A stretch of 37,461 nucleotides of DNA, taken from the NCBI GenBank assembly GCA_009779405.1, contig WREI01000016.1, positions 1 through 37,461 of the forward strand. Direction: 5' to 3'. The stretch comes from Clostridiales bacterium. GTDB lineage: Bacteria > Bacillota > Clostridia > Christensenellales > CAG-138. The position numbers were made by a program, and so were the translations under genes. Of the stretch, positions 1 to 37,461 are shown one piece after another (the stretch's first letter is position 1; the number at the start of each line of letters is the position of its first letter). Below the pieces are notes generated by a model. That model searched no databases. It saw only the letters and a program-made list of their open reading frames with translations, and was not told the DNA's origin.

Positions 1-675
1 AACAATGGCGGCAGCTTCTTCATCCACGACCAGGCGGCGGCAGTCGTTCGGGTGCTTGGAATACCCGTATGGTGCCATTCTACCCACAAAGCGCCCATCC
101 GCAATATTCTGACGCTGTACCGAGCGGCATTTGCGGGATATATCCCGCGCATACGTTTCCGCAATCATATTCTTCAGCGGCAACTGGCTATTACCGTCAT
201 CCTTAATCGAATCATAGGAATCGGTTATCGCAATAAACCGAACGCGCATTGCGGGCAGGAGCTGTTCAATGTAGTAACCCGCGTCAATCGCGTTTCTGCC
301 AAAGCGCGTTAGGTCTTTTGTAATAATTAAAGTGATTTTGCCCTCATTACAGTCTTTTATCATAGAATTGAAGCCTGCGCGGTGTTTGATGCTCGTTCCG
401 GTTTTACCCTCATCTGCGTATATCTTTATAAGTCGCCAGTTTGGGTGACGAGCCACCAGTTCTGTATAATACTTTTGCTGCATTTCGTATGATAAAGTCT
501 GCTGGGAACTGTCGGTGGAAACACGGGCGTATATTCCTACACACTGTATGTTTGTGTCCTCGAAAAAATTAGGCGTTGATTTTTCCTCAGTAACCTCAAT
601 GCCTTCCATTGTCGCGCCTATTACTCTGCCGCGCTTTTTCAGTTTATCCTTTTCGTTTGTTCCTGCCCCTGACAT
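1..675 (-). CDS. Serine site-specific recombinase (resolvase/invertase family), C-terminus beyond the window
   Basis: Reading the minus strand from an ATG at 675 gives 225 codons without a stop up to the window edge. After a charged 45-residue lead comes the catalytic resolvase domain: GIYARVSTD with the nucleophile serine at about residue 53, then DEGKTGTSIKHRAGFNSMI, ITKDLTRFGRN, and the arm segment IAETYARDISRKCRS, followed by GRFVGRMAPYGYSK, which starts the recombinase DNA-binding domain. This is the layout of large serine recombinases that move integrative elements by cutting and rejoining att sites through a serine-DNA bond. A GGGAGG ribosome site lies 7 nt before the ATG. The divergent XRE gene next door fits an integration-and-control module. 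The family is clear from the motifs; which element it moves cannot be told because the rest is outside the window. Confidence 0.93.
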   Translation of the reverse strand, partial: MSGAGTNEKDKLKKRGRVIGATMEGIEVTEEKSTPNFFEDTNIQCVGIYARVSTDSSQQTLSYEMQQKYYTELVARHPNWRLIKIYADEGKTGTSIKHRAGFNSMIKDCNEGKITLIITKDLTRFGRNAIDAGYYIEQLLPAMRVRFIAITDSYDSIKDDGNSQLPLKNMIAETYARDISRKCRSVQRQNIADGRFVGRMAPYGYSKHPNDCRRLVVDEEAAAIV

Positions 676-755
676 CCGTCAGCCTCCCATACTCGAATTT
701 CCCACAAGCAACGTCTATTTTAGTATGGCAGCAGGAGGTGTGCTACCCACTGTTA

Positions 756-776
756 GTAGGAGCAGTAAAGTAGGAG
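756..776. promoter_or_regulatory. Paired GTAGGAG motifs before the XRE gene, candidate operator
   Basis: GTAGGAG occurs at 756-762 and 770-776, 14 bp apart, between the divergent recombinase and XRE starts. The second copy also works as the ribosome site of the XRE gene. The same word returns as a perfect inverted pair at 1145-1165 just after that gene. Repeats on both sides of an XRE gene suggest autoregulation, but this is inference from the repeats only. Confidence 0.3.
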
Positions 777-783
777 AATCGGC

Positions 784-1128
784 ATGAACGCGAATCATAA
801 TTCGGAATTCAGTGTAGGCGAGAAAATAAAAGCAATACGCCTATCGCGAAATCTCACCCAGGAGAGTCTCTCCCATAAGGCCGGCATAACAACAAAATAT
901 CTGAGCCTGCTTGAAACCGATCAGCGCGAGGCCAGTATTCATGTCTACAGATGTATCGCGGCAGCCCTGCATATTCCTATGTGGTGGCTATTTTGCGATT
1001 TATCAGAAGAAATATTTCTTGTTTTGACTGACTTTGATGATTGCTCGGAAATGGAGATTCGCGCACTGCGGCGCTTTATCACGAGAAACAAACATGCGTT
1101 GCGACAACATCATAATCTGGATTATTAA
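784..1128 (+). CDS. XRE/Cro-CI family helix-turn-helix regulator
   Basis: A 114-residue protein. Residues about 9-65 form a Cro/CI-type helix-turn-helix: VGEKIKAIRLSRNLTQESLSH, AGITTKYLSLLETDQR, then IAAALHIPMWWLF. The C-terminal 45 residues are short and have no recognisable domain. GTAGGAG lies 7 nt before the ATG. It faces away from the serine recombinase, the usual place for a regulator controlling an integration module. The AT-rich content matches the islet rather than the importer operon downstream. DNA binding is well supported by the fold; target and effector are unknown. Confidence 0.85.
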   Translation: MNANHNSEFSVGEKIKAIRLSRNLTQESLSHKAGITTKYLSLLETDQREASIHVYRCIAAALHIPMWWLFCDLSEEIFLVLTDFDDCSEMEIRALRRFITRNKHALRQHHNLDY

Positions 1129-1144
1129 TCCGCGAACCACAAAG

Positions 1145-1165
1145 ACTCCTACGGTCAGTAGGAGT
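1145..1165. repeat. Perfect 8-bp inverted repeat after the XRE gene
   Basis: ACTCCTAC at 1145-1152 and GTAGGAGT at 1158-1165, with a 5-nt gap. It lies 17 bp after the XRE stop. The following bases (TCGATTTTCG) are not a clean U-tract, so it may be either a weak terminator or a second operator carrying the GTAGGAG word seen upstream. Confidence 0.45.
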
Positions 1166-1245
1166 TCGATTTTCGAGCAAGCAAGAAAAGGGCATCCCCC
1201 TCGCTGAAAAGCTGATGACAAAGCTGCCCTCAATGTGCTATAAGG

Positions 1246-1265
1246 AAAAAAAGGCGGCTCCGCCA
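1246..1265 (-). terminator. Weak intrinsic terminator, minus strand
   Basis: Read on the minus strand, a GGCGGAGCCGCC hairpin (1264-1253, short 4-5 bp stem) is followed by seven Ts (1252-1246). It would end a transcript coming from the 1348-1542 frame. The stem is short, so efficiency is uncertain. Confidence 0.4.
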
Positions 1266-1347
1266 CCTGAAAATATGGTGACAGAACCGCGTCGGTATAG
1301 TATACTGTTTTTGTTGACACAAGCCGCTGCTCACCATTTGGCAATGG

Positions 1348-1542
1348 CTACCGCGATAGCTTGCAGGGTGAAAACGGACAATAACAGGCGCTTTTCATCG
1401 TGAATGCACCGTTAATTCCGGCCATAATTCTTTTTTGTCGTGAGTTTAACACCTCCCATTCGGCACTTTGGATTTTGGGGTTGTTTTCGTCGGGAAAAGA
1501 GCGAAAATCAGACCGATAAATCCTCAAAAACCCTGATTCCAT
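1348..1542 (-). CDS. Small hypothetical ORF, doubtful
   Basis: A 64-codon frame whose second half contains VLNSRQKRIMAGINGAFTMK and then a cysteine-containing tail ACYCPFSPCKLSR. No domain is recognised. There is no good ribosome site before the ATG at 1542; a shorter form could start at the internal methionine of the RIMAGING segment. A weak minus-strand terminator follows about 80 bp downstream, which is compatible with a transcript. It may be real or may simply be leftover sequence of a mobile element. Confidence 0.22.
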   Translation of the reverse strand: MESGFLRIYRSDFRSFPDENNPKIQSAEWEVLNSRQKRIMAGINGAFTMKSACYCPFSPCKLSR

Positions 1543-1774
1543 GCGGCTTCCCGCTTTTGTCGTTATTATACCGTATGGGCAACCGACCCAAAGACGAACA
1601 CCTATTATTTCTGCGGCGGCTTCGCCGTAATGGTGTGGTTTTGAGGGGAAATTGAAGAAGGGCAGTCTGGTTCATACCCAACTGTCCTTTTTTGTTCGAA
1701 ATATAAGGAATTTCAACTTCCGCGTTAATCCAGCGTTCCAATTTGTTGTATATCTATCGTAATGCGCTTTGTTT

Positions 1775-2494
1775 TTAATGGTAATGATAGAAACAAGGGT
1801 TGCCCCAAACGATGTCAAAGGTTGTTCCTGATGTTGTTGTGGTAGTGATTTTGAGTGTCAGTGTTCTCGCGTTTTCTGGAATGCTAATAACGATTTCCTC
1901 TGCCTCCTTCACTTTCGATTGCGATATTTCCCTTTTCAACTCGCCATCCACAAGTATCTGATATGTGACTGTGCCATAGGATTTATTTTTATGGTATGCG
2001 TCAATAAAGATAAAAGTAGAAAAGCGCGTAGCACCCCGCGGAATATTGTATTTGATCCAATAGGAATCGCCGCTGAACGGACCCGCCATGCCAATCCCGT
2101 AATAGGGTTTTCCTTTAAGTTCGCTGAAGGGTCCTTTCGTAATAAACCTGCCCGGCCATTCATCAAAATAAGGCTGTGACAAGTCAAAATAACAATCCGC
2201 ATATCGTTTATAATCAAATTCTAATCTGCCCTCCGTAATATCGCAGACACTGTCTGCGCTTATAATGGGAGGAGAAAAGTGGTCATCGGGGGTGTTTACT
2301 GAAGACTCTGGCGCAACGACCAATATAAATAGAAATCCTAAAATACAACAGGTCAAAAACGAACAGAAAGCAGCGAGCAGCCTTGCCCTTTTTACAGCAA
2401 CCGCAGCGCCACCTGCAATGATCATAGAAACAACGAAGATGATAATCATTATAGGAACATAAAAATTTCGCCCCATTATTTCGATGTAGTTCAT
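1775..2494 (-). CDS. Membrane-anchored protein with NPCBM-like (carbohydrate-binding type) domain
   Basis: A 239-residue protein. Two hydrophobic segments lie near the N-terminus (about residues 10-30 and 40-60), followed by an extracellular part. The last 90 or so residues resemble the NPCBM/NEW2 beta-sandwich: WIKYNIPRGATRFSTFIFID, then GTVTYQILVDGEL, then a strand pair ARTLTLKITTTT and a final DIVWGNPCFY. In this family the domain occurs in secreted glycoside-active proteins and is thought to bind carbohydrate. No catalytic domain is present. The ATG at 2494 is preferred over an upstream one at 2506 because a GGGGGG run sits 4 nt before it. Binding ligand is unknown; the NPCBM assignment is by pattern only. 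Confidence 0.6.
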   Translation of the reverse strand: MNYIEIMGRNFYVPIMIIIFVVSMIIAGGAAVAVKRARLLAAFCSFLTCCILGFLFILVVAPESSVNTPDDHFSPPIISADSVCDITEGRLEFDYKRYADCYFDLSQPYFDEWPGRFITKGPFSELKGKPYYGIGMAGPFSGDSYWIKYNIPRGATRFSTFIFIDAYHKNKSYGTVTYQILVDGELKREISQSKVKEAEEIVISIPENARTLTLKITTTTTSGTTFDIVWGNPCFYHYH

Positions 2495-2518
2495 GATGCC
2501 CCCCATTGCTACTCGTGT

Positions 2519-2547
2519 AGTATACTAATTATTTCTGTTATTTTAGA
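2519..2547 (-). promoter_or_regulatory. Candidate promoter for the NPCBM-like gene
   Basis: On the minus strand TATACT (2524-2519) lies 25 bp before the preferred start, with a poor -35 match TCTAAA (2547-2542) at 17 bp. The -10 is good, the -35 is weak. The rest of 2548-2726 shows no gene or clear signal. Confidence 0.35.
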
Positions 2548-2750
2548 AAGAACTCGTTTACACTATAGCATATCCAGCCTGCATTTTCAAGGATAAGACA
2601 GTGGATTGAGGACATTTTTCAAACAAATAGAGGGCTCAATTACAACCGACAACCCCTCTTCATATGCAAATATATTATTCAGCCAAACGAAGTCAAATAT
2701 TACAGAACCCTGCAACGCGCTCAAGATTGACGAAATTGTGAAAAATCTCT

Positions 2751-2759
2751 TGCTAAAAT
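2751..2759 (+). promoter_or_regulatory. Candidate extended -10 promoter of the importer operon
   Basis: TGCTAAAAT is an extended -10 element about 110 bp before the BMP gene. A TTGACG lies upstream at 2727-2732, but at 21 bp the spacing is too long for a standard -35. A second possible -10, TATACT, is at 2795-2800. No riboswitch consensus (purine or other) was recognised in the leader. Confidence 0.35.
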
Positions 2760-2814
2760 AGGGGGGCTCGTGTTAGAATGATATAAATTTTATATATACT
2801 GCATGTAAAGAGCG

Positions 2815-2846
2815 GTTGCAAGCGCGTTTGCGCAGGATATAGCAAC
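2815..2846 (+). promoter_or_regulatory. Leader stem-loop before the BMP gene
   Basis: GTTGC (2815-2819) pairs with GCAAC (2842-2846), enclosing an inner stem GCGC (2822-2825) with GCGC (2830-2833). It ends 10 nt before the AGGAGG ribosome site at 2857-2862. It may affect translation or mRNA stability; no known riboswitch class matches. Confidence 0.35.
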
Positions 2847-2870
2847 AAATTATGGTAGGAGGAAAACCCA

Positions 2871-4109
2871 ATGAAAAAAATTCTCGCAATTGTCCTGGTT
2901 CTCTGTCTGGCGTTCGTCTGTGCAGCCTGCAACACGGGTGCGCCGAACGATGACCCGAAAGTCGACGACCCAAAGATCGATGGGCCGGGGACCGAAGCGC
3001 CGTTCAAAGTCGGCGTCATCCTGGTGCATGATGAGAACTCCGGCTATGACCTTGCCCACATCGAGGGCGTCAAGGCCGCCGCCGCAGAGCTGGGCCTGGC
3101 GGAAAGCCAACTCATCTTCAAGTACAACATCCCCGAAGACGAGACCTGTTATGACACCGCGATCGACCTCGCGGAGCAGGGTTGCAACATCATCTTCTCG
3201 GACAGCTACGGCCACCAGTCCTTTATGATGCAGGCCGCGCCGGAGTATCCCGACATCATGTTCGTCGCCTGCACGGGTGACACGGCCATGTTCCAGCCTG
3301 TGGACAACGTCGCCAACGTCTTCCCCTATACCTTCGAGAGCCGCTATGTCTCGGGCGTGGTTGCGGGGATGAAGCTGAAAGAGCTGATGGACGAAGGCTT
3401 AGTCACCGAGCCCCATATCGGCTATGTCGGCGCCTATCCCTATGCCGAAGTGGTTTCGGGCTATACCGCCTTCTTCCTCGGCATCCGTTCCATCGTACCC
3501 GAGGCGTACATGGATGTGCAGTTCACCAACTCCTGGTATGACCCGATTGCCGAGGCCGAGGCCGCCAATGCGCTGATCGCGCGCGGCGCCGTCATCATCG
3601 GCCAGCATGCGGACAGCACGGGCGCGCCGGGCGCGGTGGAAAAGCAGCGCGAAGCGGGCAAGGAAGTGTACAGCGTGGGCTATAACGTCTCCATGCTGGC
3701 CGCCGCGCCGACCGCCGCGCTGACCAGCGCGCAGAACAACTGGGTCGTGCTCTATAAGGCCACCTTGGAAAAAGCGTTGAAGGGCGAGCCCATCCCCACG
3801 GACTATGCCGCCGGCTATGAGTTGGATGCGGTTATGATCTCGGAACTCGGGCCGAGCTGCGCGGCCGGCACCGCCGAGAAAGTGGCGGAAGTCATCGCAG
3901 CCATCAAGGCGGGCATCCTGCATGTGTTCGACACCGCCACCTTCACCGTGAACGGCGAGACCGTGGCCAGCTTCCTGGCCATCGACACCGACGGCGACTG
4001 GGTGGGCGACACGGGTGAAGCCATCGAGAACGGCATCTTCATCGAATCCGTTCTGCGTTCCGCGCCCTATTTCTCCCTCGATATAGACGGAATCACAAAG
4101 TTGAACTAA
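2871..4109 (+). CDS. BMP-family ABC transporter substrate-binding lipoprotein (probable nucleoside binder)
   Basis: A 412-residue extracytoplasmic binding protein. The N-terminus is a lipoprotein signal, with a hydrophobic stretch at residues 4-17 and the lipid-bearing cysteine at 20 (VCAAC). After a short Asp/Pro linker comes the BMP/PnrA fold: FKVGVILVHDENSGYD, then EDETCYDTAIDLAEQGCNIIFSD, YPDIMFVACTGDTAMF, and VIIGQHADSTGAPGAVEKQ. PnrA-like proteins bind purine or other nucleosides, and relatives serve NupA/YufN-type systems. AGGAGG lies 8 nt before the ATG. The ATPase and two permeases follow in the same direction. Nucleoside is the best guess for the ligand; other small molecules are possible in the family. 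Confidence 0.92.
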   Translation: MKKILAIVLVLCLAFVCAACNTGAPNDDPKVDDPKIDGPGTEAPFKVGVILVHDENSGYDLAHIEGVKAAAAELGLAESQLIFKYNIPEDETCYDTAIDLAEQGCNIIFSDSYGHQSFMMQAAPEYPDIMFVACTGDTAMFQPVDNVANVFPYTFESRYVSGVVAGMKLKELMDEGLVTEPHIGYVGAYPYAEVVSGYTAFFLGIRSIVPEAYMDVQFTNSWYDPIAEAEAANALIARGAVIIGQHADSTGAPGAVEKQREAGKEVYSVGYNVSMLAAAPTAALTSAQNNWVVLYKATLEKALKGEPIPTDYAAGYELDAVMISELGPSCAAGTAEKVAEVIAAIKAGILHVFDTATFTVNGETVASFLAIDTDGDWVGDTGEAIENGIFIESVLRSAPYFSLDIDGITKLN

Positions 4110-4124
4110 GCACTGAAAACAAGC

Positions 4125-4155
4125 GGAGAAGCAGGGGTTTCCCCCCTGCTTCTCT
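4125..4155 (+). repeat. Strong intercistronic hairpin after the BMP gene
   Basis: A 12-bp stem, GAGAAGCAGGGG (4126-4137) with CCCCTGCTTCTC (4143-4154), loop of 5 nt, and no T-run after it. It sits 16 bp past the BMP stop inside the operon. Without a U-tract it is more likely an mRNA 3'-end stabiliser or partial terminator that makes the binding protein more abundant than the membrane parts. Confidence 0.6.
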
Positions 4156-4177
4156 GGTAATGAGAGACGTGTGAAGC

Positions 4178-4200
4178 GTAGGGGCGGATATCATCCGCCC
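4178..4200. repeat. GC-rich palindrome, GTAGGGGCG family
   Basis: GTA followed by GGGCGGAT (4182-4189), ATC, ATCCGCCC (4193-4200). It resembles palindromes at 13546, 25507 and 30927 in this window, which all begin TAGGNGCG. It lies in the 207-bp gap between the BMP and ATPase genes. Confidence 0.55.
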
Positions 4201-4316
4201 GCGAAGTGCAGTATCGCTTGCGATTCCTGTCCCCCATTCCGACTTTGCCTTTCTCATGGAACGGGAGACAATAACAAGTCCGATGAAGGCAAATAATCAG
4301 AAAGGAACCCAACCAT

Positions 4317-5882
4317 TTGGAAGCTTTGGAATTACACGCGGAGCGGGAACACCCGCCCGCCGTATTTATGCATGGGATCACCAAACGTTTCGGATCTCTG
4401 GTCGCCAATGACGCCATAGACCTGACCATCGAGCGGGGTGAAATCCTCTCGCTGTTGGGAGAAAACGGCAGCGGCAAGACCACCCTGATGAACATGCTGT
4501 CCGGCATTTACGCGCAGGACGGCGGAGAAATCTATATCCATGGCAAGAAGGCGCGCATACGCTCGCCCAAGGATGCGTTCACCTACGGGATCGGCATGAT
4601 ACACCAGCACTTCAAGCTGGTACCCGTGCTTTCCGCCGCCGAGAACATCGTTCTGGGCCTGCGGGAAGGCGGCCTGCTGAATCTGAAGACCGTGCGCGCC
4701 AGGGTGCGGGAAATCTGCGACCGTTACGGCTTTGTTGTAGAGCCGGATAAAAAGGTATACGATATGTCCGTGTCCGAAAAGCAGACTTTAGAGATCGTCA
4801 AAGTCCTGTATCGCGGCGCGGATATTTTGATATTGGACGAGCCGACCGCCGTACTGACCCCGCAGGAGACGGACAAGCTCTTCGAGGTTATGCGCAATCT
4901 GAAAGCCGACGGCAAGAGCGTCGTCATCATCACGCACAAGCTGCACGAGGTGCTGGCAATCTCGGATCGCGTCGTCGTATTGCGCCGCGGGCTGTTCGTA
5001 GGCGAAGTTCCTACGGGCGAGACAACGGCGCAGGCCCTCACCGATATGATGGTGGGGCAGGCGGTCTCCCTGCAAATCGCGCGCACCGAACCGGAAAATA
5101 TGACGGAGCGCCTGGCCGTGTCAAATCTCTCCGTGCGCGACAGCGACGGTGTGCTCCGTCTCGACGACGTGAGCTTCACGGCCTACGGCGGGGAGATATT
5201 GGGCATCGCGGGCATTTCGGGCAGCGGGCAGAAAGAGTTGCTGGAAGCCGTGGCGGGCCTGCAACGGGCCCTGCCCGGGGGCAGCATCATCTATACCGCG
5301 CCCGGCAAGGAGCCGACGGAGTTGGTGGGCCTGTCCCCCCGCGATATCCGAAAGCTGGGCGTTGCGCTCGCCTTCGTGCCGGAGGATCGCTTGGGCATGG
5401 GGCTGGTGGCCAGCATGGATCTGCCGGACAATATGATGCTGAAAAGCTATAACAACGGCTTTATCTTCACCCTGCGCAAGCCGCCGCGCCATCTGGCGGC
5501 CCGGGTTGTGCAGGAGTTTCAGGTGAAGACGCCGAGCCTGAAAACGCCCATACGCCGTCTTTCGGGCGGAAATATCCAGAAGGTGCTGGTCGGGCGCGAG
5601 ATCGCGGGCGAACCCGCCCTGCTGATGACCGCCTATGCCGTGCGCGGATTAGATATTCATACGTCCTATGCGATCTATAACATACTGAGCGAACAGAAGC
5701 AGAAGGGCGCGGCTGTCATCTATGTCGGAGAGGACCTCGACGTGCTGCTGGAACTCTGCGACCGCATTTTGGTGCTTTGCGCGGGTAAGGTCAGCGGCAT
5801 ACGCGACGCGCGCAACATCAAGAAGGAAGAGGTCGGCCTGCTGATGACGCATCTGGGGGAGGAGAAGACAGATGAAGCATAG
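4317..5882 (+). CDS. Nucleoside-type ABC importer ATPase with two ATP-binding domains
   Basis: A 521-residue tandem ATPase of the NupO/YufO and sugar-importer (RbsA-like) class. The first domain has Walker A GENGSGKTT (residues 48-56) and Walker B ILILDEPTAVLTP, with the signature changed to VSEKQ. The second has a degenerate Walker A (GISGSGQKE) and signature LSGGNIQKV. Its usual Q-P-T-R-G-L-D segment reads TAYAVRGLD. One good and one weak site is usual for this class. The start is a TTG at 4317 with AAAGGA about 10 nt upstream; a later ATG at 4371 would cut into the domain and has no ribosome site. The end overlaps the first permease by 11 bp, showing translational coupling. Confidence 0.93.
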   Translation: MEALELHAEREHPPAVFMHGITKRFGSLVANDAIDLTIERGEILSLLGENGSGKTTLMNMLSGIYAQDGGEIYIHGKKARIRSPKDAFTYGIGMIHQHFKLVPVLSAAENIVLGLREGGLLNLKTVRARVREICDRYGFVVEPDKKVYDMSVSEKQTLEIVKVLYRGADILILDEPTAVLTPQETDKLFEVMRNLKADGKSVVIITHKLHEVLAISDRVVVLRRGLFVGEVPTGETTAQALTDMMVGQAVSLQIARTEPENMTERLAVSNLSVRDSDGVLRLDDVSFTAYGGEILGIAGISGSGQKELLEAVAGLQRALPGGSIIYTAPGKEPTELVGLSPRDIRKLGVALAFVPEDRLGMGLVASMDLPDNMMLKSYNNGFIFTLRKPPRHLAARVVQEFQVKTPSLKTPIRRLSGGNIQKVLVGREIAGEPALLMTAYAVRGLDIHTSYAIYNILSEQKQKGAAVIYVGEDLDVLLELCDRILVLCAGKVSGIRDARNIKKEEVGLLMTHLGEEKTDEA

Positions 5883-6987
5883 AGAATCCGAACACGCCGC
5901 CGGGCCGGTTTTACGTATAGAAAAGCGCACGCAGGAGATGCGCGGCTATATGAGCTGGGGCATACGCGCCGGGGCGCTCATCGCCGCGCTGCTGGTCTGT
6001 GCGGTTATCATCTGGGCCATCGTGCGCATCAACCCCCTGCGCGTCTATGCCGCCATGTTCCAGGGCAGCTTTGGCACGAAGAACAAGATGTGGGTCAGCA
6101 TACGCGATATCTGCATGCTGGTCTGCATCGGCGTGGGGCTGGCACCCGCCTTCAAAATGCGCTTTTGGAACATCGGCGCGGAAGGGCAGATCCTCGTGGG
6201 CGGCCTGGCCGCCGCGGCCTGCATGATCTATTTCAAAAACCTGCCCACGGGCGTTTTATTGCTCATGATGTTGCCGCTCTCCGCCATCGCGGGAGGCGTC
6301 TGGGGCTTTGTGCCGGGCGTCTTCAAGGCCAAATGGAACACGAACGAAACGCTCTTCACGCTGATGATGAACTATATCGCCATCCAGCTGACCGCGTATT
6401 TCGTCGCTCTCTGGGAGAACCCGTTTGGCAGCAATACGGTCGGCGTCATCAACGGCATCACGCGCGCGGGCTGGTTCCCGGAGATATTGGGGCAGAAATA
6501 TCTGCTGAATGTCATCATCGTGGCCGTGCTGGTCGTGGGCATGTATTTCTATCTGCGCAACAGCAAACAGGGCTATGAAATCGCCGTCGTGGGCGAGAGC
6601 GAGAATACCGCGCGCTACGCGGGCATACGCGTGCCGCATGTCGTCACACGCACGGTTACGATCTCGGGCGCGATCTGCGGCATCGCGGGCTTCTTGGCGG
6701 TGGCGGGCGCCAGCCATACCATCAGCACGAGCACGGCGGGCGGCAAGGGCTTCACCGCGATCATCGTCGCGTGGATGGCGAAGTTCAACACCTTTGTAAT
6801 GGTGCTCATAGGCGCGCTGCTGGTCTTCTTGGACAAGGGCAGCATCGAGATCGCCACGCAGTTCGGGCTCTCCGACCACGTATCCAAAATGTTGACCGGC
6901 ATCATCCTCTTCTTCGTGCTGGGCAGCGAGTTCTTCATCGAATACAAACTCCATTTCCGCGCCGCGAACAAGGAGGTAGCCAAATGA
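5872..6987 (+). CDS. ABC importer permease, BPD_transp_2 family (NupP-like)
   Basis: A 371-residue inner-membrane permease with about nine hydrophobic segments after a short basic N-terminus. The family hallmark is the loop FWNIGAEGQILVGGLAAA (about residues 99-116), followed later by GYEIAVVGESENTARYAGI, the coupling region facing the ATPase. This is the first of the two permeases of BMP-type nucleoside importers. A GGAGGAG site precedes the ATG. The gene overlaps the ATPase by 11 bp upstream and the second permease by 4 bp (ATGA) downstream, so the three are made together. Confidence 0.92.
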   Translation: MKHRESEHAAGPVLRIEKRTQEMRGYMSWGIRAGALIAALLVCAVIIWAIVRINPLRVYAAMFQGSFGTKNKMWVSIRDICMLVCIGVGLAPAFKMRFWNIGAEGQILVGGLAAAACMIYFKNLPTGVLLLMMLPLSAIAGGVWGFVPGVFKAKWNTNETLFTLMMNYIAIQLTAYFVALWENPFGSNTVGVINGITRAGWFPEILGQKYLLNVIIVAVLVVGMYFYLRNSKQGYEIAVVGESENTARYAGIRVPHVVTRTVTISGAICGIAGFLAVAGASHTISTSTAGGKGFTAIIVAWMAKFNTFVMVLIGALLVFLDKGSIEIATQFGLSDHVSKMLTGIILFFVLGSEFFIEYKLHFRAANKEVAK

Positions 6988-7982
6988 GACAGTTGATATC
7001 TTTATGGCAGGCGGGCATCGTGTTCGGCACCGTCATACTCTTCGGCAGCACGGGGGAGATACTCTCCGAAAAGGGCGGCAACCTCAACCTCGGCGTGCCG
7101 GGCATCATGTACCTCGGCGGCATCATGGGACTGGTGGGCTCGTTCTATTATGAACGCGCCTGCGCGGCGGCGGGCATCGCACCCATCGCGATCGTCTGCG
7201 TGCTGATCACGCTCGTTTGCGGGTTCGCGGCGGGCATATTGGGCGGCTTGCTGTTCAGTTTCCTGACCACGACCCTGCGCGCCAACCAAAACGTCACGGG
7301 CCTGACGCTCACCATTTTCGCGGGCGGCTTCGCCAATTTCTTCGGCGGTTCGCTGATGAAGCTGGCGGGCGGCGTGGGGCAGATCTCCGTCGCGGCCACG
7401 AGCGCGGCCTTCCGAACACGCCTGCCCTGGCTCAGTTCCGAGCTGGGCGTCTTCAGCGAAACCATCTTCCACTATGGTTTCATGGTCTATCTGGCCGTCG
7501 CGCTGGCCATATTCCTCGGCTGGTACATCCAAAAAACACCCATAGGCCTGAACCTGCGCGCGGTGGGGGAGAGCCCCGCCACGGCGGACGCGGCGGGCAT
7601 CCCCGTCACGAAATACAAATACCTCGCCACGGCGATAGGCGGCGGCATCTCCGCGCTGGGCGGCGTGTATTACGTGATGGACTATATGAAGGGAACCTGG
7701 GACGCGGACGGCGGCATCGAGAGACTCGGCTGGCTAGCCGTCGCACTGGTCATCTTCGCCGGATGGAAGCCCAAGCACGGCATCTGGGGCGCCTACCTGT
7801 TCGGGCTCCTCTCCTGGCTCTTCTTCTATATCGCGGGTCTCTCACGCCGAAGCTCGGAGCTCTTCAAAATGCTGCCCTATGCGGTCACGGTCGTGGTGCT
7901 GATCATCGCTTCCCTGCGCCGCCGCCGCGACAACCAACCCCCTGCGGCCCTGGGCCTGCCGTATTTCCGAGAGGAGCGGTAG
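6984..7982 (+). CDS. ABC importer permease, second subunit (NupQ-like)
   Basis: A 332-residue membrane protein with about eight to nine hydrophobic segments. It has the partner hallmark EKGGNLNLGVPGIMYLGGI near residues 28-46 and the coupling loop GLNLRAVGESPATADAAGI. The start is the ATG at 6984, with AGGAGG at 6971-6976; the frame is open further upstream but only inside the first permease. It forms the membrane channel with the preceding permease. A near-perfect terminator hairpin follows at 8004-8040, closing the operon. Confidence 0.92.
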   Translation: MRQLISLWQAGIVFGTVILFGSTGEILSEKGGNLNLGVPGIMYLGGIMGLVGSFYYERACAAAGIAPIAIVCVLITLVCGFAAGILGGLLFSFLTTTLRANQNVTGLTLTIFAGGFANFFGGSLMKLAGGVGQISVAATSAAFRTRLPWLSSELGVFSETIFHYGFMVYLAVALAIFLGWYIQKTPIGLNLRAVGESPATADAAGIPVTKYKYLATAIGGGISALGGVYYVMDYMKGTWDADGGIERLGWLAVALVIFAGWKPKHGIWGAYLFGLLSWLFFYIAGLSRRSSELFKMLPYAVTVVVLIIASLRRRRDNQPPAALGLPYFREER

Positions 7983-8003
7983 TTGCAATAACGCCCTGCA
8001 ACA

Positions 8004-8040
8004 AATCCCCACATCCATATGGATGGGGGATTCTTTGTTT
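8004..8040. terminator. Terminator between convergent importer operon and RHH gene
   Basis: AATCCCC (8004-8010), then CATCCATATGGATG, then GGGGATT (8026-8032): an almost perfect palindrome with one unpaired A, followed by TCTTTGTTT. It lies between two genes that end towards each other and can serve both strands. Confidence 0.8.
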
Positions 8041-8233
8041 ACTCAATAATAATCTTGTCAACACTGTTCTCAAAAATCATATTGATCAATTCATTGCGCG
8101 AACGTTCCGCTTCGCAGGCGATGGCGTCGATCTTCTCCAGCAGTTCCACCCGTATGCGGATGGAAATCACCCGCGTGCCGTCGTCGCCTTTCAGTTTTGA
8201 CTTCTTTGGAATTCGCATCGTATTGTTGTCCAT
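8039..8233 (-). CDS. Ribbon-helix-helix (CopG/Arc type) DNA-binding protein
   Basis: A 64-residue protein. A basic lead (MRIPKKSKLKG) is followed by the RHH pattern: beta strand TRVISIRIR, then helix VELLEKIDAIACEAE, turn RSRN and helix ELINMIFENSV. RHH proteins bind DNA as dimers and often repress their neighbours. The ATG at 8233 is chosen because GGAGGTG (8246-8240) lies 6 nt upstream; an ATG 36 bp earlier has no such site. It is divergent from the ANL enzyme gene across 127 bp that carry face-to-face promoters and palindromes. A repressor role for that gene is inferred. Confidence 0.85.
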   Translation of the reverse strand: MDNNTMRIPKKSKLKGDDGTRVISIRIRVELLEKIDAIACEAERSRNELINMIFENSVDKIIIE

Positions 8234-8262
8234 AAATACACCTCCGCTTTGGAAATAGTATC

Positions 8263-8292
8263 TTGACAATGGATTGTATTATATCCTACAAT
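8263..8292 (+). promoter_or_regulatory. Sigma-A promoter of the ANL enzyme gene, overlapping the RHH promoter
   Basis: TTGACA at 8263-8268, an 18-bp spacer, and TACAAT at 8287-8292. The inverted pair ATTGTA/TACAAT (8273-8278, 8287-8292) includes the -10. On the minus strand a perfect TATAAT (8283-8278) with a weak -35 TTATAA (8306-8301) can serve the RHH gene. A protein bound here would block both promoters. Confidence 0.7.
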
Positions 8293-8308
8293 AATGTATC
8301 TTATAAAT

Positions 8309-8328
8309 GTATTCTACGAATAGAATAC
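8309..8328. promoter_or_regulatory. Perfect 8-4-8 palindrome, candidate RHH operator
   Basis: GTATTCTA (8309-8316), CGAA, TAGAATAC (8321-8328). It sits just downstream of the predicted transcription start of the ANL gene and before its ribosome site at 8351. TGTAT half-sites also occur at 8275 and 8295. It could be an operator or a 5'UTR hairpin. Confidence 0.45.
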
Positions 8329-8360
8329 AAATAACAAACGAAAGCAGAGTGGAGAAGGAA

Positions 8361-10097
8361 ATGCAAGGAAAGCCATCGCAGGAAAAACTGTATTTGAAGT
8401 ACTATCCGAAGGAAGCGTTAAACGCAGTTCTGCCTAAAACCAAGATCGATGGATATTTCGAGGAAGTGAACGGCGAATACCCCGAAAGCACAGGATTGAT
8501 TTTCGCTGTTACGGGACAGAAAATCTCTATACGTCAAATACAGGAAGCATATCACGCGACCGCGAAAGCCTTGACGGGCATGGGTCTGCAACGGGGGGAC
8601 AATGTTGCTGTAAGCCTGTTTAACGTGCCTGAAATCGTCTACATTGTTTTGGCTTGCAGCAAGCTTGGTTTGTCGATCAATATGATCAATCCATTAGAAA
8701 AGCCGAAGGAGATTATAGAGCGAATCCATTCGACGAGCGCAAAACTGCTGTTCGTGCAAGATAAGATAGCGCCGTTATTCCGAAAAATATATAAGCATGC
8801 AGGCGTAAAACGCATGATCGTCGTGCCGATAACAGCAAGGTCTAAGTGTGTCGGCAACAGTACGGCATATCGAGCCGTAATCTCATGGAATGCCTTCATT
8901 GAAAAGGGGCGCACTGCGCCAACGGTACCCGATGCGCCCTACGATGAAAAAGCAGCTCTGATTTATACGCACTCAAGCGGCAGCACGGGACCCGGCAAAC
9001 CGATTGTATTGGGACACGATACCTTCGTGCAATTTGCGCATATGCACAATGGGGTAGGCTTTGAGATATCGCGAAGCGACAAGTGGCTGGCGGCTTTCCC
9101 GGCATTATTCGCAACCGGAGCAAGTTCATCTGTATTCACCCCGCTCTTGCTCGGTTTTCAAACCATTCTGGAACCAAGGTATGACTGCAAGGCCTTTTCG
9201 AGAAATTTAATCCGATACAGACCTAAGGTAGCGATTGCAACGAAACACTTTTGGAAATACATCCTGGATGATCCGCGCTTGGACGGCATGAATATGTCAT
9301 TTCTCAGGTACGCCGTATGCGGCGGCGAAAAGGTAAGAAGACACGAGATAAGACGCTTCGACAGGTTTTTGGTAGCGCATAACAATCGATTCGGCATGGG
9401 CAACGGATATGGCCAAAGCGAATTGGGCGGCAGTATATGCTGTTCCTGGTCTGTCAATGCACAGAATGGCGGAAACAATACCATAGGGATTCCCTATACA
9501 CACAATGAAATCATAATCAGGGATCTATCGACCGGAGAAGAAGCGGATTACAATCAGGTGGGTGCGGTCACCGCAAAAGCGGCAACGGAAATGATAGGGT
9601 ATCACAATATGCCGACGGAAACAGCAGATTATTTTAGGAACGGCGTCGCGAATCTCGGCGACCTGGGGCATGTGAACGAAAGGGGAGAGTATTTTATTGA
9701 CGGGAGAATTTCAGATTTCATACAAATTGCAGACAATATAAAGCTCAGACCATACGAAATGGAAGATGCAATAGAAGAAGCCATAGAGTGCGATCCCATT
9801 CTGGACGATGCAATCAAAGATTACTGCGTCTACGGCATTCCAAAGGGAGTTTATGCGCTTCCCGTTATTCAAATATGTATATCGAAAAAGTACAGGAAGC
9901 AGGCAAGGGCCATCATCGAAAAAATAAGCGGCGCATTGGCCAACAGGATGCCACCTGAGAAGCAAGCGCTTGCGTACAAAATCAGAACGAAAGGCTTTCC
10001 GTCTACCTTCGCAGGCAAAATAGATATCGCGGCGCTCAAACGCGAAACGAAGGGGTTTGTAAAATTCGCTGTCGATAGCAGCATGGATGGCCGTTAG
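8361..10097 (+). CDS. AMP-dependent synthetase/ligase (ANL superfamily), substrate unknown
   Basis: A 578-residue adenylate-forming enzyme; such enzymes activate a carboxylate with ATP and usually pass it to CoA or a carrier thiol. Core motifs are present: P-loop-like SSGSTGPGKPI, YGQSELGG (ATP-binding YGxTE region), LGDLGHVNERGEYFIDGR with the hinge region, IKLRPYEMEDAI, and the C-terminal catalytic lysine in STFAGKID. The enzyme is therefore probably active. The ATG at 8361 is preferred since GGAG (8351-8354) lies before it; an upstream in-frame ATG at 8307 would leave almost no leader. GC is clearly lower than in the importer operon or dcw cluster, suggesting transfer. No carrier protein or other pathway gene is next to it. 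Its end overlaps the stop of the convergent ATPase gene. Confidence 0.85.
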   Translation: MQGKPSQEKLYLKYYPKEALNAVLPKTKIDGYFEEVNGEYPESTGLIFAVTGQKISIRQIQEAYHATAKALTGMGLQRGDNVAVSLFNVPEIVYIVLACSKLGLSINMINPLEKPKEIIERIHSTSAKLLFVQDKIAPLFRKIYKHAGVKRMIVVPITARSKCVGNSTAYRAVISWNAFIEKGRTAPTVPDAPYDEKAALIYTHSSGSTGPGKPIVLGHDTFVQFAHMHNGVGFEISRSDKWLAAFPALFATGASSSVFTPLLLGFQTILEPRYDCKAFSRNLIRYRPKVAIATKHFWKYILDDPRLDGMNMSFLRYAVCGGEKVRRHEIRRFDRFLVAHNNRFGMGNGYGQSELGGSICCSWSVNAQNGGNNTIGIPYTHNEIIIRDLSTGEEADYNQVGAVTAKAATEMIGYHNMPTETADYFRNGVANLGDLGHVNERGEYFIDGRISDFIQIADNIKLRPYEMEDAIEEAIECDPILDDAIKDYCVYGIPKGVYALPVIQICISKKYRKQARAIIEKISGALANRMPPEKQALAYKIRTKGFPSTFAGKIDIAALKRETKGFVKFAVDSSMDGR

Positions 10098-11362
10098 TTT
10101 TTCAAACACCCAAGCGGCACGACCCAAACGCCGTTTTTCATTTTGAATGCGTATTCGGTACCCGTAAGAACCATCAAAAAGGACGGCTCATTCATTTTTT
10201 CCGTGTCTACGATCCGACGGAACTTGAGAAGATTCTCGGCGGCATCCTCAATTTCTCCCGCCCCCATTTTTACCTCGGCTGCACCCCAGCGGCCATCGGC
10301 AAGCTGAATAATGGCATCGATCTCCAAGCCGCTTTTATCACGGTAATGATAAACGCTTCCGTCTATACTCTCCGCATAAATTCTCAAATCCCTGATGCAG
10401 AGGGATTCGAAAAGGATTCCGAAGGTGTTGAAATCCGCAAGCAGACGTTTGGGTGTTGCTCTAAGTGAAGCGGTCGCGATGGACGGATCCGAAAAATGCC
10501 GTTTTGCTGTCGTCCTTATCGCGGTTTTGGAACGGAGTTTTGCGCTCCACGCCGGCAAATCCTCAATCACAAATATCTTTTTCAGCGCAGCGATATATTG
10601 GTCAACCGTAGCCTGTGATAACGCTTCGTCATTGGCGGTAAGGTCGTTCAGAATGGTGGAGATTCTCGCTTCGTTTGATATATTGCGGGATATAGAGCGC
10701 AGAAGCGCTTTGACCCTATCGGGATTCTTTTCAACGTTATCCGCTTTGGAAATGTCCTCGTTAGCTACGGCTTCTACATAGTCGGCGGCAACAGTCAATG
10801 CAATTTTTTCATCCGTTTCCCTGGCTACGATCGGCCAGCCACCGCGGTTTATGACAAATGCCAACTTTTCAATGCTTAGATTTGACTTGCCCTCCATATC
10901 GTCGTTCCCGTCAAACAAAGTCTCTAAGGAAATCTCCCCGGTTGAATCTCCGGTTTCATACAAAGACATTGTACGCATCCTCATGCGGGCAATGCGGCCC
11001 GTCCCCGTGTGCATATCATTTGTTCGTGTGGGAATGACCGAGCCGGTCAAAATAAACTGCCCCTTTTCGCGGCGCTTATCAACGGCGAACCTGACCGCAT
11101 TCCAAAGCTCGGGAGCAACTTGCCATTCATCCAAAAGTCGCGGCGTCGCACCCTCGAGTAACAGGGAAGGCTTGGTTTGCGCTGTAAGCTTATTCGCCTT
11201 TGCACTGTCGGGATCCTGCATATACAAAACACTGCCCGCTATTTCTTCGGCGGAACTCGTTTTTCCGCACCATTTGGGACCTTCTATTAAGACGGCACCC
11301 ATCGCGCGCAGCAGAAGCTCTAATTTCGCATCCGAGATACGTTTCAAATAGTTTACGTTCAT
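10094..11362 (-). CDS. AAA+ ATPase with DUF4143 C-terminal domain
   Basis: A 422-residue protein of the COG1373 type. The AAA domain has Walker A GPKWCGKTSSAEE near residue 30, the segment LLDEWQVAPELWNAVRFAVD, and the sensor strand GQFILTGS. A middle part (SQATVDQYIAALKKIFVIEDLPAW) has the look of a winged helix. The C-terminal DUF4143 part carries YHYRDKSGLEIDAIIQLADGRWGAAEVKMG, a restriction-fold-like D...E-V-K arrangement. The function of the family is not established. The ATG at 11362 is chosen over a GTG at 11371 because it follows GGGTGGTG closely. Its promoter carries four iterons. The stop overlaps the stop of the ANL gene (tail-to-tail). Confidence 0.85.
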   Translation of the reverse strand: MNVNYLKRISDAKLELLLRAMGAVLIEGPKWCGKTSSAEEIAGSVLYMQDPDSAKANKLTAQTKPSLLLEGATPRLLDEWQVAPELWNAVRFAVDKRREKGQFILTGSVIPTRTNDMHTGTGRIARMRMRTMSLYETGDSTGEISLETLFDGNDDMEGKSNLSIEKLAFVINRGGWPIVARETDEKIALTVAADYVEAVANEDISKADNVEKNPDRVKALLRSISRNISNEARISTILNDLTANDEALSQATVDQYIAALKKIFVIEDLPAWSAKLRSKTAIRTTAKRHFSDPSIATASLRATPKRLLADFNTFGILFESLCIRDLRIYAESIDGSVYHYRDKSGLEIDAIIQLADGRWGAAEVKMGAGEIEDAAENLLKFRRIVDTEKMNEPSFLMVLTGTEYAFKMKNGVWVVPLGCLKN

Positions 11363-11379
11363 TTTCACCACCCTACTTT

Positions 11380-11408
11380 AGTATGCTTAAAACTATGAAC
11401 TTTGTCAA
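11380..11408 (-). promoter_or_regulatory. Sigma-A promoter of the DUF4143 ATPase gene
   Basis: On the minus strand TTGACA (11408-11403), a 17-bp spacer and CATACT (11385-11380), 17 bp before the start codon. One copy of the 23-bp iteron lies in the spacer, so any iteron-binding protein would contact the promoter directly. Confidence 0.75.
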
Positions 11409-11473
11409 GAGTTTACTATGAACTTTGGCGTCTGTTCACTATGAACTTTGGCGCCCATTTGCTATGAACTTTG
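11393..11473. repeat. Four 23-bp-period iterons over the ATPase promoter
   Basis: The 12-mer CTATGAACTTTG occurs without mismatch at 11393-11404, 11416-11427, 11439-11450 and 11462-11473. Each start is exactly 23 bp after the last, about two helical turns, so all copies face the same side of the DNA. The 11-bp gaps are only partly similar. Copy 1 lies in the promoter spacer and copies 2-4 extend upstream to 2 bp from the hemZ stop. This looks like a multi-site operator. Confidence 0.9.
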
Positions 11474-11474
11474 G

Positions 11475-12890
11475 CTACAATAAAAACAACGCCCGCTTCC
11501 GTCTGTCCAGCTCCGCCAACTTCCCGCAATACGTCCCCACATCCTTGGGATTGGGTATCCTCTCCACCCGTACATCGCGCCCCGGAAACACGCGTTTACT
11601 CATCGCGCCCGCGCCGTGGGCCAGCACCGAGGAGGTCTCCTCCATCATATCCGCGTTATACAGGCAGGCGTGGCCGGGGAGGGCATAGCCCACGTTTTCT
11701 AACGAGCCGCGCATATATTTCTGGCGGTACATATAGTAGGGGAGAAGGCCGAGCCCGCGCGCGGCGGCGTCCGCCGCCTGCAGCATTTGCGTTGCCGTGT
11801 TTGCGTCGGGCAGGGGCGTAATTTCTAGTTGCTCTTTGAGACGGCTGCTGCGCTTAACGGCCAGCGTATGCACGGTCAGGCTCTCGGGATGCAAGGCGCG
11901 GATGGCGGCGAGGGTATATTCCATATCGGCAATCGTCTCCCCCGGCAGGCCCGCGATAATGTCCATATTGATATGCGTGAAGCCCGCGGCGCGCGCGTCG
12001 GACATCGCGCGGCGCGTATCCTCGGCGCTATGCGCGCGGCCTATACGGCGCAGGGTCGCGTCCACCATGGTCTGCGGGTTGACCGAGATGCGCGTAACGC
12101 CCGTATCGCACAAGACGCGCAGTTTCTCGGGCGTGATCGTATCCGGCCTGCCCGCTTCAACGGTGAATTCTCTTCCCCCTATATCATAGGCCTCGCGGAC
12201 AGCCGAAAGCAAAACCCGCAACTGTTCCGCCGTAAACACGGTGGGCGTGCCGCCGCCGATATAGAGTGCCCGCAGAATATAGCCGCCCTCCTTTACGATG
12301 GCCGCGCCCGCCGCAATATCCTGCAAAAGAAAGCGCAGATATGCGTTCAATTCCCCCGCCCGACGGCTCACCTCCGCGCCAAAACTGCAATATAGACAGC
12401 GCGAACGGCAATACGGTATACCGATATAAACATCCAAACTGTTCGGTGCCAGGCTATTCCAAAGCGGCCCCTGCACCGCGCAAATCTCCCGCGCCAGCGC
12501 TGTTTTCGCCGCCGACACATCAAAATCCTCCCGAAACATGCGCAAGGCTTCGGCCTCCCCATAATGCTCCCCCAACTGCCGCAACAAGGCCGTAGGCCGT
12601 ATCCCCGTCAAACTCCCCCAGGGCAATTCAGTGGGGCATACAGCTTGCAGTGCCGCATACAGGCAGCGCTTCAAAGCCCGCTTCTCCTGCCGCTTTTGTT
12701 CCCATGGATCATTTTCAATTTTCGGTATGGGTAAGGTAACAGAGGGATAACCATCAATCCACGCAACGGCAACATTCTCCGAAAGAACACATTGCGCGTT
12801 GCGCGTTGCACATTGAACATTGTCAAAAAGCCGCGCCACTTCCGCCAAATCATTGGTATACCGCGGCGCATTGGTTTCTATTTGAATCAT
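11475..12890 (-). CDS. hemZ: Radical SAM coproporphyrinogen oxidase-like protein HemZ
   Basis: A 471-residue protein of the HemN/HemZ group; HemZ members are annotated as oxygen-independent coproporphyrinogen dehydrogenases in haem synthesis, though related HemW proteins are haem chaperones, so the exact role is open. The N-terminal 150 residues are the HemZ-type lead domain (PWGSLTGIRPTALL). The iron-sulfur ligands are C161, C165 and C168 in IPYCRSRCLYCSFGAEV, followed by YIGGGTPTVF and the HINMDIIAGLPGET segment typical of the family. It starts inside the stop of the MBL gene (ATGA, 4-bp overlap). Residues about 24-35 (NVQCATRNAQCV) are encoded by a heptamer repeat, described separately. 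Confidence 0.88.
   Translation of the reverse strand: MIQIETNAPRYTNDLAEVARLFDNVQCATRNAQCVLSENVAVAWIDGYPSVTLPIPKIENDPWEQKRQEKRALKRCLYAALQAVCPTELPWGSLTGIRPTALLRQLGEHYGEAEALRMFREDFDVSAAKTALAREICAVQGPLWNSLAPNSLDVYIGIPYCRSRCLYCSFGAEVSRRAGELNAYLRFLLQDIAAGAAIVKEGGYILRALYIGGGTPTVFTAEQLRVLLSAVREAYDIGGREFTVEAGRPDTITPEKLRVLCDTGVTRISVNPQTMVDATLRRIGRAHSAEDTRRAMSDARAAGFTHINMDIIAGLPGETIADMEYTLAAIRALHPESLTVHTLAVKRSSRLKEQLEITPLPDANTATQMLQAADAAARGLGLLPYYMYRQKYMRGSLENVGYALPGHACLYNADMMEETSSVLAHGAGAMSKRVFPGRDVRVERIPNPKDVGTYCGKLAELDRRKRALFLL
12786..12824. repeat. Heptamer repeat lying in frame inside hemZ
   Basis: On the coding (minus) strand this reads as successive 7-mers TTCAATG, TGCAACG, CGCAACG, CGCAATG. The same style of heptamers forms the arms of the element at 33914-34029. 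Here only one arm is seen; no clear complementary arm was found within about 100 bp. Confidence 0.7.
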
Positions 12891-13525
12891 AAATAAGGAT
12901 TACAAGCCAACTCATGCCCCACGCTCGTCTCCGGCCCGTGTCCGGGATAGAGCCGCGTCTGCGGGGGCAGGGCCAGCACTTTTTGCAGGGAAGCCAGCAG
13001 CGTGGGTCCGTGGCCGCCGGGGAAGTGGGTCGCGCCGATATCCTCCAAAAACACGGTGTCGCCCGTGATGCAGATGGGGGCATAGGACGCGAGGAAGCAG
13101 ACGCTGCCGGACGTATGTCCGGGCGTATGCAGGACGCGCAAAGTCACCTCGCCGTTGCTGATAAGCATGCCGTCCGTCAGCAATATATCCGGCACCAGGG
13201 GCTTGATACTGCGCATCTGCATATAGGCCAGCGAGAGCCGATTGCTCTGCAAGGCCTTGGCCTCGCTCTCGTGGATAGCAACCTTGGCGCCCGTCTCCGC
13301 CGCCAAGTCGTGCACGCCCAGCACATGGTCAAAATGCCCGTGCGTGCAGAGTATATGCGAAACTTTCAGTTTCCGCTCGCTCAAAACGCGCAAAATCCCC
13401 TCCACCTCCCGCTCGCTTCCGGGATCCACAACAAAACAGGCATGCGCGCCTTCATCGGCATACACGATATAGGTATTGGAACAAAACGCGAATCCGTCGC
13501 GGCCGGGGATTGTTAGGATTTGCAT
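12887..13525 (-). CDS. MBL-fold metallohydrolase (glyoxalase II-like)
   Basis: A 212-residue metallo-beta-lactamase-fold enzyme. The metal site motif is CTHGHFDHVLG (H-x-H-x-D-H), followed by HTPGHTSGSVCF, CITGDTVF and the late histidine in YPGHGPETS. This is the layout of small glyoxalase II-like thioester hydrolases. The ATG at 13525 follows an AAAGG site; the open frame further upstream is only relA read in another frame. In many clostridia such a gene sits between relA and hemZ, often after dtd; dtd is absent here. The substrate is unknown. Confidence 0.88.
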   Translation of the reverse strand: MQILTIPGRDGFAFCSNTYIVYADEGAHACFVVDPGSEREVEGILRVLSERKLKVSHILCTHGHFDHVLGVHDLAAETGAKVAIHESEAKALQSNRLSLAYMQMRSIKPLVPDILLTDGMLISNGEVTLRVLHTPGHTSGSVCFLASYAPICITGDTVFLEDIGATHFPGGHGPTLLASLQKVLALPPQTRLYPGHGPETSVGHELACNPYL

Positions 13526-13545
13526 GATTGGCCTTTCATTCAATC

Positions 13546-13573
13546 GTAGGAGCGCGATATATCGCGCTCCTAC
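13546..13573. repeat. Perfect 28-bp palindrome at the relA 3' end
   Basis: GTAGGAGCGCGAT followed by its exact complement. The TAG on the minus strand at 13572-13570, which stops relA, belongs to the palindrome. It is of the same TAGGNGCG family as 4178, 25507 and 30927. It may act as a transcript hairpin between relA and the MBL gene. Confidence 0.8.
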
Positions 13574-15765
13574 ATTCTTGAAACCTCCACCACAATCTTC
13601 AACTTCCGCATATTCGTCATCAGCAGCTGGAGCTGTTCCGCGCCGGAGACGATAAAGCGCACCTTGCACTCGGCGTAGCCGTGAGGCGTGGCCTTGCAGC
13701 TGATATCCGCGAGGTTGATGTTCTGGCTGACGAAAAACTTGCTCAGCTCGAGGAGCGCACCCTGCTTGTCCGTCACGCGCACCAGCAGGCCCGCGGCAAA
13801 GGAGGCGCGGCTCTTTTGCTCCCACTCCACCTCGATAAAGCGGGCGGGCTCGGTCAGTTGCAGCGCCTTGACGTTCTTGCAGTCCGCGCGGTGCACGGAT
13901 AGCCCGCGCCCGCGGGAGATATAGCCGACGATCACGTCGCCGCGCATGGGGCTGCAACAAGCCGCAAAGCGCGTCGCCATGCCGGGGTCGCCGTGCACGA
14001 TGATGCCCTGCGGGTTGGCCTTCGGGCCGTCCGCGTCCGTACCCTGCCCCAAGGCCATCTCCTCAATGGCCCGCAGGCGGCGATCTTTGCGATCCATATC
14101 GATGAGCTTATGCACAATCTGCCCGGCGGTGATCCCGCCATAGCCGATCGCCGCGTACATATCCGCCGCGGAGCCGAAATTGTGCCGCTTGAAGATCTCT
14201 TCCTCATATTCCGAGGTCAGGAGCGTCGCGAGGTTCTGGCCCAAGTGCTTTGCGGTCTCGGCCAGTATCGCACGGCCCCGCTCCTCGTTCTCCTCGCGAT
14301 TGGCGCGCTTGAACCACTGGCGTATCTTGTTCTGTGCGCCCTTGGTCTTGACGATGTTGAGCCAGTCGCGGTTCGGCCCGACCTGCGCATTGTTCGTGAT
14401 GATCTCCACCACATCGTTGGTCTGCAGCACATAGGTCAGTTTGACGAGGTGTCCGTTCACCCGCGCCTGGTGGCAGTGGTGGCCGACATTCGTATGCACG
14501 CGGTAGGCAAAATCCAAGGGTGTGCTGCCAACGGGCAGGTCAAAGATCTCGCCGCGGGGGGAGAGGACAAATACATATTCGCCCAAAAAGTCCTGGATGA
14601 TATTGTCCACGAGCTCGGCGCTGTCCTCATCCTGCGCGTTCTCCTCCATCACTTGACGCAGCCAGCCCGTCTTCTCGTCGAGCAGGTTCATCTTGACGCG
14701 GCCCTCTTTATACATCCAGTGCGCCGCCACGCCGAACTCCGCCACGCGGTGCATATCCCGTGTCCGAATCTGCACCTCAAAGGGCGTGCCGCCCTCGTTG
14801 AGCATCGTGTTGTGCAGGGACTGATAGCCGTTGGGCTTGGGCATGGCGATATAATCTTTGAAACGCCCCGGCATCGGCTTCCAGATGCCGTGGATCTGCC
14901 CCAGTGCGGCATAGCAGTCGCCTACGCCCTCGACGACGATCCGCACGGCGATCAGATCGTAAATATCGGAGATATCGCAGTTCAGGCGGTGCATCTTGCG
15001 ATAGACGGAGAACAGGTGCTTGGGCCGCCCGGCCACATCGCAACTAACGCCGTTTTCGGACAGATTTTTGCGTATGGCCTCCATCGCGCTCTGCAAAAAC
15101 GTCTCCCGCTCCCGCTGGTGCGTCTCCACGAGCGCGCGTATGCGTTCATATTCCTCGGGATAGGCATGCGAAAAGGCCAGGTCTTCCAGCTCGCTCTTGA
15201 TGTTCCCCATGCCGAAGCGGTGCGCCAGCGGGGCATATACGTCGAGGGTTTCCCTGGCCTTACGGACGCGCTTTTCGGAGCTGCAATAGACGAGCGTGCG
15301 CATATTGTGCAGGCGGTCCGCCATCTTGATGATGACGACGCGCGCATCGGCGGCGATGCTGAGGAAGAGTTTGCGCAGATTCTCGCTCTGCGCCTGCTGC
15401 TTGGTGAAATAGGTCTGCTTCCCGCTCTTGGTCAGTTTGGTTACGCCGTCGACGAGGTGGGCGATGTCCTTGCCGAACTTCTGCGCGACCTGCTCAATCG
15501 TGATATCCTCCCCGTCCTCCACGGTATCGTGCAGCAGCCCCGCGATAACGGTCGTCTCATCCGCGCCCATTTCGAGCAGATAGCCCGCCACGGAGATGGG
15601 GTGGTATACAAAGGGCGTGCCGTCGTCCCGCTTCTGCCGCGCGTGCACATTCTCGCAAAAATCCAGCGCCGCGCGAAACAGTGCGAGGTCGTCCTCCCGC
15701 CCCACATGAAAATGTTCCCTGCATTGTTCCAGCAGTTCCCGCTGGGTCCAGTTGGTTTTATTCAT
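13570..15765 (-). CDS. relA: Bifunctional (p)ppGpp synthetase/hydrolase, Rel
   Basis: A 731-residue full-length Rel. The N-terminal HD hydrolase has H55 (VYHPIS), HD79-80 and ED83-84 (LLHDTVEDG). The synthetase (about 240-340) contains RFKD at 301-304, the charge pattern of bifunctional enzymes rather than the EXDD of synthetase-only RelA, and PNGYQSLHNT. Then come a TGS domain (about 396-457), the conserved ACCSPMRGDVIVGYISRGRG segment and a C-terminal ACT domain (about 655-731). It makes and breaks the stringent alarmone on stalled ribosomes. The start lies 12 bp after the DUF2442 stop, with AGGACGGGG as ribosome site. The stop is provided by a palindromic repeat. Confidence 0.97.
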   Translation of the reverse strand: MNKTNWTQRELLEQCREHFHVGREDDLALFRAALDFCENVHARQKRDDGTPFVYHPISVAGYLLEMGADETTVIAGLLHDTVEDGEDITIEQVAQKFGKDIAHLVDGVTKLTKSGKQTYFTKQQAQSENLRKLFLSIAADARVVIIKMADRLHNMRTLVYCSSEKRVRKARETLDVYAPLAHRFGMGNIKSELEDLAFSHAYPEEYERIRALVETHQRERETFLQSAMEAIRKNLSENGVSCDVAGRPKHLFSVYRKMHRLNCDISDIYDLIAVRIVVEGVGDCYAALGQIHGIWKPMPGRFKDYIAMPKPNGYQSLHNTMLNEGGTPFEVQIRTRDMHRVAEFGVAAHWMYKEGRVKMNLLDEKTGWLRQVMEENAQDEDSAELVDNIIQDFLGEYVFVLSPRGEIFDLPVGSTPLDFAYRVHTNVGHHCHQARVNGHLVKLTYVLQTNDVVEIITNNAQVGPNRDWLNIVKTKGAQNKIRQWFKRANREENEERGRAILAETAKHLGQNLATLLTSEYEEEIFKRHNFGSAADMYAAIGYGGITAGQIVHKLIDMDRKDRRLRAIEEMALGQGTDADGPKANPQGIIVHGDPGMATRFAACCSPMRGDVIVGYISRGRGLSVHRADCKNVKALQLTEPARFIEVEWEQKSRASFAAGLLVRVTDKQGALLELSKFFVSQNINLADISCKATPHGYAECKVRFIVSGAEQLQLLMTNMRKLKIVVEVSRM

Positions 15766-15777
15766 GCCCCGTCCTGC

Positions 15778-16026
15778 CTAACAGGCCGTCCCGTTTTCGT
15801 ATAATTCATTATACGACAAGTCCAACTCATCGCTCCACACCACGGCATAGCCGCCCACATCCACCTGCACGGATTGAAAAAATGCTTCCGCATTTTGAAA
15901 CGCGCGGAACGCAGGGTAAGCCGCAAACAATACAGAGACATCATAGCGCTTTGCTTCTCCGTTACAAAACCGCACATCCAAACGATAATTCGGCAAGGCC
16001 TGTGCTTCCGCTATTTTGTTGAACAT
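15778..16026 (-). CDS. DUF2442-family small protein
   Basis: An 82-residue protein matching the DUF2442 pattern: YRLDVRFCNGEAKRYDV strand pair, a middle helix segment, then DVGGYAVVWSDELDLSYNELYENG. DUF2442 genes often lie directly after DUF4160 genes, and the pair is sometimes suggested to be toxin-antitoxin-like, without proof. The broken DUF4160 remnant just upstream fits that pairing. GGAGG lies 7 nt before the ATG. It sits between apt and relA, a place usually without such a gene, so it was probably inserted there and may be co-transcribed with relA. Confidence 0.82.
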   Translation of the reverse strand: MFNKIAEAQALPNYRLDVRFCNGEAKRYDVSVLFAAYPAFRAFQNAEAFFQSVQVDVGGYAVVWSDELDLSYNELYENGTAC

Positions 16027-16040
16027 TTGTGCATCCTCCT

Positions 16041-16121
16041 TTACTCCAAGGGTGGAATGGGCGCGAACTCCTGTGTATTCTAATTTACGATCAGTCCGTA
16101 AAAGCGAGAAATCACCGGCAT
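16041..16121 (-). pseudogene. Remnant of a DUF4160 gene with most of the middle deleted
   Basis: From an ATG at 16121, with a GAGGAG ribosome site, the minus strand reads MPVISRFYGLIVN and then a TAG at 16082-16080. In the same frame it continues NTQEFAPIPPLE to a TAA at 16043-16041. The first part matches the start of DUF4160 proteins (MPxISRFYGI) and the last part their end (IxPLE). The 50 or so residues between are gone. The DUF2442 partner directly downstream is intact. Confidence 0.72.
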
Positions 16122-16155
16122 AAAGGAAAGCTCCTCTCAGATTTTGTATAAACCC

Positions 16156-16185
16156 AAAAGGACACGAGACCGTGTCCGATTTTGA
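16156..16185 (-). terminator. Intrinsic terminator after apt
   Basis: GGACACG (16160-16166), AGAC loop, CGTGTCC (16171-16177), with AAAA before and ATTTT after, so it can work on either strand. On the minus strand it follows apt and ends in TTTT. It would separate apt from the DUF4160/DUF2442 remnant and relA. Confidence 0.75.
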
Positions 16186-16219
16186 ATATCCTGTACGGGC
16201 AAATAGAAATTTGCCCCAA

Positions 16220-16732
16220 TCAATACTGTATCACCGACTCCGCATCATAATCCTTCAACAGCTCGCGCCCATTCAAATCGGTCAGCTCAATGGCAAAGCG
16301 CGCGCCGACGATCTCGCCGCCCATCTCTTCGCAGAGCTTGATCACGGCCATGGCGGTGCCGCCCGTGGCCAACAGGTCGTCGACCAGCGCGATACGCTGT
16401 CCGGGCTTGATCGCGTCCTCGTGCATCTCCATCACGTCCGCGCCGTATTCCAGCCCGTATTCGATGCGCCGCGTCGCCGCGGGCAGCTTGCCCGGCTTGC
16501 GCGCCATCACAAAGCCCGCGCCCAGCGCGTAGGCGACCGCGGAGCCCATCACAAAGCCGCGCGCCTCGGGTCCCACAACCAGATCCACCTGCTTGTCGCG
16601 CAGTGACGCGGCCACCGCGTCAATCAAGGCGGGAAACGCCTTCGTATCCTTAATCAGCGTCGTGATATCCCGAAACAGGATCCCCTTCTTTGGGAAATCG
16701 GGAATGTCCCGCACCAGTGCCGCAAAATCCAT
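16220..16732 (-). CDS. apt: Adenine phosphoribosyltransferase
   Basis: A 170-residue purine salvage enzyme converting adenine and PRPP to AMP. Typical parts are VRDIPDFPKKGILFRDITTLI at the N-terminus, VVGPEARGFVMGSAVAYALGAGFV, RKPGKLPA, and the PRPP-binding loop ALVDDLLATGGTA. Length is normal for the family. The ATG at 16732 follows GGAGG; the frame runs on upstream through untranslated leader only. The recJ-apt-relA order is conserved in many Firmicutes. Its own promoter lies at 16789-16817. Confidence 0.96.
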   Translation of the reverse strand: MDFAALVRDIPDFPKKGILFRDITTLIKDTKAFPALIDAVAASLRDKQVDLVVGPEARGFVMGSAVAYALGAGFVMARKPGKLPAATRRIEYGLEYGADVMEMHEDAIKPGQRIALVDDLLATGGTAMAVIKLCEEMGGEIVGARFAIELTDLNGRELLKDYDAESVIQY

Positions 16733-16788
16733 AGTTTGTCCTCCTGCTGCTGCGCCTGCTGTGGGCGCGCACAATTTTCCATATTTAT

Positions 16789-16817
16789 ATTATAGCGGTT
16801 TTTTGATTAAATTGCAC
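16789..16817 (-). promoter_or_regulatory. Candidate promoter of apt
   Basis: A perfect TATAAT on the minus strand (16794-16789) with a weak -35 (GTGCAA, 16817-16812) at 17 bp, about 57 bp before the apt start. Transcription may also come through from recJ, whose stop is only 105 bp upstream. Confidence 0.5.
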
Positions 16818-16837
16818 CTACTATTTTTGTATAATTT

Positions 16838-18532
16838 TTAACGAAAAGCCGGGCAAAGGTGCACGCAATGCGCTTCGCAGGAGACGCGGCCGTTATATTC
16901 GTTGCGTTTAATGCGCAAAAGCGCGTTTACGCGGTCATAGCTCTGCCATTCCGCCAGCGCATCCCCCCAATTGAACGCGGCCATGCGCAGGGAGCGGGTG
17001 CCGTCGCAGAGATAGGCCGAGAGGTGTTTGCCGCCGCCCATTGCGCGCGGATATTGCAAACTGTGGTCTTCCAACAGGAAGCAGGGCTCCTCATTGCCCG
17101 CCCCGAACGGCGCAAGCGTGTCCAATTCGTCGCAAAGCTGCACCGTACATTCGGCGGCGCGCAGGCTTACGTCATAATATATGCAGGGCGCGGGCAAGCC
17201 CTCCGGGAATTGCGCCGCGATATAGGCTTGCGCCGCCGCGCAGAACGCGTCCAGATTTCCGGGCGCCAAGGTCAGGCCCCCCGCCGCCGCATGCCCGCCA
17301 AAACGGGTCAAATGCGCCCCGCAGGCGCAGAGCAGTTCAAAAATATGAACCTCCGGCGTGCTCCGCGCGGAGCCGGACAGGAGATGATCCCCGCTCTCCG
17401 TCAGCAAGATACAGGGCCGCGCATAGGCCTGGCAGACTCGCGCCGCCGCAATGCCCAGCACGCCCTGCTCCCAGTCGGGGTCCGAAAAGATCAGAATATT
17501 GCGCGCCTGCAGTTCCTCCTCCGTATACCGCGCGCGGATATCCGTCAAAATATGGTCTTCCAAGGCCCGACGCCGCAGGTTCTCCGCGTCCAGATCCGCC
17601 GCTATCACCGCCGCCTCGGCCTCATCCTCGCAGAGCAGCAGGCGCAGGGCGCGGTTCGCATCGCCCAAACGTCCGGCGGCGTTGATGCGCGGCCCGAGTA
17701 CAAAGCCCGCGGCAAAGGCGTCAAAAACCTTCGCGCCCGCCACGCGGAGCAGCGCGCGCAGCCCCAAATTTTCGCCCATGCGGGGCAGGGCCGTCCCGGC
17801 GATGCGGCGGTTGGCGCGGGTCAGTTGCACCACGTCCGCCACGGTCGCCAGCGCGGCCAGCGGCAGCGCAAAATTCTCTTCCGCTGCCGAAATATCCAGC
17901 GCGCGCACCAGCTGATATGCGACGCCCGCCCCGCAAAAATCATTGACGCGTTCGGCATACCCGTCCCTGTCGGCGCAGACCACGGCATCCGCCGCGGGCA
18001 GCTCGCCCTTGATATGGTGGTGGTCGGTGACGATCACGCGCAGGCCCAGCTCTTTGGCCAGCGCAATCTCGGCATTGGCCGAAATGCCGTTGTCCACGGT
18101 CACAAGGCATTGCACACCCTCCGCGTGCAATGCCCGCACGCGCCCGGCGTTCAGCCCGTAGCCCTCGCTGTGGCGCAGGGGCAGATAGGTCCGCACATCC
18201 GCGCCGAGAGTTTTCAGCGCGTGATATAGAATTGCCGTCGCGCAAATGCCGTCGCAGTCATAGTCCCCGTAAATACAAATCTTCTCGCCTGCTATTATCG
18301 CCGCGCGCAACTCCCGCACGGTCTTGTCCATATCCGCCATCGAAAACGGATCGGGCAAAGGCACATGCTCGGGATGCAAAAACGCGTCGATCTCAGCGTC
18401 GTCCGCATAGCCTCGCGCCAAAATCAGCCGCGCAACGGCGTCGGAAAGCCCAAACTGCTCCCGCACATATGCCAAAGCTTCCTCCGTATAGGGACTCTGC
18501 GCCTTTTGTCGAATCACAGCCTGCACGCTCAT
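16838..18532 (-). CDS. recJ: Single-stranded-DNA-specific exonuclease RecJ
   Basis: A 564-residue 5'-3' single-strand exonuclease for recombination and repair. The DHH phosphoesterase part has CIYGDYDCDGICATA (88-100), LVTVDNGIS and VIVTDHHHIK with DHH at 170-172. The DHHA1 part has the RFGGHAAAGGLTL motif, followed by an OB-fold-like end (LDTLAPFGAGNEEPCFLLED). All catalytic Asp/His residues visible. It starts in the rlmH stop (ATGA overlap), so the two are coupled. Confidence 0.95.
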   Translation of the reverse strand: MSVQAVIRQKAQSPYTEEALAYVREQFGLSDAVARLILARGYADDAEIDAFLHPEHVPLPDPFSMADMDKTVRELRAAIIAGEKICIYGDYDCDGICATAILYHALKTLGADVRTYLPLRHSEGYGLNAGRVRALHAEGVQCLVTVDNGISANAEIALAKELGLRVIVTDHHHIKGELPAADAVVCADRDGYAERVNDFCGAGVAYQLVRALDISAAEENFALPLAALATVADVVQLTRANRRIAGTALPRMGENLGLRALLRVAGAKVFDAFAAGFVLGPRINAAGRLGDANRALRLLLCEDEAEAAVIAADLDAENLRRRALEDHILTDIRARYTEEELQARNILIFSDPDWEQGVLGIAAARVCQAYARPCILLTESGDHLLSGSARSTPEVHIFELLCACGAHLTRFGGHAAAGGLTLAPGNLDAFCAAAQAYIAAQFPEGLPAPCIYYDVSLRAAECTVQLCDELDTLAPFGAGNEEPCFLLEDHSLQYPRAMGGGKHLSAYLCDGTRSLRMAAFNWGDALAEWQSYDRVNALLRIKRNEYNGRVSCEAHCVHLCPAFR

Positions 18533-19008
18533 TTATGATAGGTTTCCCCCCGTAGAATCTTGTACCCGCGATAAATCTGCTCCAGCAGAACCAGCCGCGC
18601 AATGCGGTGCGGGAAGGTCATCTCGGAGAGCTGCAAGCGCTCGTTCGCCCGCGCAAGAACAGTGGGGGACAGGCCCAAACTGCCGCCTATCGCAAAGGCA
18701 ATCTGCGCCCGGCCATTATCCTCCAAACCCTGCAACTTCGCCGCAAACGCTTCGGAACTGCACTGCTTCCCGCCCAAATCCAAAGCAATCAAATACTCCT
18801 TATCGGAAATCTGCGCCAAGAGCCGCTCACCCTCTCTTTGCTTAACCAGCATTTCTTCGGCGGGCGACAAGCTCACAGGCGCCTTCTCATCCGCCACCTC
18901 ACAAACGCGCATGGTGCAAAAACGGGACAACCTCTTGATAAGCTCCTCGCAGGCGTCCGTATAATACTTTTCTTTCAGTTTTCCGACGCAACAAAGCTTA
19001 ATGATCAT
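18529..19008 (-). CDS. rlmH: 23S rRNA pseudouridine-1915 N3-methyltransferase RlmH
   Basis: A 159-residue SPOUT-class methyltransferase. It begins MIIKLCCVGKLKEKYYTDAC, close to the usual RlmH start, and contains the SAM-binding knot FAIGGSLGLSPTVLARAN and the C-terminal LVLLEQIYRGYKILRGETYHK, which is nearly invariant. The ATG at 19008 is preferred over a GTG at 19017 because it gives the standard N-terminus and length. It modifies helix 69 of the 50S subunit after assembly. It lies between walJ and recJ with overlaps or a few bases at each side. Confidence 0.95.
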   Translation of the reverse strand: MIIKLCCVGKLKEKYYTDACEELIKRLSRFCTMRVCEVADEKAPVSLSPAEEMLVKQREGERLLAQISDKEYLIALDLGGKQCSSEAFAAKLQGLEDNGRAQIAFAIGGSLGLSPTVLARANERLQLSEMTFPHRIARLVLLEQIYRGYKILRGETYHK

Positions 19009-19013
19009 AGTTC

Positions 19014-19802
19014 TCACGCAATCTCAAACACCCCGGTCGGCTCGTCCCGCTCTGCCAGCGCGAGCTGCATCTCGTGGTCTATGCCCGCGGCGGCCAGTAT
19101 CTCGCGCACGGTCGCCATCGCGAGGGGGGGGTAGTTGTTCTCTTGGCTGAGATGGCCCAGAATCGCACCGCGCACACCGCTTCCATAGAGCCGGACGAGC
19201 GCGCGCCCGCAGTCCTCGTTGCAGAGATGCCCGTGACCGCCCAGCACGCGCCGCTTCAGATCCCGCGAATAGCTACCGCTCATCAGGAGATCGACGTCGT
19301 GGTTGCTCTCGAGCAACACCAAGCGGCAGCCGGAGAGCGCGGCCAGTATACGCTCGTCGATATGTCCGATATCCGTGCAGACGGCACACTTGCTGCCCGC
19401 GTGCGAAAACGTGAAGCCCACGGGATGCGCGGCGTCGTGATAGGTGGAGAAGGGGAAGATGCGCAGCGCACCGATATAAAAATCCTCGTCCGACACAAAG
19501 ACGCGCCGATTCTTGGGCGCGACGCCGGACAATTTCTCGCGCATGGCGAACCAGCACTTTTCGTTGGCATAGACGGGCAGGTCGAACTTGCGCGAAAGCA
19601 CATCGACGCCGCTGATATGGTCGCCGTGCTCATGTGTGATCAAAATGCCCGATAGGGTCTTCGGGTCGACATCAATCTGCTCCAGCAGCGCGCAGACGAG
19701 CTTACAGCTCTTCCCGGCGTCGACCAAGAGGCGGGTCTCGCCCGCCTCCAAAAACGTAACATTGCCACCTGAGCCGCTGGCCAGCGGCGCGAAACGGAAC
19801 AT
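19014..19802 (-). CDS. walJ: MBL-fold exonuclease-like protein WalJ/YycJ
   Basis: A 262-residue metallo-beta-lactamase-fold protein. The start MFRFAPLASGSGGNVTFLEAGETRLLVDAG and metal motif ITHEHGDHISG are typical of the YycJ/WalJ group, and VLGGHGHLCNED and HLSQENNYP later match it too. In B. subtilis and relatives walJ lies with the walRK system and rlmH, and has been linked to coordinating replication with division and to 5'-3' exonuclease activity. Here the two-component genes are absent but rlmH is next. Confidence 0.9.
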   Translation of the reverse strand: MFRFAPLASGSGGNVTFLEAGETRLLVDAGKSCKLVCALLEQIDVDPKTLSGILITHEHGDHISGVDVLSRKFDLPVYANEKCWFAMREKLSGVAPKNRRVFVSDEDFYIGALRIFPFSTYHDAAHPVGFTFSHAGSKCAVCTDIGHIDERILAALSGCRLVLLESNHDVDLLMSGSYSRDLKRRVLGGHGHLCNEDCGRALVRLYGSGVRGAILGHLSQENNYPPLAMATVREILAAAGIDHEMQLALAERDEPTGVFEIA

Positions 19803-19815
19803 AGTTTTTCCTTAC

Positions 19816-19887
19816 GAGTTAATAGTTAAGAGTGAATAGTGAATAGTTATGGTAGATCCGCAACTCTTAACTATTCACTCTTAACTC
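19816..19887. repeat. Heptamer inverted-repeat element, short core
   Basis: The left arm is built of GAGTTAA, TAGTTAA, GAGTGAA and TAGTGAA units (19816-19850). The right arm (19861-19887) carries the complements of the same units. The junction GTTATGGTAGA is shared with the elements at 21722 and 25534, but the core is only about 10 bp. It lies before walJ. Confidence 0.8.
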
Positions 19888-19903
19888 AATTATACCATAC
19901 TCA

Positions 19904-20317
19904 CTACCCAAAATCCAACCCCTCCGGGTCCTCCTCGACGGGCGGCAGATCCTGCTCCTCGAAGGGAATGTCCTGTTGCGCGTAAACGAAATCGCTGAAC
20001 TTTTCGCCTATGCGGCGCGGATAGCGGAAGAAGAGCAGGGCGCAGAATTCGATGGTGCAGCCGGTCAAAAAGCCCCAGAAAGCGTCGGGCGTGGCGAGAC
20101 AAATCACAGCCACCCACAGGCTGATGAACAGAAAGACGGATAGCGCGAACAGTAAGCGCTGGCGGCGCGCGGTTGCCCGCTCCAAATCCGGCGGCAACAG
20201 GTCGCGCAGGCGCGGGAAGAAATGAAAGACCAGCACGGTATATTGAATCAGCAACAGCAAAGCCCCCGCCGAGAGGGCGAGGAGGATGGGGATTTCGATC
20301 AGAGTTAGGAGAGACAT
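19904..20317 (-). CDS. Small membrane protein of unknown function
   Basis: A 137-residue protein, not recognised. It has three hydrophobic stretches (about residues 5-32, 53-72, 78-97), with a basic loop (RRQR) between the first two, and an acidic C-terminal tail (EEQDLPPVEEDPEGLDFG). The acidic tail probably faces the cytoplasm. It lies upstream of walJ but is separated from it by a heptamer repeat. It is divergent from the AGCS gene with only 38 bp between starts. Confidence 0.7.
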   Translation of the reverse strand: MSLLTLIEIPILLALSAGALLLLIQYTVLVFHFFPRLRDLLPPDLERATARRQRLLFALSVFLFISLWVAVICLATPDAFWGFLTGCTIEFCALLFFRYPRRIGEKFSDFVYAQQDIPFEEQDLPPVEEDPEGLDFG

Positions 20318-20355
20318 AGCCCTATTTTACTCTCCTCCCGCATATCTTGCAACAC

Positions 20356-21675
20356 ATGCGCGCACTTTTTATGTTGATTGCATCGGTTTGGCTCAGTTTC
20401 CGCCTGCGTTTTGTGCAGATGCGGCGCTTTGGCGCGTCGTTTTCCTCACTGTTTGGCAAGAGGGGCGACAAAACACCGGGCCGCGTCACGCCCTTTCAGG
20501 CGGTCTGTACGGCCTTGGGAGGCACCGCCGGTACGGGCAATATCGCGGGCGTGGCGGGCGCGATCTCTCTGGGCGGGCCGGGCGCGGTGCTCTGGATGCT
20601 GCTGGCCGCCTTCTTCGGGATGGCGGTAAAGTATGGCGAGATATTTTACTCCGTTAAGTTTCGGGAGAAGGATGCCACGGGCGGCTGGCGCGGCGGGCCG
20701 ATGATCGCGATCCAAAACGGGCTGCCGCGCCGCTGGCACTGGCTGGCCTGGGTCTTCGCCGTCTGCGGCATGGTCGCGGCCTTCGGGGTTGGCAATCTGG
20801 CACAGGTACACACGATGACCGAGAGCGTCTCCCTCGCGGCGGCGAGTTTCGGTGTCGGTGACGCGCTGCGCCGCTGGCTGCCGCTCGGGCTCGGGCTCCT
20901 GCTCGCCCTGCTCTCCGCGCGGGTGCTGTTGGGCGGCGCGGGCAGATTGGGCCGCGCCATGGAAAAGCTTGTGCCGGTGATGAGCCTGCTCTATGTCGTC
21001 CTCTGCCTGATCTGTCTCGTGATGCGGCGTGCATACATATGGCCCGCGCTTGCAGGCATCGCCAAAAGCGCGGTTACGCCCCGGGCCGCGCTCGGCGGCG
21101 CGGCGGGTCTCGGCATTGCGGCGGCCTTTCGCAAGGGCGTGGAGCGCGGCGTGTTCACGCATGAGGCGGGCATGGGCAGCTCGGCAATCGCGCACGCGGC
21201 GGCGGATAACAGCGCGGCGCGGCAGGCTCTGCTCGGCATCTTCGAGGTCTTCGCCGACACCTTCGTCATGTGTACCCTGACCGCGCTGGTCGTTCTGACC
21301 GCGCCCGTCGCCATCCCCTACGGGCAGGATGCGGGTATGACGCTCTCCGCGGCCGCCTTCTCCGCAAACTTGGGCGAGGGCTTCAGCAGGGCCGCGCTCG
21401 CGCTCTGCGTCATTTTGTTCGCCGCCGCCAGCATCTGGGCCTGGGGCTTCTATGGCAGCCGTTGCGCCGCCTTCCTCTTCGGCGAACGCGCGACAGCCCC
21501 CTATCTCCTCATTTTCTGCGCCGCCATGCTGCTCGGCGCCCACATGCAGCTCGCCCTCGTCTGGAAAATTTCAGAATGGAGCAACGCCGCAATGGCCGCG
21601 CCAAACCTCCTCTCCCTATTCTTTTTTACAAAAAAACCGCGCGGATGTTGCGAGACGGCGCAAGGGGGCGGGTGA
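20356..21675 (+). CDS. Amino-acid:cation symporter, AGCS (alanine/glycine) family, short N-terminus
   Basis: A 439-residue multi-pass transporter. Family signatures are FQAVCTALGGTAGTGNIAGVAGAISLGGPGAVLWM and GMAVKYGEIFYSVKFREKD, then GVFTHEAGMGSSAIAHAAADNS and the IWAWGFYGSR segment. It takes up alanine or glycine with sodium in known members. The protein begins inside what is normally the first membrane segment (MRALFMLIASVWLSFRLRF), about 25 residues later than usual. No ribosome site precedes either the ATG at 20356 or an in-frame TTG at 20347. It may be leaderless, started from an unusual codon, or N-terminally shortened. The core is intact. Confidence 0.85.
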   Translation: MRALFMLIASVWLSFRLRFVQMRRFGASFSSLFGKRGDKTPGRVTPFQAVCTALGGTAGTGNIAGVAGAISLGGPGAVLWMLLAAFFGMAVKYGEIFYSVKFREKDATGGWRGGPMIAIQNGLPRRWHWLAWVFAVCGMVAAFGVGNLAQVHTMTESVSLAAASFGVGDALRRWLPLGLGLLLALLSARVLLGGAGRLGRAMEKLVPVMSLLYVVLCLICLVMRRAYIWPALAGIAKSAVTPRAALGGAAGLGIAAAFRKGVERGVFTHEAGMGSSAIAHAAADNSAARQALLGIFEVFADTFVMCTLTALVVLTAPVAIPYGQDAGMTLSAAAFSANLGEGFSRAALALCVILFAAASIWAWGFYGSRCAAFLFGERATAPYLLIFCAAMLLGAHMQLALVWKISEWSNAAMAAPNLLSLFFFTKKPRGCCETAQGGG

Positions 21676-21700
21676 CAAATTGGAGGAAATGTTGTATACT
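21672..21700 (+). promoter_or_regulatory. Sigma-A promoter of the dcw cluster
   Basis: GTGACA (21672-21677), 17-bp spacer, TATACT (21695-21700); one mismatch in each hexamer. The -35 overlaps the AGCS stop codon. The first gene, rsmH, starts about 170 bp after the expected start point, leaving a leader that contains a long heptamer-type hairpin. Confidence 0.72.
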
Positions 21701-21721
21701 TGGCGGCGTAACGCGCCGCTT

Positions 21722-21847
21722 GAGTGTGAAGTGTGGGGTGTGAAGTGTGGAGTTGCGGTGAAAATACCTGCGGCATTTTTAATTAAATTGAAATTTCGCA
21801 GGAATTTCTACCATAACTCCACACTTCACACTCCACACCCCACACTT
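21722..21847. repeat. Heptamer inverted-repeat element in the rsmH leader
   Basis: Arms of GTGTGAA, GTGTGGG and GTGTGGA units (left 21722-21758, right complement 21811-21847). The arms pair almost fully across a core of about 50 bp. The core holds a CCTGCG/CGCAGG inner stem and the junction sequence GGAATTTCTACC, also seen at 25534-25654. Confidence 0.85.
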
Positions 21848-21877
21848 GCGAAACGCAGAGAGGAGGGATCATCCCAC

Positions 21878-22834
21878 ATGGAACCGAACACAAGCTTCCA
21901 CCACACCCCCGTCCTCCTCTCCGAAGTAATTTCTCTCATGGAGCCACAACGCGGGGGGATATTCGTGGACGGAACTCTCGGCGGCGGCGGGCATGCGGAA
22001 GCGCTGCTTGCGCGTATGCCACAGGACAGCCGCCTGATCGGCATCGACCGCGACCCTGCCGCGCTGGCGGCGGCGCGCGCGCGGCTGGCGCCCTTTGGCG
22101 AACGCTTCACAGCCATCCGCGGCAACTTTTTTGATATGCGCCGCCTGTTGGCGCAGCAGGGCGTTTCGGGTGTGGACGGCATACTCCTCGACCTCGGCGT
22201 CTCCTCCCCCCAGATAGACGAAGCCGAACGCGGCTTTTCCTATCACGCGGACGCCCCCCTGGATATGCGCATGGATACGGACGCGCCGCTGACGGCGGCT
22301 ATCGCGGTGAACACCCTGCCCGAAGCGGAGCTGGCGCGCATCTTCTTCGCCTATGGCGAGGAGCGCTATGCGCGGCGCATCGCGAAGCGCATCTGCGAAC
22401 GGCGAACCCAAACGCCCTTCGCCCGCACAACGGAGCTGGCGCAGTATATCGCGGCCTGCATCCCGTACAAATTGCAGGAGAAGGGCCAGCACCCGGCGCG
22501 CCGCTGCTTCCAGGCCCTGCGCGTCTATGTCAACGGGGAATTGGACGGCCTGCCAAGCGCGCTGGACGATGCCTGCGCTCTCCTGCGTCCGGGCGGACGT
22601 CTCGCGGTTATCAGCTTTCACTCATTGGAAGACCGCATCGCAAAACTGCGCTTCCGCAACTGGGAAAACCCCTGCGACTGCGACCCCCGCGCGCCGATGT
22701 GCACCTGCGGAAAAACCCCGCAAGGCCGCATTTTGACCAAAAAACCGATTACGGCAGGCGGGGAGGAGCTCGCGGCGAATTCGAGGGCAAGTTGCGCGAA
22801 GCTGAGAGCGTTTGCGCGTAAGTGTGAAGTGTGA
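21878..22834 (+). CDS. rsmH: 16S rRNA m4C1402 methyltransferase RsmH (MraW)
   Basis: A 318-residue SAM-dependent methyltransferase. It starts HHTPVLLSEVISLMEPQRGGIFVDGTLGGGGHAEALL, with the GxGGH SAM loop, then LDLGVSSPQIDEAERGFSYHADAPLDMRMD and FHSLEDR. It methylates C1402 in the 30S decoding centre and is usually the first or second gene of dcw clusters. The ATG at 21878 follows AGGAGGG. mraZ is not upstream; the AGCS transporter is. The last residues (KCEV) and the stop are encoded by the start of the next repeat. Confidence 0.96.
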   Translation: MEPNTSFHHTPVLLSEVISLMEPQRGGIFVDGTLGGGGHAEALLARMPQDSRLIGIDRDPAALAAARARLAPFGERFTAIRGNFFDMRRLLAQQGVSGVDGILLDLGVSSPQIDEAERGFSYHADAPLDMRMDTDAPLTAAIAVNTLPEAELARIFFAYGEERYARRIAKRICERRTQTPFARTTELAQYIAACIPYKLQEKGQHPARRCFQALRVYVNGELDGLPSALDDACALLRPGGRLAVISFHSLEDRIAKLRFRNWENPCDCDPRAPMCTCGKTPQGRILTKKPITAGGEELAANSRASCAKLRAFARKCEV

Positions 22835-22912
22835 AGTGTGGAGTTGCGGAATGAAGCTTAGGGAAAGATGAAACCATTCATACCTTAACTCCACACTCCA
22901 CCCCCCACACTC
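22821..22912. repeat. Heptamer inverted-repeat element, rsmH-ftsL
   Basis: The left arm (22821-22849) is GTGTGAA, GTGTGAA, GTGTGGA and GTTGCGG; the right arm (22883-22912) holds complements of GTGTGGA-type units. The rsmH stop (22832-22834) lies inside the left arm. The core is about 33 bp. Confidence 0.8.
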
Positions 22913-22953
22913 ATAAACCCACCCCCACCCAAGTAAACTGAGGAAAGGATCCC

Positions 22954-23322
22954 ATGAGCAGCAATACCAAAACGCGCATGTTCGCACCCCGCGGGCAGCA
23001 GAGTGAAATGATCAACCCCGTCGGCGAAGAGGAGATACTGCCCGCGCCCGTCAAGAAGCGCACCGAGCGCGGATTCAGCACCCAGTCGAAAGTGTTGCTC
23101 ATACTCGCCATCTTCTTCACGGCGGCCGCGGCCATCTTCGGCCTGCGCGGCAACGCGGAGATCGCAAAGCTTTATATTGAGATCGGCAATTTGGAGTCAC
23201 AGATCGCGGACGTCGCGCAAAAGCTGTCCAATGTTATCAAGGATCAGGGCCAGCTGCACGGCTACAATTCGATCTACAACGCAAACGAAGCGGCGGGACG
23301 GGTTTTGTTTTGGGACGATTAG
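22954..23322 (+). CDS. ftsL: FtsL-like cell division protein
   Basis: A 122-residue single-pass membrane protein. The cytoplasmic N-terminus (about 46 residues) is followed by a membrane segment (about 47-63, VLLILAIFFTAAAAIFGL) and a short coiled-coil-like outer part (IAKLYIEIGNLESQIADVAQKLSNV). This size, topology and position between rsmH and the class B PBP identify it as FtsL-like rather than sequence identity, which is low in this family. FtsL joins with DivIC and FtsQ to activate septal synthesis. AGGAAAGG precedes the ATG. Confidence 0.75.
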   Translation: MSSNTKTRMFAPRGQQSEMINPVGEEEILPAPVKKRTERGFSTQSKVLLILAIFFTAAAAIFGLRGNAEIAKLYIEIGNLESQIADVAQKLSNVIKDQGQLHGYNSIYNANEAAGRVLFWDD

Positions 23323-23340
23323 TGATATAAAGGAGCACCC

Positions 23341-25509
23341 TTGGCCAAAAACAAGAAAAAACCGAATAAGAACAAAATCAAAGTTCCCCCCAGCAAGCGC
23401 AATCTGCTGTGGGTAATCGGCATATTCGCCGTGCTCCTCGGCATGATCGTGGTGCAGTTGGTACTCCGCGTGATCGTGCAGGGTCCCGAAAATGCCAAGA
23501 AGGCCGCGCGACAATGGGGTATGACCACCGGCATACGCGCCCAGCGCGGCGAGATTCAGGATCGCAACGGTACGGTGCTGGCCAGTTCCTATACGACCTA
23601 TCAGGTCTGCGCCAACCCCCGTGCCATCAGCGAGGATGACCGCGAGCGCGTCGCCTACTATCTCGCCACCCTGCTTGACGAGGATCCCGCGAAGATACTC
23701 ATAAAAATCAGCAATACGGACAAACAGCAGGTCAGAATCAAGAGCCAGGTGGAGCGGAGCATCATCAACCAGCTTTCGGGCCTGCAAATGGGGCGCAGCA
23801 TCAGCTTCTATGCCGACGTCAAGCGCAGTTATCCCGAGGGCAACCATTTTTCGCAGATATTGGGCTTTACCAATGTGGACGGCGAGGGGCAATCGGGCGT
23901 GGAGCTCGATTTCAACTCCTATCTCTCGGGCATCAACGGGTATGTGCAGACCCAGACCGACCGCGACAACAAGCCCATCCCCAACGCGCGGGAGGAATAT
24001 GTGGACGCGGTGCCGGGCGCGAACGTCATCCTGACTGCCGATACGGGCCTGCAAAACATCGCGGAGGCCATCGCGGAGGAATGCCACACGGTGAACAAGG
24101 CCAAGACCGTGCAGGTATATCTGTGGAATGTACAGAGCGGCGAGACCTATGCCATGACCAGCTATCCGAGCTATGATCCCAACGACCCGCCCCGTGAAGA
24201 AGCGAAGACCCTGCTCGAAATGGCGCGCAACCGCATCGTGGCGGACACCTATGAGCCCGGCTCCACCTTCAAAATCATCACCCTGGCCGCGGCCCTCGAT
24301 TCGGGCGCGATCACCATGAACACCCGCTTCAACTGTACGGGCAGTCTCAGCATCAAGGGCCAGCGCATCAAGTGCTGGAAACCGGGCGGGCATGGCAGCC
24401 AGAGCCTGGCCGAAGCCGTGCAGAATTCCTGCAACTGCGCGTTTATGGCGATGGCCCTCAAGATGGGCAAGGACACCTTCTATGAATATATCTACGCTTT
24501 CGGCATGGGAACCAAGACCGAGCTGGGCCTGTCGGGTGAAACCAGCGGCAGCGTCACGCACAAGAAATATATACGCGACAGTGACCTCGCGCGCATAGGC
24601 TTCGGCCAGAGCATCAGTATGACGGGCATGCAGCTGGCGATGGCGGCCAGCGCGGCGGTGAACGGCGGGGAGTTATTAAAGCCTTGGATTGTCGCCGAGA
24701 TCGTCAGCCAGTCGGGCGAGGTGATGCTGCAAAATTACAGGACGCCCATACGCCGCGTCATCACCCCGCAGACCTCCAAGCTCGTGCGCGAGCTGCTGCA
24801 AGGGGTGGTGGAGCACGGTTCCGGCCGAAACGCCGCCGTGCCAGGCTATACGGTCAGCGGCAAGACGGGTACCGCGCAGAAATATGAGGATGACGGCTCC
24901 GTCTCGAGCACGCGCCTGATCGCGTCCTTTATCGGCTTTGCCCCCGCGACCGACCCGTTCCTGGGCTGCCTGATCATCGTCGATGAGCCGCAGATCCCCG
25001 TTGTGTTCGGCAGCACGGTCGCCGCGCCCTATGTGCAGATGGTGCTGGCGCGCGCGCTGGCCTATATGGGCATACAGCCGGACAATGAGACAAAGCGGGT
25101 TCTCGTCCCGAATCTGTATGGTTTGACCATCTCCGAGGCGAGGAGAGAGCTGAACCGCTACGGACTGCGCAGCGTGTATTTGGAATCGGAGTCGGACGCA
25201 GGCGCGACCGTGCACAAGCAGATTCCCGCGGCGGGCAACTATGTCGTCGCGGATTCGCCCGTCATTCTGTTCTCGGCCTGGACTTCCTTCCTCGCGGAAG
25301 AGGAGGAGATCCAATATACGACCATGCCCAACCTCATCAACGACTCGCGCCTGAACGCGCTGGATAAGATGAAGGCCGCCGGGCTCATCATGGATTACGA
25401 CCCCAACAACTGCGCGGGCAAGATCACCACAACGCAGTACCCCACAGGCACGCGACTGCCCGTAGGAACGGTGGTGAGCGTGGTGTTTAGTGGGGTACCG
25501 TTGAATTAG
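23341..25509 (+). CDS. ftsI: Class B penicillin-binding protein with two PASTA domains (FtsI/PBP2B/SpoVD type)
   Basis: A 722-residue peptidoglycan transpeptidase. It has a basic cytoplasmic lead, a membrane anchor (about 22-45), the PBP dimer domain (GEIQDRNGTVLASS) and the transpeptidase domain with S308-x-x-K311 (EPGSTFK), S363-C-N365 and K508-T-G (SGKTGTAQK). Two C-terminal PASTA domains (about 585-650 and 652-722) follow. It crosslinks septal wall together with FtsW. The start is TTG at 23341, after AAAGGAG; its 14-nt leader is identical to that of murE. The stop TAG is the first part of a GC-rich palindrome. Vegetative FtsI and sporulation SpoVD cannot be told apart here. Confidence 0.93.
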   Translation: MAKNKKKPNKNKIKVPPSKRNLLWVIGIFAVLLGMIVVQLVLRVIVQGPENAKKAARQWGMTTGIRAQRGEIQDRNGTVLASSYTTYQVCANPRAISEDDRERVAYYLATLLDEDPAKILIKISNTDKQQVRIKSQVERSIINQLSGLQMGRSISFYADVKRSYPEGNHFSQILGFTNVDGEGQSGVELDFNSYLSGINGYVQTQTDRDNKPIPNAREEYVDAVPGANVILTADTGLQNIAEAIAEECHTVNKAKTVQVYLWNVQSGETYAMTSYPSYDPNDPPREEAKTLLEMARNRIVADTYEPGSTFKIITLAAALDSGAITMNTRFNCTGSLSIKGQRIKCWKPGGHGSQSLAEAVQNSCNCAFMAMALKMGKDTFYEYIYAFGMGTKTELGLSGETSGSVTHKKYIRDSDLARIGFGQSISMTGMQLAMAASAAVNGGELLKPWIVAEIVSQSGEVMLQNYRTPIRRVITPQTSKLVRELLQGVVEHGSGRNAAVPGYTVSGKTGTAQKYEDDGSVSSTRLIASFIGFAPATDPFLGCLIIVDEPQIPVVFGSTVAAPYVQMVLARALAYMGIQPDNETKRVLVPNLYGLTISEARRELNRYGLRSVYLESESDAGATVHKQIPAAGNYVVADSPVILFSAWTSFLAEEEEIQYTTMPNLINDSRLNALDKMKAAGLIMDYDPNNCAGKITTTQYPTGTRLPVGTVVSVVFSGVPLN

Positions 25510-25530
25510 GGGCGAGGCATGTCTCGCCCG
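25507..25530. repeat. GC-rich palindrome at the PBP 3' end
   Basis: TAGGGGCGAG, then GCATGT, then CTCGCCC. The arms GGGCGAG (25510-25516) and CTCGCCC (25523-25529) pair. The TAG is the PBP stop. It belongs to the TAGGNGCG family and is directly followed by a heptamer element. Confidence 0.65.
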
Positions 25531-25533
25531 TGC

Positions 25534-25654
25534 GAGTTAAGAGTTAAGAGTGAAGAGTTAAGAGTTGTGGGAGGAATCGAAAGCGATTCCAGAATTAAAT
25601 TTGGAAATTCCGCAGGAATTTCTACCGCAACTCTTCACTCTTCACTCTTAACTC
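25534..25654. repeat. Heptamer inverted-repeat element, PBP-murE
   Basis: Arms of GAGTTAA and GAGTGAA units (left 25534-25570, right complement 25624-25654). The core contains AATTAAAT and GCAGGAATTTCTACC, both shared with the 21722 element although the heptamers differ. Confidence 0.85.
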
Positions 25655-25675
25655 AAACCCCATAAAGGAGCACCC

Positions 25676-27112
25676 ATGCACCTGACCCAACTCACAACCG
25701 AGCTCCAAGCTCCCCTCCACGGCTCTGACGGGGAAATCACGGGCATCAGCTATGACTCCCGCCGCGTCAAGCCGGGGGATTTGTTTTGCTGTAATACGGG
25801 CGCCAGCTTTGACGGGCATAATTTTGCGGGGACCGCCTTGCAAAAGGGCGCGGCCGCGCTGCTCTGCGAGCGGTTGCTGCCCTTGGATATGCCGCAGATC
25901 GTGGTGCCGAATGCGCGGCTGGCGATGGCGCATGCGGCGGCGGCTTTCTATGGACATCCCGAGCGGGAATTGCGCCTGCTCGGCGTCACGGGTACGAACG
26001 GCAAGACCAGCACGACCTATATGGTCAAGGCCATCGCAGAAGCGGCGGGCGTCAAGGCCGCGCTGATGGGGACGATACAGAACCTGATCGGCGATGAAGT
26101 GATCCCCACTGTGCATACGACCCCCGAATCGGCGGATACCTTCGCCCTGTTGCGCCGTATGGCGGACGCGGGCTGCCGATTTTGCGTGATGGAGGTCTCC
26201 TCCCACGCGCTCGAGCAGGGCCGCGTGCACGCGCTGCCCTTTGCGGCGGGCCTGTTCACGAATCTCACGCAGGATCATCTGGACTATCACGGGAACTTCG
26301 AGGCCTATTATCAGGCCAAGCGCAAACTGTTCGATCAGTGCGAGATGGCCATTATCAATATCGACGACCCCTACGGCCTGCGCATGGCGCGGGGCCTGCC
26401 CTGCCCGACCCTGCACCTCGGCATACGCGAAAAGGATACGGATATCTACGCCAGCAATATCGAGATCACGAACGCGGGCTCCGCCTTCCATTTACAGCTG
26501 CCCGGCGTGGGCGCGCATATCAACCTGCGCATCTCCGGTCTCTTCTCCGTATACAATGCCCTTGGCGCGGCGGCGCTGGCACAATTGGCGGGCATCCCCT
26601 TCCCGGCCATTGTGCGCGGGTTGGAGAGTCTCACGGTCGTTCCGGGCCGCTTGGAAGCGGTGGACGAGGGCCAGCCCTTTTCCGTCTATGTCGACTACGC
26701 GCATACCCCTGACGCGCTGATCAACGTGCTGAACACCTGCCGCGGCTTCGCGAAAAAACGCGTCTTCTCCCTGTTCGGCTGCGGCGGCGACCGCGACCCC
26801 AAGAAACGGCCCTTGATGGGCGAAGCGGCGGGGCGGCTCAGCGATTATGTGGTGATCACATCCGACAATCCCCGCAGTGAAGACCCGGACAGCATCATCC
26901 GCGAAGCGGAAATCGGCGTAAAAAAGACCGGCACCCCCTATCTTGTGCGCGAAAATCGTCGCGAAGCCATACATTTGGCATTGTCTATGTTGGAAAAAGA
27001 CGATATACTTGTCATTGCGGGCAAGGGCCACGAGGACTACCAGGAGATTCGGGGGGTGAAGTATCACTTCGATGACAGAGAGGTTGTCCGGGAGTGGCTG
27101 CGCGCGAACTGA
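25676..27112 (+). CDS. murE: UDP-MurNAc-tripeptide synthetase MurE (meso-DAP type)
   Basis: A 478-residue Mur ligase. The ATP loop is TGTNGKT (105-111), then VMEVSSHAL, NLTQDHLDYHG, YVDYAHTPDAL and IAGKGHEDYQ. The amino-acid selector is DNPR at 397-400, the form found in enzymes that add meso-diaminopimelate; lysine enzymes differ there. It adds the third residue of the wall stem peptide in the cytoplasm. AAAGGAG lies 5 nt before the ATG. Downstream, murF would normally follow, but mraY starts after 18 bp. Confidence 0.96.
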   Translation: MHLTQLTTELQAPLHGSDGEITGISYDSRRVKPGDLFCCNTGASFDGHNFAGTALQKGAAALLCERLLPLDMPQIVVPNARLAMAHAAAAFYGHPERELRLLGVTGTNGKTSTTYMVKAIAEAAGVKAALMGTIQNLIGDEVIPTVHTTPESADTFALLRRMADAGCRFCVMEVSSHALEQGRVHALPFAAGLFTNLTQDHLDYHGNFEAYYQAKRKLFDQCEMAIINIDDPYGLRMARGLPCPTLHLGIREKDTDIYASNIEITNAGSAFHLQLPGVGAHINLRISGLFSVYNALGAAALAQLAGIPFPAIVRGLESLTVVPGRLEAVDEGQPFSVYVDYAHTPDALINVLNTCRGFAKKRVFSLFGCGGDRDPKKRPLMGEAAGRLSDYVVITSDNPRSEDPDSIIREAEIGVKKTGTPYLVRENRREAIHLALSMLEKDDILVIAGKGHEDYQEIRGVKYHFDDREVVREWLRAN

Positions 27113-27130
27113 AAGAACCGAGACTGAATT

Positions 27131-28135
27131 ATGCTAACCCTACAAAAGACCCTCATCTCCCTCCTCACCGCCCTCAGCATCGCGCTGCTGCTGGGGCCGC
27201 TGCTGCTGCCCTTGCTTCGCAAGCTGAAGTTCGGGCAGGAGGTGCGCGACGATGGGCCGCAGAGCCACCTCGCCAAGCAGGGTACGCCCACGATGGGCGG
27301 CATCCTCTTTTTGGTCGCCGCGCTGGCCGCCACATTGATCTTCGACCCGAGCGGTCTGGCGCTCACCCTGCCCGCCATCATAGTTACTTTTGCGTTTGCC
27401 TTTATCGGCTTTCTGGATGACTATATCAAAGTGAGAAAGCACCGCTCACTGGGCCTGCGCGCCTGGCAGAAGATCGTCTGTCAGTTCGGCTTTGCGTTGG
27501 GGGCGGCCATATGGCTCTATCAAAGCCCGCTGGTCGGCAGCCAGCTCATCCTGCCCGGCGGCGGCGCCTGGGATTTGGGTATATTCTATATCCCCTTCGC
27601 GATGTTCGTCATCATCGCCGAGGTCAACGCCGTCAACCTGACGGACGGCTTGGACGGGCTGGCGGCGGGCGTCTCCTCGGTGTTTATGGGAACCTACGCC
27701 CTCCTGTTCCTGCTGTTGGTCTCCGCTCCTTGCGGGATGCACCTGTATGAAGAAGCCTATGCGGGCATGGCCATCTTCTCGGCGGCCCTCTGCGGCGCCC
27801 TGCTGGGATACCTGGCCTATAACAGCTATCCCGCCAAGGTCTTTATGGGCGACACGGGCGCGCTGGGCTTGGGCGGCGCGGTCGCCATGGTCGGCCTGTT
27901 GTCCCGCTCCGCGATACTGCTGCCGCTGTCGGGCGTCTGCTTCCTCGCATCCGCCGTCTCGGTTATCCTGCAAGTGGGCAGCTACAAACTGCGCAACAAA
28001 AAGCGCATCTTCCGCATGGCCCCCCTGCACCACCACTTCGAGCAGGGCGGCGCCCACGAAGCCAAGATCGTCACGGCGTATACGATTGTGACGGTGATAG
28101 GCTGTGCGCTGTGTCTGTTGCTTTATACATTGTGA
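27131..28135 (+). CDS. mraY: Phospho-MurNAc-pentapeptide transferase MraY
   Basis: A 334-residue membrane enzyme with ten or so hydrophobic segments. It has the catalytic pairs FLDDYIKVRKHRSLGL and NAVNLTDGLDGLAAG, and the third motif LHHHFEQGGAHEAKIV. It moves phospho-MurNAc-pentapeptide onto undecaprenyl phosphate to make lipid I. The ribosome site before the ATG is weak, which may mean translation is coupled to murE 18 bp upstream. Length and motifs are normal. Confidence 0.95.
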   Translation: MLTLQKTLISLLTALSIALLLGPLLLPLLRKLKFGQEVRDDGPQSHLAKQGTPTMGGILFLVAALAATLIFDPSGLALTLPAIIVTFAFAFIGFLDDYIKVRKHRSLGLRAWQKIVCQFGFALGAAIWLYQSPLVGSQLILPGGGAWDLGIFYIPFAMFVIIAEVNAVNLTDGLDGLAAGVSSVFMGTYALLFLLLVSAPCGMHLYEEAYAGMAIFSAALCGALLGYLAYNSYPAKVFMGDTGALGLGGAVAMVGLLSRSAILLPLSGVCFLASAVSVILQVGSYKLRNKKRIFRMAPLHHHFEQGGAHEAKIVTAYTIVTVIGCALCLLLYTL

Positions 28136-28140
28136 GAGAA

Positions 28141-28262
28141 GTAATAAGTAATAATGCAGAATGCAGAGAGGTTCTTGCGATGTAAATTGAGCTAAACATG
28201 GCATATGCAAGCCAACCATCCCTGCCCACAGTTTCTCTGCATTCTGCATTATTACCTATTAC
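28141..28262. repeat. Heptamer inverted-repeat element before murD, copy 1
   Basis: The left arm (28141-28170) is GTAATAA, GTAATAA, TGCAGAA, TGCAGAG; the right arm (28234-28262) is the complement. The core of about 63 bp resembles that of the copy at 29630, including CCATCCCTGCCCA. The two copies flank murD. Confidence 0.88.
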
Positions 28263-28283
28263 CTAACTGAACCGGAGGTTCCC

Positions 28284-29633
28284 ATGCAAAAACGCGCCCT
28301 CATCGTCGGCATGGCCAAGAGCGGCATCGCCGCCGCCAAACTCCTGCATGCCGCGGGCTATGCCGTCACCATCAACGACATCAAGCCGGAGATACCCGGT
28401 CTCTTCGACGCGCTGGCGGGCGTGCCTTGCAGCGTGCGCTTGGGCTTTGACCCGATGGAGCTGCTGGCGGGGACGGATTTGCTCGTCCCCAGCCCCGTGA
28501 TCCCGATGACCCGCCCCTTTATCGTCGAGGCGAGACGGCGGGGGATCGAGGTGATCTCCGAGATCGAGCTGGGCTATCGCTACAGCAAGGCCGATTTCGT
28601 CTGCGTGACGGGTACCAACGGCAAGACGACCTGCACCGCACTGACGGGCGAGCTGTTCAAGGCGAGCGGGCGCAAGACCTATGTGCTCGGCAATATCGGC
28701 GTCGCGATCTCCGAATATGCACTCGACACCAAGCCGGGCGAGGTCGTCGTCGCGGAGACCGCAGCATTGCAGCTCTGCGGCAATATACATTTCCGCGCGA
28801 AAGCCGCGGGCATCTGCAATATCACGCCCGACCACTTGGATCACTTCGGCAATATGGAGAGTTATATCGCCGCCAAGGCCAAGATATTGGAGAACCAGAA
28901 TTGGGACGACGTGGCGGTGCTGAATTATGACGACCCTATAGTCCGAGGTCTCGCGGGCAACACCCCCGCAAGAATTCTATGGTTCTCGCGCAAAGAGGAA
29001 CCAAAAAACGGTATGTTCCTGCGTGGTGAAGATGTCATATTCCGCCTGCACAGCAGGGAACTCGTCCTGATGCCCGCCAAAGAGATACGCATCCCCGGCG
29101 GCCACAACCTCGAAAACGCCATGCTCTGCGCGCTGCTGGCGCTCTCGCAGGGCATAGACCCCGCCATGATACGCCGCGTCCTGCAAACTTTTCCGGGCGT
29201 TGAGCATCGGATCGAGTATGTTCGCGCAGTGGGCGGCGTAGATTTTATCAACGACAGCAAGGGTACGAATCCCGCCAGCACCCTGCGCGCCATGGAGGCG
29301 ATCAATAAACCCCTCGTCATGATCTTGGGCGGCTACGACAAGCACGCGGACTTTTCCGAGCTCTTCACCCTCTTCCCCGGCAAAGTCAAGGCCTGCGTGC
29401 TCCTCGGCCAAACGGCGGGAAAAATCGAATCAGCGGCCAACGCCGCCGGATTCGGCGACATATGTCACCGAACTTATGGCTTCGAAGAAGCCATAAGCAG
29501 GGCCAAAGCCCTCGCGCGTCCCGGCGACTGCGTACTCCTCTCCCCGGCCTGCGCCAGTTGGGGCATGTTCGCGAATTATGAGGAGAGAGGGAAGTTGTTT
29601 AAGGAAATTGTGGGGGGAATGAAGGAGAAGTAA
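28284..29633 (+). CDS. murD: UDP-MurNAc-L-alanine:D-glutamate ligase MurD
   Basis: A 449-residue Mur ligase. It begins with a Rossmann-like UDP-binding part (ALIVGMAKSGIAAAKLL), then has the ATP loop VTGTNGKTTCT, NITPDHLDHFG, and NDSKGTNPAST. The C-terminal CVLLSPACASWGMFANYEERG is the MurD hallmark, with glycine where many MurDs have aspartate. It adds D-glutamate to UDP-MurNAc-L-Ala. GGAGG precedes the ATG. The gene is flanked by two copies of a heptamer element; the second supplies its TAA. Confidence 0.95.
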   Translation: MQKRALIVGMAKSGIAAAKLLHAAGYAVTINDIKPEIPGLFDALAGVPCSVRLGFDPMELLAGTDLLVPSPVIPMTRPFIVEARRRGIEVISEIELGYRYSKADFVCVTGTNGKTTCTALTGELFKASGRKTYVLGNIGVAISEYALDTKPGEVVVAETAALQLCGNIHFRAKAAGICNITPDHLDHFGNMESYIAAKAKILENQNWDDVAVLNYDDPIVRGLAGNTPARILWFSRKEEPKNGMFLRGEDVIFRLHSRELVLMPAKEIRIPGGHNLENAMLCALLALSQGIDPAMIRRVLQTFPGVEHRIEYVRAVGGVDFINDSKGTNPASTLRAMEAINKPLVMILGGYDKHADFSELFTLFPGKVKACVLLGQTAGKIESAANAAGFGDICHRTYGFEEAISRAKALARPGDCVLLSPACASWGMFANYEERGKLFKEIVGGMKEK

Positions 29634-29752
29634 TAAGTAATAATGCAGAATGCAGAGAGGGCCTTTGCGATGCAAGTTGGAGTATATATTGCGTATGCAA
29701 ACAAACCATCCCTGCCCATAGTCTCTCTGCATTCTGCATTATTACCTATTAC
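29630..29752. repeat. Heptamer inverted-repeat element after murD, copy 2
   Basis: The same arms as the 28141 element, including GTAATAA and TGCAGAA units, in the same orientation, with a partly diverged core. The murD stop TAA (29631-29633) is the first triplet after the leading G of the left arm. Confidence 0.88.
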
Positions 29753-29769
29753 TTAGAAGACGGAGCGCC

Positions 29770-30918
29770 ATGAAAAAACCACGCAAAACGAAAACCCAAA
29801 CCCCCACCATCAAGCTCCACCAGGGCAGGATCGATTTTTCCATCCTGCTGGCGGTGACCTTGCTTTGCGCGTTCGGGCTTGTCATGGTCTTCTCCGCCAG
29901 CTATTACTATGCCCAGCGCACCCGCACCACGAATTATGACCCCTATTTTTTCCTAAGCAAGCAGGTTGTCTTCCTGATCATCGGCTATTTCGTCATGCTC
30001 GTGCTCTCGCGCATGGATTATAAGATCATCCAGCGCGTGCACTGGCCCATCTATCTCGTCTCCGTGCTTTTATTGATTCTGGTGCTCTTTATCGGCGTTG
30101 AGCTGAACGGCGGGCGTCGCTGGATTCTGATCGCGGGCGTGCAGATCCAGCCCTCGGAAATCGCCAAATTCGGCATGATGATCTTTATGTGCGCCTTTAT
30201 GTCAAAAAACCGGGGCAAAATGCACGAGTTCCGCGGCGGCATGCTGCCCATGCTCTTCGTTATCGGTGCGGTGGCCGGATTGGTCATCCTGCAACCCAAT
30301 ATGTCCATGGCCGTTATCATCGCGATGATCGGCGTCATCCTGCTCTTTTTGGGCGGCGCGGACTTCAAACAACTGGTGATTTTGGGCATCGTGGGCTTGG
30401 GCTTGGTGCTGATACTGGCGTTTTCGGAGGGCTATCGCGCGGAGCGCATGGGCAACTTCATGGACCCTTTTGAGGATCCGCAGGGCAGTGGCTATCAGCT
30501 GATACAGTCCTTCTATGCGCTCGGCAGCGGCGGCTGGTTCGGCAAGGGTCTGAACAACAGCTTCCAGAAGCTGCTCTATATGACCTATGGCGAATCGGAT
30601 TTTATCTTCCCCATCCTGGTCGAAGAATTCGGGCTGATGGGCGGGCTGACCGTCATCTTCGGCTATACCTGGATCTTCGCGCGGGGCATGCGCGCCGCCC
30701 TGCGCGTGCGGGACCGCTTCGGATCCCTGCTGGCCGCGGGCATCTCCATCGTTCTCGGTGTACAGGTGTTTATCAATATCGCCGTTATCACGGGTCTCAT
30801 GCCAACGACAGGTCAGGCCCTGCCCTTCATCTCTGCCGGCGGCACCTCCATGCTCGTCTTTATGGCGTCGATGGGTGTGCTGTTGAATATTACAAGGGAC
30901 GCGGAAGCGTATGGGTAG
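29770..30918 (+). CDS. ftsW: SEDS peptidoglycan glycosyltransferase FtsW (SpoVE-like)
   Basis: A 382-residue membrane protein with ten hydrophobic segments. It has the SEDS features VVFLIIGYFVML, GGRRWILIAGVQIQPSEIAKFGMMIF, a large outer loop ending FIFPILVEEFGLMGGL, and GLMPTTGQALPFISAGGTSML. It polymerises lipid II at the septum with the class B PBP. RodA would look similar; the dcw position supports FtsW. GGAG precedes the ATG. murG would usually follow, but murA does. Confidence 0.94.
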   Translation: MKKPRKTKTQTPTIKLHQGRIDFSILLAVTLLCAFGLVMVFSASYYYAQRTRTTNYDPYFFLSKQVVFLIIGYFVMLVLSRMDYKIIQRVHWPIYLVSVLLLILVLFIGVELNGGRRWILIAGVQIQPSEIAKFGMMIFMCAFMSKNRGKMHEFRGGMLPMLFVIGAVAGLVILQPNMSMAVIIAMIGVILLFLGGADFKQLVILGIVGLGLVLILAFSEGYRAERMGNFMDPFEDPQGSGYQLIQSFYALGSGGWFGKGLNNSFQKLLYMTYGESDFIFPILVEEFGLMGGLTVIFGYTWIFARGMRAALRVRDRFGSLLAAGISIVLGVQVFINIAVITGLMPTTGQALPFISAGGTSMLVFMASMGVLLNITRDAEAYG

Positions 30919-30926
30919 GCATTAAA

Positions 30927-31004
30927 TTGTAGGGGCGCAATATATTGCGCCCTGCTGGAGTACATGAAGCCCGGTGGAGGGCGCAATATATTGCGCCCCT
31001 ACAA
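30927..31004. repeat. Exact 26-bp inverted repeat with 26-bp spacer
   Basis: The arms 30927-30952 and 30979-31004 are exact complements. Each arm itself contains a palindrome (GGGCGCAATATATTGCGCCC) of the GTAGGGGCG family. The pair can fold as one long hairpin or as two small ones. It lies between ftsW and murA; the spacer has no gene. Confidence 0.85.
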
Positions 31005-31013
31005 TAATTGAAA

Positions 31014-31074
31014 CCTCCCGCACGAAATAGAGTTCCCCCGCATACGATACCCTATCGTAAAGCGGGGAGTGCGG
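31014..31074 (+). promoter_or_regulatory. Hairpin burying the murA ribosome site
   Basis: CCCCGC (31036-31041) pairs with GCGGGG (31062-31067), which is most of the GGGGAG ribosome site. Inside, TACGATA (31043-31049) pairs with TATCGTA (31053-31059) across a CCC loop. An outer stem CCGCAC (31018-31023) with GTGCGG (31069-31074) is also possible. A second CU-rich run (31014-31021) could pair with the ribosome site instead, so two folds compete. Confidence 0.6.
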
Positions 31075-31076
31075 AT

Positions 31077-32330
31077 ATGGCGGAGTTGACGGTGACGGGC
31101 GGCAAGCGCCTGCGCGGAGAGATTGCGGTGCAGGGGGCGAAGAACGCCGCGCTGCCCATATTGGCGGCGACCGTGCTGGTACCCCATCCCGTCCGCCTGC
31201 ACGGTTGTCCGCGCCTGTTGGACGTGGAGAATATGATCGATATCCTGCGCGCGCTCGGGGCAGTGGCGCAGTGGCAGGGGGATGCGCTGCTGGTGGATAC
31301 GGGCGCCGCGGCGGGCTCCGCGCTGCCCGAGGATTTGGGGCGGCGCCTGCGCTCCTCGTTCTTTTTGCTCGGCCCCCTGCTGGCCCGCTTTGGCGAGGCC
31401 TCGGTCAGCCAGCCGGGGGGCTGCGATATAGGCAGCCGCCCCATAGACCTGCATCTGGCGGGCCTGAAGCGCCTGGGCGCGGAAATTTCGGAGGACGGCG
31501 GGCATATACGCTGCCGCGGCAAGCTCCGGGGTACCATCGTGCACATGGACTATCCCAGCGTGGGCGCAACGGAGAATATTATGATGGCCGCCTGTGCGGC
31601 GAACGGCGTCACCGTTATCGAGGGCGCGGCGCGGGAACCGGAGATAGAGGATTTACAGAACTTCCTGAACGCCGCGGGATACTCTGTCTCGGGCGCGGGT
31701 CTCTCCTCCATCGTCGTGCGCGGCGGTTCTGCGGTGCAGGCCTGCGAATACACGGTGATGGCCGACCGCATCGCGGCGGGGACCTATCTCGCCGCCGCCG
31801 CCGCCACGGGCGGGGATATCGTCTGCCGCAACGCGCCGCCGCGCCACCTGGGCGTGGTGTTGGAAAAACTGCGTGAAGCGGGTTGTGAGGTGCGGGAGGA
31901 GACGGGCCTGATCGCGCTGACCGCCCCCGCGCGTCTGCGCCAGATTGCGCGCATAGACACCCTGCCCCACCCGGGCTTTCCGACGGATATGCAGTCGCAG
32001 TTTCTGGCCCTCTGCGCGACCGCGCGGGGCGTCAGCCTGATTGCCGAGAACGTGTTCGAGAACCGTCTGCGGACGGCAGCCGAGCTGAACAGCATGGGCG
32101 CGGATATCACGGTGCGGGGCAATATCGCCGTCGTGCGCGGCGTTCCGCGCCTGCGCGGCAATGTCGTCACCGCCCACGACCTGCGCGGCGGCGCGGCCCT
32201 CATCATCGCCGCCCTCGCCGCAGAAGGAAGCACCACCCTGCGCCACGCCGAGCGCATAGACAGAGGGTATGCGGATATGGAGGGCGTGCTAAATGGATTG
32301 GGCGCGGAGATTACACGAAATGACAGTTAA
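31077..32330 (+). CDS. murA: UDP-GlcNAc 1-carboxyvinyltransferase MurA
   Basis: A 417-residue enzyme of the first committed wall step, moving enolpyruvate from PEP to UDP-GlcNAc. It has QGAKNAALPILAAT (K22, N23), the active loop SVSQPGGCDIGSRPIDLHL with the PEP-binding cysteine at about 116 (the fosfomycin target), PTDMQSQF and the C-terminal RGGAALIIAALAAEG. The ATG at 31077 has GGGGAG 7 nt upstream; the frame continues upstream but is leader only. The ribosome site is inside a strong hairpin. The stop lies in the next heptamer element. Some clostridia have a second murA elsewhere; this one is in the dcw cluster. Confidence 0.96.
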   Translation: MAELTVTGGKRLRGEIAVQGAKNAALPILAATVLVPHPVRLHGCPRLLDVENMIDILRALGAVAQWQGDALLVDTGAAAGSALPEDLGRRLRSSFFLLGPLLARFGEASVSQPGGCDIGSRPIDLHLAGLKRLGAEISEDGGHIRCRGKLRGTIVHMDYPSVGATENIMMAACAANGVTVIEGAAREPEIEDLQNFLNAAGYSVSGAGLSSIVVRGGSAVQACEYTVMADRIAAGTYLAAAAATGGDIVCRNAPPRHLGVVLEKLREAGCEVREETGLIALTAPARLRQIARIDTLPHPGFPTDMQSQFLALCATARGVSLIAENVFENRLRTAAELNSMGADITVRGNIAVVRGVPRLRGNVVTAHDLRGGAALIIAALAAEGSTTLRHAERIDRGYADMEGVLNGLGAEITRNDS

Positions 32331-32434
32331 GAGTGAAGAGTGAAGAGTTGTGGTAAAAACGCTCCGCGTTTTAGTTAAATAAAGCAATGCCGAAGGCATT
32401 GCAACCATAACTATTCGCTCTTCACTATTCACTC
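32325..32434. repeat. Heptamer inverted-repeat element, murA-ftsQ
   Basis: Arms of GAGTGAA, GAGTTGT and TAGTGAA type units (left 32325-32353, right complement 32404-32434). The core has two small hairpins, AAAACGC/GCGTTTT and AATGCC/GGCATT. The murA stop (32328-32330) is in the left arm. Confidence 0.82.
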
Positions 32435-32449
32435 AGAAAAGAGGTTGCC

Positions 32450-33910
32450 ATGAAAAAACCAAAGAACCCGAAAACCCCGAAAACCAAAAAGCCCCTCGAT
32501 CCCGATATCATAGATATCTTCGCCGAAGACCGGGATGATTTCGCGCCGCCGCCCAAGCCCGCGCGCAGTTTTGTCTGGGATACGGAGAACCCGCTGGCGG
32601 AGAACGAGGACGATTTCGCCCCGCCCGCCAAAGCGGACAAGCCGGAGGAAGCGGAACCGTCGGGCAAAAAGGGCAAATCGGATTTCGCGGACGAGGGAAC
32701 CCCGCCCCTGTCCGATTATAAGGATGTGCCGGCGCTTCTCGACAAAGAGGAGGAGGACGAGCCCGAGGAGGAGCCCTTCACCTTCGACGAGCAGGGCAGG
32801 CGCGTACCCTTGTCCACCCTGCGCCCGCGCGAACGCAAGCGCGAACAGCGCTACGGGCGCCGCGCCAACGCCCCTGTCGCAGGCACCAAGCTCTGGGCGC
32901 GCGAGACCGAGGAGGCTCGCCTGCGCCGCGAAGCGGCCGAGCGCGCCAAGGCGCGGGCCGCGGGGCGCGAACGGGAATACGAGGCGGAACTGCGCCGCGA
33001 GAAGGCCCTGCGCCGCGTGGACGCCCGCCGCCGCCGCAGTGCCATCCTGCTCTTCATATTGGGGCTGGGTCTCTTGGCCGCCGTGTTCTGGTTTGCCTTT
33101 CAGGTGCGCAGCATCGACGTCATCGGCGACTCCGCCCGCTATACGGCGGCGGAAATCATCGAAAAGAGCGGTCTCGAGACGGGAACCCATATATTGATGG
33201 TGGACCTGGGCGAAGCGAAAAAGAAGTTGGAAGAGGATCCCTATCTGATCCCGGAGCTGGAATACATCTTCCCCGCGCGCATCCAGATCACGGTGCGTGA
33301 GCGCGTGCCTGTGGCGGCCGTCGTCTGGGGCCAGCAGAGCGAATTTATCGCGATCATAGACAGCAGCGGCATTGTATTGGAGCCGGAGGAGCAATCCAAC
33401 CTCGGTTTGTTGGAGGTGCTCGGCATCACGGTGACGGGCGCCGAATTGGGCAAATCCATCGGCGACGCCATCGACGAACAGGTCTTCGCGCTCGTCGCCG
33501 TGATCCAAAAGCTGCACGAGTACGATCTCTTCGTCTATTTCAAATCTTTGGACGTGAGCGAGCCCATGCATATGCGCCTAATGACGCCGCAGGGCTATTT
33601 TGTCGAACTGGGCGATATGCGCGACCTCGACCTGAAATTCTCGCGCATGCGCAAGCACGCGGCGGGCATCATGCAGCAGGCGGCGCTCTATAAATCCGAG
33701 GGGAAGACCGTCACCATCTATCTGTACAGCAAGAACGGGGTCGTGGTCTCTCCCTATCCGCCGGATCACAGCATCCCGCAGGAGACCCTGCCGCCCGATG
33801 GCACGGTCCCCGACAGCCCCGCGCCCGGCACCACCCCCGCGACAGGCGAACCCCCCGGGCCGCAGACAACCCCCGGTATAGGCGGCGGAGACGATCCGTT
33901 TACGGGGTAG
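32450..33910 (+). CDS. ftsQ: FtsQ/DivIB-like division protein with POTRA domain
   Basis: A 486-residue protein. A very long charged cytoplasmic part (about 195 residues, acidic then Arg-rich and probably helical) precedes one membrane segment (about 197-217). The POTRA domain follows (about 219-289, VRSIDVIGDSARYTAAEIIEKSG ... YIFPARIQITVRERVP), then the beta domain, and a Pro/Gly/Thr-rich tail (about 445-486). FtsQ/DivIB bridges FtsL-DivIC in the divisome. The N-terminal part is several times longer than in E. coli FtsQ; long forms are known in Gram-positive DivIB. AGAGG precedes the ATG. Confidence 0.88.
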   Translation: MKKPKNPKTPKTKKPLDPDIIDIFAEDRDDFAPPPKPARSFVWDTENPLAENEDDFAPPAKADKPEEAEPSGKKGKSDFADEGTPPLSDYKDVPALLDKEEEDEPEEEPFTFDEQGRRVPLSTLRPRERKREQRYGRRANAPVAGTKLWARETEEARLRREAAERAKARAAGREREYEAELRREKALRRVDARRRRSAILLFILGLGLLAAVFWFAFQVRSIDVIGDSARYTAAEIIEKSGLETGTHILMVDLGEAKKKLEEDPYLIPELEYIFPARIQITVRERVPVAAVVWGQQSEFIAIIDSSGIVLEPEEQSNLGLLEVLGITVTGAELGKSIGDAIDEQVFALVAVIQKLHEYDLFVYFKSLDVSEPMHMRLMTPQGYFVELGDMRDLDLKFSRMRKHAAGIMQQAALYKSEGKTVTIYLYSKNGVVVSPYPPDHSIPQETLPPDGTVPDSPAPGTTPATGEPPGPQTTPGIGGGDDPFTG

Positions 33911-33913
33911 GAA

Positions 33914-34029
33914 CACAATGCACAATGTCAACGCACAACGCGCAATGAATGGCTTCCATATCAATCAAAAAACGCCCGCAAGGGCGTTTTTTCCAACATT
34001 GCGCATTGAATATTGAACATCGCGCATTC
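33914..34029. repeat. Heptamer inverted-repeat element with internal terminator, after ftsQ
   Basis: The left arm (33914-33952) has ACAATGC, ACAATGT and GCAATGA-like units; the right arm (33994-34029) has complements such as TTCAATG and CGCAATG. These are the same words as in the hemZ-internal repeat. The core holds a strong bidirectional terminator. Confidence 0.75.
33967..33992. terminator. Bidirectional terminator between ftsQ and the ABC exporter
   Basis: AAAAAACGCCC, GCAA loop, GGGCGTTTTTT: a perfect stem with A6 and T6 flanks. It ends the dcw cluster on one strand and the convergent exporter operon on the other. Confidence 0.93.
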
Positions 34030-34030
34030 C

Positions 34031-36565
34031 CTACCGCAACGCCTCCACCATATTCTCCCCCTTCAGTCTCCGCACAGAATACAGCATCGTGACAAATACG
34101 ACCGCGAACACTGCGCATACGGCGATAATCAGCGCCGTCCACGGCAGGCGGAAGACCATATCCACGCCCTTTGCCGTGCCTTGCCATATGAGCCAGGTGA
34201 TGCCGAGGGAGACGGGCAGCCCGTATAAGAGGGCCTTGAATCCGTAGAACAGGCATTCGAAGACCATCATTTTGCGGAAAGAGCGCTCGCCGAGGCCCAC
34301 CGAGCGCAGCATCGCAAACTCGCGGCGGCGCAGGCTGATGTTCGTGGAGATCGTGTTGAACACGTTCGCGATTGTAATCAGCGACATCAGGACGATAAAC
34401 CCATAGGCGAACACGCTGATCACCAACAGTATATTGCGGGTCTCCTGCTGCATCTGCGCCGTGTTGAACAGCTGATAGCGATCGCTAAGCCCCGCGTCTT
34501 GCAGGAAGCGATCCATCTCCGCCGCCGTCGTAGCGGGGTCGTCGGAGCGGAAGCAGAGGTTGAGCGTTCCGTTCCCCTGCGGGATTGTGGGCATCGACGC
34601 GCGCAGGGAATAGGGCGCGAACACGGTAAGGCCGCCGTACTGTCGCGTGGAAAAGTCCTCGGGCAGACGGTCGACGAGCGTAACCTCGAGCGTCAGCTGT
34701 TCCTCCGTCACGTGCTCGCCCGCATAGGCGGGATAGTCCAGTGTCGCGTGCAGGGTCATATCCCCCGCCTGCCGGAACATGGAGAATGAAACCACACGCT
34801 CACCGTCATAGCCCTGCACGAGCCCCACGGCGGGGAACGGGGCGTGCGAGGCGGGCAGCCCGAGTGCGCGCAGATACGCCGCATAGGTGGCGTCGTCTAT
34901 AAAACTCAGGTGCAGGCCCCAGTCCAGCGTGTCGTATTCGTTCGGCACCATCATATACTTCAAAAACCGTTCGCTGTACGCGGCGCGGGGCAGCTCGATG
35001 CGGTACAGAAAGCCGTCCGTCCTGTATCCGCTCTCCGTCACGCCCGCGACGCTTTGCAGGCCCCCGTAGAGGGCCAACAGCTCGTCGTCCGTCATAAAGT
35101 GGGAGCATATTTCGATATCATAAGCGGATACATCGAAGGTCTTCTCCGTACTCTCCGTCAGATACATGCCAAAGCTGCTCGCCGAAACAAAGAGCACGAT
35201 GCTGACAAAGAGCGAGATGACGGTGGAGCGGTATTGCTTTTTATTGCGCTTGAAATTCTTGCGCGCCAACATGCCGGGCAGGCCCCAAAGGCGCAGGGTC
35301 AGCTTCGAGGTGCGCAGTGCGCGGCCCTTGATTTGAATATCGTGGGTCTGGCGTATGCTCTCAATGGCAGGGCGCCGCGCCGCCCGCCGCGCGGGGATAT
35401 AGGCGGAGATCAGAATGACGGCAATCCCCATCACAATGGCCACAATGAGGGCGGCGGGGGAGACGACGAGGGTCAGAGGCGCGCCGGTGCTCGACATGCG
35501 CGCAAAGACGCTGCCCACAAAGCGCAGGGTGACGGCAATGCCCCCGATGCCCGCGCCTATGCCGAGCGGGATGCCGATCAGCCCTATGCACGCGCCCTCA
35601 AAGAGCACGGAGCGGCGCAGTTGCCGCTTTGTCGCGCCCACCGAGGAGAGTATGCCGAACTGGCGCGTGCGCTCCGCGACCGAAATCGAAAAGGAATTGT
35701 ATATCAGCAGCACGGAGCCGATGACGATCAGTCCGATGAGTATGCCGCCCAGGGTATAGAGCACTGCGTTGAAGCTGTCGATATTGGACACGCCCGAAAA
35801 GCGCAGATATTCGCTGTTGTAGCTGTAGCCATGGCTGTCCGCCAAGTCCGGCACCGTTTCATAAATGCCCCGGCTCAGGTGTTTCATCCTGATATACGCG
35901 TCAAAGCTGTTGCCCGCGCCTGCGTCCGCCGCCGTAATGGCCGTATAGCCCGGCGCGGAATAGGATTCAAAGCCGGGCCGTTCGCAGATGCCTACGACGG
36001 TGAAGGCCGCGTCCGCCCCCGGCGCAAAGTTCTCGTCCTCGCCCATATAGGGGCTGTTTTGATACAGGGTCTGCCCCTCCATACTGCGAACGCCCAAGCC
36101 CAAAGTGATAAGGTCGCCGATTGCGCAATCCATACCGGTCGCCGCCAAATGCGCGGGCAGTACGATCTCCGCGCCATTCAACGGAAGCCGCCCCTCGATC
36201 AATCGGACGGGGAGCATCTCATAGGCGGCATCGCTAAAGCCGAGCACAAAGATATAGGGCTTGTTCGTGTTTTGCATATCCCCTTGCGGTTGGGCGTAAC
36301 CGAGATTCTGCACGGCAGCCGTCCGCTCCACCTTGGGGTTGTCGGATACTTCCTGCACAAACGCCGCGTCCACATCTGCAAACTTCGCGTGCCAGTCGCC
36401 GTCTTGCGCGGCTGTGAGACGCAGCAGATAGCTCTGAAACGAGGATATAAAACTGGTCACCGCCATCAGCATGGCCGCCGAGAGTATGACCCCGATGACG
36501 GTGACGATTGTGCGCGTGCGGTTCTTTTTCAAGCCCGCCAGTGTGACTTTTGAGAATACATTCAT
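34031..36565 (-). CDS. FtsX-like ABC exporter permease
   Basis: An 844-residue permease of the MacB/FtsX type with two FtsX domains. It has an N-terminal membrane segment (about 17-38), a large extracellular domain, a three-helix FtsX unit (about 270-390, with AERTRQFGILSSVGATKRQLRRSVLFEGACIG), a fourth segment at about 440, a second outer domain, and a C-terminal FtsX unit (RRREFAMLRSVGLGERSFRKMMVFECLFYG). Such pairs export or sense peptides and antibiotics, or act on the cell wall. The ATG overlaps the ATPase stop by one base (TAATG), so translation is coupled. The substrate is unknown. Confidence 0.93.
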   Translation of the reverse strand: MNVFSKVTLAGLKKNRTRTIVTVIGVILSAAMLMAVTSFISSFQSYLLRLTAAQDGDWHAKFADVDAAFVQEVSDNPKVERTAAVQNLGYAQPQGDMQNTNKPYIFVLGFSDAAYEMLPVRLIEGRLPLNGAEIVLPAHLAATGMDCAIGDLITLGLGVRSMEGQTLYQNSPYMGEDENFAPGADAAFTVVGICERPGFESYSAPGYTAITAADAGAGNSFDAYIRMKHLSRGIYETVPDLADSHGYSYNSEYLRFSGVSNIDSFNAVLYTLGGILIGLIVIGSVLLIYNSFSISVAERTRQFGILSSVGATKRQLRRSVLFEGACIGLIGIPLGIGAGIGGIAVTLRFVGSVFARMSSTGAPLTLVVSPAALIVAIVMGIAVILISAYIPARRAARRPAIESIRQTHDIQIKGRALRTSKLTLRLWGLPGMLARKNFKRNKKQYRSTVISLFVSIVLFVSASSFGMYLTESTEKTFDVSAYDIEICSHFMTDDELLALYGGLQSVAGVTESGYRTDGFLYRIELPRAAYSERFLKYMMVPNEYDTLDWGLHLSFIDDATYAAYLRALGLPASHAPFPAVGLVQGYDGERVVSFSMFRQAGDMTLHATLDYPAYAGEHVTEEQLTLEVTLVDRLPEDFSTRQYGGLTVFAPYSLRASMPTIPQGNGTLNLCFRSDDPATTAAEMDRFLQDAGLSDRYQLFNTAQMQQETRNILLVISVFAYGFIVLMSLITIANVFNTISTNISLRRREFAMLRSVGLGERSFRKMMVFECLFYGFKALLYGLPVSLGITWLIWQGTAKGVDMVFRLPWTALIIAVCAVFAVVFVTMLYSVRRLKGENMVEALR

Positions 36566-37245
36566 TACCGTATCCTCTCGTCTCTGACAATCTTCCCGTC
36601 CTCAATGCCGATAATACGTCCCGCCTGCAAGGCGATATTCTCGTCATGCGTGATGACAATCAGGGTCTGCCCGTATTTCTCGTTGCTCAGCTTCAGCAGT
36701 TCGATAATCTGCTGCCCGTTCTTGCTGTCGAGGTTGCCCGTCGGCTCATCGGCCAGCACAATGGCGGGCGCGTTGATCAGCGCGCGGCCTATCGACACGC
36801 GCTGCTGCTGCCCGCCCGAAAGCTGGTTCGGCAAATGCCCCGCGCGGTCGGTCAGCTTCAGCGTCTCCATCAGCTCCTGCAAACGCTCGCGGTTCACCCT
36901 GCGCCCGTCCATCAAGAGGGGCAGCGTATTATTCTCCTCCACGTTCAGCACGGGGATCAGGTTATAGAACTGATAAATCAGCCCCACCTGCCGCCTGCGG
37001 AAGATGGCCAGCTGCTCGCCGTCCTGCGCGTACACGTCCGTGCCGTCCACAAACACCTTGCCGCAAGTCGGCGTATCGACCCCACCCAGTATATGCAACA
37101 AGGTCGACTTCCCCGACCCGCTCGGCCCCATAATGGCGACAAACTCGCCCTTCTCCACGCCAAAGCTGACATCATCCAAAGCCCTGACCAAACTCTCATT
37201 CTTCCCATAGGTCTTGCAAAGGTTTTCCACCCGCAGTATTTCCAT
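36565..37245 (-). CDS. ABC exporter ATPase (MacB/LolD type)
   Basis: A 226-residue ATPase. It has Walker A MGPSGSGKSTLLHILGG (about 37-53), the Q-loop YQFYNLIPVLNVEENN, signature NQLSGGQQQRVSIGRAL, Walker B IVLADEPTGNLDS and the switch histidine in LIVITHDE. It powers the FtsX-type permease next to it. The ATG at 37245 has GAGGAGG 8 nt upstream; the open frame further on is not translated in this reading. A PhoB-like operator precedes it. Confidence 0.95.
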   Translation of the reverse strand: MEILRVENLCKTYGKNESLVRALDDVSFGVEKGEFVAIMGPSGSGKSTLLHILGGVDTPTCGKVFVDGTDVYAQDGEQLAIFRRRQVGLIYQFYNLIPVLNVEENNTLPLLMDGRRVNRERLQELMETLKLTDRAGHLPNQLSGGQQQRVSIGRALINAPAIVLADEPTGNLDSKNGQQIIELLKLSNEKYGQTLIVITHDENIALQAGRIIGIEDGKIVRDERIR

Positions 37246-37277
37246 AAAGACATCCTCCTCAGGTATTTTACCACCAT

Positions 37278-37321
37278 AGTATAAGCCGCCAAGATGACAG
37301 CCCGGTGACGGGGAAATGACA
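37278..37321 (-). promoter_or_regulatory. Activator-type promoter with 11-bp-spaced direct repeats
   Basis: On the minus strand TGTCA-like words lie at 37320, 37309 and 37298 (TGAC on the plus strand at 37295, 37306, 37317), each 11 bp apart. A good -10, TATACT (37283-37278), lies 10 bp after the last repeat, and the -35 is poor. This is how OmpR/PhoB-type regulators bind and replace the -35. The regulator gene itself is not in the window. Confidence 0.6.
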
Positions 37322-37345
37322 GTTTCGTCACTTTGGGTATATATA

Positions 37346-37360
37346 GTCAACCAAGTTGAC
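37346..37360. repeat. Small inverted repeat before the transposase
   Basis: GTCAAC (37346-37351), CAA, GTTGAC (37355-37360), after a TATATATA run. IS630-type elements insert at TA, so this may be near the left end of the insertion sequence. TTGACA inside it, with TATAGA at 37377, could be a promoter, though the 15-bp spacing is short. Confidence 0.35.
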
Positions 37361-37390
37361 AATGGATGAAGAATGGTATAGAAAAGCGTT

Positions 37391-37461
37391 ATGGGATACA
37401 GTGAAGATTTGAGGAAACGTGTTGTCGAATATTTGGGGGAAGGGCATACGTTAGAGAACAC
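37391..37461 (+). CDS. Start of an IS630-type transposase, cut by the window
   Basis: The 23 visible codons read MGYSEDLRKRVVEYLGEGHT, then LEN, the N-terminal helix of IS630/Tc1-like transposase DNA-binding domains (typically YSxDLRxKVVxxVxEGxS). The gene continues past the window. Its insertion next to the exporter operon may have separated that operon from its two-component regulator genes. Confidence 0.7.
   Translation, partial: MGYSEDLRKRVVEYLGEGHTLEN

Follow-up and report, generated by a model that had tools for sequence, protein, structure and literature searches.

Iterons over the promoter of the ATPase gene

Which protein reads a set of evenly phased repeats lying over the promoter of a DUF4143 ATPase gene, and could it be the ATPase itself? 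The repeats were noticed in the window, i.e. the whole stretch of 37,461 nucleotides analysed here, as four identical 12-mers at exact 23-bp steps. All four were confirmed within 11393-11473: the 12-mer (CTATGAACTTTG on the forward strand, CAAAGTTCATAG on the reverse strand) occurs as exact copies at 11393-11404, 11416-11427, 11439-11450 and 11462-11473, with steps of exactly 23 bp. On the reverse strand the common unit is longer than the 12-mer and reads GCCAAAGTTCATAG, the promoter-proximal copy being GACAAAGTTCATAG (beginning GACAAAG). The array and promoter comprise the following features:

11462..11475, reverse strand: iteron 1, distal, GCCAAAGTTCATAG, exact copy
11439..11452, reverse strand: iteron 2, GCCAAAGTTCATAG, exact copy
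11416..11429, reverse strand: iteron 3, GCCAAAGTTCATAG, exact copy
11393..11406, reverse strand: iteron 4, GACAAAGTTCATAG, overlapping the end of the -35 element and the spacer, in the register also seen in about 35 other arrays
11380..11408, reverse strand: sigma-70-type promoter TTGACA-17-CATACT, with TTGACA at 11408-11403 and CATACT at 11385-11380

The first base of iteron 1 is the G of the TAG stop codon of the upstream radical-SAM (HemZ/HemW-like) gene. At the other end of the array, the promoter-proximal 12-mer covers the last part of the -35 hexamer, whose sequence is the consensus, plus ten spacer bases, in keeping with the claim that the repeats extend over a clear promoter with one copy in its spacer. 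The 12-mer has six matches in the window at up to two mismatches, compared with 1.6 on average and never more than 5 in 100 shuffles, and the lag-23 self-similarity score reaches 36.8 at the array and at most 10 in 40 dinucleotide shuffles. Elsewhere in the 2.5-Mb genome, neither an iteron pair (up to three mismatches) nor a single 15-mer iteron (up to two mismatches) was found, so that the motif is restricted to its own gene. No regulator gene adjoins the ATPase gene, again as noted; the nearest candidate is a small ribbon-helix-helix ORF (8039-8269) located beyond an AMP-ligase gene.

Other repeats in the window

Two further types of repeat were observed in the window. Hairpin-like elements are present at 19817-19887, 21723-21846, 22820-22912, 25534-25654, 28139-28265, 29628-29740 and 32325-32433; their arms consist of 7-bp tandem units, e.g. 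GAGTTAAGAGTTAAGAGTGAAG ... CTTCACTCTTAACTC, and they possibly form a family of REP-like intergenic repeats. Within the HemZ/HemW-like coding sequence, at 12792-12821, lies a tandem repeat of heptamer-like units (TTGCGCG TTGCGCG TTGCACA TTGAACA TTG).

The 23-bp period in homologue promoters

The upstream regions of 150 homologues (36-82% identity) were analysed for the best self-similarity lag within the 150 nt preceding the start codon, start codons and promoters being assigned by rule. The homologues come from Firmicutes, Bacteroidota, Spirochaetes, Actinobacteria, archaea and viral contigs, mostly from metagenome bins whose taxon labels are uncertain. The strongest period was 23 or 46 in 140 of the 150 regions and in 1-2% of controls. 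A lack of phased repeats before close homologues would have refuted the idea; the opposite was found, 23-bp arrays being nearly universal in the subfamily. In a first set, drawn from the family and class of the window (37-71% identity), the best lag was 23 or 46 in 56/63 regions, and lag 23 was best in 1.8% of 2520 shuffles and in 1.4% of control windows taken at these loci (17 of 1221). Scanning 84,980 species genomes together with viral contigs yielded a second set of 87 testable loci (Firmicutes, Treponema, Bacteroidota, Fibrobacter, Actinomyces, Bifidobacterium, archaea and viral contigs), of which 84 gave a best lag of 23 or 46. The same periods were found in all five named plasmid copies, with identity down to 29%, including those of Bacteroides ovatus and Collinsella aerofaciens ATCC 25986. 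About 7% of the homologue upstream regions, e.g. L019, L078, L082, L133 and L164, show no clear 23-bp array.

The period is constant across homologues, while the sequence of the repeat varies from gene to gene, and several copies of the subfamily within one genome carry different iterons (L034, L061, L065 and L073 in genome G125). Relatives whose iterons differ from those of the window include Bacteroides ovatus WP_032845912.1 and Collinsella aerofaciens WP_040360137.1. Ordinary tandem duplication, or chance repetition in an A/T-rich intergenic region, would make neighbouring copies alike, as slippage does; one exact period in nearly all 150 regions despite differing sequences, found in only 1-2% of shuffles and same-locus windows, refutes this explanation, to which practically no credence is given. 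In one homologue, L108 from Arachidicoccus rhizosphaerae, the units alternate between two specificity boxes (ATCGGGAAG and ATCACGAAG) and the best lag is 46.

Homologues are patchily distributed, being present in 41 of the 391 genomes of the class. The ATPase gene is absent after the hemZ-like radical-SAM gene in seven other genomes of the window's family, which indicates that the unit is an accessory insertion.

Domain organisation of the ATPase

The protein encoded downstream of the array has the following organisation:

10094..11362, reverse strand: DUF4143 ATPase, 422 aa, PADLOC candidate PDC-S01, ATG at 11362-11360
10955..11296, reverse strand: AAA_14 NTPase domain, residues 23-136, with Walker A (G28-x4-GK34) and Walker B (D78-E79) motifs, both invariant
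10493..10723, reverse strand: winged-helix region, residues 214-290, from the AlphaFold model; the loop of the wing at about 278-281 is unordered
10577..10615, reverse strand: predicted recognition helix, residues 250-262, from the model; residues 251 and 255 co-vary with the specificity box of the iteron
10334-10336, reverse strand: codon of residue 343, which co-varies with iteron bases 10-11
10103..10453, reverse strand: PD-(D/E)XK nuclease-like domain, residues 304-420, with D349 and E363-x-K365 invariant

Pfam recovered DUF4143 (114.9 bits) and AAA_14 (44.8 bits) in this protein, both above their cut-offs, and no other Pfam domain, neither Rep nor a LuxR-type HTH. An AlphaFold model of 69 homologues (pLDDT 93.3) places a winged helix in the middle region, where a winged-helix-like segment had been proposed; residues 250-262 form the third helix of this fold and residues 266-290 its wing. 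In the C-terminal domain, D349, E363 and K365 are invariant across the 69 sequences, the model has strands at 347-354 and 359-365, which puts the D...E-x-K catalytic motif of PD-(D/E)XK nucleases on neighbouring strands, and residue 343 lies in a hairpin turn. The C-terminal domain folded alone gave a pLDDT of 32 and was discarded, and the fold search of the model barely covered this domain. A search of the PDB by sequence found no relative.

The PADLOC model PDLC04790 (PDC-S01) matches the protein with an E value of 2.9e-65 over residues 4-420, a likeness that spans the whole length. PDC-S01, an ATPase fused to PD-(D/E)XK, is described as the fourth commonest defence system in prokaryotes, with tens of thousands of genes, and validation of candidate defence genes of this kind is mostly pending (PMC12988326). 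Phage defence by PDC-S01 is thus a predicted annotation, that of a candidate. The papers searched on this family, and on AAA proteins in connection with repeats or iterons, gave no function, DNA target, operator or regulation for it.

Co-variation of ATPase residues with iteron bases

Folding 134 arrays into 23 columns revealed a common box, GCCAA (columns 9-13), and a variable box (columns 14-22) which is 85-97% constant inside one array and differs between arrays; the remaining columns form an A/T-rich linker. The similarity of these boxes was then related to that of 11-residue protein segments in 132 protein/array pairs, with overall identity removed. Residues 246-260 were the best segment for the variable box, with a partial r of 0.239 (largest of 300 permutation maxima, 0.179), and residues 271-287 the best for the common box (0.29 vs 0.193), and similarity of the linker tracked no protein segment clearly across these pairs. 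Among 9706 residue-base pairs, ranks 1 and 2 went to residue 251 (columns 20 and 19) and ranks 3 and 4 to residue 343 (columns 10 and 11). K251 occurs with G in 24/25 cases and K343 with C in 63/63, D/E251 pair with C/G steps and P/V/Q251 with A/T; these pairings are chemically sensible, and the sequences being related, such plain counts are not independent.

Among 65 sister pairs, the variable box had changed in all 31 with a change at residue 251 and in 21 of the 34 without (p 7e-5), residue 251 ranking fourth, not first, of 333 columns in this test. Across independent branches, N/S/T/G251 went with C20 (9.0:0.0, p 0.004) and K/R343 with C10 (8.3:0.0, p 0.008), and all tests pointed in the expected direction (9.0:0.0, 8.3:0.0, 7.3:0.4 and 9.8:1.3; p 0.004 to 0.02), each resting on 5 to 21 independent pairs; linker controls were not significant.

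The tracking of the variable box by the predicted recognition helix supports the original prediction that the ATPase would be the reader of its iterons. A host regulator binding the repeats, with the ATPase uninvolved, would be conceivable inasmuch as binding of the array by the ATPase is so far predicted from sequence. Such a third party is nevertheless very improbable: it would have to serve subfamily copies that carry different iterons in one genome and a motif confined to a single gene in 2.5 Mb, it would have to account for a period that survives transfer across phyla, and it offers no reason for iteron bases to co-vary with residues of the ATPase.

Promoter register and proposed mechanism

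Arrays usually contain three to five units. Position relative to the promoter was examined in those for which a promoter candidate was available (112 arrays): the final 14-bp unit begins at +2 to +5 of the -35 element in 36 of these, including the window, and stands one 23-bp step further upstream, abutting the -35 element, in 38. This locking of the array to the -35 element argues for transcription as a selected role.

It is very probable, from the comparisons above, that the ATPase uses both domains, the winged helix and the nuclease-fold one, to bind its own iterons and autoregulates, with distinct specificities keeping separate copies apart. The 23-bp repeats would act as the gene's operator and its product would bind them, one protomer reading one 14-bp unit (GCCAA plus the variable box). 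The recognition helix of the winged helix (about 250-262) would read the variable box, and the wing, together with the hairpin of the PD-(D/E)XK-like domain bearing residue 343, would read the common GCCAA box. Neighbouring protomers aligned along three to five units, in fixed register to the -35 element, would set transcription of their own gene. Horizontal transfer of copies and the presence of several per cell would favour a response to self only, and hence divergence of specificity. We infer physical binding, cooperativity between protomers and a role for ATP from these patterns, as we do the role of the protein and the sign of its control, for which repression is favoured; it would be most likely where a unit covers the -35 element and spacer, as in the window.

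The ATPase might instead activate its own promoter. MalT is a STAND regulator that activates from arrays of sites; the model of the ATPase resembles STAND NTPases, and in the 38 arrays noted above the last unit occupies a frequent activator position just upstream of the -35 element. About as many arrays, however, have a unit over the -35 element and spacer, the -35 element of the window is consensus, and the sites and C-terminal HTH of MalT are unrelated to these iterons and to a protein in which Pfam finds only AAA_14 and DUF4143. Activation is accordingly considered rather unlikely.

If autoregulation is correct, the iterons would give the DUF4143/PDC-S01 family a DNA target and a code that can be read from residue to base, and the natural pairs of protein and operator, hundreds in number, make binding, specificity and control directly testable.

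Promoter repeats in other DUF4143 subfamilies

The genome of the window carries 11 DUF4143 genes, most with some repeat or palindrome at the promoter. A survey of 60 DUF4143 genes outside the window's subfamily found direct repeats of 31-33 bp in 15/23 members of one subfamily, inverted repeats in 15/25 of a second, three of that group having 41-bp direct repeats, and inverted repeats in 5/11 of a third, against a chance expectation of about 2%. Since the geometry of the operator follows the subfamily, self-operators seem to be usual throughout the DUF4143 family, with one layout per subfamily. The layouts observed (loci L004-L014 and L182-L241) were direct repeats of 31-33 bp, long inverted repeats placed about the -35 element, and inverted repeats flanking the -10 element (TTTCGGC...GCCGAAA).

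Orphan iteron pairs in viral contigs

The pair GCCAAACTCGGAAG at 23 bp, which is the iteron of the ATPases L036, L061 and L102, was found in cellular genomes only at the ATPase promoter. It was also found in 12 viral contigs, in all of which it lacks an adjoining ATPase; as a measure of chance, a reversed 16-base control gave 38 matches, which scales to about 4e-5 for 26 bases. A further iteron type accounted for 7 more stretches. No ATPase was found anywhere in 13 viral records, of which 12 contain an orphan pair and one is a relative with the site empty, a weak result as these are mostly fragments. Neither the window's own iteron nor the second common type, CCAATCGTCGGAA, had matches in viral contigs, and a search of INPHARED with the 37-nt phage pair returned only 17-nt chance matches. 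The generic pattern GCCAAAn6AA, twice, matched at least 120 viral stretches (reversed control, 38); at least five of the six variable bases were repeated in 23 of the 123 matches listed, no better than the control (6/38), so that only specific-sequence matches were counted.

Where a small terminase-like gene begins, the pair is present in 24 of 79 relatives and absent from 55. Between the nearest filled and empty versions of this gene the difference is 33 nt, inserted in frame, and the gene tree shows at least 11 changes of state. At other viral sites the pairs stand after tRNA genes. The loci L242-L253, L254-L260 and L274-L353 cover the orphan pairs, in some cases three units, and the site that is polymorphic for them.

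These viral pairs are possible decoys, self-tags or borrowed operators. The iterons could then chiefly provide the ATPase/nuclease with a loading or self-marking site that anchors its off state; the viral copies would exploit this, and transcriptional control would be secondary. Pairs without an ATPase, repeatedly gained and lost at one phage site, and the invariant nuclease motif (D349, E363-x-K365) would suit such an anchor, but the position of the arrays is locked to the -35 element and any link of the phage pairs to resistance is conjectural; as the main role, it is judged rather unlikely. The broadest proposal, in which a widespread self-regulating STAND ATPase/nuclease (PDC-S01) would read gene-specific iterons and the phage pairs, gained and lost, would be decoys or self-tags that bind and blunt it, is tentative and somewhat doubtful as a whole. 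What connects it to phage is the occurrence of orphan operator copies in viral contigs, with closely related sequences differing at one locus in whether they have them; if true, phages would be countering a defence with 33-37 bp of DNA and without any protein.

Comparison with known systems

The model of the ATPase resembles STAND NTPases from Pyrococcus (2qen) and Sulfolobus (2fna), with Z scores of 14.8 and 13.6 over about 260 residues, reflecting a shared arrangement of NTPase, helical and winged-helix parts; NLRs and CED-4 match the model with Z of about 11. These matches leave out the C-terminal PD-(D/E)XK-like domain, and 2qen, 2fna, NLRs and CED-4 are not known to have iteron operators. 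Archaeal Cdc6/Orc1 (2qby), a Foldseek match, likewise combines AAA+ with a winged helix that reads DNA repeats, but the TM-score is low (0.25) and the window shows no sign of a replication origin. Plasmid iterons are phased direct repeats bound by the Rep product of the adjacent gene, which thereby represses itself; the window shares with them the phased direct repeats and adjacent gene, whereas the ATPase lacks a Rep domain and is encoded by a chromosomal or plasmid accessory gene, not at an origin. The likeness in regulation is to RptR, a defence-island autorepressor which binds three direct repeats over its own promoter (PMC12255303). Unlike the ATPase, RptR is a separate homodimeric regulator beside the defence genes, and its repeats are imperfect 9-bp units with a 6-bp palindrome as the minimal site (PMC12255303). 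In the system proposed here, the ATPase/nuclease product would itself be the regulator, acting on phased 23-bp units whose sequences are specific to each gene.
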